64,000 bases of DNA from the NCBI RefSeq assembly GCF_000426045.1, contig NZ_AUEP01000013.1, positions 62,001-126,000 on the forward strand, read 5' to 3'. Under the pieces are notes generated by a model, which saw only the letters and a list, made by a program, of their open reading frames with translations, was not told the origin of the DNA and did not search any database. The stretch is from Marmoricola sp. URHB0036. GTDB lineage: Bacteria > Actinomycetota > Actinomycetes > Propionibacteriales > Nocardioidaceae. Within the stretch, counting starts at the first letter, position 1. Every line of letters starts with the position of its first letter. Positions 1-64,000 of the stretch are shown here, one piece after another. A program made the position numbers and the translations under genes.

Positions 1-356
1 TGGGCATCTCGGCCCAGCAGCAAGCTGCCCGCTCGTCCAGCGACGGCGAGCATCGCGCTCTTGACCGAGAGCGAGCTTCCGCAGGTGGTGAAGAAGGCGT
101 GCTCGGCGCCCACGGCCTTTGCCATCAACGCTTCTGCTCGGGCGAGGACCTGTCCGCGCCCGGCCCGGTCGTCGAGCTCACCGTTGGCGAGGTAGTCGTG
201 GGAGAACACGTCGGCGCCCACCGCCTGCAGGACCCGCTCGTCGGCGCCCTTGCCCTGTCGGTGACCTGGCGGTGCGAAGCTCACGTGCGGACTCTGGTCG
301 TGCTCGCGCAGCGCCTCGAGGACGGGCGCCTGCTCCTGGCGGTCGTCAGCAGTCAT
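1..356 (-). CDS. Orn/Lys/Arg decarboxylase, N-terminal part (cut by window edge)
   Basis: The minus-strand frame is open from the ATG at 356 to the window edge, giving 118 residues. Near residue 30 it has the PPGHRQGKG segment and further on TTCGSSLSVKSAML. Both are hallmarks of the PLP-dependent ornithine/lysine/arginine decarboxylase family (fold type I), where they lie in the N-terminal and early PLP domains. The enzyme would decarboxylate a basic amino acid to a polyamine precursor in the cytoplasm. Substrate cannot be told from this fragment. The PLP lysine lies beyond the window. Confidence 0.85.
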   Translation of the reverse strand, partial: MTADDRQEQAPVLEALREHDQSPHVSFAPPGHRQGKGADERVLQAVGADVFSHDYLANGELDDRAGRGQVLARAEALMAKAVGAEHAFFTTCGSSLSVKSAMLAVAGRAGSLLLGRDA

Positions 357-423
357 GGACCGATCCTGCCCGCTGACGGGCGTCGAGTCAGCCTGGCCTG
401 TGGTTCGCGGCCTGTCGCCCGGC

Positions 424-1239
424 TCAGTTGCCGGATCCCGGCTCGGCCATGCTGCGGTGCATCGCGGCCTTGAGCTTGTCGGGCATGACCTTGCTGGCCA
501 CGTCCTGGACGCGCGTCTTCAGGCCGCCGCCGGTCACGCGCGGCTTGCCTGCCAGGAGGGCCTCGACACCCTGTTCGGCAACGGTGGCCGGGTCGTCCTT
601 GCTGGCCTGGCCGATCTTGGTGTCCAGCATCCCGGCGCGCTCGAAGAACTCGGTCTCGGTCGGCCCGGGCATCAGCGAGGTGATCGTGACCGCACTGTCC
701 TTCAGCTCGTTCTGGAGGGCCTGGGCGAAGGACTGCACGAACGACTTCGAGGCGTTGTAGACGGCCTGGAACGCGCCGGGCATCTCCGAGGCGATCGAGG
801 ACGTGAACAGCACGCGACCCGAGTCGTTCGCGACCATGTCGCGCAGCACCAGCTTGGCGAGGCGGACGGTGGCGGTGACGTTGAGGTCGATGATCGACTG
901 CTCGTCGGCGAGGTCGGTCTCGACGAACGAGCCGCCCTTGCCGACACCGGCGTTCAGGGCCATCACGTCGAGGGGACGACCGTCCTCCTTGATGGCGGCG
1001 TACAGCTGGTCGACGCCGCTGGGATCACGCAGGTCGGCCCGGACGGTGCGTGCCTGCGCGCCCTCGGCACTGACCTGGTCGGCAGCGCTCTCGAGCGCGT
1101 CGTCCTCGGCATTGATGATCAGGTCGTAGCCACGTCTGGCCAGCGCGAGCGCCAGGTGCAGACCGATGCCGCTGGAAGCCCCGGTCACGGCAGCCAGGGG
1201 ACGGGCGGACGAGCCGGAGGCAGTGCGTTCTTCGCTCAT
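424..1239 (-). CDS. Short-chain dehydrogenase/reductase (SDR)
   Basis: A 271-aa classical SDR. The nucleotide-binding motif TGASSGIG is at residues 19-26, NAGVG near 95, and the catalytic Ser about 146 with YNASK at 160-164. The family reduces or oxidises carbonyl/hydroxyl groups with NAD(P)H; substrate is unknown. I start at the ATG at 1239, whose ATGA overlaps the stop of the upstream glycosyltransferase. A start at 1272 is possible but would extend the N-terminus with non-SDR residues. A GTAT-N15-GGGTAC promoter lies 10 bases upstream inside the glycosyltransferase gene, so it may also be transcribed alone under stress. Confidence 0.9.
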   Translation of the reverse strand: MSEERTASGSSARPLAAVTGASSGIGLHLALALARRGYDLIINAEDDALESAADQVSAEGAQARTVRADLRDPSGVDQLYAAIKEDGRPLDVMALNAGVGKGGSFVETDLADEQSIIDLNVTATVRLAKLVLRDMVANDSGRVLFTSSIASEMPGAFQAVYNASKSFVQSFAQALQNELKDSAVTITSLMPGPTETEFFERAGMLDTKIGQASKDDPATVAEQGVEALLAGKPRVTGGGLKTRVQDVASKVMPDKLKAAMHRSMAEPGSGN

Positions 1240-2084
1240 GAGGAGCCCGGTACCCGCGTTCGCGACGGGCATACGCGCGTCCAGCCATCAGCGGTATGAC
1301 GCAGGAGACCGAGCCGCTCGAACTCCTCGAGCCACCCAGTCATCGGCCACCGTCCCCAACGAGCATGGAACAGCGTCGCGTTGCGGACGATGTCGTCGAG
1401 GTGGTCGACCGGCGGGTCCTGCACCGGATGGTGCTGGTGGTAGGCGCGGGCCGAGCCGACCCAGGCGAAGTCGAGGCCTCGCTGGGCCGCCTGCTGGGCG
1501 AAGTCGGTGTCCTCCCCGCCATAGCCGGTGTAGTCCTCGCAGAATCCACCGCTTCTCTGCCAGGCGTCCCGGTGGAGGGCGAACGAGAGTGACCAGAACA
1601 GGTCCGGATCGGTCTGGCGTACGACGTGACCCGGGTCCGGGGCTGGACGCGCGGGGTGGGGCTCGTCGTACGACCACGGGCGGGTCAGCTCCTTCTCGGA
1701 GAGGCCCGCGGGCAGGTAGCTCACCGGACCTGACCAGATCGTCCCGGGAGCATCCGTGACGGCGACGTCGTAGGCCGCCACCAGCTCGGGTCCGGCCAGA
1801 CAGTCGACGTCGAGGAACACCAGGGTGCGGGCGCCGGACTCCCACGCCGTTCGAGCCCCGACATTGCGGGCCCGCGCGAGCGGCAACGGCCCGGACCGGT
1901 CGACGCGGGCGATGGTCGGCGTCAGTCCGTGGGCCGGCCCCCAGGTCGCGACCACGTCGTCGTCGATCGCCACCACGACGTAGAGGTCGGGGACCCGGGT
2001 GCCGACCGCCAATGACCGGTGCTGGCGTCGCAGGTGGTCGTGACGCTCGTGGGCCAGGGTGATGACCGCGACCGGTGCCATCAC
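1236..2084 (-). CDS. Glycosyltransferase family 2-like protein
   Basis: A 282-aa cytoplasmic GT-A glycosyltransferase. It opens with a Rossmann strand (VAVITLAHERHD), has a DxD metal/nucleotide-sugar site in FLDVDCLAG, and a C-terminal GGFCEDYTGYGGEDTDFA-type acceptor segment like that of polymerising galactosyl/chondroitin-type GT2 enzymes. It sits in a minus-strand operon of four glycosyltransferases with overlapping starts and stops. The start may be GTG at 2084, overlapping the preceding stop as GTGA, or the next ATG at 2081. Sugar and acceptor are unknown; a cell-surface glycolipid or polysaccharide role is inferred from context. Confidence 0.85.
   Translation of the reverse strand: MMAPVAVITLAHERHDHLRRQHRSLAVGTRVPDLYVVVAIDDDVVATWGPAHGLTPTIARVDRSGPLPLARARNVGARTAWESGARTLVFLDVDCLAGPELVAAYDVAVTDAPGTIWSGPVSYLPAGLSEKELTRPWSYDEPHPARPAPDPGHVVRQTDPDLFWSLSFALHRDAWQRSGGFCEDYTGYGGEDTDFAQQAAQRGLDFAWVGSARAYHQHHPVQDPPVDHLDDIVRNATLFHARWGRWPMTGWLEEFERLGLLRHTADGWTRVCPSRTRVPGSS
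1250..1274 (-). promoter_or_regulatory. Sigma-B/F-like promoter for the SDR gene
   Basis: Minus strand GTAT (1274-1271), 15-base spacer, GGGTAC (1255-1250). The -10 element ends 10 bases before the ATG at 1239, so the transcript would have almost no leader. It lies inside the end of the upstream gene. It matches the GNNT-N14-16-GGGTAY stress promoter consensus described for Streptomyces sigma-B. Confidence 0.55.
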
Positions 2085-3091
2085 GCGTGCCGCAGGGTCT
2101 CGGGGAGCAGGTGCTCGGCGACCACCTGGGCGAACCGCTGGGCGGCCCGCCCGTCACACCACCGGGCCCATCCCATGCCGTCCAACTCGGCGGCGCGGTC
2201 CAGCACCTCGGTCCAGCCGCGCTCGGCGAACCGGGGCAGCACCACCGCCGGCCAAGGGCCGTCGGCCAGGGCGGCGGCCGTGGTCACCTGCTCGCGATGC
2301 GGGCGGGCGGCGGGGACGACGACGGCCGGACGACGGCAGGCTGCGACGTCGGCCAGCGCACCCATACCCGCGTGCGTCACGACCACGTCCGCGTTCAGGA
2401 GGTGCTGGTGCAGGTCGTCGGTCCAACCAGCCTCGCCGCCGAGGACGGTCCAGGTCCAGCCCGGACTCACTGCCTCCAGCTCGGCGGCATCCAGGCGGGT
2501 CAACGGTTCGCCGCCGAGGCCCTGCAGGAGTACGACGTGACGCCTGTCGCTCCTCGGCGGACGCTGCTGCTCCGACAGCACCGGGAGCCGGGACACCGCG
2601 CCCACCGGGACGACGCGGCGAGCGACGTCCTGGGGAAGAGCCGGTGTCATGCCGGTCGCCTCCGCCGGCCACATGGCAACCAGGGCACTCGACGCCCGAT
2701 AGCCCAGCAGGTGCGTGGGGTCGGTACGCCGGCCGGGCAGCACCACCGACACGACGGGGAGACCGTGCAGCCGTGCCAGCAGCGCGACCTCGACCGAGAC
2801 GTCGACCACGAGCCCACGGGGTCCGGTGCTCTCGATCCACTCCGAGATCGCGGCGGACCTGGACCGGAGACCCGGGTCACCCAGCGGCACCCAGTGCAGC
2901 TGGTCGCCGGCTGTGACGTCGTGGCGTGGTTCGGTGGTGTCGTCCCGTGGCAGCTCGACCCACGGGCCGCGCCACGTCGAGGGCCGTGCCAGCGAGGACA
3001 GCCCGGTCACGGGTTCATCGAGGGCGGCGGCCAGCGCCTGGGCGTGATGGAGGTGGCCACGTCCCTGGTGGTGGACGTAGTAGCCGATCAC
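2081..3091 (-). CDS. MurG/MGT-like glycosyltransferase
   Basis: A 336-aa GT-B type enzyme. It begins VIGYYVHHQGRGHLHHA, the N-terminal strand plus GxGH loop of UDP-sugar glycosyltransferases of the MurG/macrolide GT group. Near residue 250 it has VTHAGMGAL followed by RRPAVVVPAARPHREQ, the C-terminal nucleotide-sugar site. I start at GTG 3091 because that GTGA overlaps the stop of the upstream GT4 gene; the open frame continues further upstream only as low-complexity Arg/Pro sequence read across that gene. Third gene in the coupled glycosyltransferase operon. Acceptor unknown. Confidence 0.85.
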   Translation of the reverse strand: MIGYYVHHQGRGHLHHAQALAAALDEPVTGLSSLARPSTWRGPWVELPRDDTTEPRHDVTAGDQLHWVPLGDPGLRSRSAAISEWIESTGPRGLVVDVSVEVALLARLHGLPVVSVVLPGRRTDPTHLLGYRASSALVAMWPAEATGMTPALPQDVARRVVPVGAVSRLPVLSEQQRPPRSDRRHVVLLQGLGGEPLTRLDAAELEAVSPGWTWTVLGGEAGWTDDLHQHLLNADVVVTHAGMGALADVAACRRPAVVVPAARPHREQVTTAAALADGPWPAVVLPRFAERGWTEVLDRAAELDGMGWARWCDGRAAQRFAQVVAEHLLPETLRHA

Positions 3092-4167
3092 GCGGCCTCG
3101 TCCTCGTGGGTCATCTCGGCGTACACCGCCTCGTAGCGGTCGACCATCCGGTCGAGGGAGAAGTGCGAGACCGCTCGGCGACGAGCAGCCGCGCGGTCCA
3201 GGGCCCCGGCGCGACGCATCGCCTGGGCCAGGGCTGCGAGGTCGCCGGCAGGGGCGAGGACGCCTGTGCGCTGGTCGAGGATCTCCGAGAGTGCACCGCG
3301 GTCGTAGGCCGCCACCGGCGTCCCGCACGCCAACGCCTCGGCGGCCACCAGTCCGAACGGCTCCTCCCAGTGCGGAGTCACCACCACGACCGAGGCGTTG
3401 CGCACGGCGGCCCGCAGCCCCTCGCCCTCGAGGTGGCCGAGGTAGCGCGCCGACGGGCCGAGCAGTGGTTGCACCTGTTCGGCGAAGTAGTCCTCGTCGT
3501 GCACGGGACCAGCGACGTCGAGGTCCAGCCCGGCAGCGCGGGCAGCGAGCAACGCCTCGTGCGGGGCCTTCTCGGGGACGATGCGGCCGGTCCACAGCGC
3601 TGGTCCGCCACCGGATCCCGGGACCCATCGGTCGACGTCGACGCCGTTGTGGATGGTGACCGAGGAGACCACGTGTCGCCAGGCGCGCGAGACCGCGTGG
3701 CTGACCGCGATGAAGCGAGAGCCGCGCGCGGCCAGGCCCACCGCCGACTCCAGCCATGGCACCGGAGGCGTGTGCAGGACCGTGACCATGGGGGTCTCCA
3801 GCAGCGGGCTCATCGCCACCGGAAGGTGGTGGAGGCTGTTGTTGTGGATCACGTCGAAGGATCCGTGCTCGCCCCGGGTCAGCCCCAGCATGAGGTCGAG
3901 GTAGGCGTGGTGCTCCTGCATCCACACCTCGGGCGGACTGCCGACGTCTGCCCTGGCAGCGGGACTGCTGGTGAAGACTGCGGCCGGCACCAGCACCGCG
4001 CCGAGCTCGGGGTCGCTTCCGGCTGCCGCGAACACACTCACCTGGTGGCCGCGCCGGATCAGCCGCGAGGCGAGGGCGTGGGTGTGCGCCTCGAGCCCTC
4101 CCATGAAGGGTTCGCCGACCGGGAACCGTGAGGACGCGATCAGGCAGATGCGCATCGGGCCGGTCAT
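3088..4167 (-). CDS. Glycosyltransferase family 4
   Basis: A 359-aa GT-B glycosyltransferase. The N-terminus (MRICLIASSRFPVGEPFMGGLEA) carries the GGLE/GG loop of GT4 retaining enzymes. TGRIVPEKAPHEAL near residue 195 begins the C-terminal domain, and EEPFGLVAAEALACGTPV is the E-x7-E nucleotide-sugar motif. The start ATG at 4167 overlaps the upstream stop (ATGA). Within the operon it is flanked by two other glycosyltransferases. Substrate is not predictable from sequence alone. Confidence 0.9.
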   Translation of the reverse strand: MTGPMRICLIASSRFPVGEPFMGGLEAHTHALASRLIRRGHQVSVFAAAGSDPELGAVLVPAAVFTSSPAARADVGSPPEVWMQEHHAYLDLMLGLTRGEHGSFDVIHNNSLHHLPVAMSPLLETPMVTVLHTPPVPWLESAVGLAARGSRFIAVSHAVSRAWRHVVSSVTIHNGVDVDRWVPGSGGGPALWTGRIVPEKAPHEALLAARAAGLDLDVAGPVHDEDYFAEQVQPLLGPSARYLGHLEGEGLRAAVRNASVVVVTPHWEEPFGLVAAEALACGTPVAAYDRGALSEILDQRTGVLAPAGDLAALAQAMRRAGALDRAAARRRAVSHFSLDRMVDRYEAVYAEMTHEDEAA

Positions 4168-5282
4168 GGCGCTGCTCGATAGATGTCCCGGTGCGCCGTC
4201 GCCAGGTCGGAGCGCTGCTGGCGACGCCAGGGCACGGACAGGGGCGCAGGTCGTCCGCCGTCATGGGCATCGTGCACCGCGGCGCGCAGGGTCTCCGGGG
4301 ACCACCGCGACTCGTCGAGGACGTAGTTGTGCACGGGGCCCTGGTCGGCGTAGTAGCCGCAGGTGGGTGCGACCACGGCAGTACCGAGGTCGCGGCAGCC
4401 CTCGAGCCAGCCGGAGTGGGTGCCGAACCGGTACGGCAGCACCGAGACGTCCAGTGACGCGAGGTAGTCCCAGAGCTCGCTGTCGCTCATGAAGTCATGG
4501 ACGTGCAGCTCCAGCTTTCCTTCCGCCTCGGCCTCGCGCAGGTAGCCGGCGAGATCAGGATCGAACCGCAGCCCGGCCCGATCCAGCACGTCGGTGTGCC
4601 CGTTGACCTGCAGCACCGCACCGGGGATCTCCGCCACGGCACGGACGAGCGTCGGCAGGATGGTGGCGGGAGCCATGCTGGCTCGCAGGCTCTTCAGGTG
4701 GAGCCCCACCCGGAATGGTCCGTCTGCTCGTCGGGCGCTCAATGCCCGGCGGGCCAGGTCGTCCAGCTCGACGACGTGGGGATGGGCCAGCACGAGCGGG
4801 CGCCGGCCCCACCGGGTCTCGATCTCGTCGGCCGCTCCGCTGGTCAGGGTGATGACCTCGTCGGCTGCGCGCACCAGGACGTCCAGCTGTGCGTCGTGCA
4901 GGTCGCGCGTGGCGTGGTGCGGGTTGCGCAGGTCGTGCGCGGTGTAGACGAAGCGGCGGCCGGTCCGGTGGACGGCGTCGACGACAGCGCTCAGGTCACT
5001 CGGGTCCCAAGCGTCGAACCCGAACTGGACGTGGAAGACGTCGAAGTCGTGCTGCTCCACCCAGGCCGGGTCGAGCATGACCGGCGGCCACCAGCGTTGC
5101 TCAGCGGATCGAGTGGGGGAGTCCGGGTCGGGATCGCGCAGGCGGCGTACGCCGTCGTCGGTCTCGGCGGCGATGTGCCGCACGTAGACGTGGTCGGCGG
5201 GGACCGAGGCGACCACGGTCTCGTCCTCGAGCATCCGGGCCGGGCGCCTGCTCGACAGATCGGTCGATTTCTCAGCGGTCAC
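4164..5282 (-). CDS. GT-B glycosyltransferase (GT4-like), first gene of the cluster
   Basis: A 372-aa protein with FDVFHVQFGFDA, FVYTAHDLRNPHH and EVITLTSGAADEI in the N-terminal domain and VSVLPYRFGTHSGWLEGCRDLGTAVV as the C-terminal donor site. The canonical first strand is short, and the first 16 residues look unstructured, so M17 (about 5234) is an alternative start. GTG 5282 has an AGGA upstream. It heads the four-gene minus-strand operon. GGGTAC at 5331-5326 upstream is a possible stress -10 element, without a good -35. Confidence 0.8.
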   Translation of the reverse strand: MTAEKSTDLSSRRPARMLEDETVVASVPADHVYVRHIAAETDDGVRRLRDPDPDSPTRSAEQRWWPPVMLDPAWVEQHDFDVFHVQFGFDAWDPSDLSAVVDAVHRTGRRFVYTAHDLRNPHHATRDLHDAQLDVLVRAADEVITLTSGAADEIETRWGRRPLVLAHPHVVELDDLARRALSARRADGPFRVGLHLKSLRASMAPATILPTLVRAVAEIPGAVLQVNGHTDVLDRAGLRFDPDLAGYLREAEAEGKLELHVHDFMSDSELWDYLASLDVSVLPYRFGTHSGWLEGCRDLGTAVVAPTCGYYADQGPVHNYVLDESRWSPETLRAAVHDAHDGGRPAPLSVPWRRQQRSDLATAHRDIYRAAP

Positions 5283-5316
5283 CGCACGTCCTGCGGAGGT
5301 AGAAGGGGGCGGGCAT
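5272..5316 (-). CDS. Possible 14-codon leader ORF before the glycosyltransferase operon
   Basis: An ATG 9 bases after a GGGTAC element (5331-5326) opens a 14-residue frame (MPAPFYLRRTCGDR) whose TGA lies 11 bases into the glycosyltransferase gene, in another frame. Position and overlap would allow translational coupling to the GTG at 5282. No homologues can be judged and the frame may be accidental. Confidence 0.2.
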   Translation of the reverse strand: MPAPFYLRRTCGDR

Positions 5317-5374
5317 GGACCCGCCGTACCCGTCTCGGTCGGCGACTATCGCCCGTCGTGCTGGGAGATTCCCT

Positions 5375-6361
5375 TCATCCAACGACGCGGTCGGGTGGGT
5401 CGGACACTGCGCCGACGCGGACCCGAACCAGCCGCACGAGCTCCGCACGGGTGCGGCTCCCCTCCGGGATGGCGCGGGTCATCCACACGTGGAACATCGA
5501 GGTGCTCTCGTGGACGTGCAGGGACGTGCGGGACGGCTCGAGTCGACGGGCGAAGCGATCCACCGCCGGCCGGAGGATGTCGTGGTCCCCGATGAAGACA
5601 TCGAGCGGAGGCAGGCCCTCGGGGTCGGCATTGACCGGGCTGACCAGAGGGTCGGCCGGGTCCCGGATCCCCGCCCACCAGCGCCCCGCTGCCCGCAGGC
5701 CTGACTCGGCGAGCATGGGATCGGTGGGCTCGAGCTCGATGACTCGGTCGTCGGCGAGGGTGGCGTCCAGCCAGGGCGAGAGGGCGATGATGCCGACGAG
5801 CCGCCGGCGCAGCTCCCGTCCGCCGCATCGACCCATGGACAGCACGAGTGCGCCGCCGGCGGAGTCACCCATCAGCACGGTCGGCAGGGGCGGACCACTC
5901 GCCGCTGTCGCGGCCTCGACGTCGAGCAGCACCGGCAGGACGTCGTCGACGGTCGCGTCGGGTGCCAGCGGGTAGGCAGGGACGACGACCTCGGCCGGGA
6001 CCCGGGCGAGTGCCGTGACCAGGCGCCAGTAGTCCCGGGTCAGCGGGTGGATGTAACCGCCGCCGTGGACGTACACGACCCGCACTCGAGGGGCGCGGTG
6101 CCGCGGCCGCACCTTCCAGACCCGGACCCCGTCGACCGTCTGGGTCGTGACGTGCCGTGTCGCTCGGGTCCAGCGCGTCGGGGGACGGTTGCCCTTCCGT
6201 TGCCGGTCCCTGGCGGTGCGCAGGGTGTGGCGCTCCCCCTCGAAGGCTCGCTTGTCCCGGTTGAGCTGCATCCCGCGCACGTAGAGCCGCGTCCAGATGG
6301 TCGGTGGCCTGTGATCCGTGGTCCAGGTCAACATCAGGTGCCACAGGGTACGACGACCCAT
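5375..6361 (-). CDS. Alpha/beta hydrolase, hormone-sensitive-lipase type
   Basis: About 328 aa. It has the oxyanion-hole motif HGGGY (VVYVHGGGYIHP), the nucleophile elbow GDSAGG, an acid residue in FIGDHDILRP and a late His in STSMFHVW, the order expected of family IV (HSL-like) esterases and lipases. It would hydrolyse carboxyl esters of short acyl chains. The start is uncertain: ATG 6361 (MGRRTLWH) or ATG 6334 (MLTWTTD); neither has a strong Shine-Dalgarno. The frame runs open upstream but over the divergent gene at 6497, so that part is rejected. Monocistronic, divergent from the 77-aa gene. Confidence 0.85.
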   Translation of the reverse strand: MGRRTLWHLMLTWTTDHRPPTIWTRLYVRGMQLNRDKRAFEGERHTLRTARDRQRKGNRPPTRWTRATRHVTTQTVDGVRVWKVRPRHRAPRVRVVYVHGGGYIHPLTRDYWRLVTALARVPAEVVVPAYPLAPDATVDDVLPVLLDVEAATAASGPPLPTVLMGDSAGGALVLSMGRCGGRELRRRLVGIIALSPWLDATLADDRVIELEPTDPMLAESGLRAAGRWWAGIRDPADPLVSPVNADPEGLPPLDVFIGDHDILRPAVDRFARRLEPSRTSLHVHESTSMFHVWMTRAIPEGSRTRAELVRLVRVRVGAVSDPPDRVVG

Positions 6362-6431
6362 CCACCGCGCGACACAGAGGCAGCCCCGACGGGTGCCCGA
6401 GCTCGTCCCCGAGAAAGAACCGTAGGCAGGC

Positions 6432-6456
6432 GAATCTGTCCGACGAGGGCGGGTAC
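6432..6456 (+). promoter_or_regulatory. Sigma-B/F-like promoter for the 77-aa gene
   Basis: GAAT (6432-6435), 15-base spacer, GGGTAC (6451-6456), followed by a leader of about 35 bases with a Shine-Dalgarno GAAAGGA before the ATG at 6497. Fits the GNNT-N15-GGGTAC pattern repeated in this window. Confidence 0.5.
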
Positions 6457-6496
6457 GGCGTCGGCGTCGGCGGACCGAGAGAAAGGATGCGCAGCG

Positions 6497-6730
6497 ATGA
6501 CCAGCACGACGGAAACCGGCGAGAAGACCGGCACGAAGGACAAGGACTACAACCTGATCTGGTTCACCGAGGCGTGCCTGAGCAACGCCCTGCGGCTGGA
6601 GTCCTACATCGAGGATGCCGATCGTGACGGCGACAACGACCTCGCGGAGTTCTTCCGCAAGGCGCAGGCCGACAGCCGCAAGGGTGCCGAGCAGGGCAAG
6701 GACCTGTTGCGGCAGCGCCTCGCGGGCTAG
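6497..6730 (+). CDS. Conserved small protein, 77 aa, acidic helical
   Basis: Starts at ATG 6497 with GAAAGGA about 8 bases upstream. After a short Thr/Glu/Lys-rich N-terminus, the rest reads as two amphipathic helices (YNLIWFTEACLSNALRLESY, then AEFFRKAQADSRKGAEQG). The length and the pattern of Glu, Tyr and Phe residues recall half of a rubrerythrin/ferritin-like bundle, but no full metal-binding set (ExxH pairs) is visible, so function is unknown. Preceded by a stress-type promoter and followed by a strong hairpin at 6792-6823, so probably a single-gene unit. Confidence 0.75.
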   Translation: MTSTTETGEKTGTKDKDYNLIWFTEACLSNALRLESYIEDADRDGDNDLAEFFRKAQADSRKGAEQGKDLLRQRLAG

Positions 6731-6791
6731 GACGCTCACGAGGCCGGGGCATGTCCGGGGCGCAAGTGGGTATTGCCGGAAGCGGCAACAA

Positions 6792-6823
6792 GTCCCGCCG
6801 CCTTCGCCACGACGCGGCGGGAC
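6792..6823 (+). terminator. 10-bp perfect hairpin after the 77-aa gene
   Basis: GTCCCGCCGC (6792-6801) pairs perfectly with GCGGCGGGAC (6814-6823) around a 12-base loop. A smaller 6-bp hairpin with a GAAG loop precedes it at 6773-6788. There is no U-tract, which is common for terminators in high-GC actinobacteria. Confidence 0.55.
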
Positions 6824-6948
6824 GGGCCCAGCGTCGGGGTGAGGGTGACCGCCACACCTGATCCCCGACTCCGGCCCCGGACGTCGAAAGAGGCGGGTCG
6901 GGGCCATCCACCGCGATAGGCGTTCCACGTCGTGGGTACCAGCGGGAG

Positions 6949-7452
6949 ATGGATCCCGAGATCACCCTCACCGTGGACGGCACCAGGCAGTCGGTGACGG
7001 TCGACACCAGGACCACCTTGCTCGATGCACTGAGGGAACGGCTCGGCATCACCGAGCCGAAGAAGGGCTGTGACCACGGCCAGTGCGGTTCGTGCACGGT
7101 GCTGCTGGACGGACGTCGCCAGCTGACTTGCCTGGCTCTCGCCGTCGCGCATGACGGTGCGGACGTCGTCACCGCCGGCGGCTTGGCGCGCGACGGCCTC
7201 CACCCCGTCCAACAGGCGTTCCTCGACCACGACGGTTATCAGTGCGGCTACTGCACGCCCGGCCAGGTGTGCTCGGCGGTGGGCATGATCGAGGAGGCAA
7301 AGAACGGCCACCCGAGCCATGTCAGCGAGGACCTCGAGGGCGGCGTCGACCTGACCGACGATGAGATCAGGGAACGGATGAGCGGCAATCTCTGTCGCTG
7401 CGGTGCCTATGCCGGGATCCTGGCTGCCGTACGGCAAGCGGCCCAGGCATGA
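6949..7452 (+). CDS. Aldehyde/xanthine oxidoreductase, [2Fe-2S] subunit (PaoA/YagT-like)
   Basis: A 167-aa small subunit. The N-terminal plant-type [2Fe-2S] domain has GCDHGQCGSCTVLLDG plus a fourth Cys (LTCLA), and the C-terminal [2Fe-2S] domain has QCGYCTPGQVC and NLCRCGAY. It passes electrons from the molybdenum centre to FAD. E. coli PaoA carries a Tat leader; here the protein starts directly at MDPEITLTV, so the enzyme should be cytoplasmic. GGGTAC (6934-6939) lies 9 bases before the ATG, without a matching -35. The downstream FAD subunit starts by ATGA overlap. Confidence 0.92.
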   Translation: MDPEITLTVDGTRQSVTVDTRTTLLDALRERLGITEPKKGCDHGQCGSCTVLLDGRRQLTCLALAVAHDGADVVTAGGLARDGLHPVQQAFLDHDGYQCGYCTPGQVCSAVGMIEEAKNGHPSHVSEDLEGGVDLTDDEIRERMSGNLCRCGAYAGILAAVRQAAQA

Positions 7453-8440
7453 AAACCGTGGAGTACCTGCGGGCACAGAGCGCCCAGGATGCCGTCGAGC
7501 TCGTGGCCGGCCACCCGAACTCGCGGTTCCTCGGGGGCGGCACCAATCTGGTCGATCATCTCAAGCTCGGGATCACCTCCCCGGAGGTGCTGGTCGACAT
7601 CAGCCGTCTTCTCCTGGACGAGATCACCGAGTACGACGACGCCCGTGGCACCGGGCTCTCTGCATCGGCGCCAACGTCCGCAACAGCGACCTCGCTGCCC
7701 ATCCGGTCGTCCGCTCGTCGTTCCCTCTCGTCGCCCGGGCGCTGCTGGCCGGTGCTTCCGGTCAGATCCGTAACCAGGCCACGACGGCCGGGAACCTGCT
7801 GCAGCGGACTCGCTGCGTCTACTTCCAGGACGTCACCGCCCCCTGCAACAAGCGAGACCCCGGTACCGGCTGCCCGGCCCGCGAGGGCTACGGCCGCTAC
7901 AACGCGGTCCTCGGGGCGAGCGATGCCTGTGTCACCACCCACCCCTCGGATCTCGCCGTCGCGCTCGCGACCCTCGAGCCCACGGTCGTCGTCCTGGGAC
8001 CCGGCGGCGAACGTCGAGTGCCGTACGCCGAGCTGCACCGGCTCCCGGGGGACGAGCCGGAGCGTGACACGACACTGGCTCCCGACGAGCTGATCCTCGA
8101 GCTCGAGCTTCCGTTCCTGCCTGCATCCGCACGATCGACGTACCGCAAGGTGCGCGACCGCGCGTCGTTCGCCTTCGCCCTGGTGTCGGTCGCGGCGGCG
8201 GTGCACCTCGAGGACGGTGTGGTCCGGGACCTGCGGATCGCGTGGGGAGGGGTCGCGCACAAGCCCTGGCGCGCTGAACGGGCCGAACGAGCCATGGTGG
8301 GCCGGCGGCTGGACGTCGAGTCCCTCGCCGCCGCCGTGGACGAGGAGCTGGAGGCCGCGACCGCGAGCGAGCAGAGCGCCTACAAGCTCGACCTGGTGCG
8401 CAACACCACCGTGCACACGCTGCTCGAGCTGGCTGGGTAG
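7449..8440 (+). pseudogene. FAD-binding subunit of PaoABC-type oxidoreductase (PaoB/YagS-like), frameshifted
   Basis: The N-terminal FAD domain (MKTVEYLRAQSAQDAVEL, FLGGGTNLVDHLKLG) reads from ATG 7449. Homology then jumps frame: from CIGANVRNSDLAAH onward the sequence continues in another frame to 8440. The break is at CTCTCT (7656-7661). Removing one CT restores ...GTGLCIGANVRNSD. The downstream part has the four cysteines (TRCVYF, APCNKR, GTGCPA, SDACVT) of the extra [4Fe-4S] cluster typical of PaoB rather than of ordinary xanthine dehydrogenases. As written, translation stops at 8093 after out-of-frame sequence. It could be a real mutation, strain-specific slippage or a sequencing error; the intact flanking genes favour the last two. 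Confidence 0.85.
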
Positions 8441-8445
8441 GGCCG

Positions 8446-10575
8446 ATGACCGAACAGGCAACCCGACCCGTGCCGGTCAGGTCGATCGGGACCGACCTGC
8501 GTCGTGTGGACGGCGTCGAGAAGGTGACCGGGCGCGCCAGGTACGCCGCCGAGCAGCGTGCCGATGACGACGCGGGCGAGGCCCTGCACATGTGGCTGGT
8601 GCAGTCGACGATCGCCAAGGGTCGGGTCCGCCGAATCACCGCCGAGCGCGCCCGTTCCCATCCAGGAGTCGTGGACGTCATCGACCACACCAACGCCCCG
8701 CGCCTCGAGGACACCGACAACGCAGAGCTGGCGATCCTCCAGGATGCGGCGGTCGGATTCCGGGGACAGATCATCGCGCTGGTCCTAGCCGAGACGCCCG
8801 AGGCCGCGCGGGAAGGGGCCACCCTGGTCGACGTGGAGTACGACGTCACACCCCACGAGGCGGAGCTGCGCGAGGACAACGCGACCTACCGGCCCGACTC
8901 GGTGAACCCGGACATGGAGACCGACACCGACGACGGGGATGTCGACGCCGCGCTGGCAGAGGCGGAGGTGATCGTCGATCAGACGTACCGGACGCCCTAC
9001 GAGTACAACAACCCGCTCGAGCCGCACGCCACGCTGGCCTGGTGGGGAGAGGAGGAGGGACGACCAGTCCTCTCCATGTTCGACTCGACCCAGGGCGTGC
9101 ACGGCGTCGTCCAGGCGCTGGCCCCGATGCTCGGACTGGAACCGGATCAGGTGCGTGTGCAGGCGCCGTACGTCGGCGGCGGCTTCGGCAGCAAGGGGGA
9201 GGCGCACGCCCACGTCATGGCTGCGGCGCTCGCGGCGCGCACCACCAGCGGTCGTCCGGTCAAGCTCGCGGTGACTCGCCAGCAGATGTTCGCGCTGACC
9301 GGCTACCGCACCGCGACGATCTCCCACTTCCGGCTCGGAGCGAAGGCCGACGGCACCCTGACCGCCATCGAGCACGCCGTCCAGGAGCAGACCTCCGCGA
9401 TCCGCGAGTTCGCCGAGCAGACCGCCTCCCCGACTCGCATGATGTACGCCGCTCCGAACCGTCGTACCAGCCACCGGCTCGCCCGGCTCGATGTCGCGGT
9501 CCCCTCCTGGATGCGAGCACCTGGTGAGATGCCCGGAATGTTCGCGCACGAGGTGGCGATGGACGAGCTCGCCGTGGCGTGCGGCCTCGACCCGATCGTG
9601 CTTCGCGAGCGCAACGAACCCGAGGTCGACCCGGAGACCGGACGGCCCTTCAACAGGCGCCGGCTGCTGGACTGTCTGCACCACGGAGCCGAGAGGTTCG
9701 GCTGGGAGTCCCGGGCAGCCGAGGCCGGAGTCACCGCGGAAGGCGAATGGCGCGTCGGTACCGGGGTGGCCGCTGCCACGTACCCCGCCATGAAGATGCC
9801 GGGCAACGCCGCCCGCGTGCGAGCACTCGACGGTGGCCGGTACGCCGTCGCCATCGGCTGTGTCGACATCGGGACCGGCGCCCGCACCGCGCTCACGCAG
9901 ATCGCAGCAGACGCGCTCGGCGTGGAGACCGGCGCCGTCGACCTGGCCATCGCCGACACGCGACTGCCCCCGGCGTCGGTGGCCGGCGGTTCCTCCGGGA
10001 CCAGCTCGTGGGGAACCACGATCGTCGCGGCCGCGCAGCGCTTCCGCGCGGACCACGGCGATTCGCCGCGTCCCGGCCTCGAGACGACGGCCTCGCCGGC
10101 CGACGACCCGACGTCCGAGCAGTACGCGTTCCACTCCTTCGGCGCCGTCTTCGCGGAAGCTCGGGTCCACCGCTGGACCGGTGAGGTCAGGGTGCCGCGG
10201 CTCCTCGGTGTCTACTCCGTCGGCCGGGTGATCAACCCGGTCACAGCCCGTTCCCAGTTCCTCGGTGGTCTCGTCATGGGACTCTCAGCCGCTCTCTTCG
10301 AGACGTCGTACCGCGACCCGCGCTTCGGTCACGTCGTCACGCAGGACCTCGCGACCTACCACGTGGCCAGTCACGCCGACGTCCTCGACGTCGAGGCCGA
10401 GTGGCTGGAGGAGAGCGACGAGGTGTTCACCCCGATGGGGTCCCGCGGGGTGGGCGAGATCGGCATCGTCGGCACCGCTGCGGCCGTGGCCAACGCCACC
10501 CATCACGCGACCGGGATCCGCCATCGGTCGATCCCCCTGACCCCGGACAGGTTCCTGGAGAGTGTCCGCGCGTGA
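8446..10575 (+). CDS. Molybdenum-cofactor subunit of PaoABC-type aldehyde oxidoreductase (PaoC/YagR-like)
   Basis: A 709-aa large subunit of the xanthine oxidase family. VQAPYVGGGFGSKG near residue 240 is the first molybdopterin contact. AVPSWMRAPGEMPGMFAHE is the segment that carries the substrate-binding Arg, and the C-terminal GSRGVGEIGIVG holds the catalytic Glu that deprotonates Mo-OH. It oxidises aldehydes or N-heterocycles. It starts 5 bases after the FAD subunit; the order small-FAD-large is that of paoABC/yagTSR. No molybdenum-cofactor maturation gene (paoD/xdhC) is visible nearby. If the upstream frameshift is real, this subunit would lack its FAD partner. Confidence 0.92.
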   Translation: MTEQATRPVPVRSIGTDLRRVDGVEKVTGRARYAAEQRADDDAGEALHMWLVQSTIAKGRVRRITAERARSHPGVVDVIDHTNAPRLEDTDNAELAILQDAAVGFRGQIIALVLAETPEAAREGATLVDVEYDVTPHEAELREDNATYRPDSVNPDMETDTDDGDVDAALAEAEVIVDQTYRTPYEYNNPLEPHATLAWWGEEEGRPVLSMFDSTQGVHGVVQALAPMLGLEPDQVRVQAPYVGGGFGSKGEAHAHVMAAALAARTTSGRPVKLAVTRQQMFALTGYRTATISHFRLGAKADGTLTAIEHAVQEQTSAIREFAEQTASPTRMMYAAPNRRTSHRLARLDVAVPSWMRAPGEMPGMFAHEVAMDELAVACGLDPIVLRERNEPEVDPETGRPFNRRRLLDCLHHGAERFGWESRAAEAGVTAEGEWRVGTGVAAATYPAMKMPGNAARVRALDGGRYAVAIGCVDIGTGARTALTQIAADALGVETGAVDLAIADTRLPPASVAGGSSGTSSWGTTIVAAAQRFRADHGDSPRPGLETTASPADDPTSEQYAFHSFGAVFAEARVHRWTGEVRVPRLLGVYSVGRVINPVTARSQFLGGLVMGLSAALFETSYRDPRFGHVVTQDLATYHVASHADVLDVEAEWLEESDEVFTPMGSRGVGEIGIVGTAAAVANATHHATGIRHRSIPLTPDRFLESVRA

Positions 10576-10612
10576 CCAGGAGGCCGGCGCGGACACGGGG
10601 CGGCCGACTGTC

Positions 10613-11143
10613 CTACGCCTCGACCGGCTCGCCGGGCGCTATCTGGGAGCGGCGACCGATCAGCCCCAGCCCGATCATGCCCAGGGCCAGACCGAGGTGC
10701 AGCCAGTTGTCGGCATCGTTGACGGGCACGAAGTTGGCGCTGCTGTCGTGGCCGATCGCGAGGCCGTAGAACCACAGCACCAGGTAGATGACCCCGCCCC
10801 AGACGAGGTAGTGCGTCGCCGTGCGCGCTGTCCGCGCCAGCGCGAGACCTGCCACGCCGAACAGCAGGTGCACGATGTTGTGCAGGATCGAGACCTGGAA
10901 GACGCCGAGCAGCTCGGCCGAGCTCATGTGGCCGGCGAAGCTCAGGTCGTCGTAGTTGGTGGTGATGCCGGGGATGAAGCCGGCGATGCCGACCAGCAGG
11001 AAGACCGCACCGACGGCGGTCGCGGCCAGCCGGACCCAGTGGGCCTGGGTACGGGCCACGCTCCTGGCGTGCTGGTTGTCCCCACTCGATGACTCTGGCC
11101 GGAACGCTTCTGTTCCCTTCAGGCGGTCCTCCCGCTCGCTCAT
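10613..11143 (-). CDS. DUF4383 family membrane protein
   Basis: A 176-aa protein with a charged cytoplasmic N-terminus and four membrane segments (AATAVGAVFLLVGIAGFIPG; VSILHNIVHLLFGVAGLALA; YLVWGGVIYLVLWFYGLAIG; LHLGLALGMIGLGLIG). The HNIVHLLFGVAGLA motif is characteristic of the DUF4383 family, common in actinobacteria and cyanobacteria and of unknown function. The start at ATG 11143 is set by AAAGGA six bases upstream. A GCAT-N15-GGGTAC promoter precedes it, suggesting membrane stress expression. Confidence 0.9.
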   Translation of the reverse strand: MSEREDRLKGTEAFRPESSSGDNQHARSVARTQAHWVRLAATAVGAVFLLVGIAGFIPGITTNYDDLSFAGHMSSAELLGVFQVSILHNIVHLLFGVAGLALARTARTATHYLVWGGVIYLVLWFYGLAIGHDSSANFVPVNDADNWLHLGLALGMIGLGLIGRRSQIAPGEPVEA

Positions 11144-11174
11144 GGCATTCCTTTCGCTGAGGTGTCCGGCAGCG

Positions 11175-11199
11175 GTACCCGGTTGCGCGAGGGCAATGC
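11175..11199 (-). promoter_or_regulatory. Sigma-B/F-like promoter for the DUF4383 gene
   Basis: Minus strand GCAT (11199-11196), 15-base spacer, GGGTAC (11180-11175), then a leader of about 30 bases with its own Shine-Dalgarno before the ATG at 11143. Confidence 0.6.
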
Positions 11200-11349
11200 G
11201 CCCGGCATTTCCAGGAACGACGGCGCGTCGGCATGCAAGTCGTGCGGGCGGGTACGCCGAATGATGAGGACGCGGACGCGGGACGTCGCCTCGATACGCG
11301 CACTCCCGATCGTCTCGTCCTCCACGGAACGCTGAGAGGCGAGAGGCAG

Positions 11350-13809
11350 ATGGCACGGGTGGACCGGATCGCAGAGCCGTGGGGCACCAGGACGCCGTAC
11401 GGACCGGGCGAGCGCTGGCCGATGCGGGTGGACTCCCACCTGACGGAGGGCACTCGTCCGGCCGAGGTCGACCGGTGGGTCCAGTCGGCCTCGATGCTGC
11501 ACTCCAACGGCGACGCGATGGACATCGCGGTCAAGGGCGGTCGAATCGTCGGCGTTCGTGGGCGGTCCGAGGATCGCGTCAACCACGGTCGGCTGGACCC
11601 GAAGGACCTGTACGGCTGGCAGGCCAACCACTCACCGGATCGCCTCAGCACGCCCCTGATCAGGCGTGCCGGCGAGCTCGTGGAGACCGACTGGGAGACG
11701 GCCATGGAATCCGTCGCGCATCGCACCCGGGAGCTGCTGGAGGAGCGGGGTCCGTCCTCAATCGGGTTCTACACGACCGGCCAGCTGTTCCTGGAGGAGT
11801 ACTACACGCTGGCTCTCATCGCCCATGGCGGCATCGGCACCAACCACGTCGACGGCAACACCCGCCTCTGCACCGCCACCGCGGCCGCCACCCTGAAGGA
11901 GTCGTTCGCTTGTGACGGGCAGCCCGGCACCTACACCGACGTCGACCACGCGGATGTCATCTGTCTCTACGGCCACAACGTGGCCGAGACCCAGACCGTG
12001 CTGTGGATGCGCATCCTGGACCGGCTCGCCGGACCACGCCCGCCCGCGATTGTGTGTGTCGATCCGCGGCGAACACTGGTCGCCGAGCACGCGACGGTGC
12101 ACCTGGCCCCGCGGCCGGGGACGAACGTGATGCTGATGAACGCGTTGCTGCACGAGCTGCTCGAGCACGACTGGGTCGACCACGACTACGTCGAGGCCCA
12201 CGCCGTGGGGTTCTCCGAGCTGGAGAAGCTGGTGCAGGGCTACACCGTGGAACGAGCCGCTGAGGTGTGCGACGTGCCGGCCGACGAAGTCCGCGAGGCC
12301 GCTCGGCTGATCGGCACCTCGCGACGACTGATGTCGACCGTGCTGCAGGGGTTCTACCAGTCCCACCAGGCCACGGCAGCCGCCGTGCAGGTCAACAACA
12401 TCCACATCATCCGCGGCATGCTCGGTCAGCCGGGATGTGGCGTGCTGCAGATGAATGGCCAACCCTCGGCGCAGAACACTCGCGAGGCCGGGGCCGACGG
12501 GGACCTGCCCGGCTTCCGCAACTGGTCCAACGACGACCACGTCCAGGAACTGGCAGCGGTCTGGAACGTCGACCCGATCGACATCCCGCACTACAGCGAA
12601 CCCACGCACGCGATGCAGATCATGCGCTACGTCGAGGACGGCTCGATCCGTTTCCTCTACGTGACCGCCACCAACCCGGCCGTGTCGATGCCCGAGCTGC
12701 GCAGGATGCGCAGCATCCTCTCCCAGGAACGTCTGTTCCTCGTGGTGCAGGACATCTTCCTCTCCGAGACTGCCCAGCTCGCGGATGTCGTGCTGCCGGC
12801 CGCGACGTGGGGGGAGAAGACCGGTACCTTCACCAATGCCGACCGCACCGTGCACCTCTCCGAGAAGGCAGTGGATCCCCCGGGCGAGGCCCGACCCGAT
12901 CTCGACATCCTGCTGGACTACGCCGAGCGCCTGGACCTGCGCGACAAGGACGGTGCACCCCTGGTCAAGTGGAAGACCCCAGAGGCTGCGTTCGAGGGAT
13001 GGAAGGAGTGCTCTCGCGGGCGCCCCTGTGACTACACCGGGCTGACCTACGACAAGCTGCGCGGCAGCAGTGGTATCCAGTGGCCCTGCACCGAGGAGCA
13101 CCCCGAGGGGACCGAGCGCATCTACGTAAACGGGGCATTCTGGTCAGCGCCGACCTACTGTGAGAGCTACGGACGCGACCTGGTCACGGGAGCCCCGGTG
13201 GAACCGACGGAGTACCAGGCCCTGAACCCGTCGGGCAAGGCCATCATCAAGGCCGCTGAGTTCCTGCCCCTGCACGAACCGCCCACCGAGGAGCATCCGT
13301 TCCAGCTCATCACCGGTCGCACGCTCTACCACTTCCACACCCGGACCAAGACCGGTCGGGCGCCGCAGCTGCAGGCCGCCGCTGCGGACGTGTGGGTGGA
13401 ATGCTCGGTGGCCGATGCCGCAGCGCACGGGTGGTCGGAGGGTGACCTGCTTCGTGTCTCGACGCCACGAGGCCAGGTGACCGCGCGCGTGCGCGTCAGC
13501 GGGATCCGTGACGGTGTCCTGTTCCTGCCTTTCCACTACGGCTACTGGGACACCGCACCCGGAAACGGATCCGGTGACAACCGTGCCGCGAACGAGCTCA
13601 CCCTCACCGACTGGGACCCGGCTTCGAAGCAGCCGATCTTCAAGACTGCTGCTGCGGCCGCGACCCGGCTGAGGCCGTCCGACGGCTCCGTCGCTCCGGC
13701 CCCTTCGACGACAGCTTCTCGACCGGCACATGGGTCAGTGCCGGCCACCCGCGGGGACGACTCTGCTCTGGTCGACGAGGAACACGCGCCATCGGGAGGC
13801 GAGGCATGA
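11350..13809 (+). CDS. Molybdopterin oxidoreductase (Nap/Fdh-like) lacking the N-terminal FeS motif
   Basis: An 819-aa member of the DMSO reductase family. NTRLCTATAAATLKESF near residue 180 offers a Cys as molybdenum ligand, as in assimilatory/periplasmic nitrate reductases. The middle has VNNIHIIRGMLGQPGCGVLQMNGQPS, LADVVLPAATWGEKTGTFTNADR and a C-terminal dinucleotide-binding domain from LITGRTLYHFHTRT. The N-terminal CxxCxxxC...C set is absent: the corresponding stretch reads WVQSASMLHSNGDAMDIAVKGGRIVG. It therefore probably lacks the [4Fe-4S] cluster. ATG 11350 with GAGAGG upstream. The substrate could be nitrate, formate or another small oxo compound. ATGA-coupled to the next gene. Confidence 0.85.
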   Translation: MARVDRIAEPWGTRTPYGPGERWPMRVDSHLTEGTRPAEVDRWVQSASMLHSNGDAMDIAVKGGRIVGVRGRSEDRVNHGRLDPKDLYGWQANHSPDRLSTPLIRRAGELVETDWETAMESVAHRTRELLEERGPSSIGFYTTGQLFLEEYYTLALIAHGGIGTNHVDGNTRLCTATAAATLKESFACDGQPGTYTDVDHADVICLYGHNVAETQTVLWMRILDRLAGPRPPAIVCVDPRRTLVAEHATVHLAPRPGTNVMLMNALLHELLEHDWVDHDYVEAHAVGFSELEKLVQGYTVERAAEVCDVPADEVREAARLIGTSRRLMSTVLQGFYQSHQATAAAVQVNNIHIIRGMLGQPGCGVLQMNGQPSAQNTREAGADGDLPGFRNWSNDDHVQELAAVWNVDPIDIPHYSEPTHAMQIMRYVEDGSIRFLYVTATNPAVSMPELRRMRSILSQERLFLVVQDIFLSETAQLADVVLPAATWGEKTGTFTNADRTVHLSEKAVDPPGEARPDLDILLDYAERLDLRDKDGAPLVKWKTPEAAFEGWKECSRGRPCDYTGLTYDKLRGSSGIQWPCTEEHPEGTERIYVNGAFWSAPTYCESYGRDLVTGAPVEPTEYQALNPSGKAIIKAAEFLPLHEPPTEEHPFQLITGRTLYHFHTRTKTGRAPQLQAAAADVWVECSVADAAAHGWSEGDLLRVSTPRGQVTARVRVSGIRDGVLFLPFHYGYWDTAPGNGSGDNRAANELTLTDWDPASKQPIFKTAAAAATRLRPSDGSVAPAPSTTASRPAHGSVPATRGDDSALVDEEHAPSGGEA

Positions 13810-14327
13810 AGATCGCGCAGACGCTGCGGAACCTCCACGGCAACAAGGTCGGAGCCGCCATCGAGGAGCTGCACCGCTCCGAGAACGAGCTAGTCGGGGC
13901 CCTGCTCAACCTCTCCGACGAGCATAAGATCGACCACGAGATCTTCTACGTGGCACGAGACATCGCGCGCTGGTCCCAGGAGCACGTACGCCTCCTCGCT
14001 GAGGTCGGTCGCGACTACGACCTCGATCTGAGCCCAGAGTCCGAGGACGAGCCCACGCTGCTCGCACGGGTCAAGCAGAAGGGAGCCGAGCTGACCGGCC
14101 GCTTCCACGAACCGTCGCTGTTGCTGCTGGCCGACCTGAGGCGCGTCCACCGGATGGCTGCGGGGGTCTCCCTGGACTGGGAGGTCCTCGCCCAGACAGC
14201 GCAGGCCCTCAAGGATCGAGAGCTGCTCTCGACCGCCCAGGAATGCCACCCCGAGACACTGCGCCAGCTGCGGTGGGCCAACGCCAAGGTCAAGGAGACC
14301 GCTGCCCAGATCATGGTCACCGGTTGA
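13806..14327 (+). CDS. Conserved helical protein coupled to the molybdopterin enzyme
   Basis: 173 aa. Its ATG overlaps the stop of the molybdopterin oxidoreductase gene. It is nearly all alpha-helical, with EELHRSENELVGALLNLSDEHKIDHEIFYVARDIARWSQEHVRLL resembling a ferritin-like or hemerythrin-like bundle, but I do not see a complete metal-ligand set. A second helical half follows a charged linker. Translational coupling suggests a dedicated partner or chaperone, or an electron-transfer partner of the upstream enzyme; that is inference. Ends 15 bases from the convergent ligD-like gene. Confidence 0.75.
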   Translation: MKIAQTLRNLHGNKVGAAIEELHRSENELVGALLNLSDEHKIDHEIFYVARDIARWSQEHVRLLAEVGRDYDLDLSPESEDEPTLLARVKQKGAELTGRFHEPSLLLLADLRRVHRMAAGVSLDWEVLAQTAQALKDRELLSTAQECHPETLRQLRWANAKVKETAAQIMVTG

Positions 14328-14342
14328 GGGTCTCGAAGGGCC

Positions 14343-15956
14343 TCACCCGAATGTCGGGAGGTCCTGGTCGTGCACCAGCATCCCGGCGAACAGGTCACCC
14401 GTCTCCGCGATCCGTTGCGGCGCCGTACGGATGGTCCAGCGATCCGGTCGCAGCTCGGGGTCGTCGAGCTCGTGCCAGCCGATCGGCATGCTGACCGGAG
14501 CCCCGGCCGCGGGCCGGGTGGAGTACGGCGCGACGAGGGTCTTGTTGATCGCGTTCTGGGTGTAGTCGAGCCGGGCCCGGCCACCGCGTTCGCGCTTCTG
14601 CCACTTCCAGCTGACGAGCTCGGGAACGACCGCTCCGACCGTGCGGGACACCTGCTCGACCCACCGCCGGGTCTCGTCGAACTCGAGGTCCGCACGGATC
14701 GGGACCCAGATCTGGATGCCGCGTCGCCCGGTGACCTTGGGTTGCGCCCGCACGCCGAGCCTCTCGAACGCGGTGCGGTGCAGCCGGGCCAGGACGAGCA
14801 CCTCCTCCCAAGAGGTGTCCTCGCCCGGGTCGATGTCGAACAGGGCGTAGGTCGGACGCTCGGGCCCCGAGGTCAGCGAGGTCCACGGGTGCCACTCCAG
14901 CGCCCCGAAGTTGGCGGCCCACAGCAGAGCGGCCGGCTCGTCAGCGACCAGGTAGGTCTGGGTCTCGCCGGGTCCAGCGAGCGGGTTGTCCCACCGCGGT
15001 AACCAGTCGGGAGCATGGTCCGGCACCTCCTTGTGCCAGAACGACTTGCCCTCGGACCCGTCGGGGTAGCGGTGCAGGTTCAGCGCTCGTCCCTTGAGGT
15101 AGGGCACCGACACGGGCGCCACCTGTGCGACGTAGCGCAGGAAGTCCCGCTTGGTGATCGGGTGCTCGCTTCCGCGTCCGGGAAACAGCACCTTGTCGAG
15201 GTTCGTGACCTTGAGCTGCCGGCCGAAGACCTGCCAGACACCCTCCTTGCCGAGAGCCTCGAGCCCGGCGAGCTCGTCCTCGTCGGCGAGGTCCGAGGAG
15301 GACCGGACCTCCTCGGCCGCCTCGGCAGCCGGCAGCTCCGAGTGCCAGCGCCGATCGGGGTCAGCCTCGACCTCGGCGTTGGTGCGTCCGCTGAGCACCG
15401 AGCGCGGATGGTCCTCCGGGTCCCATCCCTCGACGGCGTGGTCGTCGTGCTTGTGCAGCAACAGCCAGTGCTCCTTGCCGTCGTCCCGGTCATCCGGTTT
15501 CCGCTCGGTGCGCACCAGCACCAGTCGGCCGTGCAGCTTGGTGCCGTGCACCTCGGCGTGCAGCTCCCCGTCGGCGACGGCTGCCATCGGGTCGTCGGTG
15601 CCGTGCGGCTCCCAGGTGCCGCGGTCCCAGACGATGACGTCGCCGCCGCCGTACTCACCCTTCGGGATCACTCCCTCGAAGTCGGCGTACTCCACGGGAT
15701 GGTCCTCGACGTGGACCGCCATCCGTCGTACGGACGGGTCCAGGGTGGGTCCCTTGGGCACGGCCCAGGAGACCAGTACCCCGTCGATCTCGAAGCGCAG
15801 GTCGTAGTGCAGGTTGCGGGCCCGGTGACGCTGTACGACGAAGCGTCGCTCGCCGGTACTCGCGGCACCGGTGCGCTCCCCGGAGGGCTCTGGTGTCGAC
15901 TCGAAGTCGCGCTTCTCGCGATACCGGCCCAGCGATTCCCGTACTGCGTCGCCCAC
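14343..15956 (-). CDS. LigD-like protein: 3'-phosphoesterase plus primase-polymerase, no ligase domain
   Basis: 537 aa from GTG 15956. Residues about 36-190 are the LigD phosphoesterase domain, with QRHRARNLHYDLRFE (metal-binding His), VPKGPTLDP and PKGEYGGGDV. Residues about 230-530 form the AEP-type polymerase domain: LKVTNLDKVLFPG, FDIDPGEDTSW with the catalytic acidic pair, GRRGIQIWVPI and RLDYTQNAINKT. These act in Ku-dependent non-homologous end joining. A separate ligase lies at 30211-31164; no Ku gene is in the window. I prefer GTG 15956 because GGGTAC (15972-15967) lies 10 bases upstream, and that element would otherwise sit inside the ATG 15974 start. Confidence 0.88.
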   Translation of the reverse strand: MGDAVRESLGRYREKRDFESTPEPSGERTGAASTGERRFVVQRHRARNLHYDLRFEIDGVLVSWAVPKGPTLDPSVRRMAVHVEDHPVEYADFEGVIPKGEYGGGDVIVWDRGTWEPHGTDDPMAAVADGELHAEVHGTKLHGRLVLVRTERKPDDRDDGKEHWLLLHKHDDHAVEGWDPEDHPRSVLSGRTNAEVEADPDRRWHSELPAAEAAEEVRSSSDLADEDELAGLEALGKEGVWQVFGRQLKVTNLDKVLFPGRGSEHPITKRDFLRYVAQVAPVSVPYLKGRALNLHRYPDGSEGKSFWHKEVPDHAPDWLPRWDNPLAGPGETQTYLVADEPAALLWAANFGALEWHPWTSLTSGPERPTYALFDIDPGEDTSWEEVLVLARLHRTAFERLGVRAQPKVTGRRGIQIWVPIRADLEFDETRRWVEQVSRTVGAVVPELVSWKWQKRERGGRARLDYTQNAINKTLVAPYSTRPAAGAPVSMPIGWHELDDPELRPDRWTIRTAPQRIAETGDLFAGMLVHDQDLPTFG

Positions 15957-16146
15957 GACTGCACCTGTACCCATCCGAGACGACCGCCTCCGCGACGTCG
16001 GCCAGCAGGTTGCTGGCTGCACCGACAGCATGGCAATGCCCTGCGCGGGCACTGAGTGCCCAGGAGCAGGTTCGCGCGCGAGGACTGCGTTCCGAGGTCT
16101 CGGGCGTCCAACCAAGCGGCGTCCGGGACCGCCTGCCCAGACCCCC

Positions 16147-16172
16147 GCCGGTGTGAGACGCCGGTGTGAGAC
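16147..16172 (+). repeat. Perfect 13-bp tandem duplication in a 5' region
   Basis: GCCGGTGTGAGAC occurs twice head to tail (16147-16159, 16160-16172), ending one base before the AGGAGGTG Shine-Dalgarno of the gene at 16183. It may be a binding site or a recent slippage duplication. Confidence 0.6.
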
Positions 16173-16182
16173 AGGAGGTGCC

Positions 16183-16458
16183 ATGACCACGTCACCATCG
16201 GACGGCGTCCGCCATGCCATCGAGCTGATGACCTCATGGCTCGAGAGTCCCGATGCCCTGTCCGACCTCTACGTCCTGCGACTTCGCTCGAACCTCGCCG
16301 ATCGTGCCGACGGGGACCCGATCGCCGGAGCAGTCGAGCTCGTGATGGGCATGACGGAGCTCTGCGGGGCACTTCTGGTCACGCTCTCGGAGGCCATCGC
16401 GGCTCCCGAGAGCGAGGTGCTGCAGCGGTTCGCGCTGCTCTACGCCGACCAGGACTGA
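16183..16458 (+). CDS. Hypothetical protein, 91 aa
   Basis: Start ATG 16183 is fixed by a near-perfect Shine-Dalgarno AGGAGGTG five bases upstream. The protein is acidic and helical, with no signal peptide; the hydrophobic stretch IAGAVELVMGMTELCGALLVTLSEAIA is amphipathic rather than transmembrane. I recognise no family. Upstream is a 13-bp tandem repeat. The MFS gene follows after 55 bases, which hold that gene's own candidate promoter. Confidence 0.7.
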   Translation: MTTSPSDGVRHAIELMTSWLESPDALSDLYVLRLRSNLADRADGDPIAGAVELVMGMTELCGALLVTLSEAIAAPESEVLQRFALLYADQD

Positions 16459-16478
16459 GGCCAACGCCCTCCCCTCGG

Positions 16479-16504
16479 GATTCGCGGCGCCGGCAGTCGG
16501 GTAC
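16479..16504 (+). promoter_or_regulatory. Sigma-B/F-like promoter for the MFS gene
   Basis: GATT (16479-16482), 16-base spacer, GGGTAC (16499-16504), then nine bases to the GTG start at 16514, implying a near-leaderless mRNA. Confidence 0.5.
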
Positions 16505-16513
16505 GGGCCGGGC

Positions 16514-18019
16514 GTGATTGCGCGTCTCCGGGGCAGCTATGCACTGGCCGTGGTCATCGTGCTGTTCGGCCTGTGCCCTGACCTCGTCCTCAGCACCGCG
16601 TTCCTCCCGCTGAGCACGCCGATGACGCACGACCTCGGCACCTCCCTGACGTGGTTGCAGGTCGCCAACGGCCTGAGCAACGCGGCCTTCGCCGTGGGAG
16701 TCGTGGTGGCGGCGCAGCTGGCGCAGCGTTACGTGCAGCGGCCGCTGTTCCTCGGGTACGCCGTGGCGTTCGTCGTCGGTTCCGTGCTGACGGCCCTGGC
16801 TCCGTGGATGCCGATGTTCCTGGTCGGTCGGGTGCTCCAGGGTGGCAGTACCGGGCTGATGATGATCTCCGCACTGCCTCCGTTGGTCACCAGGTTCGGG
16901 GTCGACCGCATCCCGTGGTCGGCCGCGATCGTCAACCTCGGTCTGTTCGGGGCGACCACCCTCGGCCCGGTCGTCGGCGGTGTGGTGGCGGGGTCCGGGT
17001 CGTGGCGCGCCTTGCTGTGGGTCATCGCCGGGATCGGTGCCGTCGCCCTGGTGGCGGCGTACCTGGGCTACCCGATGTTCGACCCGGTCGATCCCGACCT
17101 GCCGGTGGATGCGGCTGCGCTCGGCCTGACCGTGGTCAGTGCGGTGCTGATCTTCCTGGCCACGTCAGTGGTGGGGGCCACGTCGCTGGGCTCCTGGCTG
17201 TTCTGGGCACCATTCGTCGTGGGCCTGGCTGCCCTGGTCGGGCTGATCGTCGTCGAAGGTCACCGCGATCGTCCCCTGATGCCGGTCGGGGAGCTGTCCA
17301 CCCAGCTGCCGGTGACCGGCACGGTGGTCGCCATGGTGGCCGGCGCCACCTTCGTGACCGCGGTGGAGCTGACCCAGCTCTACCTCACCGACGTGGCCGG
17401 GGCGTCCCCGACCGAAGCCGGGTGGTTGTTCGCGACGATGCCGGTCGGCCTGGTGCCGGCGGCAGTGGCCTTCGGGGCGTTGTTCCGCACCAGCCTGCTG
17501 CCGTACCTCGTCAACGCCGGCTTGCTCGCGCTGACCGGCGGGGCGGCGCTGCTGCTCGCGCTGGACGAGTCCGGATCCACGTCGCTCATCCCGTGGGCAG
17601 CGCTGCTCCTCGGGTTCGGAGCTGGAGCCACGGTGGCTCCGGGACTCTTCCTGGCCGGGCTCGGCGTCCGGTCGGCGCTGCTGGCCCGGGCCTTCGCACT
17701 CGTCCAGCTGCTGCGGCTGACCGCGACGTTCGCGGTCGGCCCCCTGGTCATCCACCTCGCGCAGCAGCAGTCGTCACCGGCCCGCGGGGTGCATCTCGGT
17801 GCATGGGTGGTGCTCACGCTGTCCCTCGCCGGGCTGGTCGCCTCGATCGTCATCCCGGCCGTCTCCGGTGCGCGTCCGCATGCCCCCGACCTCGACAGCT
17901 GGCTGGACAGCGGTGCTCGCGGGCTGAAGTCGCCTGTCACCGCTGTCCACCTGCGGCCAGGGGTGGAGGACGACGAGGCCCACGACCTGGTGCCCGGTCC
18001 GCTGCGACGCCGTCGCTGA
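16514..18019 (+). CDS. MFS transporter, DHA2/EmrB-like drug exporter
   Basis: A 501-aa integral membrane protein with about 13-14 hydrophobic segments, a short cytoplasmic N-terminus and a charged, Arg-rich C-terminal tail. FLVGRVLQGGSTGLMM matches the motif of DHA2 family drug:H+ antiporters at TM4, and LGPVVGGVVAGSGSWRALLWV is the antiporter motif C with the following WRW-like loop. It would export toxic compounds using the proton gradient. Starts at GTG 16514, nine bases after GGGTAC. Substrate unknown. Confidence 0.88.
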   Translation: MIARLRGSYALAVVIVLFGLCPDLVLSTAFLPLSTPMTHDLGTSLTWLQVANGLSNAAFAVGVVVAAQLAQRYVQRPLFLGYAVAFVVGSVLTALAPWMPMFLVGRVLQGGSTGLMMISALPPLVTRFGVDRIPWSAAIVNLGLFGATTLGPVVGGVVAGSGSWRALLWVIAGIGAVALVAAYLGYPMFDPVDPDLPVDAAALGLTVVSAVLIFLATSVVGATSLGSWLFWAPFVVGLAALVGLIVVEGHRDRPLMPVGELSTQLPVTGTVVAMVAGATFVTAVELTQLYLTDVAGASPTEAGWLFATMPVGLVPAAVAFGALFRTSLLPYLVNAGLLALTGGAALLLALDESGSTSLIPWAALLLGFGAGATVAPGLFLAGLGVRSALLARAFALVQLLRLTATFAVGPLVIHLAQQQSSPARGVHLGAWVVLTLSLAGLVASIVIPAVSGARPHAPDLDSWLDSGARGLKSPVTAVHLRPGVEDDEAHDLVPGPLRRRR

Positions 18020-18036
18020 TCGGCGACGGCGCGGAG

Positions 18037-20715
18037 TCACCTGCGCAGGAGCTGGCCGAGCGCGACCCGGCGTAGCCGGACCCACTCGACCTGGGTGAGG
18101 ACGAGCACGGTGACGGCGAGGACGGCCGCCGCGCAGAGTCCCCACAGCGGCAGGGCCACGTCGGGAGTGTTTGTCTGACCGGTGATCCGCTCGAGCGACA
18201 GGTGGCCGAACATGGCCAGCACGGAGCTGACTCCCAGGACGAGGCCGGTCAGCGCGCCGAACACGACCGGGGTCGCCAGCTCACCGGCCATGACCCGCCA
18301 CAGCTGACCATCGCGTACGCCGAGCGCACGCAACCGTCCCACCGACTCACCACGCGGCCTGGCTTCACTGGCAGCCACCATCAGCACTGCGAGCACGGCG
18401 AACAGCAGCAGCAGCGCGGCCGACGCGACGGCCAAGCGGACCAGCCCCGCCGAGAGCGGGGCGGAGCGTCGCGCGGCGAGGGTCTCGGCGTACGACGTGA
18501 TCGTGCCGCTGCGGCCGAGCACGTCCTTCACGGCAGCCGCGGCCCCTGGCCCGACGGCCCACACGGTGTCCGGCGAGGCGAGGCCCTTGGCGCGTGCGTA
18601 CCTGTTCGCGTCCACGACGACCACCGGATCGGTCGACGCCTGCACGCGTGGCGCGGTTCCGACCACCAGCAAGGGAACCGTCACGTCGTCGGACGCGCGG
18701 ACGACGAGACCGTCCCGCAGCCCGGGAGCTCCTCCGAGGAGCAGAGCCGGCACCCGATCCTCGTCGCCACTGACCAGTCGGCCGAGGTGGGGCGCGTCCG
18801 GCAAGGCGCTCACCGCGAGCATCCGTCGGTAGGCACGGGCATCGACGACCACCAGTCGCACCGTGTCGGCGCGCTCACGCGAGGTGGCCCGTACGTCGTC
18901 CTGGACCCGCCCAGCCACGGCTGCCCTGACGCCGGGGGCAGCTGCCACCCTGCTTGCCGCGTCGGCCAGGGAAGGATCGGGCGCCACGACGGCCCGGGCG
19001 TCACCACCGACGCTGAGCAACGCACCAGCGGCCTGTCCGCGCTGCTCGGTCTCGGCCAGGGCCACCGCGAAGACGAGCTGGGCGACCGTCACCGTGATGA
19101 CGACGAGCGGCAGCACCTGCCTGCTGGCGTCCCGCACCCTGGCAGCGACGAAGAAGGCGACTCCGCCCGTCGCGCGCCGGGCCGCGTTCAGCAGCAACCG
19201 GGCTGCGGCGGGCAGGGACCGGATGGCCAGCAGCGCGCCGGCCACGGCCCACCACACCGGAGCGCTGGCCGCCGTGACGTCGCCGCCTGCGTCCGTCCCG
19301 AGGACACCGCGTTGTCGAAGGGCCACGAAGGCGAGCACGGCACCGGCCACCACGGCAGTCACGAGGAGCACCTGGCGCAGTCGTCGGGCACGGGCCAGCC
19401 GGATCCGGGCGGTGCGGTTGGCCGGCGTACGACGTGGGTCGGTGGCTCGCCGGGCCAGCACCGCGCCGGTGATCGCCGCGGCCAGGGACGCGGCCAGGGG
19501 GATCAGCGTCCAGCGGGCCCATCCCGCGTCTCCGACAGCCAGCCGGGTGCTGACCAGTCCCACCGCGGCGCCGAGGGTCGCGAAGACCGCGACCTCGACG
19601 AACAGCTCGCCCGAGATCTCGGGCAGGGTCCCGCCACGTTCGCGGCTGAGCACGACGGATCCGGCTCGGCGTCGGACCAGGAGCTCGGCTGCCTGCCACA
19701 GCACCAGCAGCGCACAGGCCAGCAGCCCGACGAGCAGGACGAGGGCCTGCCCACGCGCGGCAGCGACCTCGGCTCGGCCCTCCTGGAGCACGCGGTCGAG
19801 CCCGCTGTCCCAGGCAACCTGCCCGCGAGCCACGCCGGACGAGGCCTGGAGCGATCCCACCGCTCGAACGACATCGGCCGACTCGTCCCAGTGCAGCCGC
19901 GTGGGTCGTGGGCTGAAAGAGATCCGTTCGGTCAGGTCGTCGGAGGGTACGGCGAGACGCAGGTCGGGCAACGACTCCGCTGACACCAGGGCGGTCGCAG
20001 AGGCGAGCCGGACCCCCTGGGAGACGCCTCGGACCGGACGCAGCAGCTGGGGGATCGTCCGCCAGACGGCCTGGTCGGGATCTCGCGCCACGAAGATCCC
20101 ACTCACCCGGGCCTCGACCGGCCGGGCCTGCACGTCCTCGGTCGACACCCGGTCACCAGGTCGGAGCCGGAGTGCCGAGGCCGCGTCCTGCGAGAGGGCG
20201 ATCTGGACCGGCCAGGGGGCCGGGCCGCCCGGATCGGCGCCGACCGTTGCCTGCGGCGCCTTCCCGGCGAGGTAGCGGACGTCGGGGGGACCAGCGGGGG
20301 AGTCGAGGTAGGCAAGGGTCAGGTAGCGTCCCGGGCCACCGCCGAGGACGTGCAGCGACGGGGTGGTCAGGCTGGCGATCCCGGGCCGGAGCACGGCCGA
20401 CAAACGGCGCGGCAGCTGCCGCTGCGTCTCGGTCGCATCGGCGCGCAGCCGATCCGCCGCCTGCGGGTCGCGGGCGGGCTGCTCGTAGTCCACGTCCGCG
20501 CGCGGGAAGGTCGCCACCACCGCTCCGCGCGGGCCGGCCTGCCTGGCGGCTTCGGCCAGTGCGCGGTCCGAGGTGCTGTCCATCAGCGGAACCGCTGCCG
20601 ACGTCAGCGCGGTGGTCAGCGCCACCACCAGTCCGATGAGCAGCAGCGGTCCCGGGTCGGAGCGCACCCGCCCGGTGATGGTCGGCCCGTGCAGCCGGGG
20701 CCGTTCGAGCCTCAT
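18037..20715 (-). CDS. FtsX-like ABC transporter permease (large)
   Basis: 892 aa starting at ATG 20715, whose ATGA overlaps the stop of the upstream permease. TM1 is at residues about 22-44, followed by a large extracytoplasmic domain, then a central membrane block and a second C-terminal FtsX core (LLLLFAVLAVLMVAASEARPRGESVGRLRALGVRDGQLWRV...). This is the MacB/LolE/BceB-type architecture with an 8-10 TM layout. It would act with the two ATPases and second permease encoded just upstream. The substrate is likely a lipid or peptide at the membrane; unknown. Confidence 0.85.
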   Translation of the reverse strand: MRLERPRLHGPTITGRVRSDPGPLLLIGLVVALTTALTSAAVPLMDSTSDRALAEAARQAGPRGAVVATFPRADVDYEQPARDPQAADRLRADATETQRQLPRRLSAVLRPGIASLTTPSLHVLGGGPGRYLTLAYLDSPAGPPDVRYLAGKAPQATVGADPGGPAPWPVQIALSQDAASALRLRPGDRVSTEDVQARPVEARVSGIFVARDPDQAVWRTIPQLLRPVRGVSQGVRLASATALVSAESLPDLRLAVPSDDLTERISFSPRPTRLHWDESADVVRAVGSLQASSGVARGQVAWDSGLDRVLQEGRAEVAAARGQALVLLVGLLACALLVLWQAAELLVRRRAGSVVLSRERGGTLPEISGELFVEVAVFATLGAAVGLVSTRLAVGDAGWARWTLIPLAASLAAAITGAVLARRATDPRRTPANRTARIRLARARRLRQVLLVTAVVAGAVLAFVALRQRGVLGTDAGGDVTAASAPVWWAVAGALLAIRSLPAAARLLLNAARRATGGVAFFVAARVRDASRQVLPLVVITVTVAQLVFAVALAETEQRGQAAGALLSVGGDARAVVAPDPSLADAASRVAAAPGVRAAVAGRVQDDVRATSRERADTVRLVVVDARAYRRMLAVSALPDAPHLGRLVSGDEDRVPALLLGGAPGLRDGLVVRASDDVTVPLLVVGTAPRVQASTDPVVVVDANRYARAKGLASPDTVWAVGPGAAAAVKDVLGRSGTITSYAETLAARRSAPLSAGLVRLAVASAALLLLFAVLAVLMVAASEARPRGESVGRLRALGVRDGQLWRVMAGELATPVVFGALTGLVLGVSSVLAMFGHLSLERITGQTNTPDVALPLWGLCAAAVLAVTVLVLTQVEWVRLRRVALGQLLRR

Positions 20716-23700
20716 GTCCATCGTCCCGTCCGGCGCTCCGTGGTGTCGGAGCGACGCACCTGCCAGGCGGCCGACAGTGCCGCGACCACCAGGCACCCGA
20801 CCACGAGACCGAGCACCAGCACGGCCTCGGTCGCCCAGGGCCACGTGAGCACGGCCTGCGGGACCGGCGACGTACCGCGATCAGACCGGATCAGGCTCTC
20901 CTCCAGGGCCACTGCCCCCAGCCCACCGACCAGGATGCCGATCAGCACGAGAGGGACGAGCAGCGAGCTGTGCTCGACGAACAGGAGCCGTCGTGCCCCC
21001 GGGCGGGTGAGCCCGAGCGCGCGCAGTCTGGCCACCTCGGCCACCCGCCGTCGTCGGTCGGCACTGACCACGAGCACGGCGCCGACGAGGAGCAGCAGGG
21101 TGCAGGCGACGACCAGCATCAGGTAGGCCAGGGGGACCGTGACCTGCATCGGGCCACGCGTGAGATCGGCGGCCACGGTGGCTCGGTTGGTGACCTCGCC
21201 GAGCCGAAGCGCCGCGACGGCATCCGCTGTCCCGGAGGAGGGGCCCGACACCCAGGCCGCGTCCACGGCAGGGTCGAGACGGCCGGCGGCGATCAGGGCA
21301 CGGGACAGGGTGTCCACGTCGGCCAGGACGGCGATGCGTCCCGGCTCGGAGGGGACGGTCGGGACGACGGCCGCCACCCGGACAGGCAGTGCGGTGTCGT
21401 CGATGGTCGCGGTGAGCTCGCCCCCGATCTTGGTGCCGATGGCGTCCAACAGTCGCCGGGAGACGGCGATCGGCACGTTCAACGGCGGTTCGAAGGCGGT
21501 CGCGAGCAGGTCGCCGTCGGCGTACGCCAGGTAGGAGAGGTCCAGCCCGGCAGTGGCGGTCAGGACCGTTGCTCCTGCCGCGCGGTCCACTGAGATCGAC
21601 GTGCCTCGCACCGGGCTGTCGCGCCCCAGGGGCCGGACTCGCCAGTGGGAGTCGTCACCGGTGCCCGAGCCGGTGATCCGCATCCGCACCCAGGCCCGGG
21701 CCGCCGTAGTGCCGCCCTCGGGCTGGCTTCCGTCGCCGATGATGCTGAGCCGTACGGCGACGATGCGCTGGCCGGCAGCGGGAGGGGTGGACCATCGCAA
21801 CGGATGATCCGCACCGTCGAGACGCACGGGCGCGGCATCCAGGACGCTGCGGAAGCCGGCGCCGTCCTGCACGATCACGCTCGGTGCCACCGTCATCGCG
21901 CCGGTCGAGGTCGTCCCGGTGAGGTGTACCCCGCCGGTGTTCGTCGGCATCGGCGGGCCACGCAGCGGTCCGCCGGACACCAGCTGTCGGCCGATCCCGG
22001 TCCAGGTCCGGCCACCGTCGAGACGGCCGCGCAGCAGGCTGCCTGCGTGACGAGCGTCGATCGCCACCAGCTCCGGCTCGTCACCGACATCGCCGACGTA
22101 GCGGCCCAGGGCCACCGGTCGTCGCGTGACGGGCGAGGCACGGGGGACGCCGAGCGCCGTGGCGGTGCCGGAGGCCGCGGCGTCCACGGCCGCTGCCTCT
22201 CCGGCGGTGGGCGGTGAGAAGAACGTGAGCGAGAGGTTCGTCCCCGCGCGGAGGTCGGCCTGGTCGGTCTGCGAGTGCAGCCAGGTTGCGTGCAGCGCGA
22301 CGCCGAAGACGGCGGCGGCCGACGCCGTGGAGAGCAGCACCAGCGGAGTGCCGGCACTGAGTCGAAGCGCAGCAGGATGCAGGGCGAGGGGGAGCAGGGC
22401 GCGAGATCGCGATGCCGCGGCCGCGCCCATCGCGAGCAGCGACGGCAACCGGCGTACCGCCAAGATGGTGGCCGCGGTCAGGCACACCGCGGGCGCCAGG
22501 GTGAGGGTGACGTCGCTCCCGCTGTTCGTCGCGGGCCGGTTGAACAGCTGCCACCAGCTGCCGACCACCATGACCGCCAGCAGGACGTCGACACTGGACC
22601 GGGCCAGCGCGCGTCGGCGTGCCGGCAACCGCCCCGTCTCCCAGGTGAGGAGCGGTGCCACCACCAGCACCAGCGTCATCAGCAGTGCCACCCCGAGCAC
22701 GGTCACCACCAGGCCCGACGTGACGTGCGGGTCCTGGGTCAGTCCGGCGGTCCTCAGGTCGGGCAGGTGCGTGACCAGGGAATGGGCTGCGGCTGCCGCG
22801 GGCACGGCCAGAACCGCCGCGGCCACGGCCAGCAGCCCGGCTTCGAGCAGGGCACCGGTCGCCTGCTGCCGGGGCCCGAGGCCGAGGGTGGAGAGGAGCT
22901 CGCGCTCCTCCGCGCGACTGTCCGCCACGATCCGGCCGGCCAGCACGAGGGCGGCGATCGCCAGGACTACGGTGAGCAGCAGGACGACCAGTACGGCGGA
23001 GCGGGTGGCGGACTGCTGCCCGTCGATTCGATCGAGCGTCTCGGGCAGCTCGGACGCCACCCGCGTGATGCGGGCCGAGCTGCCCACCCCGGCGGACAGC
23101 AGGGAGGAGGCGCTGTCCAGCGACGTCGCTGCTGCGCGTAGGGAGCTCTCGTCCGCGGTAACGAGCGACGGATGGGCGTCCACGCGCAGGCCCGCGACGT
23201 TCGCCCCGGTGCCGAGGAACGCGGTGGGTCCGACGATGAAGGGGCCGAACGCAGGGGCCGTCACCGAACCGTCACTGTAGGCGCGATCGACCCCGGCACC
23301 GGACAGGGCGTCGCTGGCCCACGCGGCGCGCGACACCGGCTGGAAGGTGCCCACGACGACGACCGTGGTCGGCCGGTCGACCGCGTCCAGACCGGTCTCG
23401 GAGCCCAGGTCGACCCGGTCTCCCAGGCGGAGGTGGAGAGCGTGCAGGGCTGCCTCGGGCGCAACGGCCTCGAGGACACCCTGGCCGCCGTCGACCGGCC
23501 ACCGGCCCGCGGTGAGCCTCGCCTGACGTGGTGGGTCGTCACTGGTGGCCAGGTAGCCGAGCTGGCTGCCGTCACCGAGCCGACGCATCCGGGAGCTCGC
23601 CAGGCTGAACACCGACGGATGCATCGGAGCCAGGACGCGCTCGACCGCGCCGCGCGCCTGCTCGCGGACCGCGGGGAGGTCAGCTGCCTTCAGACCGACC

Positions 23701-23888
23701 ACGTAGGCAGTGACGTCCACCTCCTGCGCCTGCGAGCGCCGGATCTCCTCCGAGAACGCCCTGGGCCCGGTCTGGCTGAGCAACAGCGAGCAGACCCCCA
23801 CGAGGGTGGTCGCCACCGCGACCACGAGGACGACCGCCGCGAGCATCCGGCTCTGGACCAGGGCACGACGAACGACCAGCCTCAGCAC
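20712..23888 (-). CDS. FtsX-like ABC transporter permease (large)
   Basis: 1058 aa from GTG 23888. TM1 is at residues about 15-38; a large extracytoplasmic region follows, then several TM segments around residues 300-500 and a C-terminal FtsX domain with LMLVVACTLLLLVGAVLVVSADRRRRVAEVARLRALGLTRPGARRL. It is paralogous in layout to the downstream 892-aa permease, so the two probably form a heterodimer. It starts 12 bases after the ATPase gene and ends with an ATGA overlap. The length is well above single-core permeases such as MacB (about 400-650 aa). Confidence 0.85.
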   Translation of the reverse strand: MLRLVVRRALVQSRMLAAVVLVVAVATTLVGVCSLLLSQTGPRAFSEEIRRSQAQEVDVTAYVVGLKAADLPAVREQARGAVERVLAPMHPSVFSLASSRMRRLGDGSQLGYLATSDDPPRQARLTAGRWPVDGGQGVLEAVAPEAALHALHLRLGDRVDLGSETGLDAVDRPTTVVVVGTFQPVSRAAWASDALSGAGVDRAYSDGSVTAPAFGPFIVGPTAFLGTGANVAGLRVDAHPSLVTADESSLRAAATSLDSASSLLSAGVGSSARITRVASELPETLDRIDGQQSATRSAVLVVLLLTVVLAIAALVLAGRIVADSRAEERELLSTLGLGPRQQATGALLEAGLLAVAAAVLAVPAAAAAHSLVTHLPDLRTAGLTQDPHVTSGLVVTVLGVALLMTLVLVVAPLLTWETGRLPARRRALARSSVDVLLAVMVVGSWWQLFNRPATNSGSDVTLTLAPAVCLTAATILAVRRLPSLLAMGAAAASRSRALLPLALHPAALRLSAGTPLVLLSTASAAAVFGVALHATWLHSQTDQADLRAGTNLSLTFFSPPTAGEAAAVDAAASGTATALGVPRASPVTRRPVALGRYVGDVGDEPELVAIDARHAGSLLRGRLDGGRTWTGIGRQLVSGGPLRGPPMPTNTGGVHLTGTTSTGAMTVAPSVIVQDGAGFRSVLDAAPVRLDGADHPLRWSTPPAAGQRIVAVRLSIIGDGSQPEGGTTAARAWVRMRITGSGTGDDSHWRVRPLGRDSPVRGTSISVDRAAGATVLTATAGLDLSYLAYADGDLLATAFEPPLNVPIAVSRRLLDAIGTKIGGELTATIDDTALPVRVAAVVPTVPSEPGRIAVLADVDTLSRALIAAGRLDPAVDAAWVSGPSSGTADAVAALRLGEVTNRATVAADLTRGPMQVTVPLAYLMLVVACTLLLLVGAVLVVSADRRRRVAEVARLRALGLTRPGARRLLFVEHSSLLVPLVLIGILVGGLGAVALEESLIRSDRGTSPVPQAVLTWPWATEAVLVLGLVVGCLVVAALSAAWQVRRSDTTERRTGRWT

Positions 23889-23900
23889 GAGCCGGCCATC

Positions 23901-24590
23901 TCAGGCGTCGACCCGGCCATCCGCGATCGTGAGCACCCGGTCGGCGAGCGAGACCATCACCGCGTCGTGCGTGGCGATGATCGCGGTCACGCCCTCGGAC
24001 TCGACGATCCCGCGGAGCAGGGCGATCACCGACAACCCGGTCTCGGCATCGAGCTGGCCGGTCGGCTCGTCAGCGATCAGCACCCGGGGTGATCCCGCGA
24101 GCGCCCGGGCGATGGCCACGCGTTGCTGCTGTCCGCCGGACAGCTCCGAGGGCCGTTGCAGTGCGTGCTCCCCGAGCCCGACGAGGTCGAGCAGCAGGGC
24201 GACGCGCTCCTCGCGCTCGGCCACGGGGGTGCGTCGTAGGCGCAGCGGGACGCCGACGTTCTCCGCCGCGGTGAGTGCCGGCAGCAGCCCGAAGGACTGG
24301 AACACGTAGGCCACCGACTCACGCCTCAGGGCGCTCAGGCCGCCGTCGTCGAGCTCGGTGACCTCGACCCCGTCGACCTGCACGGTTCCGGAGTCAGGCC
24401 GATCGAGCCCACCCAGCATGTTGAGCAGGGTCGTCTTGCCCGAGCCGGAGCGGCCCACCAGCGCCACCATCTCGCCTGCTGCCACGTCGAAGGACACCTC
24501 GCGCAGGGCGAGGACGGTCTGCGGACCGGAGACGTAGGTGCGGGAGAGCCCACGCGCCGAGACCATCGGCGACCCGCCAGCAGGCCTCAC
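23901..24590 (-). CDS. ABC transporter ATP-binding protein (MacB/LolD type)
   Basis: 229 aa with Walker A GRSGSGKTT, Q-loop FQSFGLLP, signature LSGGQQQR, Walker B VLIADEPTGQLD and H-loop ATHD. The DEPTGxLD form is typical of the LolD/MacB/FtsE branch that serves FtsX-like permeases. GTG 24590 overlaps the upstream stop as GTGA. Second ATPase of a four-gene operon; a heterodimeric ATPase pair with the AbrB-fused protein is likely. Confidence 0.92.
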   Translation of the reverse strand: MRPAGGSPMVSARGLSRTYVSGPQTVLALREVSFDVAAGEMVALVGRSGSGKTTLLNMLGGLDRPDSGTVQVDGVEVTELDDGGLSALRRESVAYVFQSFGLLPALTAAENVGVPLRLRRTPVAEREERVALLLDLVGLGEHALQRPSELSGGQQQRVAIARALAGSPRVLIADEPTGQLDAETGLSVIALLRGIVESEGVTAIIATHDAVMVSLADRVLTIADGRVDA

Positions 24591-25510
24591 TCGCCCTCAT
24601 CGCGGGAGGGGCGGATCTCGACGTGGCCTTCCGCGAGGGCGAGGCGCACCCGGTCCTTCATGGCCAGCGCCTGCCGGAACTCCTGGGGCACCTGAACCCG
24701 CCCCGCGCGGTCCATCACGGCGTACTCCTCGGCGATCGCGGAGCCACTCTCCGCCCCGGGGCCGCGCAGCACCTCGCTGCTCGTGCGCCCGTCCCGGATG
24801 GCGATGGTCCGCGCGACCTGGTGCGTGACGCCGGCGTCGTGGGTGACGATGACGACGGCGGCGCCCAGCTCTCGGTTGGCGGTCCGCAGGGCGGCGAACA
24901 CCTCCTGGGCCGTCTCACTGTCCAGCTCACCGGTCGGCTCGTCGGTCAGCAGTACCAACGGCTGGTTGGCGAGCGCGACGCAGATCGCGACCCGCTGCTG
25001 CTCGCCGCCGGACATCTGGTGGGGTCTTCGCTGCGCACAGTGGCCCACGCCCAGGGTCTCGAACAGCTCGGCGGTGCGGCGATGGCGCTCGCGGCGGGAC
25101 ACCCCGGCAAAGCTCATCGGCAGGTCGACGACCTGGCTCGCGGTCAGGTAGGGCACCAGGTTGCGGGCGGCCTGCTGCCGCACGAAGCCGACCACGTGGC
25201 GGCGGTAGTGCACCCGATCGCTGCGGGACATGCCCAGCAGGTCATGGCCCGCCACCCGGGCTCGGCCGGCGGTCGCCGTGTCGACACCGGCCAGGACCTG
25301 GAGCAGCGTCGACTTGCCGGACCCGGAGGCGCCGACGATGGCGACCATCTCACCCTTGTGCACGAGGAGGTCCAACCCCTGGAGGGCCTGCACCTCCACC
25401 AGGTCGGACTGGTAGATCCGCAGCAGGTTGTCGCACACGATGAGCGCGTCGTGCCCGTACGCCGGTGCGCGATCCGTGGTCCCAGGCTGCTCGGCACCCC
25501 GACCCGACAC
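24587..25510 (-). CDS. ABC ATPase fused to a C-terminal AbrB/SpoVT-like domain
   Basis: 307 aa. Residues about 20-240 form a complete LolD-type ATPase: Walker A GASGSGKST, signature MSGGEQQR, Walker B VLLTDEPTGELD, H-loop VTHD. Residues about 255-300 (YAVMDRAGRVQVPQEFRQAL, then RVRLALAEGHVEIRPS) read as a swapped-hairpin AbrB/MazE-like DNA-binding domain, where GRVQVPQEFR is the diagnostic strand-turn. The fusion suggests that the ATPase or operon is self-regulated, or that the domain serves as a dimerisation module. It is the first gene of the FtsX operon; the upstream 194-bp gap holds the divergent promoters. Confidence 0.85.
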   Translation of the reverse strand: MSGRGAEQPGTTDRAPAYGHDALIVCDNLLRIYQSDLVEVQALQGLDLLVHKGEMVAIVGASGSGKSTLLQVLAGVDTATAGRARVAGHDLLGMSRSDRVHYRRHVVGFVRQQAARNLVPYLTASQVVDLPMSFAGVSRRERHRRTAELFETLGVGHCAQRRPHQMSGGEQQRVAICVALANQPLVLLTDEPTGELDSETAQEVFAALRTANRELGAAVVIVTHDAGVTHQVARTIAIRDGRTSSEVLRGPGAESGSAIAEEYAVMDRAGRVQVPQEFRQALAMKDRVRLALAEGHVEIRPSRDEGE

Positions 25511-25704
25511 GAGCTCTCCTTCGACCGTTGCTGCACCTCACGCGATCGTAGCCACATCCACGGGTGCCGACTGCGAGTTCGCGCGGGTGGCCGCGCCTTC
25601 GAGTGGACGGGTCAGTCGGTGGGACGACGGGCGTGGAAGCATCGATGCGCGCCCACCACCTCCTACCCTGAGCCGTCACCGTCAGGCGAAGGGGAGGCAA
25701 TGCC

Positions 25705-26112
25705 GTGGAGCAGGCATCGGCTGATGCGCAGATCCGGGTCGTGGTCATCGACGACTCCGAGGACATTCGCGACGTGCTGCGCCTGGCCTTCGACCGGGAC
25801 AACGAGTTCACGCTCGTCGCGGATGCAGCAGACGGCCGGGCCGGCGTCGAGGCCGTGAGCGCCCACCGACCACACGTGGTGCTGCTCGACATCTCCATGC
25901 CCGACATGGACGGGCTGCAGGCCCTGACCCTGATCCGGGAGAGCTCCCCGGAGTCGGCCGTGGTCATGCTCACCGGCATCCCGGAGGCGGCCGCGGCGTT
26001 GACCGCGGTCGAGCTGGGCGCCCACGGCTACATCCGCAAGGGAGCCGGGATCCCGGAGATCCTGGACCAGCTGCGCGACGTGCTCGAGTGGCGACGCTCG
26101 TCCGACACCTGA
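25705..26112 (+). CDS. Single-domain response regulator (receiver only)
   Basis: 135 aa. Acidic pocket Asp16-Asp17, phosphoacceptor Asp62 in VVLLDISMPDMDG, Thr in VMLTG and Lys in GYIRKGAG are all present. No output domain follows (only about 20 residues). GTG 25705 has GGGGAGG seven bases upstream. Such stand-alone receivers act by binding partners such as anti-sigma or partner-switch kinases, or ANTAR regulators; it stands next to an ANTAR protein. No histidine kinase is adjacent. Confidence 0.9.
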   Translation: MEQASADAQIRVVVIDDSEDIRDVLRLAFDRDNEFTLVADAADGRAGVEAVSAHRPHVVLLDISMPDMDGLQALTLIRESSPESAVVMLTGIPEAAAALTAVELGAHGYIRKGAGIPEILDQLRDVLEWRRSSDT

Positions 26113-26132
26113 CCACCACCCCAGAAGGGCGT

Positions 26133-26441
26133 TCAGAGACCTTCCGCGTGCCCGTCGGAGACCAGCTCCGCGGCGATGTCGTGGAGCTTGCGGTTCTGCT
26201 CCTGCGACAGCCGTCGCAGTACCTCGAAGGCGACCTCGGCGGAGAGCCCGAAGCGTTCCATCACCAAGCCGGTGGCCTGGCCGATGACCGTACGACGCTC
26301 GAGAGCGGTCTCGAGGTTCTCGATGTGCCGCGTGGCCTCCTCGAGTGACCTGGGGGCGCGCGTGCCCGTGCTGGGAGCTTCAGTGGGGCCGGTTGCCTGG
26401 CTCAGCTCCCGCAGCCGGGCCACGAGATCCTGGCTTGTCAC
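26133..26441 (-). CDS. ANTAR-domain protein, 102 aa
   Basis: Residues 1-35 are polar. From SLEEATRHIENLETALERRTVIGQATGLVMERFGLSAEVAFEVLRRLSQEQNRKLHDIAAELV the sequence is an ANTAR domain (coiled-coil plus three-helix RNA-binding bundle; VIGQATGLVM is the core). ANTAR proteins bind paired hexaloop hairpins in nascent RNA and prevent termination. There is no receiver or GAF sensor attached, which is unusual, but a stand-alone receiver lies immediately convergent. GTG 26441 is the likely start; a TAGAAT box lies about 8 bases upstream. Confidence 0.85.
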   Translation of the reverse strand: MTSQDLVARLRELSQATGPTEAPSTGTRAPRSLEEATRHIENLETALERRTVIGQATGLVMERFGLSAEVAFEVLRRLSQEQNRKLHDIAAELVSDGHAEGL

Positions 26442-26487
26442 GGCATCGGATTCTATCGAGCCGAGGGAGCCGTCGCCAGATCGGGAC

Positions 26488-26892
26488 TCATTCCAGGGCG
26501 TGGTGGTCGATCACGCAGAACTCGTTGCCGTCCGGGTCCCTGAGCACCACGAAGTCGGCGTCTGGAGGGTAGGGCCAGTCGTCGACCCGGGTGGCGCCCA
26601 GCCCCACGAGCCGTGCCACGTGGGCGTCCCGATGGTCGGTGTAGAGGTCCAGGTGCACCCGGACCGGGCCTGCGGGCTCGCGATCGGTCAGCTGGAGCGA
26701 CACCGGCAGCCTTCGCCCGTCGGGATGCTGCAGCATCATGAACTCGGGGTCGAACCGGCTCTCGCGCGGCTGGTAGCCCAGCGCCGCGGTCCAGAAGGCA
26801 ACCCCGCGCTCCATGTCGAGCACGTTGACGACGACGGTGGCCAGGTGGAGATCTCCGACGTCCTCGGCCGTCGCCGCGTCTCGCCCGTTCAC
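26488..26892 (-). CDS. VOC/glyoxalase-like protein
   Basis: 134 aa with two beta-alpha-beta-beta-beta modules: VVVNVLDMERGVAFWTAALGY at the start and DFVVLRDPDGNEFCVIDH at the end, the typical signature of the vicinal-oxygen-chelate superfamily. Candidate metal ligands are His16, a central HLDL and a C-terminal Glu in GNEFC. Functions in the family include glyoxalase, fosfomycin/bleomycin resistance and dioxygenases; not decidable here. Its ATG 26892 overlaps the stop of the P450 gene, so the two are co-translated. Confidence 0.85.
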   Translation of the reverse strand: MNGRDAATAEDVGDLHLATVVVNVLDMERGVAFWTAALGYQPRESRFDPEFMMLQHPDGRRLPVSLQLTDREPAGPVRVHLDLYTDHRDAHVARLVGLGATRVDDWPYPPDADFVVLRDPDGNEFCVIDHHALE

Positions 26893-28124
26893 GGCGACAT
26901 CCGTACGCCGCTGGCGGGTCGGGTCGGCATCCGACGCATCGAGAACTGGAGGTCCTGGGGCGGGAGCTCGACCGGGTCGATCTTCGCGAGCTCGGAGACC
27001 GCCACAGCCACCAGCCGATTGGCCACCCCTTCACCTGGGCAGCGGTGCCCGGTCTCGCGAGGACCACCGCCCTGAGGGATGAAGTGCGGGATGTCGCACG
27101 GGTCGACGTCCAGGAACCGTCCCGGTAGGAAGGACCACGGGTCCTCCCACTCGGTGCCGTGGTTGGTGCCGTAGACGTCCAGCAGGACCCGTTGCCCGCG
27201 TCGCATGCGCTGCCCGGAGAACTCGAAGTCGTGACGTGCCCGACCGGCCAGCACGGGGACGAACGGGTAGTAGCGACGCACCTCGTGCGCGAACGCCTCG
27301 GCCAGGAGCGGACGGTCTGATGGCCGCTCGTCGCTGATCAGGACCCGCCAGTCGGCGTGCTCCTCGAGAGCCAGCGCTGCGAAGGCGGCCAGCCACGCGA
27401 CCGCCACGGTCGGTCGCAGGATGTTGAGCAGTTCCACCGCAGCGGTGCGTTCCGGCAGCGGCTGGCCGTCGGCGTCGACGAAGGACGCCACCCGGTCCAC
27501 CCACGATCCCGAGGGCGCGTCTCCACAGGCCCTCGCCCGGCGGATGAGGCGAGTGGCCCAGGCGTCGGACCGGCGCCGGGCAACGACGGCCTTGACGTAC
27601 GCCGGTCCGAGCACGCCGAACCCGTTGACGATGTCGGCCAGCCACTGGGCGTGGCGCGCCATTTCCGGCTCCGGCTCGTCGATGCCGGCCCACTCGACGA
27701 TGCTGCTACCGAAGGCGACCACCGCTGCGGCGTACACCTCGCCGACGCCATCCTGGCGCCACCGGTCGAGCTCGCGACGCCAGCGTCGGCGTGCGATCGC
27801 CGTCAGCCGGTCGAGCTCCTCCTCGCCGAGCGCCTGCAGGAACAGCGCCTTGCGATGCCGGTGCGCCTCGTCGTCGAGGCCGTGAACCGCCCCGGGGCCG
27901 AACAGCGAGGTGGCGATCGGGGCGGGCACGGCCCGGTGCCGCGCGATGCGCTCCTGGTCGTAGAAGAGGCCGACGCCGGTGTCGCCCGAGACGAGCAGCG
28001 TGCGCCGGCCCAGGAACGGGATGACCACAGCGGCGGACTCGTACAGGCGACGGCGCTCCTTCTCGGACAGGGCCGCGGTGAACAGGTATCCGTGCCGGGT
28101 GAGCAGGACGGAACGGTCGATCAT
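26889..28124 (-). CDS. Cytochrome P450 of the CYP152 fatty-acid peroxygenase type
   Basis: 411 aa from ATG 28124 (AGGAG five bases upstream). The heme loop reads FIPQGGGPRETGHRCPGE, with the Cys ligand in CPGE, as in CYP152 enzymes. The I-helix has LLNILRPTVAVAW, with Arg-Pro replacing the usual acid-Thr pair; in CYP152 this Arg binds the fatty-acid carboxylate and lets the enzyme use hydrogen peroxide without a redox partner. It would hydroxylate or decarboxylate fatty acids using H2O2. Co-translated with a VOC protein. No ferredoxin gene is nearby, in agreement with the peroxygenase mechanism. Confidence 0.9.
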   Translation of the reverse strand: MIDRSVLLTRHGYLFTAALSEKERRRLYESAAVVIPFLGRRTLLVSGDTGVGLFYDQERIARHRAVPAPIATSLFGPGAVHGLDDEAHRHRKALFLQALGEEELDRLTAIARRRWRRELDRWRQDGVGEVYAAAVVAFGSSIVEWAGIDEPEPEMARHAQWLADIVNGFGVLGPAYVKAVVARRRSDAWATRLIRRARACGDAPSGSWVDRVASFVDADGQPLPERTAAVELLNILRPTVAVAWLAAFAALALEEHADWRVLISDERPSDRPLLAEAFAHEVRRYYPFVPVLAGRARHDFEFSGQRMRRGQRVLLDVYGTNHGTEWEDPWSFLPGRFLDVDPCDIPHFIPQGGGPRETGHRCPGEGVANRLVAVAVSELAKIDPVELPPQDLQFSMRRMPTRPASGVRMSP

Positions 28125-28163
28125 CAAGTCTCCTGAGGACGACAGCGGGTGGTCGCGCGTTCG

Positions 28164-28298
28164 TTACGGCGTGTCCAGGTCAGGGTCCGGGACGCTCTCG
28201 GGCTCGTCCGGGCCGGGACCGGGGGCCTCCGTGCCCGGGTCGGGGTCGCGAGGGGCGATGTCGGGCTCCTGCACCGGTTCGCTCGGCGTGGTGGTCAT
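28164..28298 (-). CDS. 44-aa acidic Pro/Asp-rich peptide, copy 1
   Basis: ATG 28298 to TAA 28164. The peptide starts MTTTPSEPVQEPDIAP and ends PDPDLDTP; it is rich in Pro, Asp and Glu with no hydrophobic segment, so probably disordered. A paralogue of exactly the same length lies at 34549-34683 with the same start (MTTTP-EPVQ-PD); most differences in the first 15 codons are silent or conservative, which supports real coding. It is preceded, 9 bases before the ATG, by a perfect GTTT-N14-GGGTAC promoter. No Shine-Dalgarno, so the mRNA is probably leaderless. Function unknown. Confidence 0.65.
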   Translation of the reverse strand: MTTTPSEPVQEPDIAPRDPDPGTEAPGPGPDEPESVPDPDLDTP

Positions 28299-28307
28299 GT
28301 GCCTTCG

Positions 28308-28331
28308 GTACCCACCGATCGCGAGGGAAAC
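28308..28331 (-). promoter_or_regulatory. Consensus sigma-B/F promoter for the 44-aa peptide
   Basis: Minus strand GTTT (28331-28328), 14-base spacer, GGGTAC (28313-28308): the best match in the window to the GTTT/GGGTAT-type consensus. The -10 ends 9 bases before the ATG at 28298. Confidence 0.65.
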
Positions 28332-28507
28332 CGGTCGGCCCGGCTGTCGATCTTACGGCGCCGGAAGGGCTGGCGCGGTGTAGCGTGATGGGCACTACCC
28401 CGGGAGGGTCAAACCCCGGCTCTCCTTGGTGGGCTCACAGCGATCCCGTGTGGCGAACGCTCTCTGTGCTCCTTCCGTAGCCGAGAGTGTCGAAGGTGAT
28501 GCGCGTG

Positions 28508-29203
28508 ATGAACCGCGACATCGGTGTGGCCCTGTCCGAGGCTGCACGCAGGGTCGGTCAGTCAACCAGCGTCGAGGAGATGCTGGAGACGATCGTGCAC
28601 ACGGCGCAGCTCTCGCTGCCGGGCTTCGAGCACGTGGGCATCTCCACCATCGACGAGCGCGGCAACATCGAGACGCGGGCGCAGACAGGTGAGCTGGTCA
28701 AGCAGCTCGACGACCTGCAGTACGGGTTGGGTGAGGGGCCGTGCGTGGACACCCTGCGCAGCGCCCACCTGGTCGAGGCGCCCCACATCCGGCACGACCA
28801 GCGGTGGCCTCGCTACGTCCCGGCCGCGGTGGAGCTGGGGCTGAAGTCGCAGTTCGCGGTCCAGCTCTACCTCGACGACGAGGGCACCCTGGGCGGCCTG
28901 AACATCTACTCGACCAGCACCGAGGACATCGACGACGAGGCGCCGGTCATCGCCGACCTGTTCGCTACCCAGGCGGCACTGGCCCTGGGCAAGGTGCGCG
29001 AGCTCACCAACCTCAACCATGCCTTGCATAGCCGCGAGGTGATCGGCAAGGCCATCGGGATGGTGATGGCCACCTACAAGCTCGACCAGGACGCTGCGTT
29101 CGCCTTCCTGGCCCGGGTCTCCTCGACCTCGAACGTGAAGGTGCGCGATCTCGCGGCGCACATGATCGAGGAGCACGAGGACGACGTACGTTCCGGCCGC
29201 TGA
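28508..29203 (+). CDS. GAF-ANTAR transcription antitermination regulator
   Basis: 231 aa. Residues about 10-160 form a GAF sensor (LPGFEHVGISTIDERGNIETRAQTG; GEGPCVDTLR; PRYVPAAVELGLKSQFAVQLYLDDEGTLGGLNIYS), and the C-terminus is an ANTAR domain (SREVIGKAIGMVMATYKLDQDAAFAFLARVSSTSNVKVRDLAAHMIEE). It would bind terminator-proximal hairpins in RNA in response to a small ligand or redox signal. The start is ambiguous: in-frame GTG 28487, ATG 28499 and ATG 28508. The last has AGGTGAT, complementary to the 16S tail, seven bases before it. Convergent with a second GAF-ANTAR gene. Confidence 0.9.
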   Translation: MNRDIGVALSEAARRVGQSTSVEEMLETIVHTAQLSLPGFEHVGISTIDERGNIETRAQTGELVKQLDDLQYGLGEGPCVDTLRSAHLVEAPHIRHDQRWPRYVPAAVELGLKSQFAVQLYLDDEGTLGGLNIYSTSTEDIDDEAPVIADLFATQAALALGKVRELTNLNHALHSREVIGKAIGMVMATYKLDQDAAFAFLARVSSTSNVKVRDLAAHMIEEHEDDVRSGR

Positions 29204-29218
29204 ACGGCGCGCTGTCGC

Positions 29219-29938
29219 TCAGAGCTGACGCTCGTGCGCGTCCAGGATGAACCGCGCCAGGTCGGAAACAGCGACGCCGGCGCGTTGGGCGCCGTTCGTG
29301 ATCCGCTGCGCCGCTGTGACCAGGTCGGTGCCGAGGTACTCCGCGATCAGGCCACTGGCCACATCGACCGCCGTCTTCTCCCGCATCCGCGCCGGGGTGG
29401 CCGCTGCCCGGATGCGACTGGTGAAGTCCAGGTCGGCGTTGGTCACGGCGCCTCCCGCCCATGCTCCGCACACTGCCGCCAGGTCCTCGTGGTGTCCGTC
29501 GAAGGCGGTTGGTGTCGAGGCGTAGAGATTGACGCCACCGACCAGGCCACCCTCGTGCAGCACCGGCAGGGAGAGGCTGCTCGCCACCCCGGCGGTGCTC
29601 CAGCCGCGGGCGAGCAGCTGCCAGTGGTCCTCGGCGAGCGGGTTGGTCACCGCCGTGGTCTCGCCGGTGCGCATCGCGCGTTCGCACGGCCCGGAGTCGA
29701 CGTACTGCAGGGCGTCGATCAGCGCTGCCTCGCGGTTGTCGGAGATGAGGGTGAACGTGTAGTCCGTCCCGGCGTAGCACAGGCTGAGTGCGACACACTC
29801 GGGGACGATCTGACGCACGCCGCGTCCCATCTCCAGAAGCGAGGTCTCGACGTCGCGTCCCTGACCGTACGACGAGAGCCAGTCGAGGGCTTCTCGGCTC
29901 TCGGCAACGGGCCGCAGCTCAGGTTCGAGTTCCGACAT
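29219..29938 (-). CDS. GAF-ANTAR transcription antitermination regulator
   Basis: 239 aa. The GAF domain covers residues about 30-165 (CVALSLCYAGTDYTFTLISDNREA; DSGPCERAMRTGE; GVASSLSLPVLHEGGLVGGVNLYAS), and the ANTAR-like helices run from REKTAVDVASGLIAEYLGTDLVTAAQRITNGAQRAGVAVSDLARFIL. The ANTAR core is more divergent than in its neighbour. The ATG at 29938 lies 10 bases after a GTAT-N15-GGGTAC promoter; reading from further upstream would place the promoter inside the gene. Third ANTAR protein within 4 kb. Confidence 0.88.
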   Translation of the reverse strand: MSELEPELRPVAESREALDWLSSYGQGRDVETSLLEMGRGVRQIVPECVALSLCYAGTDYTFTLISDNREAALIDALQYVDSGPCERAMRTGETTAVTNPLAEDHWQLLARGWSTAGVASSLSLPVLHEGGLVGGVNLYASTPTAFDGHHEDLAAVCGAWAGGAVTNADLDFTSRIRAAATPARMREKTAVDVASGLIAEYLGTDLVTAAQRITNGAQRAGVAVSDLARFILDAHERQL

Positions 29939-29948
29939 GTGCGCCCCT

Positions 29949-29973
29949 GTACCCACTTGAGCGCTATCGATAC
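29949..29973 (-). promoter_or_regulatory. Sigma-B/F-like promoter for GAF-ANTAR gene
   Basis: Minus strand GTAT (29973-29970), 15-base spacer, GGGTAC (29954-29949), ten bases before the ATG at 29938. Same -35 tetramer and spacer as the SDR promoter at 1250-1274. Confidence 0.6.
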
Positions 29974-30042
29974 GTGGCGGACTCGACGTCCAGGAAGAGT
30001 ACGGCGCGACATGCCCTTGGCCCGGTCGGGTACCGGGGGCGT

Positions 30043-30189
30043 ATGAAAACCCGCCACGGCCTGGCCCTCACCGTCCTCGGGGCGATCTTCCTCGTGCTCG
30101 TCGTGTTCCTGGTCATCTCCTGGGCGCACGGGGACGAGAGCAACCACGGTGGCGCGGGGATGCACGCACTCCACAGCACCCTTCGCTAG
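30043..30189 (+). CDS. Small single-pass membrane protein, 48 aa
   Basis: ATG 30043. MKTRHG is followed by a strong hydrophobic stretch (LALTVLGAIFLVLVVFLVISW, residues 7-27) and a His/Gly/Ser-rich tail. It looks like an N-in single-pass membrane protein. GGGTAC (30028-30033) lies exactly nine bases before the ATG, the arrangement seen at other starts here, although no GNNT -35 is at the right distance. The ligase gene follows 21 bases downstream. No family recognised. Confidence 0.55.
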   Translation: MKTRHGLALTVLGAIFLVLVVFLVISWAHGDESNHGGAGMHALHSTLR

Positions 30190-30210
30190 ACGACCGCCGC
30201 TACGCGCAGC

Positions 30211-31164
30211 ATGCCGACCGCACCGACGCCCGCCCTCGCCACCTTGTGCCACGACCGTTTCTGGGAGCCCGGCTGGGTCTACGAGCGCAAGCTCGACGGG
30301 CAGCGCGTCCTGGCCGTCCGTGACGCCTCCGGCGTCCGCCTGTACTCGCGCTCGGGACGGGACGTCTCGGCGGCCTTCCCGGAGGTGGCCGACGCGCTGG
30401 CCGAGCAGGCGGCGGAGGCGTTCGTCGTCGACGGAGAAGTGGTTGCCTTCGAGGGACCACGGACCAGCTTCGCGCGGTTGCAACCCCGCATCCACGTCGC
30501 GAACGCGGAGCAGGCGCGCCGCTCGGGGGTGGCGATCTGGTTCTACGTCTTCGACGTGCTCGAGGCCGAGGGGAGCGACCTGAGGGACGAGCCGCTGCTG
30601 GAACGCAAGCGGCGCCTCCGAACGCTGCTGCGGTGGCAGCGGCCGCTGCGCTCGACGCCGCACCGCGTCAACGGCGGCGAGCGGTGGTTCGCCGAGATCT
30701 GTCGGCAGGGCTGGGAGGGGTTGATCGCGAAGCGCAGCGACGCGACGTACCCGTCAGGACGCACCGACAGCTGGCTGAAGTTCAAGTGCGAGGCCGGTCA
30801 GGAGCTGGTCGTCGTCGGCTGGACCGATCCCGAGCGCTCCCGTGTCGCGCTCGGTGCGCTGCTGCTCGCCTACCACGACCGGTCCGCCGACGGCGACGAC
30901 CTGGTGTACGCCGGCAAGGTCGGGACCGGGTTCTCCCAGGCGGTGCTGCGTGCGCTGCACGATCGACTGACGAGCATCGAGGTCGACGAGTCCCCGTGCA
31001 CGAAGGGAAAGCTGCCGAGCAAGGGTGTCCACTGGGCTCGGCCCGAGCTGGTCGCCCAGGTGGCCTTCACCGAGTGGACGACCGCGGGACAGCTGCGGCA
31101 CCCGCGCTACCTCGGCCTGCGCGACGACAAGAGCGCCGACGACGTGGTGCGGGAGAGCGGCTGA
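30211..31164 (+). CDS. ATP-dependent DNA ligase (LigD-type ligase domain, stand-alone)
   Basis: 317 aa. The adenylation lysine is Lys27 in ERKLDGQR (motif I, KxDGxR). Motif III is FYVFDVL, motif IV EGLIAKR, motif V SWLKFKC, and an OB-fold follows (GQELVVVGWTDPER ... LVYAGKVGTGF). It seals nicks using ATP. In many actinobacteria this domain is fused to the phosphoesterase and polymerase domains in LigD; here those domains are at 14343-15956, so the end-joining enzyme is split over two genes. It could also serve in other repair. Confidence 0.92.
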   Translation: MPTAPTPALATLCHDRFWEPGWVYERKLDGQRVLAVRDASGVRLYSRSGRDVSAAFPEVADALAEQAAEAFVVDGEVVAFEGPRTSFARLQPRIHVANAEQARRSGVAIWFYVFDVLEAEGSDLRDEPLLERKRRLRTLLRWQRPLRSTPHRVNGGERWFAEICRQGWEGLIAKRSDATYPSGRTDSWLKFKCEAGQELVVVGWTDPERSRVALGALLLAYHDRSADGDDLVYAGKVGTGFSQAVLRALHDRLTSIEVDESPCTKGKLPSKGVHWARPELVAQVAFTEWTTAGQLRHPRYLGLRDDKSADDVVRESG

Positions 31165-31254
31165 GCTCCGGTCGCGCTGGTCGTCATGGACCTTGGGTGG
31201 AGAACCCCCGTCAGGTGGGTACAACGAGGAGGACCGACCAGAAAGGAATCGATC

Positions 31255-31479
31255 ATGCCGAGCAAGTCAGCCAACGTGAAGAACGAGAAGCAGTACGAGA
31301 AGCTCAAGGACAAGGGCATGTCGAAGGAGCGTGCCGCCAAGATCGCCAACGCGCCGAAGTCCTCCAAGCACGGTGGGGAGCAGAGCGGCAAGGGCGGCGA
31401 CAGCTCGCAGGGTGGCACCACGGCCCAGAAGAAGAAGGCCGGCCGCAAGGGAGGGAAGGCCTCGTCCGGCAAGTCGTGA
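31255..31479 (+). CDS. Small basic Lys/Gly/Ser-rich protein, 74 aa
   Basis: ATG 31255 with AAAGGA about eight bases upstream. The N-terminal half, NVKNEKQYEKLKDKGMSKERAAKIANAP, is a conserved helical motif of a widespread small actinobacterial protein family of unknown function; the C-terminal half is low-complexity Gly/Ser/Lys, suggesting nucleic acid binding. The GTGA overlap couples it to the CinA-like gene. GGGTAC at 31217-31222 is a possible stress -10 without a good -35. Confidence 0.8.
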   Translation: MPSKSANVKNEKQYEKLKDKGMSKERAAKIANAPKSSKHGGEQSGKGGDSSQGGTTAQKKKAGRKGGKASSGKS

Positions 31480-31955
31480 CAGCCGACGGCACCCGGGTCA
31501 AGCGGATCGCGCGGCTCGCGACGGACGGCGGCGTCACGATCGCGACGTCGGAGTCGCTCACCAGCGGGATCGTCGCGACGAGGCTCGGTGAGGGCCCGGA
31601 CGCAGCGCAGTGGTTCCGGGGCGGGGTGATCGCCTACCAGGAGGGCGTCAAGTTCGACCTGCTCGGAGTGGCCGAGGGGCCCGTCGTCACGGCCGAGTGC
31701 GCCGAGCAGATGGCCTCGGGGGCGCGCAAGCTGCTCGGGGCCGACGTCGTGGTCTCGGCCACCGGTGTCGGCGGCCCCGAACCGAGCGAGGGTAAGCCGC
31801 CCGGGACCGTGTTCCTCGCGGTCGTGACGCCGACCGGGGCGACGGTCCGGGAGCTGGCGCTCGACGGTGACCCGGAGGAGGTGCTCCACGGGGTCGCGTC
31901 CGCGAGCCTCGGCCTGCTGGAGGACGTCCTCGAGGGGGACCAGCCCGACCGCTAG
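31476..31955 (+). CDS. CinA C-terminal-type NMN amidohydrolase (PncC-like)
   Basis: 159 aa starting at GTG 31476, overlapping the previous stop (GTGA). It contains TIATSESLTSGIVATRLGEG, WFRGGVIAYQEGVKFDLLGV, VTAECAEQMASGARKLLGADVVVSATGVGGP and GKPPGTVFLAVVTP, all typical of the CinA C-terminal domain, with the Ser in ATSES as nucleophile. This family deamidates nicotinamide mononucleotide to nicotinate mononucleotide in NAD recycling. Length matches stand-alone PncC. Its TAG shares the CTAG with the stop of the convergent MerR-family gene. Confidence 0.88.
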   Translation: MTADGTRVKRIARLATDGGVTIATSESLTSGIVATRLGEGPDAAQWFRGGVIAYQEGVKFDLLGVAEGPVVTAECAEQMASGARKLLGADVVVSATGVGGPEPSEGKPPGTVFLAVVTPTGATVRELALDGDPEEVLHGVASASLGLLEDVLEGDQPDR

Positions 31956-32239
31956 CGCGGGTCCTGGCGCAGCCGCCGGTTGGCCGTGCGTAGTCGAGCG
32001 ACCTCGGCCTCCAGCGCCAGCACCCGCGTGATCCCGGCCAGGTTGAGGCCCTCGCCCAACAGGTCCCGGACGCGCGCCAGCTTCTCGATGTCGGCGTGGC
32101 TGTAGAGGCGGGTGCCCCCGGGCGTACGGGTCGGTTCCACGAGACCGTGGCGTTCGTAGACCCGGAGGTTCTGCACCTGCGTCGACAGCATCTCGGCCGC
32201 CACCGAAATGGCGAACAGGCCCACGTGGCGTTGTGGCAC
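31952..32239 (-). CDS. HspR-like MerR-family repressor
   Basis: 95 aa. AISVAAEMLSTQVQNLRVYERHGLVEPTRTPGGTRLYSHADIEKLARV is a MerR winged helix, closest in pattern to HspR (ISVAAEL...QTLR.YER.GLV.P.RT.G..R.YS..D). The coiled-coil tail (EAEVARLRTANRRL) fits HspR. HspR represses heat-shock genes such as dnaK, clpB and hsp20. It is divergent from hsp20. Start is probably GTG 32239. No canonical HAIR box (CTTGAGT-N7-ACTCAAG) is visible between the two genes. Confidence 0.85.
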   Translation of the reverse strand: MPQRHVGLFAISVAAEMLSTQVQNLRVYERHGLVEPTRTPGGTRLYSHADIEKLARVRDLLGEGLNLAGITRVLALEAEVARLRTANRRLRQDPR

Positions 32240-32270
32240 GACCTCGTCCCATCTTCGTCGGCAGATTCCC

Positions 32271-32300
32271 TTGCACGGAAACTATCTCATGGGCTATAAG
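32271..32300 (+). promoter_or_regulatory. Sigma-A type promoter of hsp20
   Basis: TTGCAC (32271-32276), 18-base spacer, TATAAG (32295-32300), about 65 bases upstream of the Hsp20 ATG. It stands in an unusually AT-rich stretch. Divergent from the HspR-like gene. Confidence 0.65.
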
Positions 32301-32371
32301 AAACCTGAAACTGCCAATACAGGTCGACTCCCGCTCGCAGGGGCGATCGACCACGAGGATCAGGAGGAGCA

Positions 32372-32797
32372 ATGTTGCTGCGCACTACCGACCCGTTCCG
32401 TGACTTCGACCGCCTGACCCAGCAGCTCCTGGGCACCACCAACCGGCCGGTCGTGATGCCGATGGACGCGTGGCGCGAGGGCGACAGGTTCGTCATCGAG
32501 TTCGACCTGCCGGGCGTCAGCCCGCAGACGATCGACCTCGACGTGGAGCGCAATGTGCTGACCGTCAGCGCCGAGCGGGTCGCTCGCAACGGCGACTGGG
32601 AGATGCTCGCGTCCGAGCGCCCCAGGGGCCGGTTCAGCCGCCAGCTGGTGCTGGGCGACAACCTCGACCTCGATCGCATCGAGGCCGGCTACGACGCCGG
32701 CGTACTCCGTCTCACGGTGCCGGTGGCGGAGAAGGCCAAGCCGCGCAAGATCACGATCACCGACGCCAGCGACGAGCGCACGGCGATCGAGGCCTGA
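32372..32797 (+). CDS. Small heat-shock protein, Hsp20/alpha-crystallin
   Basis: 141 aa; ATG 32372 is preceded by AGGAGGAGC. The N-terminal arm is [21 protein letters not shown]. The alpha-crystallin domain (about 28-130) reads [39 protein letters not shown] ... [45 protein letters not shown], with GVLRLTVP as the conserved strand motif. The protein is an ATP-independent holdase for unfolded proteins. It is likely controlled by the divergent HspR-like repressor. Confidence 0.95.
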
Positions 32798-32805
32798 ACC
32801 TCCGC

Positions 32806-32862
32806 GCACGGCCACGCAGACCTCACGCCGGTTCCGTCAGCCGATGGCCTGCGTGGCCGTGC
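32806..32862. terminator. 14-bp perfect inverted repeat, bidirectional terminator
   Basis: GCACGGCCACGCAG (32806-32819) pairs perfectly with 32849-32862 around a 29-base loop, between the convergent hsp20 and nnrD genes. The symmetric stem and position suit a terminator for both directions. Confidence 0.65.
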
Positions 32863-32875
32863 CACCAGCCCGTGG

Positions 32876-33739
32876 TCAGCTGAGCTCGGCCAGCAGCAGC
32901 GGGACCTGGTCGACGAGCTCCCGGGCCAGGAACCCGACGCGGCCGATCGAGGAGGCCAGTCGCTCTCCGGACACCGAGTGCAGGTACGTCGCCCAGCACG
33001 CGGCCTGCTCGGGCTCGACAGCACGGGCGAGCAGTCCGACCACGAGCCCGGCCAGCACGTCCCCGCTGCCGGCGGTTGCCAGGCCCGGGTGACCGGACGG
33101 GACTCGCCAGGCCCCGCCCACGCCGTCCGCGATCATGCCCTGTGCCGTCACGCAGGAGGAGTAGCCGGCCGCGGCCTCGGCGACGTCCTCCAGCTCGGGC
33201 TCGCACTCCCGGTCCAGCAGGCGACCCAGCTCCTCGGCGTTGGGCGTCAGCACCGGACGCACCTTGCGGTCGGACAGGCGATCGCGGAAGTCGGGCAGGA
33301 CACCGAGGGCGTAGGCGTCGAGGACCAGGGCCGTGTCGTCCCCGAGGTGGGGGAGGAGATCCCGCAGCAGGTCGGCGGCCTCGTCGGCGTCGTCGAGCCC
33401 GGGTCCGACCAGCACGGCGTCGGCGCCGGCGACCACCTCGGCACAGCGCTCGGCGGCGGCTGAGCCCTGGATGCTCCCGCTGGAGGTCTCGGCCAGGCCG
33501 ATGACCCCTGCCTCGGGGAAGTTCGCCGCGAGCGGGGCCGCCACCGAGGAGGCGACGGCGAGCTGCACGTGTCCGGCGCCGACACGGAGCGCCGCGAGCC
33601 CGGCCAGGGCCGCACCTCCAGGAGTGCCGGCGGCACCGCCGATCACGACGAGCTGACCGCGCGCCTTCTTGGAGCTCGCCGGGTCGGGCAACGGCCAGCC
33701 GCGCAGCAGCTCGGGTGTCACCAGCTCAGGATCCGACAT
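32876..33739 (-). CDS. nnrD: ADP-dependent NAD(P)H-hydrate dehydratase
   Basis: 287 aa with the ribokinase-like NnrD fold: ARGQLVVIGGAAGTPGGAALAGLAALRVGAGHV near residue 28, VLVGPGLDD, RPVLTPNAEELGRLL and ATAGSGDVLAGLV, where the Asp of GSGD is catalytic. It dehydrates damaged NADHX/NADPHX using ADP. No NnrE (epimerase) domain is fused, so this is the single-function form. Start at 33739 overlaps the upstream phosphatase stop by 14 bases. Confidence 0.92.
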   Translation of the reverse strand: MSDPELVTPELLRGWPLPDPASSKKARGQLVVIGGAAGTPGGAALAGLAALRVGAGHVQLAVASSVAAPLAANFPEAGVIGLAETSSGSIQGSAAAERCAEVVAGADAVLVGPGLDDADEAADLLRDLLPHLGDDTALVLDAYALGVLPDFRDRLSDRKVRPVLTPNAEELGRLLDRECEPELEDVAEAAAGYSSCVTAQGMIADGVGGAWRVPSGHPGLATAGSGDVLAGLVVGLLARAVEPEQAACWATYLHSVSGERLASSIGRVGFLARELVDQVPLLLAELS

Positions 33740-34460
33740 GACGCTCCCCTCGGTGCTCGGTGATCTCCGCGCCGTGGTCGTCGAGGTGGGAGACCTCGTC
33801 GTACGACGCCACCGTCCAGCCGCCGTCGGCCTGGCGCACCAACCTGCTCAGCGAGGCGTTGTGCACCGGTGTGCTGCGGGCCAGCTCGAGCACCTCGGCC
33901 TCGTCCAACCCTTCGCAGACGTAGCGCAGCAGCGCGATCACGATGTCGTGGCTCACCACCAGGAGACGCCCGGCCGGCAGCTCGCGGTCGAGGTCGGCCA
34001 GCCACGAGCGCAGGCGCAGGACCACGTCGGCCCACGACTCCCCGCCGGCCGGCCGGTGGTAGAACTTGCCCTGCCAGCGACGGCGCTCGGCCTCCTCCGG
34101 GAAGCGTGCCTCGACGCCGGCGAAGGTGAGCCGGTCGAGCACGCCGAGCTCCCGGTCGCGCAGGCGCTCGTCGACCCGCGTGGGCAGGTCGAGCCCGGCT
34201 TCCGCGCACGCCAGGCGGGCCGTCTCGCGAGCCCGCACGTAGGGCGAGGTGACCACGACCTGGGGGAGGGTCGCCTCGGCCATCGCCGCGAGGGCCGTTC
34301 CAGCAGCGGCGGCTTGCTCTCGCCCGCGTTCGGACAGATCGACGTCAGGGTCGCGGGCCGGCACGTCGATCTGGTGTGCCCCGGAGGCGTGCGCCTCGGC
34401 GGCGGCGACGTTCCCCTCGCTCTCTCCGTGCCGGATCAGCAACAGCTCGCTCACTGCCAT
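33726..34460 (-). CDS. Histidine phosphatase superfamily protein
   Basis: 244 aa with the phosphohistidine motif LLIRHGESEGN at residues 7-17, a second Arg in SPYVRARETA, Glu in RDRELGVL and the second catalytic His in LLVVSHDIVIALL. It is a phosphoglycerate-mutase-like phosphatase; substrate unknown. Upstream of and overlapping nnrD, hence co-transcribed, perhaps in metabolite repair. Confidence 0.9.
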   Translation of the reverse strand: MAVSELLLIRHGESEGNVAAAEAHASGAHQIDVPARDPDVDLSERGREQAAAAGTALAAMAEATLPQVVVTSPYVRARETARLACAEAGLDLPTRVDERLRDRELGVLDRLTFAGVEARFPEEAERRRWQGKFYHRPAGGESWADVVLRLRSWLADLDRELPAGRLLVVSHDIVIALLRYVCEGLDEAEVLELARSTPVHNASLSRLVRQADGGWTVASYDEVSHLDDHGAEITEHRGERHVGS

Positions 34461-34548
34461 GGGTGGGACTCTCCTCGAGACGAAGGGACGGTCTGTCGGG
34501 GTGTCCTGCCATCGGCGCGAAGCAGCAGGGTCACCTGGTCGACGAGGA

Positions 34549-34683
34549 CTACCGGGTGTCGGGGTCCTCGGCCGGGCCGCCGGCGTCCTCGCCGGGTGAC
34601 ACGGGGTCGATGGGGTTCGTATTCGGGTCCCCGGAGGGCACGACGTCGGGGTCCTGCACGGGTTCGTTGGGAGTGGTGGTCAT
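34549..34683 (-). CDS. 44-aa acidic Pro/Asp-rich peptide, copy 2
   Basis: ATG 34683 to TAG 34549, starting MTTTPNEPVQDPDVVP and ending EDPDTR. It has the same length and N-terminal half as the peptide at 28164-28298, while the C-terminal half has diverged but stays Pro/Asp/Gly-rich. Like copy 1 it has no Shine-Dalgarno, and GGGTAC ends ten bases before the ATG. Probably disordered and stress-induced; function unknown. Lies between the phosphatase gene and the LLM oxidoreductase. Confidence 0.65.
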   Translation of the reverse strand: MTTTPNEPVQDPDVVPSGDPNTNPIDPVSPGEDAGGPAEDPDTR

Positions 34684-34693
34684 GCGGTGGCCC

Positions 34694-34718
34694 GTACCCA
34701 TGAGAGTGCGGGTGATGC
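34694..34718 (-). promoter_or_regulatory. Sigma-B/F-like promoter for second 44-aa peptide
   Basis: Minus strand GCAT (34718-34715), 15-base spacer, GGGTAC (34699-34694), ten bases before the ATG at 34683. Confidence 0.6.
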
Positions 34719-34738
34719 GGCGCGGGTACGGCGGTGGG

Positions 34739-35689
34739 TCAGCCGCGCACGTCGGGCAGGACCTTCTCGCCGTAGAACGAGATCATCTCGGCGTAGTGCG
34801 GTCCCATGTTGGCGACGTAGAGCTCGTCGTAGCCGGCGTCGGCGTACTTCTGGATCTGCTCGACGTGCTGGGCCGCGTCGTTGCCGGCCACGACCGACTC
34901 GCGGGTGGAGTCCATCGTCACCAGCTCGGTGGCCTGCTCGAAGTGCTCCGGGGTCGGCAGCACCTGCGCCATCTCGCCGGGGAGACCGGCGTTGGGCCAG
35001 AGACGGTGGGCGTGCTCCCACCCCTCCTCAGCGGTCGGCGCGTAGGCCACCTTGGCGCCGGCCTGCGCCGGCTTGCCGCCGGACTTGTCCTTGAAGACCT
35101 TCAGCAGGCTGTCGTCGGGAGCGGTGTTGATGTAGCCGTCGCCGATCCGGGCCGCGAGGTCGGTGGCCTTGGGCCCGAAGCCCGAGACGTAGATGTCGGG
35201 CGGGGTGTCGGGCAGGTTGTAGATGCGGGCGTGGTCGACGCGGTAGTGCTTGCCCTCGGTGGTGACGACCTCGCCGGTCCACAGCTCGCGGATCAGCTCG
35301 ACGGCCTCCTCCAGCATCTCGAGGCGTACGTCGGCCGAGGGCCAGACGGTGCCCAGGATGTGCTCGTTGAGTGCCTCACCGGAGCCGACGCCGAGCGTGA
35401 ACTTCCCGTCCAGCATCTGCGCACTGGTGGCCGCGGCCTGGGCGATGATCGCGGGGTGCGTCCTGATCATCGGGCAGGTGACGGCCGTGGTGACGCGCAG
35501 GTCGGTGGCCTGGCTGATGGCTCCGATGACGCTCCACACGAACGGGCTGTTGCCCTGCTCGTTGTTCCACGGGTGGAAGTGGTCGCTGATCCACAGCCCC
35601 TCGAAGCCGGCTCGCTCGGCCGCGACGGCCTGCTCGAGCAGCTCGGCGGGGCTGTACTCCTCGGTGGAGAGGAAGTAGCCGATGCGCAT
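34739..35689 (-). CDS. LLM-class F420-dependent oxidoreductase (FGD-like)
   Basis: 316 aa with a TIM-barrel luciferase-like fold: MRIGYFLSTEEYSPAELLEQAVAAERAGFEGLWISDHFHPW, RVTTAVTCPMIRTHPAIIAQAAATSAQML, FTLGVGSGEALNEHI and PPDIYVSGFGPKATDLAARIGDGYI. The DHFHPW and GVGSGEALNEH motifs are those of the F420-dependent glucose-6-phosphate dehydrogenase family. It would use cofactor F420; substrate unproven. ATG 35689 has AGGAGG upstream. It is driven by a sigma-B-like promoter sharing its -35 region with the divergent hemerythrin gene, consistent with an F420 redox stress role. Confidence 0.9.
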   Translation of the reverse strand: MRIGYFLSTEEYSPAELLEQAVAAERAGFEGLWISDHFHPWNNEQGNSPFVWSVIGAISQATDLRVTTAVTCPMIRTHPAIIAQAAATSAQMLDGKFTLGVGSGEALNEHILGTVWPSADVRLEMLEEAVELIRELWTGEVVTTEGKHYRVDHARIYNLPDTPPDIYVSGFGPKATDLAARIGDGYINTAPDDSLLKVFKDKSGGKPAQAGAKVAYAPTAEEGWEHAHRLWPNAGLPGEMAQVLPTPEHFEQATELVTMDSTRESVVAGNDAAQHVEQIQKYADAGYDELYVANMGPHYAEMISFYGEKVLPDVRG

Positions 35690-35728
35690 GGGACGCCCTC
35701 CTGGAAGGTGTGTGCGTGCCAAGGCTCG

Positions 35729-35753
35729 GTACCCGGGCTCGACCGGTGCATGC
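35729..35753 (-). promoter_or_regulatory. Sigma-B/F-like promoter for LLM oxidoreductase
   Basis: Minus strand GCAT (35753-35750), 15-base spacer, GGGTAC (35734-35729). The GCAT overlaps by two bases the GCAT of the divergent promoter, within the palindrome GCATGC at 35748-35753. Confidence 0.65.
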
Positions 35754-35772
35754 GGGGTGCGTCGACGGGTAC
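35748..35772 (+). promoter_or_regulatory. Sigma-B/F-like promoter for hemerythrin gene
   Basis: GCAT (35748-35751), 15-base spacer, GGGTAC (35767-35772), about 47 bases before the ATG at 35820. Mirror image of the leftward promoter about the GCATGC centre. Confidence 0.65.
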
Positions 35773-35819
35773 GGGGACGTCCCGTCGTACCAGCCCCCGT
35801 ATCAGCAGCCAGGAGTGAG

Positions 35820-36320
35820 ATGTCGACCGACGCCATCGTCTTGTTGAAGGACGAGCACAAGCAGATCAAGAAGGCCTTCCGTGACTTCGAGAAGGCCGGC
35901 GAGAAGGCGCACGCCGCCAAGGGCAAGGTGGTGGACCGGATCATCGAGCTCCTCACGGTGCACACCTACATCGAGAACGAGGTGATGTACCCGCGGGTGC
36001 GAGAGCTGCTTCCCGAGGTCGAGGACGACGTCCTCGAGTCCTACGAGGAGCACCACGTGGCCGACGTGCTGGTCATGGAGCTCTCCACGATGAAGCCGGA
36101 CGACGAGCGCTTCACGGCCAAGACCACCGTCCTCATCGAGAACGTCGAGCACCACATCGAGGAGGAGGAGGACGAGTGGTTCCCCAAGGTGCGTGAGGGA
36201 CTGGGGCGCAAGCAGCTCCAGGAGCTCGGCGCGGCCATGATCGAGGCCCGCGAGAAGGCTCCCAGGCGGCCGAGCCAGCCCGGTGCCCTGAAGAAGACGA
36301 TCGATGCCCTCACCTCCTGA
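35820..36320 (+). CDS. Hemerythrin-like (HHE) domain protein
   Basis: 166 aa with ATG 35820 after AGGAGTGAG. His/Glu ligands occur at LLKDEHKQIKKAF, LLTVHTYIENEVMYPRV, EEHHVADVLVMEL and VEHHIEEEEDEWFPKV, the usual spacing of a four-helix di-iron hemerythrin. Members bind or sense O2, NO or peroxide; many actinobacterial ones are sigma-factor-controlled stress proteins. The last 17 bases overlap the flavodoxin-family gene. Confidence 0.92.
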   Translation: MSTDAIVLLKDEHKQIKKAFRDFEKAGEKAHAAKGKVVDRIIELLTVHTYIENEVMYPRVRELLPEVEDDVLESYEEHHVADVLVMELSTMKPDDERFTAKTTVLIENVEHHIEEEEDEWFPKVREGLGRKQLQELGAAMIEAREKAPRRPSQPGALKKTIDALTS

Positions 36321-36921
36321 CCTCACCGCGCTGGTCCTGGTCGGCACCCTCAACAAGTCACCGGCGGAGTCGAGCTCGGAGCTCATCGGACGCCACGTGC
36401 TGGACGCGCTCGAGAAGCAGGGCGTGTCAGGCGAGATCGTCCGCGTCGTCGACCACGACGTCCGTTTCGGAGTCAGCACCGACGAGGGTGACGGCGACGA
36501 GTGGCCCCAGATCCGCGACCAGCTGCTCGCCGCCGACATCCTGGTCGTCGCCACCCCGATCTGGCTCGGCCAGCCCTCGTCGGTCACCAAGATGGTGCTC
36601 GAACGTCTCGATGCCGAGCTGAGCGAGACCGACGACGAAGGACGGTTGCTGACCTACGGCAAGGTCGCGATCGTGGCGGTGGTCGGCAACGAGGACGGTG
36701 CGCACCACGTCGTCGCCGAGTGCCTGCAGGCCCTCAACGACACCGGCTTCTCGGTGGCTCCGAACGCCGGCGCCTACTGGGTGGGCGAGGCGATGCAGTC
36801 CGTCGACTACAAGGACCACGACAGCCCTCCGGAGGCGACGGCGTCGGCGGTGACGAGCGCGGCTGCCAACGCCGTACACCTGGCGCGGCTGTTGCAGGCC
36901 GACGCCTACCCGCCGAGCTAG
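36304..36921 (+). CDS. Flavodoxin/NADPH-dependent FMN reductase family protein
   Basis: 205 aa. The first strand and FMN-phosphate loop are ALVLVGTLNKSPAESSSELIGRHVLDAL; ATPIWLGQPSSVTKMVLERLDAEL is the family's second FMN-contact motif, and VAIVAVVGNEDGAHHVVAECLQAL the third. It would bind FMN and transfer electrons to quinones or other partners. It is translated in overlap with the hemerythrin gene, suggesting a shared redox stress unit. Confidence 0.88.
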   Translation: MPSPPDLTALVLVGTLNKSPAESSSELIGRHVLDALEKQGVSGEIVRVVDHDVRFGVSTDEGDGDEWPQIRDQLLAADILVVATPIWLGQPSSVTKMVLERLDAELSETDDEGRLLTYGKVAIVAVVGNEDGAHHVVAECLQALNDTGFSVAPNAGAYWVGEAMQSVDYKDHDSPPEATASAVTSAAANAVHLARLLQADAYPPS

Positions 36922-36929
36922 TTGGCCCC

Positions 36930-37355
36930 CTAGTTGGCAGGAGCGGCCGAGATCGCCTCGAGAAGGTGGCCGATCTGGTCGGCGGAGAGGTGCTTGGCGA
37001 TGTCGGCCTGGCTGACGATCCCGACCAGCTCCTGACCGTCGACCACCGGCAGCCGTCGTACGCCGTGCTCGGTCATGGTGCGCAGCGTGTCCTCGACCGA
37101 GTCGTCGGCGCCGATGGTGACGGCCTCCCCGGCGGCGTACTCCTCGACCATGATGTTGTTGGGGTCACCACCGTTGGCGACACAGTTGGTGACGATGTCG
37201 CGGTCGGTGATCATGCCCTGGAGCTTGTTGTCCGAGCCACAGATGGGCAGTGCTCCCACGGCCAGGTCGCGCATCTTCCTGGCCACGTCGACCAGGCTGT
37301 CGGTCGGGTGGGCGCACACGGCGTCCTTGCTCATGATGTCGCGTGCGGTTGGCAT
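36930..37355 (-). CDS. CBS-domain pair protein
   Basis: 141 aa with two CBS motifs: ARDIMSKDAVCAHPTDSLVDVARKMRDLAVGALPIC and DDSVEDTLRTMTEHGVRRLPVVDGQELVGIVSQADIAKHL. These bind adenine nucleotides (AMP, ATP, NADH) as energy sensors. It matches the hypoxia/dormancy-type stand-alone CBS proteins of actinobacteria. No other domain. Convergent with the flavodoxin gene, 8 bases apart. Confidence 0.92.
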   Translation of the reverse strand: MPTARDIMSKDAVCAHPTDSLVDVARKMRDLAVGALPICGSDNKLQGMITDRDIVTNCVANGGDPNNIMVEEYAAGEAVTIGADDSVEDTLRTMTEHGVRRLPVVDGQELVGIVSQADIAKHLSADQIGHLLEAISAAPAN

Positions 37356-37400
37356 GGGTTCCTCCGTGGTGAGTCGGTGCTGTCGTCCGCTTCGAGTCGG

Positions 37401-37670
37401 TCAGCCGTGTCCCAGCGCGCGGGCCAGCTCGTCGCGGCCCATCTTCGATCGGCCCCTGAGGTTGCGCCGCTTGGCTTCCTCGTAGAGCTCCTGCCGGGTC
37501 TTCGGGCTCGTCGCTCCACTGCGCTTGCGCTGCGCCACAGCCGCGCCCTGCTTGCCGAGGGCCGTCCTGGTCGCCTTCGGCATGTGGGCGAGGGACCGCT
37601 GTTGCTCGGCAGCCTTGGCCGCCTTGCGAATGTTCTTCTTTGCTGCCTGGGTCTGATTACGCGTGGCCAT
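37401..37670 (-). CDS. Small basic protein with Rho-N/SAP-like C-terminal motif
   Basis: 89 aa, Lys/Arg/Ala-rich. The first half (NQTQAAKKNIRKAAKAAEQQRSL) is a basic helix; the C-terminus TRQELYEEAKRRNLRGRSKMGRDELARALG is the helix-extended-helix found at the N-terminus of Rho and in small nucleoid-associated proteins. A nucleic-acid-binding role is likely. GGGTAC (37685-37680) lies nine bases before ATG 37670, so the mRNA would be nearly leaderless. Confidence 0.75.
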   Translation of the reverse strand: MATRNQTQAAKKNIRKAAKAAEQQRSLAHMPKATRTALGKQGAAVAQRKRSGATSPKTRQELYEEAKRRNLRGRSKMGRDELARALGHG

Positions 37671-37790
37671 GGCGTCCCTGTACCCACCTTGGCCGCCGAT
37701 GAGCGCACCTGCTCGTCGGGTGGGACGGTGGTGCCACACGAGGGTGCACCAACCGCTGTCGAGGGGGGCCGCTCGGGCGCGCGTGCGACG

Positions 37791-38558
37791 ATGGCCGTCG
37801 TGGGGGATCTCGACGTGGCTGCGTGGCAGAGCCGCAACCGATGGGGCGCCGCGATCCGTTGCCTCCTCTGCTGGGTCTGGCCGGTGCTGCTGGCCGTCGC
37901 GCTGGCTGGCTGCGGGGGCGAGGAGTCGCCGACGTCGAGCCGGGACGCGACGACCTCGACGCCCGCTCCCACCCCCAGCCCGACTCCCACCGAGACACCC
38001 ACCAAGACACCGAAGACGGCGGGCATCCCCGACGACTTCCCGTTGGCGCAGGGACTGGCCGCGGACGGCGAGACCAAGGTGAGCACGCCGCAGCGGAGCG
38101 GAAACGGGGTCAGCCTCCAGCAGAGATGTTGGGGTGAGGTGTGGCCGGGTGCGGCCAAGGACCGGCTGGTGGTCCACCAGGTCGGACCGGAGCTGGGCGT
38201 GACTCGCGAGCTGGTCGTCTACCGCGATGCGGCAACGGCGCGGGCCGTCGGCGAGCAGGTCCGGGTGCGGGCGACGAGGTGCCATCGCTTGCCCGCCACC
38301 CCGCACCGGGGCGCGATGGACGTCACGCTTCAGGGCAGCGCCCACCCGCACACGACGACGGTCTTCGCGGAGACGCTGCACGGTGGACGGCCGGGAGGTG
38401 CGGTGTTCGCGTTCACCCGTGTCGGCCGGGCCGTCCTGGCGGTCGAGGACGGCGGGGAGTGGACCCGGGAGTCGGCGGTCGCCGGCGCCCGCGCGCTGGA
38501 ACGCTCCGGCCGCGACGTGGTGGCCCGGATGTGCATGTTCACCGAGGCGGTTTGCTGA
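37791..38558 (+). CDS. Predicted lipoprotein
   Basis: 255 aa from ATG 37791 (GTG 37800 is possible). After a charged start, the hydrophobic stretch CLLCWVWPVLLAVALAG leads to a lipobox-type Cys (ALAGC), followed by a Thr/Pro linker (STPAPTPSPTPTETPTKTPK). The globular C-terminal domain (about residues 80-255) has three or four cysteines (QRCWGE, ATRCHR, ARMCMF, EAVC) that could form disulfides outside the cell. I recognise no domain. Confidence 0.75.
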   Translation: MAVVGDLDVAAWQSRNRWGAAIRCLLCWVWPVLLAVALAGCGGEESPTSSRDATTSTPAPTPSPTPTETPTKTPKTAGIPDDFPLAQGLAADGETKVSTPQRSGNGVSLQQRCWGEVWPGAAKDRLVVHQVGPELGVTRELVVYRDAATARAVGEQVRVRATRCHRLPATPHRGAMDVTLQGSAHPHTTTVFAETLHGGRPGGAVFAFTRVGRAVLAVEDGGEWTRESAVAGARALERSGRDVVARMCMFTEAVC

Positions 38559-38597
38559 GGATCCACTGACCGCGATCGAGGACAGGGAGTCGCGAGC

Positions 38598-39590
38598 TCA
38601 GCGCACCTCGATGACGGCGTCCCGCGTGGGCACCAGCTCACCGACGACAGGGTGTCCCGGCAGCTCACCGGCGACCAGCAGACCACCGGACGTCTGGGCG
38701 TCGGCCAGCAGGAGCAGCTCGTCGTCGTCGATCGAGGACGCGAGGTGCGGACGCACCCAGTCGAGGTTGCGCCGGCTGCCGCCGGGCACGTAGCCGGCGG
38801 CGTACGACGGACGGGTCGGCTCGAGGTAGGGAACGGCGGAGGCGTCGAGCACCGCCGAGACGCCGGAGGCGCGGCACAGCTTGAAGAGGTGGCCCAGCAA
38901 GCCGAAGCCGGTGACGTCGGTCGCCGCCAGGATGCCGGCGTCGAGGGCGGCTCGCGAGGCGTCGCGGTTGAGCTGGGTCATCGTGGCCACCGCCTCGGGG
39001 AACACCTCACCGGTGGCCTTGTGGCGGTTGTTCAGCACGCCGAGCCCCAGCGGCTTGGTCAGCGTCAGGGGAGTGCCGGCGGTGGCGGCGTCGTTGCGCA
39101 GCAGCCGCTCGGGGTCGGCGGTGCCGGTGACGGCCAGGCCGTACTTCGGCTCGGGGTCGTCGATGCTGTGCCCGCCGGCCAGGTGGCAGGCCGCCTCGGC
39201 ACACACGACGGCCCCACCGCGCAGCACCTCGGCCGCCAGCTCGAACGGGAGCCGGTCACGCGGCCAGGCCAGCAGGTTGAGCGCGACCAGGGGCTCGCCG
39301 CCCATCGCGTAGACGTCGGAGAGCGCGTTGGCGGCGGCGATCCGACCCCAGTCGTAGGGGTCGTCGACCACTGGGGTGAAGAAGTCGGTGGTGGCCACGA
39401 TGGCGCGCTGTCCGTCGAGGCGTACGACGGCACCGTCGTCGCCGTGGTCGAGCCCCACCAGCAGGTCGCCGCCTGCCTCGGGGAGGGACACGTCGGCCAG
39501 GATCCGCTCCAGCTCGCCGGGCGGGACCTTGCAGGCGCAGCCGCCTCCGGCGGCGTACTGGGTCAGTCGAGGAGTGGTGGAGGAGGTCAC
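38598..39590 (-). CDS. selD: Selenide, water dikinase
   Basis: 330 aa. GGGCACKVPPGEL at residues 13-25 is the active-site loop with the catalytic Cys and Lys (GCGCK in E. coli). ATTDFFTPVVDDPYDWGRIAAANALSDVYAMGG, HSIDDPEPKYGL, DVTGFGLLGH and ADAQTSGGLLVA are canonical SelD signatures. It makes selenophosphate from selenide and ATP for SelA. GTG 39590 starts four bases after the NrfD-like gene, making it the last gene of the fdh operon. The active residue is Cys, not selenocysteine. Confidence 0.96.
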   Translation of the reverse strand: MTSSTTPRLTQYAAGGGCACKVPPGELERILADVSLPEAGGDLLVGLDHGDDGAVVRLDGQRAIVATTDFFTPVVDDPYDWGRIAAANALSDVYAMGGEPLVALNLLAWPRDRLPFELAAEVLRGGAVVCAEAACHLAGGHSIDDPEPKYGLAVTGTADPERLLRNDAATAGTPLTLTKPLGLGVLNNRHKATGEVFPEAVATMTQLNRDASRAALDAGILAATDVTGFGLLGHLFKLCRASGVSAVLDASAVPYLEPTRPSYAAGYVPGGSRRNLDWVRPHLASSIDDDELLLLADAQTSGGLLVAGELPGHPVVGELVPTRDAVIEVR

Positions 39591-39594
39591 CCGG

Positions 39595-40521
39595 TCAGTG
39601 TGCCTCGGCGGCCTGACGTTGACGCAGGCGCTCCCGCTGGGGCACGACGACGTACTTCGGATCGCGCGCAGACGCGATGCCGGCCTCGAAGACACCGAAC
39701 CTGGTGAGCACCGATGCGGTCACGCAGGCCGCGCCGGAGAGCACCGAGACCGTGCGCGAGCGATGACCGGCGAGGGCGGTCGCTCCCGCCGCCACGGCCG
39801 TGAGCGCACGCGCCGTGCGCATCAGTCGACCGGGGCGGCCCTGCTGGTAGGGCTCGGCCACCATGCCGACACGGGTGAGGAGGACCTCGGCCGCCGCGAT
39901 CTCGAGCGCGGCGCCGCCGACCGCCATCCGCCGCGCGGGGCCGGCCTGGGCCACCGGGGTGAACACCATGGCCAGCCCGCCGGCGGCGGTGGCCCCCGAT
40001 CCGGCGAAGACGAACGGCAGCTCGCGATAGGCCTCGTGCCACGCCGGGACGGCCGTGTTGCCGACCAGGGCTGCGGTGTAGGTCGCCAGCGGCCCCGCGA
40101 AGACGGCGGCGCCCGCTCCGGCCAGTCGACCGAGCCGGGGCAGGCGACCGGTGAGGTTGGACAGGGCAGCGGCGCCGGAGAGCGCGGAGAACGGCGCCAG
40201 GATGAAGGAGCCGACCGAGAGCGGCGAGGTCGGCTTGAGCACCCGCAGCATGTTCAGGAAGCGCTCCGGACGCCCGAGGTCATGGACCAGGGCGACGGTG
40301 CCGGCCGCTGCTCCGCCGGCGGCGGCCAGACGGGCCACGCGCTCGAGGTCGGGGCGGTAGGAGAGCGCAGCCCCCTCGGCCAGCAGCGCCGACCCGCCGG
40401 CCATGCCGCCGAGGAACAGGTAGAGCGGGACGTCGGGGGTCTTCCAGGTCGGCGTCTTGAGGATCTGCCGGCCGTAGTAGGACTCGAACTCGGGCTCCGG
40501 CACCATCGACTGCTCCCTCAT
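39595..40521 (-). CDS. NrfD/PsrC-like membrane subunit of formate dehydrogenase
   Basis: 308 aa from ATG 40521, overlapping the FdhB stop (ATGA). After a polar N-terminus (YYGRQILKTPTWKTPDVPLYLFLGGMAGGSALL) it has about eight membrane segments; TWKTPDVPLYLFLGGMAGG and HDLGRPERFLNMLRVLKPTSPLSVGSF are NrfD-family signatures, the latter near the quinone site. It replaces the cytochrome b subunit (FdnI) of E. coli Fdh-N and would pass electrons from FdhB to menaquinone. Confidence 0.9.
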   Translation of the reverse strand: MREQSMVPEPEFESYYGRQILKTPTWKTPDVPLYLFLGGMAGGSALLAEGAALSYRPDLERVARLAAAGGAAAGTVALVHDLGRPERFLNMLRVLKPTSPLSVGSFILAPFSALSGAAALSNLTGRLPRLGRLAGAGAAVFAGPLATYTAALVGNTAVPAWHEAYRELPFVFAGSGATAAGGLAMVFTPVAQAGPARRMAVGGAALEIAAAEVLLTRVGMVAEPYQQGRPGRLMRTARALTAVAAGATALAGHRSRTVSVLSGAACVTASVLTRFGVFEAGIASARDPKYVVVPQRERLRQRQAAEAH

Positions 40522-41414
40522 CGACGCCTCCCGACGAACGAGGCGACGCCGATGCCGACGAGGGTGGCGGCAGCTGCACCGACGTGGCGCCACATCGAGC
40601 CGAGGTCGCGGGTGGTCACCACCGGGTCCGGCGGCAGCCCGTAGACCTCGGGCTCGTCGAGCAGGAGGAAGAACGCTCCGTCACCGCCGACGCCGTCGTC
40701 GGGGTCGGCGCCGTAGAGCCGGGCGACGTCGACCCCCTTCTCGTGCAGCTCGTGCACCCGGTTGGCCGCGCGCTGGCGCAGCTCGGAGACCTCGCCGTAC
40801 TGGATGGACTCGGTCGGGCAGGCCTGTGCGCAGGCCGGGGTCTCGCCGTCCTTGAGCCGGTCGTAGCACAGCGTGCACTTGAAGACCCGGCCGTCCTCCT
40901 TGCGCTGGTCGATGACGCCGTAGGGGCAGGCCGGCACGCAGTACCCGCAACCGTTGCAGACATCGGGCTGCACCACCACGGTGCCGAACTCGGTGCGGAA
41001 CAACGCACCGGTGGGGCAGACGTCGAGACAGGCCGCATGGGTGCAGTGCTTGCACACGTCGGAGGACATCAGCCAGCGGATGCCGTTGTCGCCCGACTCG
41101 GTCGCCTGGCCCTGTCCCTCCGGTGGACCCATCGCCGGGAGCCCGAGGTCGACCGTCGAGACGTCGAGGCTCTTCTCCACGAAGGCGACGTGGCGCCAGG
41201 TGCTCGCACCCAGGGCGCCGGTGTTGTCGTAGGACATCCCGGTGAGCAGGTAGCCGTCGTCGGGCACCTGGTTCCACTCCTTGCAGGCGACCTCACAGGC
41301 CTTGCAGCCGATGCACACCGAGGTGTCGGTGAAGAAGCCCATCCGTGGCGGGTGATCGTCGTAACCGGCGTCACCTGCGACGTCGTCGAGGCGACCCCAC
41401 AACGAGTTCGTCAT
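40518..41414 (-). CDS. Formate dehydrogenase iron-sulfur subunit (FdnH/FdhB-like)
   Basis: 298 aa with four ferredoxin-type [4Fe-4S] motifs: CIGCKACEVACKEW, CKHCTHAACLDVCPTGAL, CNGCGYCVPACPYGV and CTLCYDRLKDGETPACAQACPT. A C-terminal hydrophobic helix (VGAAAATLVGIGVASFVG) anchors it to the membrane, as in FdnH. It relays electrons from the selenoprotein FdhA to the NrfD-like subunit. The start at 41414 overlaps the FdhA stop. Confidence 0.95.
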   Translation of the reverse strand: MTNSLWGRLDDVAGDAGYDDHPPRMGFFTDTSVCIGCKACEVACKEWNQVPDDGYLLTGMSYDNTGALGASTWRHVAFVEKSLDVSTVDLGLPAMGPPEGQGQATESGDNGIRWLMSSDVCKHCTHAACLDVCPTGALFRTEFGTVVVQPDVCNGCGYCVPACPYGVIDQRKEDGRVFKCTLCYDRLKDGETPACAQACPTESIQYGEVSELRQRAANRVHELHEKGVDVARLYGADPDDGVGGDGAFFLLLDEPEVYGLPPDPVVTTRDLGSMWRHVGAAAATLVGIGVASFVGRRR

Positions 41415-44400
41415 TCGGCTCCACCTTCCTCGGGGTGCTCCATGTCGACGCCGGCGCGACGACGGTAGTCCTCGACGTAGGCCGTGAGGTCGCGACCGCG
41501 CGGACGGCGGCCGGGCCGGATGTCACAGGTCCCCACCTTGTCCTGGATGTAGACGTTGGGGTCCATGGTCACGTTGACGAGGTCGTTGGCCGAGTCGCCG
41601 CGGCTGATGCCGTTGCCACCCCAGTGATAAGGCAGGCCGACCTGCTCGACGAACTGTTCGCCCAGCCGGAGCGAACGGAGCCGCTCGGTGACGAGCACCC
41701 GTGCCTCGATGGCGGTGCGGGCAGTGACGATGGTGGCCCAGCCGCCGTGCTCGAGCCCGCGCTCGGCGGCCAGGCGTGGCGAGACCTCGCAGAACGGCTC
41801 CGGCTGGAGCTCGGTCAGGTAGGGCAGGGTCCGGCTCATCGCGCCGGCGGTGTGGTGCTCGGTCAACCGGTAGGTCGTGAACACGTAGGGGAAGACCTCG
41901 CTCCAGCTGGGGTTGATCGGGTTGGAGGGGTGGTCGAGCTTGCGTCGGGCCGGGTTGTTCTGCTGGCCGTAGAGCGGGTTGTGCACCGGCGACTCGGGGG
42001 GCTCGTAGTGCGCGGGCATCGGCCCGTCGGCGAGTCCCAACGGCGCGAACAGCCAGGCCTTGCCGTCGGTCTGCATCACGAACGGGTCCTGGCCCCCGAT
42101 CGCGTCGGGACCCTTCGCGCCGTCCTCGGGCACGTGGTCAGGGGCGCGGTCGGCCACGAAGTCGGGTACGTCGGAGCCGACCCACTTCCCCTGCTCGGCG
42201 TCCCACCACACGTATTTCTTCCGCTCGCTCCACGGGGTGCCGTCGGGGGCGGCCGAGGCGCGATTGTAGAGGATGCGCCGGTTGGCCGGCCACACCCACC
42301 CCCACTCGGAGGCGACGTGGTCCTGCTCCCAGTGCGGCTTGCGGCGACGAGCCTGGTTGACCTCGTCGGCGTACACCCCGCAGTAGATCCAGCACCCGCA
42401 CGACGTCGAGCCGTCGGGCTTCAGCTCGGTGTACGCCGAGAGCGCCGCGCCGTCCGGTCCGGTGCCGTTGATCTCGCGCAGCACCGCCTGTCCGTCGACC
42501 TCACCGTCGTGCGCCGGGTAGTCCCAGGCCAGGTCGAGCAGGGGCCGGTCCATCTCGTCGGTCGAGCCGGCCAGCTTGTCCCGGATGCGCTGCCCGAGCT
42601 CGTAGTAGAAGTCGAGCTCGCTGCGGCAGTCCCCGGGCGGGTCGACGGCCTTGTCCCGCCACTGCAGCATCCGCTGGGTCTGGGTGAAGGAACCAGCCTT
42701 CTCGACGTGGGAGGCGGCCGGCAGGAAGAACACCTCGGTGCCGATGTCCTCGGTGACCAGCTCCCCGGTCTCGATCTCCGGGCCGTCCTTCCAGAAGGTC
42801 GCCGACTCGATCATCTGCAGGTCACGGACCACCAGCCAGTCGAGGTTGGCCATGCCCAGGCGCTGCATCTTGCCGTTGGCCGAACCGACGGCCGGGTTCT
42901 CGCCGACCAGGAAGTAGCCCTTGCAGCTCCCCTCGATCATGCCCTTGACGGTGGTGTAGGTGGAGTGGTCGCCGGTGACGCGTGGCAGGTAGTCGTAGCA
43001 GAAGTCGTTGTCCGCGGTGGCGGCGTCGCCCCAGTAGGCCTTGAGCAGGCTGACGGCGTAGGAGCGCACGTTGCCCCAGAACCCGGCCTTGCCCTCGTCT
43101 CCGCGGACCCACTCGTCGAGGGACGCGTGCTGGTCGGCGTGCGGCATCGGCAGGTAGCCCGGCAGGATGTTGAACAGGGTGGGGATGTCGGTGGATCCCT
43201 GGATGCTGGCATGGCCGCGCAGCGCCATGATGCCCCCGCCCGGACGGCCGATGTTGCCGAGCAGCAGCTGGAGGATCGAGGCGGTGCGGATCATCTGCGC
43301 CCCGACGCTGTGGTGGGCCCACCCGACGGCATAGCAGAAGGCGGTCGTCCGGTCGCGGCCGCTGTTGCTGGTCAGAGCCTCGGCCACCTCCCGGAACTGG
43401 TCGGGCTTGATGCCGCACACCTCCTCCACCATCTCCGGCGTGTAGCGGGCGAAGTGGCGCTTGAGGATCTGGAACACGCACCGTGGGTGCTGCAGGGTCT
43501 CGTCTCGCCGGCCCTTCCAGCTGACCGGGGCGCCGCCGGAGCCATGGCTCTCCGACCGTGCAGCCTGGTGCGACTGCTGGTGGTCACCCGCCGTGGACTC
43601 TCTCTCCTCCTGCTCGAGCTCGCCGGCCCGTTCGCGCTCCTCGGCGTTCATCTCCTCCGGCGGGTCGTAGCGCCAGGTGACCGGGTCGTAGATGCCGGTC
43701 TCGGGATCGAAGCCCGAGAACAGGCCGTCGAGGTCCTCGGTGTCCTCGTAGCTCTCGGTGATGACGTTGGCGGCGTTGGTGTAGGCCACGACGTACTCGC
43801 GGAAGTCGAGGTCGTTGCTCAGCACGTGGTTGACCAGGGCACCGAGGAAGGCGATGTCGGAGCCGGCCCGGATCGGCACGTGCACGTCGGCGACCGCAGA
43901 GGTGCGCGTGAAGCGGGGATCGACGTGGATGACCGTAGCGCCGCGCTTCTTGGCCTCCATCACCCACTGGAAACCGACCGGGTGTGCTTCGGCCATGTTG
44001 GAGCCCTGGATCAGGACGCAGTCAGCGTTCTGGAGATCCTGCAGGAAGGTGGTGGCCCCACCACGGCCGAACGAGGTCCCCAGACCGGGGACCGTGGAGG
44101 AGTGTCAAATGCGGGCCTGGTTCTCGATCTGGATCGCACCCATCGCCGTGTAGAGCTTCTTCATGAGGTAGTTCTCCTCGTTGTCGAGGGTCGCTCCTCC
44201 GAGGCTGGCGATGCCGAGAGTGCGGCGGGTGCGGTTGCCGTCGGCCTCCCACTCCCAGAACTCCTTGCGGGTCTTGATGACGCGGTCCGCGATCATGTCC
44301 ATCGCGGTGTCGAGGTCGAGGTCCTCCCACTCGGTGGCGTGGGGTCGCCGGTAGCGCACCGTGGTCACCCGGCTGGGCGAGGTGACCAGCTGCTTGCTGG

Positions 44401-44671
44401 CGCTGCCCTTGGGGCACAGCCGTCCGCGTGAGATGGGGCTGGCCGGGTCGCCCTCGATCTGGGTGACCTGCCCGTCCTTGACGAACACCTTCTGCGCGCA
44501 GCCGACCGCGCAGAACGGGCAGACCGAGCTGACGACGTCGTCGGCGTCGACGGTGCGGGGCGTCAGGTCGCGGCTCCGCGGCGACTGGACGGCCTCTCCG
44601 CGACCGAGGAGATCGCGACCGGTCAGCTGGCGCAGCAACGGCCACGAGCCGATGCGCTTCCCGATGTCCAC
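41411..44671 (-). CDS. Formate dehydrogenase alpha subunit, selenoprotein (TGA read as Sec189)
   Basis: 1086 aa from GTG 44671 (GGAGG five bases upstream) through an in-frame TGA at 44107-44105. Residues 51-86 hold the [4Fe-4S] set CPFCAVGC and Cys86. The TGA lies in NQAR-I-(Sec)-HSSTV, the molybdenum-ligand site of Fdh-N/Fdh-O, and homology continues unbroken as LGTSFGRGGATT and DCVLIQGSNMAEAHPVGF. The middle and C-terminal parts carry bis-MGD binding segments (GNIGRPGGGIMALRGHASIQGS; DIRPGRRPRG). No Tat signal is present, so the enzyme should face the cytoplasm. It oxidises formate to CO2 and heads the operon fdhA-fdhB-nrfD-selD. A SECIS hairpin follows the TGA. Confidence 0.95.
44075..44107 (-). 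promoter_or_regulatory. SECIS element and selenocysteine UGA in fdhA
   Basis: On the minus strand the TGA (44107-44105) is followed after 11 bases by GGTCCCC (44093-44087), the loop GGTCT (44086-44082) and GGGGACC (44081-44075): seven perfect pairs closing a five-base loop identical to the SelB-binding GGUCU loop of E. coli fdhF. Loop distance, about 18-22 bases after the UGA, is in the bacterial range. Confidence 0.93.
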
Positions 44672-44695
44672 CGCCACCTCCGTTCGCGAACTGCG

Positions 44696-44720
44696 GTACC
44701 CACTCTGGCCCACTCGAACC
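44696..44720 (-). promoter_or_regulatory. Sigma-B/F-like promoter of the fdh-selD operon
   Basis: Minus strand GGTT (44720-44717), 15-base spacer, GGGTAC (44701-44696), then a leader of about 24 bases with GGAGG before GTG 44671. Confidence 0.55.
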
Positions 44721-44747
44721 GTGAATCCCACCCCTGGCCCCCGGCGT

Positions 44748-44776
44748 TTTCACGTCGTTTCGGGGAGCACTAGATT
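44748..44776 (+). promoter_or_regulatory. Sigma-A type promoter of tRNA-Sec (and selAB)
   Basis: TTTCAC (44748-44753), 17-base spacer, TAGATT (44771-44776); the mature tRNA starts at 44783, six bases downstream, so the transcript would begin at or just before the tRNA 5' end. Confidence 0.5.
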
Positions 44777-44782
44777 GATCGC

Positions 44783-44877
44783 GGAGGCGTACCTCGTCTG
44801 GTGACGGGCGCGGTCCTCAACACCGTAGTGACCGGGCATCCCGGTCAGGCGGGTTCGATTCCCGTCCGCCTCCGCCA
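44783..44877 (+). tRNA. selC: tRNA-Sec, anticodon TCA
   Basis: 95 bases with encoded CCA. Acceptor GGAGGCG pairs with CGCCTCC (the eighth pair, T-C, is a mismatch), discriminator G. A six-pair D stem closes a four-base loop (CTCGTC-TGGT-GACGGG, 44793-44808). Anticodon stem GCGGT/ACCGT; loop CCTCAAC with TCA at 44817-44819; position 33 is C rather than the usual U. A long variable arm has seven pairs (GACCGGG-CAT-CCCGGTC, 44830-44846) and the T loop is TTCGATT. The 6-bp D stem, long variable arm and TCA anticodon identify selenocysteine tRNA. It lies 29 bases upstream of selA on the same strand. Confidence 0.95.
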
Positions 44878-44906
44878 GGCTTCGTCGTCGTCCGGGAGGT
44901 GTGCGC

Positions 44907-46199
44907 GTGACCGACCCGAGACGTCGTACGCCGCGCACGGACGTGGTGCTCGACGATCCGTCGCTCGCACCGGCGCTCCAGCGGCTCGGGCGTGCGCGCG
45001 TCAAGCGAGTGGTGGTGGAGGTCCTCGACCGCTGTCGAGCCGGCGAGGTCGAGCCCGAGGACGTGGTCAGCGTCGTCCGGGCCTCGCTGCCGCGGGGGAG
45101 CACGTCGCAGCATCCGGTCGTCAACGCCACCGGGGTCGTCGTACACACCAATCTCGGGCGGGCGCCGCTCTCCGAGGCGGCCCGGCAGGCGGTGCTGCTG
45201 GCCGCAGGGGTCACCGACGTCGAGCTCGACCTGGCGACGGGCCAGCGCGGCCCGCGGGGCGCCGGTGCCCTGGCCGCCCTGGCGGCGGCCGTCCCCGATG
45301 CCGGGGCCGTGCACGTCGTCAACAACGGCGCCGCAGCGCTGTCCCTGGTCACCTGCGCCCTGGCCCGCGACCGCACGGTCGTGGTGGCCCGCGGCGAGCT
45401 GGTGGAGATCGGCGACGGCTTCCGCATCCCCGAGTTGCTCGAGTCGGTGGGCGCCCGGCTGCGCGAGGTCGGCACCACCAACCGGGTCCGGCTCGAGGAC
45501 TACGCCCGCGCGCTCGACGACTCCACCGCGTTCGTGCTCAAGGTGCATCCCTCCAACTTCCGCATCGAGGGGTTCACCTCGGAGGTCGCGGTCGCCGACC
45601 TGGCCACGCTCGACGTGCCACTGGTGGTCGACATCGGCTCCGGCCTGCTCGCACCGCACCCACGGCTGCCCGACGAGCCTGACGCCGCCAGCACCCTGCG
45701 AGCCGGCGCAGCGCTGGTCACCGCCTCCGGCGACAAGCTGCTCGGCGGCCCGCAGTGCGGGCTGCTGCTCGGTGCGGCGACGCTGGTCGAGGAGCTGCGT
45801 CGGCACCCGTTCGCCCGGGCCCTGCGCGTCGACAAGATGGCCCTTGCCGCGCTGGAGGCGACGCTGACCGGGCCGCCGCCGCCGGTGGCCCAGATGCTGG
45901 CGGCCGACGCGACCGGCCTGCTCGTGCGCGCCCGGCGGTGGGTCGAGGCGATCGGCGCCGACGCGGAGGCCGTGCTCTCGCAGGCTCGGGTCGGCGGGGG
46001 AGGAGCGCCGGGTGTCGTGCTCGACAGTGCCGCCGTCGCGCTGCCCGAGCGGCTGGCGGCTCCGCTGCGGTGCGGCGGGCCGGCCGTGGTCGGGCGTGTC
46101 CACGCCGGTCGGCTCCTGCTCGACCTGCTCACCGTCCCCGAGGAGGACGACACGGCGGTGATCGACGCCGTACGACGAGCCGTGGCCGAGGACTCCTGA
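44907..46199 (+). CDS. selA: L-seryl-tRNA(Sec) selenium transferase
   Basis: 430 aa from GTG 44907 (GGAGG seven bases upstream; an in-frame GTG at 44901 is too close). It has VVNATGVVVHTNLGRAPLSEAARQAV, VHVVNNGAAALSLVTCAL, VARGELVEIGDGFRIPELLESVGARLREVGTTNR, KVHPSNFRIEGFT and the PLP lysine in ASGDKLLGGPQCG. It converts Ser-tRNA(Sec) to Sec-tRNA(Sec) with selenophosphate. Located between tRNA-Sec and selB, likely one transcript. Confidence 0.96.
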   Translation: MTDPRRRTPRTDVVLDDPSLAPALQRLGRARVKRVVVEVLDRCRAGEVEPEDVVSVVRASLPRGSTSQHPVVNATGVVVHTNLGRAPLSEAARQAVLLAAGVTDVELDLATGQRGPRGAGALAALAAAVPDAGAVHVVNNGAAALSLVTCALARDRTVVVARGELVEIGDGFRIPELLESVGARLREVGTTNRVRLEDYARALDDSTAFVLKVHPSNFRIEGFTSEVAVADLATLDVPLVVDIGSGLLAPHPRLPDEPDAASTLRAGAALVTASGDKLLGGPQCGLLLGAATLVEELRRHPFARALRVDKMALAALEATLTGPPPPVAQMLAADATGLLVRARRWVEAIGADAEAVLSQARVGGGGAPGVVLDSAAVALPERLAAPLRCGGPAVVGRVHAGRLLLDLLTVPEEDDTAVIDAVRRAVAEDS

Positions 46200-46200
46200 G

Positions 46201-47958
46201 GTGTACGTCGTCGCCACCGCCGGTCACGTCGACCACGGGAAGTCGACCCTCGTCCAGGCGCTGACCGGGCAGGATCCCGACCGGCTCGAGGAGGAGCACC
46301 GGCGCGGGCTGTCGATCGAGCTGGGCTACGTCTGGACCCGGTTCGAGGACCTCGGGGACGTGGCCTTCGTCGACGTACCCGGGCACCAGAGGTTCATCAC
46401 CACCACCCTGGCCGGGATGGGGCCGGTCCCGGTCGTGCTGTTCGTCGTGGCCGCCGACGATCCCTGGATGCCCCAGGCCGCCGAGCACCTCGCCGCGCTG
46501 GACGCATTGGAGGTGGCGCACGGGGTGCTGGTGGTCACGCGTGCCGACCTCGCCGATCCCGCGCCCGCGCTGGCCAGGGCCCGCGCCGAGCTGGCGCGGA
46601 CGACCCTGGCCCGGCTCCCCGACGTCGTCGTGAGTGGCCGCACCGGTGCCGGACTCGCCGAGCTGCGCGCAGCCCTGGCGGCCGAGCTCGACCGGCTGCC
46701 GCGACCCGATCCGGCGGGAGACGTGCGGCTCTGGGTCGACCGCGCCTTCCACGTCCGCGGCAGTGGGACCGTCGTCACCGGCACCCTTCCTGCCGGCACC
46801 GTCGCGGTGGGTGACCAGTTGTCGGTGGGGGGCCGCATGGTGCGGGTTCGCGGGCTGGAGTCGCTGGGGACGACGCGTGAGCGGGTCAGCGGGGTGGCCC
46901 GAGTGGCGCTGAACCTCGGTGGCCAGGTGCCCGACACGATCAGTCGCGGTGAGGTGCTGCTGACGCCGGACGCGTTCGTGCCGAGTCGGGTGGTCGACGT
47001 ACGCGTCCGTGACGACGCGGAGGTGCCGGAGCGTCCCGTGCTGCACATCGGTGCCGCCCACCTCGGCGTGCATGCCCGCCCCCTCGCACCCGGGCTCCTC
47101 CGTCTCACCACCGAGCAGCCGCTGCCGCTGCGCGTGGGTGACCGCGCTCTGCTCCGAGACCCGGGAAGCCGGACGATCTGGGGGCTCGCGGTGCTCGACC
47201 CGCAGCCTCCTTCGCTGGACCGTCGCGGCGCTGCGTCCGTGCGGGCGGCCGCGCTCGACGACCTCGACGGCACCCCGGCGGCCTACCTCTCGATGCGGGG
47301 CGTCGTACGCCGCACCGAGCTGCGCCGGATCGGCCTGGCGCTGCCCGATCCGCCACCGGGTGCCGTCGTCACCTCGGGAGACTGGGTGATCGCCCCTGAA
47401 TGTGCCAGCCAGCTGCGCTCGCGGCTGGAAGAGCTGGTGCGCTCGCAGCCGGACGGCCGCCGGATCACGGCAGCTGCCGCGGCCCGGGCCCTCGAGCTCG
47501 CCGAGTCCGAGCTGGTGAGCGCCCTCGTCGAGCCGCCGCTGTGGGAGCGCGGGGGAGAGCTCGGCGCCGGCGACCACGAGCTGGATGCCTCGGCGCGGAG
47601 CGCCCTGGTCGAGCTGCGCAGGGCGCTCGACCAGGATCCGTTCGCGGCGCCCGAGACCGAGCGCCTCCGGACGCTCGGGCTCGACGTCGCCACCCAGGCC
47701 CGGCTGCATCGTGATGGTCATCTGCTGCGGCTGGCCGACAACGTCGTGCTCCTGCCCGGGGCCGACGACCTCGCCGTCGAACGGTTGCGGGAACTGCCCC
47801 AACCGTTCACGACCAGCCAGGCCCGTCAGCATCTCGGGACCACGCGACGGGTGGTGCTGCCGTTGTTGGCCCACCTCGACCGTGCCCGTCGGACGGTCCG
47901 CCTGCCCGACGACACGCGCCGCTTACGCCAACGGAATGCCACCAAGAACGCGGAGTGA
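46201..47958 (+). CDS. selB: Selenocysteine-specific elongation factor
   Basis: 585 aa from GTG 46201, one base after selA. G1 is AGHVDHGKST (residues 7-16), G3 is DVPGHQRF, and G4 is VVTRADL in place of the usual TKAD. EF-Tu-like domains II/III follow (AFHVRGSGTVVTGTLPAGTVAVGD, LHIGAAHLGVHARPL). The C-terminal ~200 residues form winged helices that bind the SECIS hairpin (ESELVSALVEPPLWERGG; FTTSQARQHLGTTRRVVLPLLAHLDRARRTVR). It delivers Sec-tRNA to the UGA in fdhA. Confidence 0.96.
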   Translation: MYVVATAGHVDHGKSTLVQALTGQDPDRLEEEHRRGLSIELGYVWTRFEDLGDVAFVDVPGHQRFITTTLAGMGPVPVVLFVVAADDPWMPQAAEHLAALDALEVAHGVLVVTRADLADPAPALARARAELARTTLARLPDVVVSGRTGAGLAELRAALAAELDRLPRPDPAGDVRLWVDRAFHVRGSGTVVTGTLPAGTVAVGDQLSVGGRMVRVRGLESLGTTRERVSGVARVALNLGGQVPDTISRGEVLLTPDAFVPSRVVDVRVRDDAEVPERPVLHIGAAHLGVHARPLAPGLLRLTTEQPLPLRVGDRALLRDPGSRTIWGLAVLDPQPPSLDRRGAASVRAAALDDLDGTPAAYLSMRGVVRRTELRRIGLALPDPPPGAVVTSGDWVIAPECASQLRSRLEELVRSQPDGRRITAAAAARALELAESELVSALVEPPLWERGGELGAGDHELDASARSALVELRRALDQDPFAAPETERLRTLGLDVATQARLHRDGHLLRLADNVVLLPGADDLAVERLRELPQPFTTSQARQHLGTTRRVVLPLLAHLDRARRTVRLPDDTRRLRQRNATKNAE

Positions 47959-48075
47959 GGAAGCCGAACCGAGGGCGACAGCTCGCGAGCGCCTCAGCGG
48001 GAAACGACCTGCGCGCCCACCGAGTCGGGGATCTGGACAATGACACGGGACCTGGACCGAGGGGAGTGGGTTCGA

Positions 48076-49113
48076 TCAGAACCTGGGCGGAGAACCCTGC
48101 GCGGGCACCGATGCGAAGAGGTTGAGGCCGAGCCGCTCGGCGAGGTACTTGCTCGCCAGCTGGCCGCGCACGCTGTTGCCAGCGGCGTCCAGGGGCGGTG
48201 AGTACGTCGCGAGACCGCCCTTTCCCGGCGCGACGGTGACGATGCCTCCACTGACACCGCTCTTTCCCGGAACCCCGATCTGGTAGAGCCAGTCTCCCGA
48301 GAGCTCGTAGAGTCCCGCGCTCGCCATGACCGCCAGGACGCGCCGACAGACACCTGGCCCGATCACGCGGTCGCCGCTCACCGGGTTCACGCCACCGTTC
48401 GCCAGGGTGGCGGCCATCACGGCGAGGTCGTGCGCGGTCACGTCCAGCGAGCACTGGCGGGTGTAGATGTCGGTCGCCTCCTCGGGATCGAAGTAGAGGC
48501 GTCCGTAGCTCCTGAGGAGGTGGGCGATGCCCTGGTTGCGCAGGTTGGTGGCTGACTCTGAGGCGTAGACCTCCGCGTTGATCGTGAGCTCGCGTCCGGC
48601 GAACATCGACAGGCGCTCCCGTACCGACGCCCACTTCTCCTCGAGCGTGGCCCCGGGCGCGAGGCTGGTGGTGGCGATCGCGCCGGCATTCACCAGCGGG
48701 TTCATCGTCCGCTCGGCGTTGAGCTCGACGGCCATCAACGAGTTGAACGGGAACCCGGTGCTGTTCACCCCCAGGCGGACGCGCGCCGCTTCATACCCGA
48801 GCGTGTCGCAGACAAGGGCGAAGACGAAGGGCTTGGAGACGCTCTGTATGGAGAAGTGGGTCTCGACGTCCCCTATCTCGAAGGACCGACCCCAGGGCCC
48901 GACGACGGCGATCCCGAACAGCTTCGGCGAAGCCTGTGCCAGCACCGGGATGTAGTCCGCGACGGCACCGCTGTCGTCGTCGCGGTAGAGCTCGTAGGCC
49001 TCCGTCACCAACCGCCGGATCTCCGTGTGCATCGGGAGGTTTCCTGTCGAGACGAGCGCCGGCCGCGTTGCTTCGTCGAACGGGAGGTCCTCGTGCATGG
49101 ACAGCTCGGCCAT
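48076..49113 (-). CDS. glsA: Glutaminase
   Basis: 345 aa from ATG 49113 (GGGAG upstream). Beta-lactamase-like serine-dependent glutaminase: VADYIPVLAQASP, FSIQSVSKPFVFALV with the nucleophile Ser and Lys of SxxK, MNPLVNAGAIA, and GDWLYQIGVPGKSGVSGGIV. It hydrolyses glutamine to glutamate and ammonia in the cytoplasm; glutaminases of this type also help acid resistance. Stand-alone gene, convergent with selB and divergent from the CLC gene. Length is slightly over E. coli GlsA (about 310). Confidence 0.93.
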   Translation of the reverse strand: MAELSMHEDLPFDEATRPALVSTGNLPMHTEIRRLVTEAYELYRDDDSGAVADYIPVLAQASPKLFGIAVVGPWGRSFEIGDVETHFSIQSVSKPFVFALVCDTLGYEAARVRLGVNSTGFPFNSLMAVELNAERTMNPLVNAGAIATTSLAPGATLEEKWASVRERLSMFAGRELTINAEVYASESATNLRNQGIAHLLRSYGRLYFDPEEATDIYTRQCSLDVTAHDLAVMAATLANGGVNPVSGDRVIGPGVCRRVLAVMASAGLYELSGDWLYQIGVPGKSGVSGGIVTVAPGKGGLATYSPPLDAAGNSVRGQLASKYLAERLGLNLFASVPAQGSPPRF

Positions 49114-49197
49114 GGGGTCTCCCTGCAGGAGTGCCGGATCAGGAGGCCGTCGTACGTCGGCCACATGGCGACCATGCCGGGTGAGCCGCCAGGAAGG

Positions 49198-49250
49198 CAT
49201 CCCCCTTTGTGGGGGATGGCAGACCAGGCAGCCCCGCATCACAGTGATGC
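49198..49250. repeat. Two tandem hairpins in the glsA-clc intergenic region
   Basis: CATCCCCC/GGGGGATG (49198-49205 and 49211-49218, five-base loop) is followed by GCATCA/TGATGC (49236-49241 and 49245-49250, three-base loop CAG). Both are perfect. They lie between divergent starts and could be operators or 5' RNA structures of the clc mRNA. Confidence 0.5.
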
Positions 49251-49385
49251 GACAGACCTGGTCCCCGACGCTTGGGAAGGACGCCGCGTGAACCTCGTGC
49301 CTGTGACCTGTGGAGGCTCCCAGAGGCCTTGGTCCAGGCGCGACCTTCTCGCCACGACGCCGATCGACGTGTGCTCACCGAGCCG

Positions 49386-50816
49386 ATGACGCATCCTCCG
49401 GACTCGCCGCCCGGGTCGCTGCCCGCGGCTGAACCAGCGGCTGCCGCCCCGCCGCTCGACCCGATGGCAGTGATCCGCTCTCGGTCCTACCTCTCGGCGC
49501 TGGTGCTCGCCGCCGTTCTCGGCATCCCGATATCTGCGATTGCCTACGGCTTCCTCGCGCTGGTCGACAAGATCCAGACTGGTCTGTTCGACCAGTGGCC
49601 GCACCATCTCTTCGGCAGCCAGGTGCCGGCGTGGTGGCCCGTCCCTCTCGTGGCGCTGTGCGGGCTGCTGGTCGGGATGACGATCCGTTTCCTGCCCGGA
49701 AATGGCGGGCACTCGCCTGCCTTCGGCTTCCACACCGACGGAGGCGCTCCCATTGACCGAGAACTGCCTGGCATCGTGCTTGCTGCGCTGGTCACGCTCG
49801 CCCTGGGGGCTGTCCTCGGCCCCGAGGCGCCGCTGATCGCCATCGGTGGTGGGCTGGCGGCTCTGACCGTGCGTCTCCTGAAACGTGACGCGCCCCCGAT
49901 GGCGCTGACCATCATGGCGTCCGCCGGAAGCTTTGCGGCCATCAGTACCTTGCTCGGGTCCCCCCTGCTGGGCGCCTTCCTGATCATGGAGGTGGCCGGA
50001 GTCAGCGGAGTGACGCTGAGTCTCGTGGCCCTTCCAGGTCTGCTGGCCTCAGGCATGGGTGCCCTGGTGTTCGTGGGTCTCGACAGCTGGACCGGGCTCG
50101 GCACCTTCTCACTCGCGCTGACGTCGGTACCCGCGGCCGTGGACCCGACGGTGGCCACGATGGCCTGGGCGCTGGTTATCGGTGTGGCGGCCGCGGCGCT
50201 CGCCTGGGTGGTCCGCTTCGTCGGACTGGCTCTTCGCCCGGTCGTGCACCTGAACCGGGTGCTGGTCACTGCCTGTTTCGGGGCACTCGTCGGCGTGAGC
50301 GCGATGGTTTACCAGCTCGTCTCCGGACACGCGGCCACCCAGGTGCTGTTCTCGGGGCAGAGTGCCTTGCCCACCCTGGTCGAGCACGCCGCCGACTACT
50401 CCGTCGGCGTCCTGGTCCTGCTGATCGCCTGCAAGATGCTCGCCTACGGGCTCTCCTTGAGCGCCTTCCGGGGCGGGCCCGTCTTCCCTGCCATGTTCAT
50501 CGGTGCCGCCCTGGGGATCGCCATGAGCGGGTTGCCCGGGATGAGCCTGGCGCCCGCGATCGCAGCGGGAATCGGCGCCATGTGTGCCGCGATGCTGCGA
50601 CTGCCCCTGACCTCGACACTGCTCGCCACGCTTCTGTTGGGGAGCGACGGGGTCGCGGTCACGCCGCAGGTCGTGGTGGCGGTCGTGGTGGCGTTCGTGA
50701 TCACGATGGTGGTGCCAGGTCCCGCGCTTCCCGAGGATCCTGCGACGGACCGACCTCGCCTCCCGGCTCAGCAGGCACAGGGTCCGGTCGGTGTGGCTCC
50801 AGCAGCACCGCACTGA
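49386..50816 (+). CDS. CLC-family chloride channel/transporter
   Basis: 476 aa from ATG 49386. It has about 10-12 membrane helices. CLC selectivity motifs are modified: GNGGHSP for GSGIP, GPEAPLIAIGGG for GREGP (the gating Glu is kept), and GGPVFPAMFIGAALG for GxFxP. The N-terminal 30 residues are Pro/Ala-rich. It would move chloride (or fluoride) with or against protons. The last 116 bases overlap the antiporter gene on the other strand. Confidence 0.9.
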   Translation: MTHPPDSPPGSLPAAEPAAAAPPLDPMAVIRSRSYLSALVLAAVLGIPISAIAYGFLALVDKIQTGLFDQWPHHLFGSQVPAWWPVPLVALCGLLVGMTIRFLPGNGGHSPAFGFHTDGGAPIDRELPGIVLAALVTLALGAVLGPEAPLIAIGGGLAALTVRLLKRDAPPMALTIMASAGSFAAISTLLGSPLLGAFLIMEVAGVSGVTLSLVALPGLLASGMGALVFVGLDSWTGLGTFSLALTSVPAAVDPTVATMAWALVIGVAAAALAWVVRFVGLALRPVVHLNRVLVTACFGALVGVSAMVYQLVSGHAATQVLFSGQSALPTLVEHAADYSVGVLVLLIACKMLAYGLSLSAFRGGPVFPAMFIGAALGIAMSGLPGMSLAPAIAAGIGAMCAAMLRLPLTSTLLATLLLGSDGVAVTPQVVVAVVVAFVITMVVPGPALPEDPATDRPRLPAQQAQGPVGVAPAAPH

Positions 50817-51936
50817 GCGGGAAGAGAAGCACCGAGAGGACGCCGGCGCCCACCAGCGCTGCGGCGTTCTCCGGCAGCATCGTCCCGCTCGCCAGCCCGA
50901 TCTGGGTCAGGGCGACGATGAGAGGCAGCGTGGTGGCCGTGCACAGCATCAGCTGGGTGCGCTGTCGGAACCCGAACTCCGTCCGGTAGACGAGCAGCAC
51001 CGGGAGTCCGCGTACGACGAGCAGCAGGACGAGGAAGACCACGAGACGCGTGGGTGACTCGATGATCGAGTGCACGTCGACGTTCATGCCAGCGCTGACG
51101 AAGAACACCGGGATGAAGAAGCCGTAGCCGAGCGCGTCCAACTTTCCTTCGAGCGAGTGCATGTCGACCGGCGCCCATCGACGGAGCACCGCGCCCGCGA
51201 GAAAGGCCCCGAGCACGACGTCGAGCCCGAACTCGCCGGCGAGGACGAGCAGCCCGAGCAGCAGCAGGATCGAGAACCGAAGGGGTGTCTGGCCGGTGGT
51301 GTCGGCCCCTTCGGAGACGATCACCGCGACCCGCCGACCGGCGAGCACGCGCTGGCCGAGGGCCAGCACCAGTGCGATGGCACTGACCGCGAAGATGGAG
51401 ATCAGCGCGGAGAGCCGGCTGTTCACCCCCAGGAAGATCGCGATCGCGAGGATGGGAAACAGCTCGCCGATCGCGCCCACGGCCAGGAAGTGCCGTCCGA
51501 CGGATCCTCCGAGCATGCCGTGCTCACGCAGGATGGGCAGGACGGTACCCAGCGCGGTGGTGGTGAGTGCGAGGGCGACCGGGACGAAGGCGTGCACGTA
51601 CCCGACGGCGGCGAGACCACCGACCGTGAGCCCGGCGACGATCGCCGAGATGCCCCACGTGGTGAGCGAGAGCCTGCCGCTGCGGGCGAACAGGATCTCG
51701 GGCTCTATCTCGAACCCGGCGAGCAGGAAGACGAAGCCGAGCCCGACATTGGCGATCAACGTGAGCTCCGGTGAACCCTCGATCCCGAGTCCGACGGGCC
51801 CGATCGCGATCCCGCCGAGGATGAGCAGCACCACCTGCGGCACCCGGATCTTGGGGATGAGTGCCGACACCACGGGGGCGAGCGCCGAAACGGTCGCCAC
51901 GACGAAGAGCTGGGCCAGGCCGTCCAGGATGTCCAC
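50701..51936 (-). CDS. CPA2-type cation/proton antiporter
   Basis: 411 aa from GTG 51936. About 12 membrane helices; FVFLLAGFEIEPEILF is the conserved LxGLE(F) motif, GELFPILAIAIFLG the central helix, and FGLDVVLGAFLAGAVLRR carries the Asp of the transport site. It exchanges K+ or Na+ for H+. No Trk/KefC-type regulatory domain is attached. It follows the DUF2254 gene by five bases; the C-terminal coding end overlaps the end of the CLC gene by 116 bases. Confidence 0.9.
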   Translation of the reverse strand: MDILDGLAQLFVVATVSALAPVVSALIPKIRVPQVVLLILGGIAIGPVGLGIEGSPELTLIANVGLGFVFLLAGFEIEPEILFARSGRLSLTTWGISAIVAGLTVGGLAAVGYVHAFVPVALALTTTALGTVLPILREHGMLGGSVGRHFLAVGAIGELFPILAIAIFLGVNSRLSALISIFAVSAIALVLALGQRVLAGRRVAVIVSEGADTTGQTPLRFSILLLLGLLVLAGEFGLDVVLGAFLAGAVLRRWAPVDMHSLEGKLDALGYGFFIPVFFVSAGMNVDVHSIIESPTRLVVFLVLLLVVRGLPVLLVYRTEFGFRQRTQLMLCTATTLPLIVALTQIGLASGTMLPENAAALVGAGVLSVLLFPLSAVLLEPHRPDPVPAEPGGEVGPSQDPREARDLAPPS

Positions 51937-51941
51937 GAGGT

Positions 51942-53321
51942 CTACCCGAGGCCGAGCCGGTCGGGCTGGACCGCGATGCCATCGGCCCACGCGGCATGCG
52001 TCTGAGCGCGGGAGAGCTCCTCCAGGGACTCCCGCAGGCGGGAGATGGCCGGATGCCAGTCATCGGGGGATTCTCGCGACAGGTCGGCGTACGCCGCAGC
52101 GAGGCGGCGGGTCACGTGCCAGGAGGAGGCTCCCACCTGGCTGATCTCCTGGAATGCGAGGTCGAGGAGGTACGCCGGGGTCAGCGTCTGCTCGACGAGT
52201 CGCACGACGTGGTCCGTATCCAGGTGGAGCCCGGTGGGCGTGGGGACCCTCCCGATCCGGAGCAGCAGGTCGTAGAGCCGGTCGATCACCTGGACAGCCG
52301 TGGAGGGCTGGTTGATCGCGGGGGAGAGCGCCTGCGTGGCGACGTCGACCAGCTGCCGGATCCCGAAGGTCGGGTCCTGGTAGAGCGTGCGCGCGCGACC
52401 GAGGTCGAGGCACCCCAGGAGCGCGGAGTCATCGGGTGGGTTCCCCCCGTGCACGGCGAAGACCGGTCCACCGCTCGCGACGTACTCCCCGATGCGTGGG
52501 ACGAGCTCGATCACACACCTGTGCGTGCTCGCCAGACGGACCAGACGCGGTCGGTCGATACCGAGAACCGTGCCCAGCACGCCCGTGAATCCCCGAGTGT
52601 CCCTCGAGGGCAGGTGGATCACCTGTGGAGTGTCGTCGAGGTCTGGCGGCGCGGCCGTGACATAGCTGGACTCAGGGGGGAAAGACCGTCGGATCGCGAC
52701 CCGCGCCTCGTTCGCCACCGTCGTGATCACCCAGCCCACCTCGAGGAGTCTCATGGTGGAGGTGACGTAGATGATGAACACCACGACGGCGACCGCCAGC
52801 ATGGCGACACACGCCCCGACCGTGCGCGACGCCGCTGCTGCATCGTCGACGTTGTCGAAGGCGAGGGCCGTGACTGCGAAGGCGAAGGTGGCCAGGAAGA
52901 TGCCGAAGGCGGTCTTGGTCACGCCGGAGCGGATGAAGGTACGGATCACCCGTGGCGAGAGCTGAGAGCTCGCCAGCTGCAGACCCACAAGAGTGATCGC
53001 GAAGACCACGCCGACGAAGGTCAGCATCGACGATGCCATCACCTGCAGCATCGTGTCGGCGGTCCGGATCCGCACCACGTGGCCGAGGTCCCAGTCGGCG
53101 CCCAGGCCGACGAGGTCCGGCCGGCACACAACGACAGCGGTGAGCACTCCCGCGGCGACCAGCACTGCCGGGATGGACCAGAAGCGCTCACGCACCCATT
53201 CGTTCAAGCGCACCAGCCGATGCACCCAGTGGGGTCCCGTGGGCAGTGCCAGGGCGCCGTCTCCCGCAACTGCCCGCTCCACCATGCGAGTGAGTGTGGT
53301 GTTCCACGGGCGTGCTGACAT
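51942..53321 (-). CDS. DUF2254 family membrane protein
   Basis: 459 aa from ATG 53321 (ATG 53285 is an alternative). Four membrane segments lie in the first ~210 residues (IPAVLVAAGVLTAVVVC; ASSMLTFVGVVFAITLVGLQL; FGIFLATFAFAVTALAF; VAMLAVAVVVFIIYVTSTM). A soluble C-terminal half includes DPTFGIRQLVDVATQALSPAINQPSTAVQVIDRL, the signature of DUF2254. Function unknown. Likely co-transcribed with the antiporter. Confidence 0.9.
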   Translation of the reverse strand: MSARPWNTTLTRMVERAVAGDGALALPTGPHWVHRLVRLNEWVRERFWSIPAVLVAAGVLTAVVVCRPDLVGLGADWDLGHVVRIRTADTMLQVMASSMLTFVGVVFAITLVGLQLASSQLSPRVIRTFIRSGVTKTAFGIFLATFAFAVTALAFDNVDDAAAASRTVGACVAMLAVAVVVFIIYVTSTMRLLEVGWVITTVANEARVAIRRSFPPESSYVTAAPPDLDDTPQVIHLPSRDTRGFTGVLGTVLGIDRPRLVRLASTHRCVIELVPRIGEYVASGGPVFAVHGGNPPDDSALLGCLDLGRARTLYQDPTFGIRQLVDVATQALSPAINQPSTAVQVIDRLYDLLLRIGRVPTPTGLHLDTDHVVRLVEQTLTPAYLLDLAFQEISQVGASSWHVTRRLAAAYADLSRESPDDWHPAISRLRESLEELSRAQTHAAWADGIAVQPDRLGLG

Positions 53322-53452
53322 CACCCGTCTCGGGTCACCTCTGCGGCCGGCGGTGCCCGGGATGGCGCTCAATCGGACCAACCTGTTCGAGAGGTTCGAA
53401 CTGCACCTTCCCGGATGCACGTGCGGCTACCCGCGGTGTCGACTCGCCCCGG

Positions 53453-53938
53453 TCATTGCACCGTGGGTGGGAACTTGATGGCGTAGAGCAGCCACCTCGA
53501 GCCGAGCGTGTGCCGCTCGAGGTCGAGGGCGAAGTCGCCCTTGTCGGTCGGGACGACGACCTCGGCGGTGTAGCGGGGCTGGGCCGGAGCCTTGGCGGCC
53601 AGTCGGAGCTTGCCGGTGAGCTTCATCGTCGGCAGGTTGCGCGGATCGTCGTACACGTAGACAGCCCGGGCCGAGCCCGACAGCAACGGCTCGAGCCTGG
53701 CCCACCAGTCGTCGTACGGCACCCCGCGCTCGGAGAAGGCGGCCCAGACGCGTTCACCGGTGCCGAGCGGCGTACTCGCTGGCGCGGTCGGGGTCAGCAT
53801 CGGTGAGGGAGGGGCGGCCGCCGGAGAAGGGTCGCTCCGCGCGTGGCTCGAGGGAGCATCGCCAGACGTGCCGGCGCAGCCGGCGACGGCACCGAGCACG
53901 GCCAGGAGCACGGCTGCCGCCGCGGCCCGGGTCCTCAT
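53453..53938 (-). CDS. Predicted lipoprotein, 161 aa
   Basis: ATG 53938 overlaps the stop of the cell-wall hydrolase gene (ATGA). Signal peptide with lipobox AAAAAVLLAVLGAVAGC, then a Ser/Pro linker and a small C-terminal domain (ERVWAAFSERGVPYDDWWARLEPLLSGSARAVY ... VPTDKGDFALDLERHTLGSRWLLYAIKFP). The W/Y-rich pattern resembles accessory domains found with conjugation or secretion proteins, but I do not assign one. Confidence 0.8.
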   Translation of the reverse strand: MRTRAAAAAVLLAVLGAVAGCAGTSGDAPSSHARSDPSPAAAPPSPMLTPTAPASTPLGTGERVWAAFSERGVPYDDWWARLEPLLSGSARAVYVYDDPRNLPTMKLTGKLRLAAKAPAQPRYTAEVVVPTDKGDFALDLERHTLGSRWLLYAIKFPPTVQ

Positions 53939-54969
53939 TCCTGGCCCCAGGGTGCGGCCCAGCCGAGGTACTGCATGTGCCACGGGCCGTCGGTGATCGC
54001 CGAGGCCGGTCCCACTCCCACGCGGCCGTGACTGAACACGTCGGTGCTGGCGATCTGGCCGTTGCCCAGGTAGGTCACCACGTGACCCGCCGGGTTGGTG
54101 GAGTCGCGGTAGTAGAGCCAGGCGCCGACCGGGGGAGCGACTCCGTCGTCGCCGGTCACCTCGTGGGCGACACCGGCACCCTCGAAGGTCTGCCAGGCAT
54201 CGAGCGCCGTGCTGTAGCCCGAGTGCGGTCGCCCGGCCAGCACGGCCACGAAGTTCTGGCACCGGTCGAACCAACCGCTGCCCCCCTTCTCGGCGAGGTC
54301 CAGCGCCCGGGCGTCCAGGACGTTGGCCGGGAACGGGCCGACGTACGGCGTAGCGCCGTTGACCGAGAACCGCCCGTCGACCGTGGCCGCCGTGCAGTCG
54401 GCGACCGCCTGGGCTCGGGCCGCCAGGTTGGCGAGCCCGGCCGTTCCGCTGCCGGTCGTGAGGGCGTTGACGACCGTGACCGCCCGCGGCCACCACCGGG
54501 CGTAGACCTCGGGATCGAGGTTGCGCTCCGCCGCGTGGGCCGCCAGCGTCGGTGGCAGGTTCTGCCAGCCCTTCACCTTCGTCAGCGCGCGGTAGAAGTC
54601 CTGGGCCGCTCCCGTGGCGTCGGGCTGCTGCGTGCCGGACGGGTGGTCGGGATCCGGACCGAACAGTCCGTGGCCGGCCCGGGGAGCGGAGCCGCCCAAC
54701 GAGGACGCTTCGAGCGCCGTCATCACCGCGATCGTCTGGCCGCGCTCGGGCACGTGCAGCGCCGCGGCGGCGTTGATGACGGCGGTCCCCGTCTGGACTT
54801 GTGCGGACGACAGCCCGGGAACCGGTGCCGCGGCGGCCGTGAGCACCGTGGGACTCGGCTTGCACGCTCCGGGGTGCACCCCCGACTGCCCGCTCGCTGC
54901 CGAGGCCGACCCCGGGGACGTGGCAAGCAGCAGCGTCCCGACGAGGGCAAGCAGCGGCAGACGGTTCAT
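53935..54969 (-). CDS. Secreted peptidoglycan hydrolase: lysozyme-like plus CHAP/NlpC-like domains
   Basis: 344 aa with a cleavable signal peptide (RLPLLALVGTLLLATSPGSASA). Residues about 55-170 match the actinobacterial lysozyme-like domain: VINAAAALHVPERGQTIAVMTALEASSL with the catalytic-type Glu, GHGLFGPDP, FYRALTKVKGWQNLPPTLAAHAAERN. Residues about 230-340 look like a cysteine peptidase: WFDRCQNFVAVLAG (Cys) and PAGHVVTYLGNGQIASTD (His). It would cut glycan and peptide bonds in the wall. Co-translated with a lipoprotein. Confidence 0.82.
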   Translation of the reverse strand: MNRLPLLALVGTLLLATSPGSASAASGQSGVHPGACKPSPTVLTAAAAPVPGLSSAQVQTGTAVINAAAALHVPERGQTIAVMTALEASSLGGSAPRAGHGLFGPDPDHPSGTQQPDATGAAQDFYRALTKVKGWQNLPPTLAAHAAERNLDPEVYARWWPRAVTVVNALTTGSGTAGLANLAARAQAVADCTAATVDGRFSVNGATPYVGPFPANVLDARALDLAEKGGSGWFDRCQNFVAVLAGRPHSGYSTALDAWQTFEGAGVAHEVTGDDGVAPPVGAWLYYRDSTNPAGHVVTYLGNGQIASTDVFSHGRVGVGPASAITDGPWHMQYLGWAAPWGQE

Positions 54970-55237
54970 GGAGGCTCGCGTGTCCGTGGGTGGGCATCGG
55001 CCGGCAGTTCCGCCGCCGGCCCGAGCGACATCGTAGGCGCGTTCGGCGCGCGATGACGGGCAGTCCCAGCGAAGGGGTCAAACCGGGGCAGGCGGCCACG
55101 AAACGCACGCTGTCCGCGGGGGCGCGGATTCGGTGATTCATCCGACTCGGGGGATGCCGTGCGCTCGGGATCACACGAGGCTGAGACGACAAGACCGGTG
55201 GGATCCACCGTTTCGGACCCTTTTGAGAGGTTGCCCC

Positions 55238-55627
55238 ATGTTCAACGACAACGGCTCGTTCCTGCTGGCCCTGTTCGAGTTCTTCTTGTTCTTCGCCTGG
55301 TTCATGTGCCTGTTCTGGGTGCTGGGAGACGTCTTCCGCAGCAAGGACCTGGGCGGAGGCGCCAAGACGCTGTGGGTGATCTTCGTGATCGTCATCCCGT
55401 GGCTCGGCATCCTCGTCTACCTGATCGTCCGCGGCCACGGCATGCAGGACCGTCAGATGCAGCAGGCCCAGGAGATCCAGGCTGCCCAGGCGAGCTACAT
55501 CAAGTCCGTCGCCTCGTCCTCGGGCAGTGCCACCACCCAGATCGCCGATGCCAAGGGCCTGCTCGACAGTGGGGCGATCACCCCGGCCGAGTTCGAGCAG
55601 ATCAAGGCGAAGGCGCTCGCTTCCTGA
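55238..55627 (+). CDS. Membrane protein with PLDc_N-like and SHOCT domains
   Basis: 129 aa from ATG 55238 (GAGAGG upstream). Two membrane helices (ALFEFFLFFAWFMCLFWVLGDVF and KTLWVIFVIVIPWLGILVYLIVRG), as in the PLDc_N family, then a helical linker and a C-terminal SHOCT motif (IADAKGLLDSGAITPAEFEQIKAKAL). Function unknown; SHOCT mediates oligomerisation. Single gene. It ends directly beside the convergent MacB-like permease. Confidence 0.88.
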   Translation: MFNDNGSFLLALFEFFLFFAWFMCLFWVLGDVFRSKDLGGGAKTLWVIFVIVIPWLGILVYLIVRGHGMQDRQMQQAQEIQAAQASYIKSVASSSGSATTQIADAKGLLDSGAITPAEFEQIKAKALAS

Positions 55628-56851
55628 TCACACCGTCCGCAGCGCCACGGTCGGCGGCATCCGTGACGCTCGCACGGCCGGCATCAGGCCTGCCAGGGCG
55701 CCGATCAGGAGGGCTGCGGCGATGCCCCCTGACCAGGCCTCGACCGGGATGAGGATGGCCCAGCCCTTCGACTCGGCGTACCCGGCGGTCGCCGCAGCGC
55801 CCGCCAGTACGCCGACGACGCCACCGACGAGAGCGAGCAGGATCGACTCGGCGAGGAACTGGGTCCGGATCTGACCCTTCGTCGCGCCAAGGGCGCGACG
55901 GAGGCCGATCTCCGAGCGGCGCTCCAGCACCGAGATGATCATGATGTTGGCGACCCCGACGGCACCGACGACCAGCGCCACCAAGCCGAGCCCGAGGAAG
56001 AGGCTGTCGAACGCCCCCGCGGCCGCGGCCCGGGCGGTGAGTACGTCGGAGGGCTGGCTCACGTTCACCTCGTTCGGTGCCTCTGGGTTGGCCGTCGCCG
56101 CCAGCAGCGACTGCACCGCCGCCTCGTGGCCGGTCGCGGTGCGCACGTAGATCGAGCTCGGTGGGCCGGACTCCTTCGCGCCGTGGACCAGGCTGAGGTA
56201 GCCGAGGTACTGCTGCGCCGCCGGATAGCCGACCAGGGCACTGCTGTCGATGTCGGTCTCGAGGGGCGATGCCTCCAGGATCCCGGCGACGTCGAACCAC
56301 TGGTGCCCCAGCCAGATCCGTTGGTCGGGGCGGATGCGGTCGATCCCGAGCCGCTGGGCCGCGACGGCACCGAGCACCGCGACCGGCTCACGGGCGGTGC
56401 CCGCGTTGAGCCAGCTGCCGCGTGCCAGGCCGACTCCGAGCACCGCCGTCAGGTTCAAGCTGGTGGCCCGCACCGAGAGGCCGCCCGTGCTGGCCGGCGG
56501 GACCAGCGCACTCCGGTAGACCTTCGCCTCCTTCACCAGCCCGGTGTGCGCCAGCTCCTCGACGTGGTCGAGGTGGGTGATCCTCGCTGGGGCCTGGAGG
56601 GGCAGCTTCGCCTGTCCGCCGGTGAAGCTCTGGCCGGCCTCGACGGTCAACAGGTTGGTGCCGAGCTGGTTGATCTCCGCGATCAGCCCGGCCTGGGAGG
56701 AGGAGGACAGGCCGAGGACGGCCACGATCGCGGCTGTACCGATGGCGATGCCGAGCGCCGACAGGGTGGCGCGCAGCCTCCGAGCGCGCATTCCGACGCT
56801 CGCCACCCGCAGTCCGTCCCTCCACCCGAGGCGGCTGTCCGTGGCGATCAC
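55628..56851 (-). CDS. MacB-like ABC transporter permease
   Basis: 407 aa from GTG 56851 (GTGA overlap with the ATPase stop). TM1 follows RARRLRATLSALGIAIGTAAIVAVLGLS; an extracytoplasmic MacB_PCD domain (about 60-270) precedes three C-terminal TMs in the FtsX core (LVALVVGAVGVANIMIISVLERRSEIGLRRALGATKGQIRTQFLAESILLALVGG). Partner of the ATPase and adaptor encoded upstream; probably exports peptides or lipoproteins. Confidence 0.92.
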   Translation of the reverse strand: MIATDSRLGWRDGLRVASVGMRARRLRATLSALGIAIGTAAIVAVLGLSSSSQAGLIAEINQLGTNLLTVEAGQSFTGGQAKLPLQAPARITHLDHVEELAHTGLVKEAKVYRSALVPPASTGGLSVRATSLNLTAVLGVGLARGSWLNAGTAREPVAVLGAVAAQRLGIDRIRPDQRIWLGHQWFDVAGILEASPLETDIDSSALVGYPAAQQYLGYLSLVHGAKESGPPSSIYVRTATGHEAAVQSLLAATANPEAPNEVNVSQPSDVLTARAAAAGAFDSLFLGLGLVALVVGAVGVANIMIISVLERRSEIGLRRALGATKGQIRTQFLAESILLALVGGVVGVLAGAAATAGYAESKGWAILIPVEAWSGGIAAALLIGALAGLMPAVRASRMPPTVALRTV

Positions 56852-57552
56852 GCCACGTCCCCGCGGTCGCACGCGGTGTCGGACACGACCTGGCCGTCGA
56901 GCACCCGGATCTGGCGCGGCAGCTGGTCGGCGAGCCCGGCGTCGTGCGTGATCATGAGGATGGTGGCGCCGTTCGCGTGCAGCTCGTGCAGGAGCTCCAT
57001 GATCGAGGCACCGGTCGTGCTGTCGAGGTTGCCGGTCGGTTCGTCTGCGAGCACGATCGCCGGTGTCCCGACCACCGCCCGGGCGATCGCCACCCGCTGG
57101 CGCTCTCCTCCGGACAGCTGGGTGGGCCGGAAGCTCGCGCGGTGGGAGAGGCCAACCCGTTCCAGCGCCTCGTCCGCGCGCCGGTACCTCTCGACGGCCG
57201 GTACGCCGGCGTAGAGCAACCCGTCGGCGACGTTCTCCCGGACCGAGGCGTGCTCGGCCAGGAAGAACTGCTGGAAGACGAACCCGATCTGGCGGGCCCG
57301 AAGCCTGGACAGCTCACGGTCGCTCAGTCCGGATGCGTCGACACCACCGATGCGGACCACGCCCTCGGAAGGGAGCTCGAGCGTGCCCATGACGTGGAGG
57401 AGCGTGCTCTTGCCCGAGCCGGAGGGTCCGACGATCGCCACCAGCTCGCCCCGGCGTACGGCGAAGGACACGCCCCGCAAGGCGTGCACCGGTGGCTGCT
57501 CGCCGTAGACCTTGGTCACCCCGTCGAGCTCCAGTGCCCAGGTGCCGCTCAC
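56848..57552 (-). CDS. MacB/LolD-type ABC ATPase
   Basis: 234 aa from GTG 57552 (GTGA overlap with the adaptor stop). Walker A GPSGSGKST, Q-loop FQQFFLAEH, signature LSGGERQR, Walker B IVLADEPTGNLD, H-loop ITHD. Energises the MacB-like permease. The longer open frame upstream is the antisense-like reading of the adaptor gene and is rejected. Confidence 0.94.
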   Translation of the reverse strand: MSGTWALELDGVTKVYGEQPPVHALRGVSFAVRRGELVAIVGPSGSGKSTLLHVMGTLELPSEGVVRIGGVDASGLSDRELSRLRARQIGFVFQQFFLAEHASVRENVADGLLYAGVPAVERYRRADEALERVGLSHRASFRPTQLSGGERQRVAIARAVVGTPAIVLADEPTGNLDSTTGASIMELLHELHANGATILMITHDAGLADQLPRQIRVLDGQVVSDTACDRGDVA

Positions 57553-58628
57553 GATGACGGCACCACGACGGCGTCGCCGGGGTGCAGGGCGCCCTCCACC
57601 TGGACGCGCCCGCTGGCGGTGTCGAACAGGCCCAGTCTCACCGCGACCAGGGGCCGTCGCCCACCGCCGCGCACGACCTCGACCGCGTACCCGCCGCCGG
57701 ACTTCCCGACGAGAGCGAGGACCGGGACGCTCAGCGCGTCGCGCACGCCCGTGGTCGTGATCTCGACCTGGACCGGTGCCGAGTCGAGGCCGCGCACCTG
57801 CGTCGGGTCGTCGAGGCTGATGACGGCCGAGAGGGTCGCGTCTGCGGCGTCGTGGTCCTGGCCGGAGGTCCGGGCGACCGTGCCGACGCTGGACACCCTT
57901 CCCCTCACCACCCTGTTGCCCGGCAGCGTGATCAGCGCGCGCTCGCCTCGCCGCACGGCACCCTGCTGGGAGGCGTCGAGGGACACCTGCACCTCTGGCA
58001 GGTCGGACGTGGCCTCCGCGACGGACGCACCTGACCGGGCGGGACCGCCGAGACCGGCCGTCACCCGCGTGATCCGCACCGGCCGGGGGAGGAAGACCGC
58101 TTCGTCGAGAGCAAGCTCGCCGGTCTGGTCGCGACCACGGTCGAGCTGGAGCTGCTCGAGAGCCTGACGGGTCCTGGCGGTGAACATCGCTCCGTCCGGC
58201 TCGGTGTCGTAGCCGAGCGCGTGCAGGTTCTGGTTGAGCTGGCGGACATCCGGGCCCAGGTCGCCCATGTGCAGGCCGCGGTACGCCGGGACGGTGCCGC
58301 ACAGCAGCAGCACCGGCCGGTCGTCCACGCGGTAGAGCACCTGGCCGCAGCCGGCCTCGTCCCCGACGCCGGGGAGCCTCGTGTAGGTGCCGCGGGCCTG
58401 GTTGACCACGAGGTACGGCGAACCGTCGGCGCGCGCCCGATGGGTCAGGGTCCCGTCGAGCGAGACCATGGCAGACAGCGCTCCCCGCTCGACGGTCGCC
58501 GTGCTCGGTCGCGACTCCCGTGCAGCCGAGCTCGCCCGGTCCCGGCCCGACAGGGCGACCACGCCACCGGAGGCGGCCGCGACGACTAGGACGGCCGCGG
58601 CGGCCAGCGTCCAGCGGTTCCGGGTCAC
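57549..58628 (-). CDS. HlyD/MacA-like membrane-fusion adaptor with peptidoglycan-binding domain
   Basis: 359 aa from GTG 58628 (overlaps upstream stop as GTGA). N-terminal membrane anchor (TLAAAAVLVVAAASGGVVAL), a first hybrid segment, a PG_binding_1 domain (GDLGPDVRQLNQNLHALGYDTEPDGAMFTARTRQALEQLQ, about 135-175), then a HlyD barrel and C-terminal domain (ALSVPVLALVGKSGGGYAVEVV ... GDAVVVPSS). In a Gram-positive envelope it would link the permease to the wall. Confidence 0.9.
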   Translation of the reverse strand: MTRNRWTLAAAAVLVVAAASGGVVALSGRDRASSAARESRPSTATVERGALSAMVSLDGTLTHRARADGSPYLVVNQARGTYTRLPGVGDEAGCGQVLYRVDDRPVLLLCGTVPAYRGLHMGDLGPDVRQLNQNLHALGYDTEPDGAMFTARTRQALEQLQLDRGRDQTGELALDEAVFLPRPVRITRVTAGLGGPARSGASVAEATSDLPEVQVSLDASQQGAVRRGERALITLPGNRVVRGRVSSVGTVARTSGQDHDAADATLSAVISLDDPTQVRGLDSAPVQVEITTTGVRDALSVPVLALVGKSGGGYAVEVVRGGGRRPLVAVRLGLFDTASGRVQVEGALHPGDAVVVPSS

Positions 58629-59146
58629 GGCGTCAGCCCCAGCTGTCCGGCGTACACCTTGCCGCACGCCGCCATCGCGGCGTTGAGGGTGCTCATGCCG
58701 CCCTCCTGGTTGGCGGACGGGATGCGGTTGGTGTCGATGAGCGGGCCGTCCGGGTCGGGGTCCGGGAAGTCCTTCACGCCGTGGTCACGAATGCACTGGG
58801 CGAACTGGAGGGAGGCCTTCTGCTGGGCCGCACTCCTCGCGCGGCCGGTGAACCCCGCCGGCTGCAGGTCGCGACAGGCGCCGAGAGCCCGGTCGAAGGT
58901 GGGGCTGCTGGTGTCCACGTCCGAGCCGTTCGCCACCTCGTCGACGGTCAGGGCACCGGAGGAGTCCGGGTCGGGGAACTTCTTGACGCCGTGGTCGCGC
59001 ATGCACTGGGAGAACTTCACCCCCTTCGCACGACTCGCGGACCCGGTGCTGCCGCTGCCGCCGGTCTCGTCGGCTGCGGGGGAACAGCCGACACCCAGCA
59101 GGGCGACCAGGAGGAGGGCCGCCATCGGTCGAAGGCTCGTGCTCAT
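58625..59146 (-). CDS. Lipoprotein with duplicated C-x-R-DHGV-FPDPD motif
   Basis: 173 aa from ATG 59146 (GAGGAG upstream). Lipobox ALLLVALLGVGC. The mature part contains two copies of a motif: FSQCMRDHGVKKFPDPD (about residue 50) and FAQCIRDHGVKDFPDPD (about 120), each followed by a second Cys region (LGACRDLQ; MAACGKVY). The four cysteines likely form disulfides. First gene of the adaptor-ATPase-permease operon; a periplasmic-side substrate or sensor for the exporter is a reasonable guess. Confidence 0.85.
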   Translation of the reverse strand: MSTSLRPMAALLLVALLGVGCSPAADETGGSGSTGSASRAKGVKFSQCMRDHGVKKFPDPDSSGALTVDEVANGSDVDTSSPTFDRALGACRDLQPAGFTGRARSAAQQKASLQFAQCIRDHGVKDFPDPDPDGPLIDTNRIPSANQEGGMSTLNAAMAACGKVYAGQLGLTP

Positions 59147-59183
59147 CGTGTCTCCTCGAAGGTGGTGGTGGGGTTGGTGGTGG

Positions 59184-59819
59184 TCACTGCTGCATCCGCG
59201 GGTCGTGCGTGGGGTCGGCATAGCTGGGCGGGCAGCCGTGCTCGGCAGCGTCAGGGCGCAGCTCGTAGTGCCACGGTTCGTTGCCGTAGATCTGGCACAG
59301 TCCGTACGCCGACCCGTGTTCGGAGAGCCACCGCGCGGCCTCGGCGTGCCCGATGTCGACCGCGTCCCCCGAGACGTGCGGAGAGGTCGCGGGAGTGGCG
59401 ACCCATCGGGCCGCCTCGTCCCGGGAGCCGTACTTCGCGACCGCCTCGTCGAGCAGGTGCTCCTGGTACGCCGCTGTCCGCCAGGCGCTGTTGACGTAGA
59501 ACGTCAGCCCGTCGGCGGCTGCATCCGTCGCAGCCCGACGGATCGCTCGCAGGAGAGCGGGATCGAGGTGGGTGACCGCCGGTACGTCGTCGTCGAAGAC
59601 GGTCGTGTCGTCAGGGACGACGCCGTCCGCCTCTCCGAGCAGGCGAGGACGCTCGGGACGGAGACTGTGGTGCCGGGCCGGCGCGGGGGGCGCTGCGGAG
59701 ACAGGTGCCGTCGAGGGCGAGGTTGCCGGTGACGGGTAGCCGAGGACCCCGAGGACCGCCGCTCCGGCGACCACGAGGAGACCGACGATCGTCGATCGCA
59801 CTGCAGTGTTCTGTGACAT
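59184..59819 (-). CDS. VanY-type D-alanyl-D-alanine carboxypeptidase
   Basis: 211 aa with an N-terminal hydrophobic anchor (TIVGLLVVAGAAVLGVLG) and a C-terminal peptidase M15B domain: VNSAWRTAAYQEHLLDEAV, TSPHVSGDAVDIG (SxHxxGxAxD zinc site), and EPWHYEL with the catalytic Glu and zinc His. It trims the terminal D-Ala from wall stem peptides. It starts close to the divergent two-component genes. Linked to envelope response by context. Confidence 0.92.
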   Translation of the reverse strand: MSQNTAVRSTIVGLLVVAGAAVLGVLGYPSPATSPSTAPVSAAPPAPARHHSLRPERPRLLGEADGVVPDDTTVFDDDVPAVTHLDPALLRAIRRAATDAAADGLTFYVNSAWRTAAYQEHLLDEAVAKYGSRDEAARWVATPATSPHVSGDAVDIGHAEAARWLSEHGSAYGLCQIYGNEPWHYELRPDAAEHGCPPSYADPTHDPRMQQ

Positions 59820-59851
59820 GCCTCGAGTCAAGGCAGCGCGACGTTGTGAGC

Positions 59852-59873
59852 GCGTATCCGGATTCCGATACGC
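59852..59873. repeat. Inverted repeat between vanY-like gene and response regulator
   Basis: GCGTATC (59852-59858) and GATACGC (59867-59873) are perfect inverted arms with an 8-base spacer, centred between the divergent starts at 59819 and 59902. A good candidate operator for the OmpR-type regulator encoded next to it. Confidence 0.5.
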
Positions 59874-59901
59874 CGGCGATATGCCTCGGCTCTCTAGCAT
59901 C

Positions 59902-60603
59902 GTGACCGTGCGTGTGTTGATCGTCGAGGACGAGCCCCTGCTGGCAGAGGCCATCCGCGACGGGCTACGGCTGGAGGCCATCGCTGCCGACATCGCCGCC
60001 GACGGGCACAGTGCCCTGGAGCAGCTGAGCGTCAACACCTACGACATCGCCGTCCTCGACCGTGACATCCCGGGTCCGTCCGGCGACGAGGTCGCGGAAC
60101 GCATCGTCGCCTCCGGCAGCGGCATGCCGATCCTGATGCTCACCGCGGCCGACCGGATCGACGAGAAGGTCTCTGGGTTCGAGCTCGGGGCCGACGACTA
60201 CCTCACCAAGCCGTTCGAGCTCCAGGAGCTGGTGCTGCGTCTCCGGGCGCTGGACCGCAGACGGGCCCACCACCGACCGCCGGTCCGGGAGATCGCGGGA
60301 CTGCGGCTCGATGCCTTCCGTCGCGAGGTCTACCGCGACGACCGCTACGTCGCCCTGACCAGGAAGCAGTTCGCCGTGCTCGAGGTCCTCGTGGCCGCCG
60401 ACGGTGGTGTGGTCAGCGCCGAGGATCTGCTGGAGCGAGCGTGGGACGAGAACGCCGATCCGTTCACCAACGCCGTACGCATCACCGTCTCGACCCTGCG
60501 CAAGCGGCTCGGTGAACCCGGGATCATCGCCACCGTGCCCGGCGTCGGCTACCGCATCGACGGCGGAGCAGATGCCGTGGCGGACGGCGGCCCTCGTGGA
60601 TAG
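59902..60603 (+). CDS. OmpR-family response regulator
   Basis: 233 aa. The receiver domain opens VRVLIVEDEPLLAEAIRDGL, with phosphoacceptor Asp in AVLDRDIPGPSGDEV and Lys in DDYLTKPFE. The C-terminal winged helix has LTRKQFAVLEVLVAADGGVVSAEDLLERAWDENADPFTNAVRITVSTLRKRL and VPGVGYRI. GTG 59902 or GTG 59908 is the start; the latter would be leaderless after TAGCAT at 59894-59899. Overlaps the kinase gene. Likely controls vanY and its own operon. Confidence 0.93.
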   Translation: MTVRVLIVEDEPLLAEAIRDGLRLEAIAADIAADGHSALEQLSVNTYDIAVLDRDIPGPSGDEVAERIVASGSGMPILMLTAADRIDEKVSGFELGADDYLTKPFELQELVLRLRALDRRRAHHRPPVREIAGLRLDAFRREVYRDDRYVALTRKQFAVLEVLVAADGGVVSAEDLLERAWDENADPFTNAVRITVSTLRKRLGEPGIIATVPGVGYRIDGGADAVADGGPRG

Positions 60604-61711
60604 GGCTCCCGGGCTGAGCGTCCGCCTCAGGCTGACCCTCAGCTACGCCGGCTTCCTCCTGGTCGCCGGCACCCTGCTGCTCGCCGCCGTCTGGGTGTTC
60701 CTCCTGCGGGACAGGCCAAACCCTCTCTTCGTTCCCGACCTGGCCGACTTCCTGCGCGCCCTCGACCCGCACAACTTCGGTCCCAACGTCTTCCTTCCGG
60801 CCGCACTGGAAGTGCTGGCATTCCTGCTGGTGTTCGGTCTGGTGGGCGGCTGGGTGCTCGCCGGTCGGATGCTCGAGCCCCTGGGTCGCATCACCGACGC
60901 CACGCGCGTGGCCGCGACCGGGTCGCTGGCCCACCGGATCGAGCTGCCCGGCCCCAACGACGAGTTCCGCGAGCTGGCCGACGCCTTCGACGGCATGCTG
61001 GCCCGGCTCGAGTCGCACGTGGCCGAACAGCGGAGGTTCGCCGCCAACGCCTCCCACGAGCTGCGCACCCCGCTGGCGATCACGCAGACCCTGCTCGACG
61101 TCGCCCGCAAGGACCCGAACCGCGACGTCGACGAGCTCATCGAGCGCCTGCAGGTGGTCAACGCCCGAGCGATCGACCTCACCGAGGCACTGCTCCTGCT
61201 CAGCCGCGCCGATCAAGGATCCTTCACCCGCGAACGGGTCGACCTGTCCCTGGCAGCGGAAGAGGCCACCGAGACGTTGCTGCCGTTGGCCGCGAAGCGT
61301 GGCGTCTCCCTCGAGACCACCGGGGAGATGGCCGCCACCATCGGCTCGCCCGCACTCCTGCAGCAGCTGACGACCAACCTCGTCCACAACGCGATCGTGC
61401 ACAACCTGCCCGAGCACGGCACCGTGTGCGTCAGCACCGGGACCGATCCTGCGGGTGTGGTCCTCATGGTCGAAAACACGGGCGAGGTGCTCACGCCCGA
61501 GCAGGTGGCCATCCTGGTGGAGCCGTTCCAGCGCGGCACCGAGCGGGTGCACACCGACCACGCGGGCGTCGGACTGGGGCTGGCCATCGTCAGGAGCATC
61601 ACCCAGGCGCACGGCGGAACCCTGGCCCTCACCCCACGCCACGGCGGGGGGTTGTCGGTCACGGTGCGGCTACCCGCCGCCTTGTCGTTGGGGCGGGTCC
61701 GACCGGGCTGA
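60596..61711 (+). CDS. Sensor histidine kinase
   Basis: 371 aa from GTG 60596 (ATG 60572 possible). Two membrane helices (LTLSYAGFLLVAGTLLLAAVWVFLL; VFLPAALEVLAFLLVFGLVGGWVLAG) flank a short outer loop of about 35 residues; then HAMP (RMLEPLGRITDATRVAATGSLAHRIE), the H-box FAANASHELRTPLAI, and an HATPase domain with LVHNAIVHN and GVGLGLAIVRSI. The short outer loop suggests sensing within the membrane. Partner of the overlapping OmpR regulator. Confidence 0.93.
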   Translation: MDRAPGLSVRLRLTLSYAGFLLVAGTLLLAAVWVFLLRDRPNPLFVPDLADFLRALDPHNFGPNVFLPAALEVLAFLLVFGLVGGWVLAGRMLEPLGRITDATRVAATGSLAHRIELPGPNDEFRELADAFDGMLARLESHVAEQRRFAANASHELRTPLAITQTLLDVARKDPNRDVDELIERLQVVNARAIDLTEALLLLSRADQGSFTRERVDLSLAAEEATETLLPLAAKRGVSLETTGEMAATIGSPALLQQLTTNLVHNAIVHNLPEHGTVCVSTGTDPAGVVLMVENTGEVLTPEQVAILVEPFQRGTERVHTDHAGVGLGLAIVRSITQAHGGTLALTPRHGGGLSVTVRLPAALSLGRVRPG

Positions 61712-61739
61712 GCCGGCGAGGTCCCGACCGCGGCACGAC

Positions 61740-63419
61740 TCAGGGCGAGGGCGGGGAGAGCTCCTTCTCCTCGACCGCGGCCTCCTCGACGGTTTCGTCG
61801 ATGTAGGCCTGTGCCTCGGGGACGGGCAGGCGCTGGGTGTACGCCAGCACGTAGACACCCACCGACAGCAGGAGGAGCAGGCCCGCGGAGAGCACGAAGT
61901 TGAGGTTGTTCAGGTTGCCGTCCGCGGGCTCGGGGTAGTTGCCGAAGTAGGAGATCAGGGTGAGCCCGACCAGCCAGGGGAACACCCAGAGCCCGGAGCG
62001 TACGTCGAGGGACTTGCCCTTCATCTGGCCCGAACCCGCGAACGCGGCGAGCAGCACGAAGCCGATGAGCACGGCCACCATCAGCTTCCACACGATCGTC
62101 CAGCCCGACCAGTAGACGATCAGGTTGGACCCCCAGAAGGCCAGCAGCGGGATGGTGTGGCCGCCCGGGAGCCGGAAGGGTCGTTCCTGGTCGGGCAGCT
62201 GGGCCCGCAAGGAGGCGTGCACGAGAGGGCCGGAGGCGAACGACAGCACGGTGGCCGACGTGATGAAGCCGACCAGCTGTTGCCAGCTCGGGAAGGGCAG
62301 GAACGCGATCAGCCCGATGATGAAGGCGAGGAACAGTCCCACCAGCGGGACGCCCTTGTCGGTGGTGCGTTCCAGGACCTTCGGGGCGTTGCCGTTGCGG
62401 GCCATGGCGAAGGAGATCCGCGCGGTGATCGTGGTGTAGATCAGGCCGGTGTCGCCGGGGGAGACGATGGCGTCGATGTAGAGCAGGACCGCCAGCCAGC
62501 CGAGGCCGAGGGCGGTGGCCAGCGCGGCAAGCGGACCGAAGTCGTTCTCGAAGGACAGGTTGGCCCAGCCGTCGGACTTGGCCAGCGTGCCGGGGTCGAG
62601 AGCACCGATGAACGCGACCTGGAGCAGGACGTAGATCAGGCCGGTGAGCAGCACCGAGCCGATCACGGCGATGGGGACGTTGCGGCGCGGGTTGTCGGTC
62701 TCGCCGGCGAGCTCGATGCCCTGGCGGAAACCGAGGTAGGAGAACACGATGCCGCTGGTGGCGATGGCGGTGAAGATGCCGTGCACGCCTTCCGGGGCGA
62801 AACCGTGCGAGCTGAAGTTCTGCCCGTGGAAGGCCGCGACGAAGAACGCGACGATGACGAGCAGGATGATGAACAGCTTCCAGCTGACCAGCGCGTTGTT
62901 GATGCGGGCGAACCAGCGCACGCCGTAGTAGTTCACGACGACGAAGAGCGCCATCAGGACCACGGCCGTGGCGTAGCCGAGCGCGGTCAGGGTGTGCACC
63001 GTCTCGCCGTTGACGGTGTGCTCGGTGGTGAACGGCGCGTACTTGGTGCCGTACTGGAGGGCCGCCTCTACCTCGATCGGGGCCGTCGTGGCGACCGCGA
63101 CGTAGGTGATCCAGCCGGAGGTGAAGCTGGCGAGGTGGCCGAAGGCCATCTGCGGGAAGCGGACCACGCCGCCGGAGAGGGGGAACATCACGCCGAGCTC
63201 GGCATACACGAGGGCGATCAGCAGGATCAGGAATCCGCCGAGCGCCCACGAGATGATGGCCGCCGGACCGGCGGCCTGGGAGGCGTTCAGGGCACCGAAG
63301 AGCCACCCGGAGCCGATGATCGAGCCGACGCTCGCGAAGAGGAGCCCGATCACTCCCACGTGTCGCTTGAGCTGGGGGTCAGTCGCCTGAGCGGACTGGG
63401 TTTCTGCCTCTGTGGACAA
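61740..63419 (-). CDS. APC-family amino acid permease
   Basis: 559 aa. I choose TTG 63419 because GGAAAGG lies eight bases upstream; the frame extends to GTG 63509 without support. It has about 12-14 membrane segments. VGVIGLLFASVGSIIGSGWLFGAL is the conserved GxxIGxGxF unwound helix 1 of APC transporters, and SGIVFSYLGFRQGIELAGETDNPRRNVPIAV is helix 6 with the E-NP-R loop. It imports amino acids or related compounds with protons. Ends with an acidic tail (ETVEEAAVEEKEL). Confidence 0.9.
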   Translation of the reverse strand: MSTEAETQSAQATDPQLKRHVGVIGLLFASVGSIIGSGWLFGALNASQAAGPAAIISWALGGFLILLIALVYAELGVMFPLSGGVVRFPQMAFGHLASFTSGWITYVAVATTAPIEVEAALQYGTKYAPFTTEHTVNGETVHTLTALGYATAVVLMALFVVVNYYGVRWFARINNALVSWKLFIILLVIVAFFVAAFHGQNFSSHGFAPEGVHGIFTAIATSGIVFSYLGFRQGIELAGETDNPRRNVPIAVIGSVLLTGLIYVLLQVAFIGALDPGTLAKSDGWANLSFENDFGPLAALATALGLGWLAVLLYIDAIVSPGDTGLIYTTITARISFAMARNGNAPKVLERTTDKGVPLVGLFLAFIIGLIAFLPFPSWQQLVGFITSATVLSFASGPLVHASLRAQLPDQERPFRLPGGHTIPLLAFWGSNLIVYWSGWTIVWKLMVAVLIGFVLLAAFAGSGQMKGKSLDVRSGLWVFPWLVGLTLISYFGNYPEPADGNLNNLNFVLSAGLLLLLSVGVYVLAYTQRLPVPEAQAYIDETVEEAAVEEKELSPPSP

Positions 63420-63621
63420 GGTGGATGCCTTTCCGTGATGGCGGACGGCCTGCGGTTGCCCCGCTGGACCGCCATTCCCCTTACCCAGTGGGCGGGGAGT
63501 TGACACCACGACCGGAGGTGCGGAGCAGAGCGTGGGGGCGGGGATTTCTTGACCGGGTCGGATTCAATGGGTGCACGCGGGGTGCCCCACACTCCTGCCC
63601 GGGAAGGAGCCGATCACCTCC

Positions 63622-64000
63622 ATGGACCACACCCGGAGCCGACGCTCCTGGTTCGCTCTCGTCGTGGCCGGGCTGCTGGTGGTGGCGTCCGGCTGTGCCG
63701 GGCTGGGCTCCTCCTCGGACTCGTCGGACTCCTCGGACCCGCCGGCCGCCTCGGGTGGGTCGGGGGGATCGAGCACGACCTCGCACCCGACCACCCCGTC
63801 GGCCACCCCCACGCCGAAGAAGAAGCACTATCCGAAGGGCCCCCCGATGCTGCTCGAGGGCATCGCGCCGCTGAGCGACACGACGGTGGGGGTGGCGATG
63901 CCGATCTCGATCTCCTTCACCGACCCGGTCAAGGCGAAGGCCCGCAAGCGGATCGAGGAGCACATCACACTGACCACGTCGGTCCCGGTCACCGGTGCCT
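63622..64000 (+). CDS. L,D-transpeptidase-type lipoprotein, N-terminal part (cut by window edge)
   Basis: The frame is open from ATG 63622 to the window end (126 codons). Signal with lipobox (WFALVVAGLLVVASGC), then a Ser/Asp/Gly linker and Thr/Pro stretch. The start of an immunoglobulin-like domain follows (DTTVGVAMPISISFTDPVKA ... HITLTTSVPVTGA), the pattern that precedes the YkuD catalytic domain in mycobacterial LdtMt2-type L,D-transpeptidases. The catalytic domain is outside the window, so the assignment rests on the N-terminal half. Confidence 0.75.
   Translation, partial: MDHTRSRRSWFALVVAGLLVVASGCAGLGSSSDSSDSSDPPAASGGSGGSSTTSHPTTPSATPTPKKKHYPKGPPMLLEGIAPLSDTTVGVAMPISISFTDPVKAKARKRIEEHITLTTSVPVTGA

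Follow-up and report, generated by a model that had tools for sequence, protein, structure and literature searches.

Do two short reading frames, described as unannotated and lying some 6 kb apart in Marmoricola sp. URHB0036, belong to an overlooked family of bacterial peptides and, if so, how might such genes be expressed and what might their products do? The question arises in a 64,000-nt stretch of contig NZ_AUEP01000013.1 (the window), for which a first-pass annotation had proposed that two genes, here designated ORF1 and ORF2, encode paralogous acidic peptides transcribed from stress promoters. Both 44-aa frames are present on the minus strand where that annotation placed them (Table 1). 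Their products have the N-terminus MTTTP(S/N)EPVQ(E/D)PD(I/V)(A/V)P in common and carry net charges of -11 (ORF1) and -9 (ORF2).

Table 1. Coordinates, in window positions, of the two peptide genes, their expression signals and associated genes
Feature	Position	Strand	Remarks
ORF1, 44-aa acidic Pro/Asp-rich peptide MTTTPSEPVQEPDIAPRDPDPGTEAPGPGPDEPESVPDPDLDTP	28164..28298	-	own-genome profile match, E 1.6e-6
ATGACCACCACGCC, CA-rich start of ORF1	28285..28298	-	codon 4 is ACG; family majority ACA
GGGTAC, -10 box of sigma-B-type promoter, ORF1	28308..28313	-	ends 9 nt before ATG
GTTT, -35 core, ORF1	28328..28331	-	14 nt from -10 box; consensus PMC8346170
Cytochrome P450 gene	26889..28127	-	37 nt downstream of ORF1
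ORF2, 44-aa acidic peptide MTTTPNEPVQDPDVVPSGDPNTNPIDPVSPGEDAGGPAEDPDTR	34549..34683	-	own-genome profile match, E 7.3e-14
ATGACCACCACTCC, CA-rich start of ORF2	34670..34683	-	codon 4 is ACT
GGGTAC, -10 box, ORF2	34694..34699	-	ends 10 nt before ATG
GCAT, -35 core (GNNT), ORF2	34715..34718	-	15 nt from -10 box
Other gene	424..1239	-	GGGTAC 15-16 nt before ATG
Other gene	6949..7452	+	GGGTAC 15-16 nt before ATG
Other gene	29219..29938	-	GGGTAC 15-16 nt before ATG
Other gene	30043..30189	+	GGGTAC 15-16 nt before ATG
Other gene	37401..37670	-	GGGTAC 15-16 nt before ATG

Chance likeness between low-complexity frames would be the simplest account of this pair, given that GC-rich genomes abound in Pro/Asp/Gly-rich frames and that weak partial matches occur in other families. 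The global alignment of ORF1 and ORF2 nevertheless scores 92, a value reached by none of 20,000 composition-preserving shuffles (mean 35.1, sd 8.8, maximum 78). Together with the fixed promoter spacing, codon-position signature and taxonomic restriction detailed below, this result refutes chance similarity, to which we assign next to no probability. Profile searches of the genome locate three members of the family: ORF1, ORF2, which is the closest of the three to the family consensus, and a 71-aa paralog on the same strand, about 7.5 kb before the window (C12:54270-54485).

The family extends well beyond this genome. A degenerate N-terminal pattern detects the family in 10 genomes, this one among them, out of 24 from the genus (reversed control, 0) and in 66 of 342 Nocardioidaceae genomes (one control match), and a profile built from 42 members and applied with a cut-off of E <= 0.001 matches 84 of the 342. 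Across 84,980 species genomes the exact pattern yields 39 matches, every one of them in Nocardioides or Marmoricola, and profile searches of an evenly drawn sample of the class Actinomycetes reveal no convincing homolog outside Nocardioidaceae, where matches are weak (best E 7.5e-4) and mostly fall inside long frames. No model in Pfam, NCBIfam or PHROGs matches the peptides, a tblastn search of plasmids returns no match, and a profile search of the PDB gives low-complexity matches only, chiefly to circumsporozoite repeats. Identity with Pup was considered and rejected: Pup ends in a C-terminal Gly-Gly-Gln/Glu, and the C-terminus of the present family is not conserved and has no such ending. 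With 71 unique members, conservation reaching beyond this genome and undisrupted frames, the claim of an overlooked family is supported, and at the level of sequence comparison the family is genuine, previously uncatalogued and confined to Nocardioides and close relatives.

Members conform to the consensus MTTTPxEPxxDPxVVPSGDP, beyond which the tail is variable, acidic and Pro-rich. P12, P16 and P20 are invariant, and S17, G18 and D19 are kept in at least 90% of members; SGDP is conserved although it is absent from every search pattern. The conserved block therefore runs beyond the stretch initially described, with DPxVVPSGDP in most relatives. ORF1 deviates from VVPSGDP in having IAPRDPDP, and both window peptides show the features by which the family is defined, namely an N-terminal MTTTPxEP, prolines at 12, 16 and 20, and a short frame. 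Two of the resemblances pointed out originally do not generalize. The PD-DT ending is not kept across the family, and the identical length of 44 aa, true of ORF1 and ORF2, is coincidental rather than a family feature, since members span 33-76 aa (the shortest being truncated at a locus end). In pairs picked by nucleotide identity, differences per site amount to 0.12 at each of the first two codon positions and to 0.27 at the third, and this 2.3-fold higher divergence of third positions, the pattern of a translated gene, shows that the peptide is under selection. The closest pair (loci L005 and L010) shows a pS of 0.17 and a pN of 0.01. Pairs picked by protein identity give a Ka/Ks of 0.34, a value biased by that choice of pairs, and the codon-position test was for this reason used in its place.

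How the genes are expressed can be approached from their upstream regions. The SigB-family consensus of Streptomyces coelicolor comprises GNNT and GGGTAC separated by approximately 14-16 nt (PMC8346170), and the same architecture precedes both window genes, confirming the early observation of a GGGTAC ending 9-10 bases before the ATG (Table 1). Taking GGGTA as the reference, the distance to the ATG is 15 nt for ORF1 and 16 nt for ORF2, and 65 of the 71 unique members carry either GGGTA (37) or GCGTA (28) 14-16 nt before the ATG, at exactly 15 nt in 50 members; in the same loci, GGGTA stands at this distance before 0.9% of all ATGs. GGGTA members, which occur in many different contexts, display a GNNT-like signal upstream, while the 28 GCGTA members, which include a syntenic set and are not independent of one another, display a strong GTTGC. 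Unlike the S. coelicolor promoters (PMC8346170), 28 of these 65 combine GCGTA with a GTTGC -35 element, and on motif evidence the family promoters agree with the SigB-family consensus of Streptomyces, of which the GCGTA form is a variant. This GTTGC/GGCGTA variant is found upstream of L027, L029, L037 and 25 other members, largely a syntenic Nocardioides set that adjoins a ketoacyl-ACP-synthase-III-like gene. The original designation of these sites as stress promoters stands insofar as they match a sigma-B-type consensus in a genome with four strong SigB/F/G-like sigma genes; that support is one of motif, from which we infer stress expression, as we infer the molecular function of the peptides.

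The position of the promoter also bears on translation. In two members (L012 and L063) GGGTAC lies further upstream, and a Shine-Dalgarno sequence, GAGGAGG or CAGGAGG, appears before the ATG. Taken with the Shine-Dalgarno sequence of these two members, the fixed spacing of the -10 box in most others suggests mRNAs with little or no leader, their 5' ends being predicted from promoter position. We also considered GGGTAC as a ribosome-binding site and rejected it: its T and A are invariant, it mismatches the anti-Shine-Dalgarno sequence, and members with a distant GGGTAC carry GGAGG. Genome-wide, GGGTACN8-10ATG occurs 56 times, barely above the 45 of the control, so for an individual gene the spacing by itself proves nothing.

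The first codons of these genes display a further regularity. Of the 66 members with Thr at codon 4, 54 encode it by ACA, generating ATGACCACSACACC, a CA repeat following the start codon. ACA is rare elsewhere: it accounts for 2.1% of the Thr codons of neighbouring genes and for 8 of the 146 that come later in the same peptides, and it is found in none of the eight unrelated genes read that have the same promoter-plus-MTT layout, against a majority of the peptide genes. Synonymous divergence is 0.35 at codons 2-4, below the 0.59 seen at codons 5-8. In predicted RNA folds, the start becomes slightly more structured once codon 4 is changed to ACC or ACG (unpaired, 0.618, against 0.645 for the native form), and 69% of members lie above their synonymous shuffles, an effect too weak for RNA structure alone to account for the ACA bias. 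Silent-site selection at codon 4 is likely rather than proven, because descent explains part of the ACA signal. The window copies, with ACG and ACT, lack ACA at this position. CA repeats after the start codon raise translation of both leaderless and leadered mRNAs in E. coli (reviewed in PMC9031893), and ACA motifs near Shine-Dalgarno sites are translation enhancers (PMC3879156). The 14 bases encoding the conserved MTTTP might double as a CA-repeat enhancer, making these peptides lineage-specific stress micropeptides produced preferentially when stress favours leaderless messages; we advance this idea tentatively and consider it more apt to fail than to hold.

Genomic context provides a means of weighing explanations in which the peptide serves another gene. 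The P450 gene downstream of ORF1 is probably co-transcribed with it, an arrangement not conserved in the family, and a phosphatase gene follows ORF2 at 89 nt. These two neighbours, and the co-directed gene that lies less than 100 nt downstream in 23 of 45 members, are what might be expected of leader peptides, or upstream ORFs, whose translation controls a downstream gene, a role proposed earlier for certain mycobacterial small ORFs that are leaderless (PMC4633059). The next gene is nonetheless convergent in 14 of the 45, leaving nothing downstream to regulate; across 41 loci, downstream genes are unrelated save for one syntenic set; and amino-acid conservation is N-terminal, away from the junction. 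The variety of downstream genes and the convergent neighbours make a general leader-peptide role improbable. A precursor of a RiPP-like modified peptide, with a conserved leader and a variable core, would resemble the family in its conserved N-terminus and variable C-terminus, and tandem copies do occur in L005, L006 and L010; in two genomes a second copy overlaps the first by ATGA. We regard this origin as very improbable: the same 41 loci contain no conserved neighbouring maturation gene, and the tails are rich in Pro, Asp and Glu, lack Cys and are almost devoid of Lys.

The surroundings of the peptide genes are themselves rich in the -10 motif. GGGTAC occurs 35 times in the window against 16 expected, and of the 56 GGGTACN8-10ATG sites in the genome 13 fall on the 190-kb contig, including those of small genes and of a GAF-domain gene beside the peptides, a distribution consistent with a stress-gene island. 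Among the GGGTAC-preceded genes of the window are those for a 48-aa membrane-type peptide, a GAF/ANTAR-like protein and an 89-aa basic protein. Genes for ANTAR-type regulators adjoin peptide genes in the window (28487-29203) and at the unrelated loci L065, L067, L071, L074 and L079, and the 71-aa paralog is convergent with such a gene, within about 40 nt. The same island carries a LigD phosphoesterase/primase-polymerase and an ATP-dependent DNA ligase as separate genes some 14 kb apart (14343-15956 and 30211-31164), and the sole tRNA of the window is a tRNA-Sec gene (44783-44877, plus strand).

If the peptides are products in their own right, their composition and their conserved segment suggest different modes of action. 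The family averages 28% Pro and a net charge of -9.8, the charge-hydropathy boundary places all 71 members on its disordered side, and AlphaFold applied to 38 sequences yields a pTM of 0.17 and no secondary structure, in agreement with the disorder anticipated by the first-pass annotation; confidence is higher in residues 1-20 than in the tail. One possibility, which we rate as somewhat unlikely, is a composition-driven protectant resembling hydrophilins or other acidic disordered proteins, which would accumulate in osmotic, desiccation or stationary stress and guard proteins or balance charge while needing no particular partner. Hydrophilins are likewise small, hydrophilic, disordered and presumed stress-induced, and such a role would suit the stress-type promoter, the extreme solubility, the variable tail and the existence of promoter-sharing peptides with unrelated acidic sequence. 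Both window peptides also pass the hydrophilin cut-offs (Gly >6% and GRAVY < -1). Only 17 of the 71 members meet both, however, so that the family is not filed under hydrophilins; its 28% Pro and conserved N-terminal motif lie outside their definition, and the first 20 residues are kept at the level of sequence, a point against this reading.

L188, L208, L212 and L214 encode small acidic peptides that share the promoter and the MTTT start yet lack VVPSGDP. They possibly represent a wider class, and their acidity in the absence of that motif speaks for a role based on composition rather than on docking; the departure of ORF1 from VVPSGDP likewise tells against docking. Outside Nocardioidaceae, L225 encodes an acidic MTTTPFEP peptide of 68 aa, preceded by GGGTAC at much the same distance; it is the one acidic candidate returned class-wide by the promoter-plus-MTTT pattern, whose matches outside the family are mostly ordinary genes.

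The explanation that we prefer, and to which we give an even chance, is that the family consists of disordered peptides that are controlled by a stress sigma factor, are translated without a leader and act through a linear motif conserved at the N-terminus. Transcription of the peptide genes by a SigB/F/G-type stress sigma factor would begin about 0-4 nt before the AUG, and translation would be leaderless, aided by the CA-rich start. The peptide would remain unfolded in the cytosol, where the extended N-terminal segment PxEPxxDPxVVPSGDP might serve as a short linear motif for docking to a partner protein, with the variable acidic, Pro-rich tail conferring charge and solubility. It is the sequence conservation of the first 20 residues that suggests docking, and we favour docking over a role based on composition with modest confidence. 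A small disordered protein able to fold on its partner is exemplified by CrsL, a 5.7-kDa partner of CarD and RNA polymerase in actinobacteria (PMC12709188). The present peptides are likewise small, disordered and actinobacterial; compared by description, CrsL is conserved in residues 20-45 across many actinobacteria, whereas conservation here involves residues 1-20 and is restricted to Nocardioidaceae.

A second point of reference is provided by the leaderless small proteins of mycobacteria, which start at or near the mRNA 5' end, are often unannotated and in some cases lead operons (PMC4633059). The genes described here are likewise short frames predicted to start at or near the 5' end. The mycobacterial set was derived from RNA-seq and ribosome profiling and spans several families, whereas ours is one homologous family with 5' ends deduced from promoter position, and the fixed-spacing stress-type promoter sets it apart from the mycobacterial proteins (PMC4633059). 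What is new, judged from sequence, is an uncatalogued family with a consistent expression architecture and a silent-site bias at codon 4, for which a function may be proposed. The promoter-plus-start signature could be used to find further such genes: about 23 of the 31 genes read with it in Nocardioidaceae encode short acidic or Pro-rich peptides. The family also offers a natural series of GGGTA promoters, GCGTA promoters, distant promoters with a Shine-Dalgarno sequence and coupled tandem copies, in which the spacing of the promoter, initiation without a leader and the CA-rich start of the coding region can be compared in a single homologous gene. Actinobacterial stress biology thereby gains a testable, hitherto uncatalogued family of small proteins.
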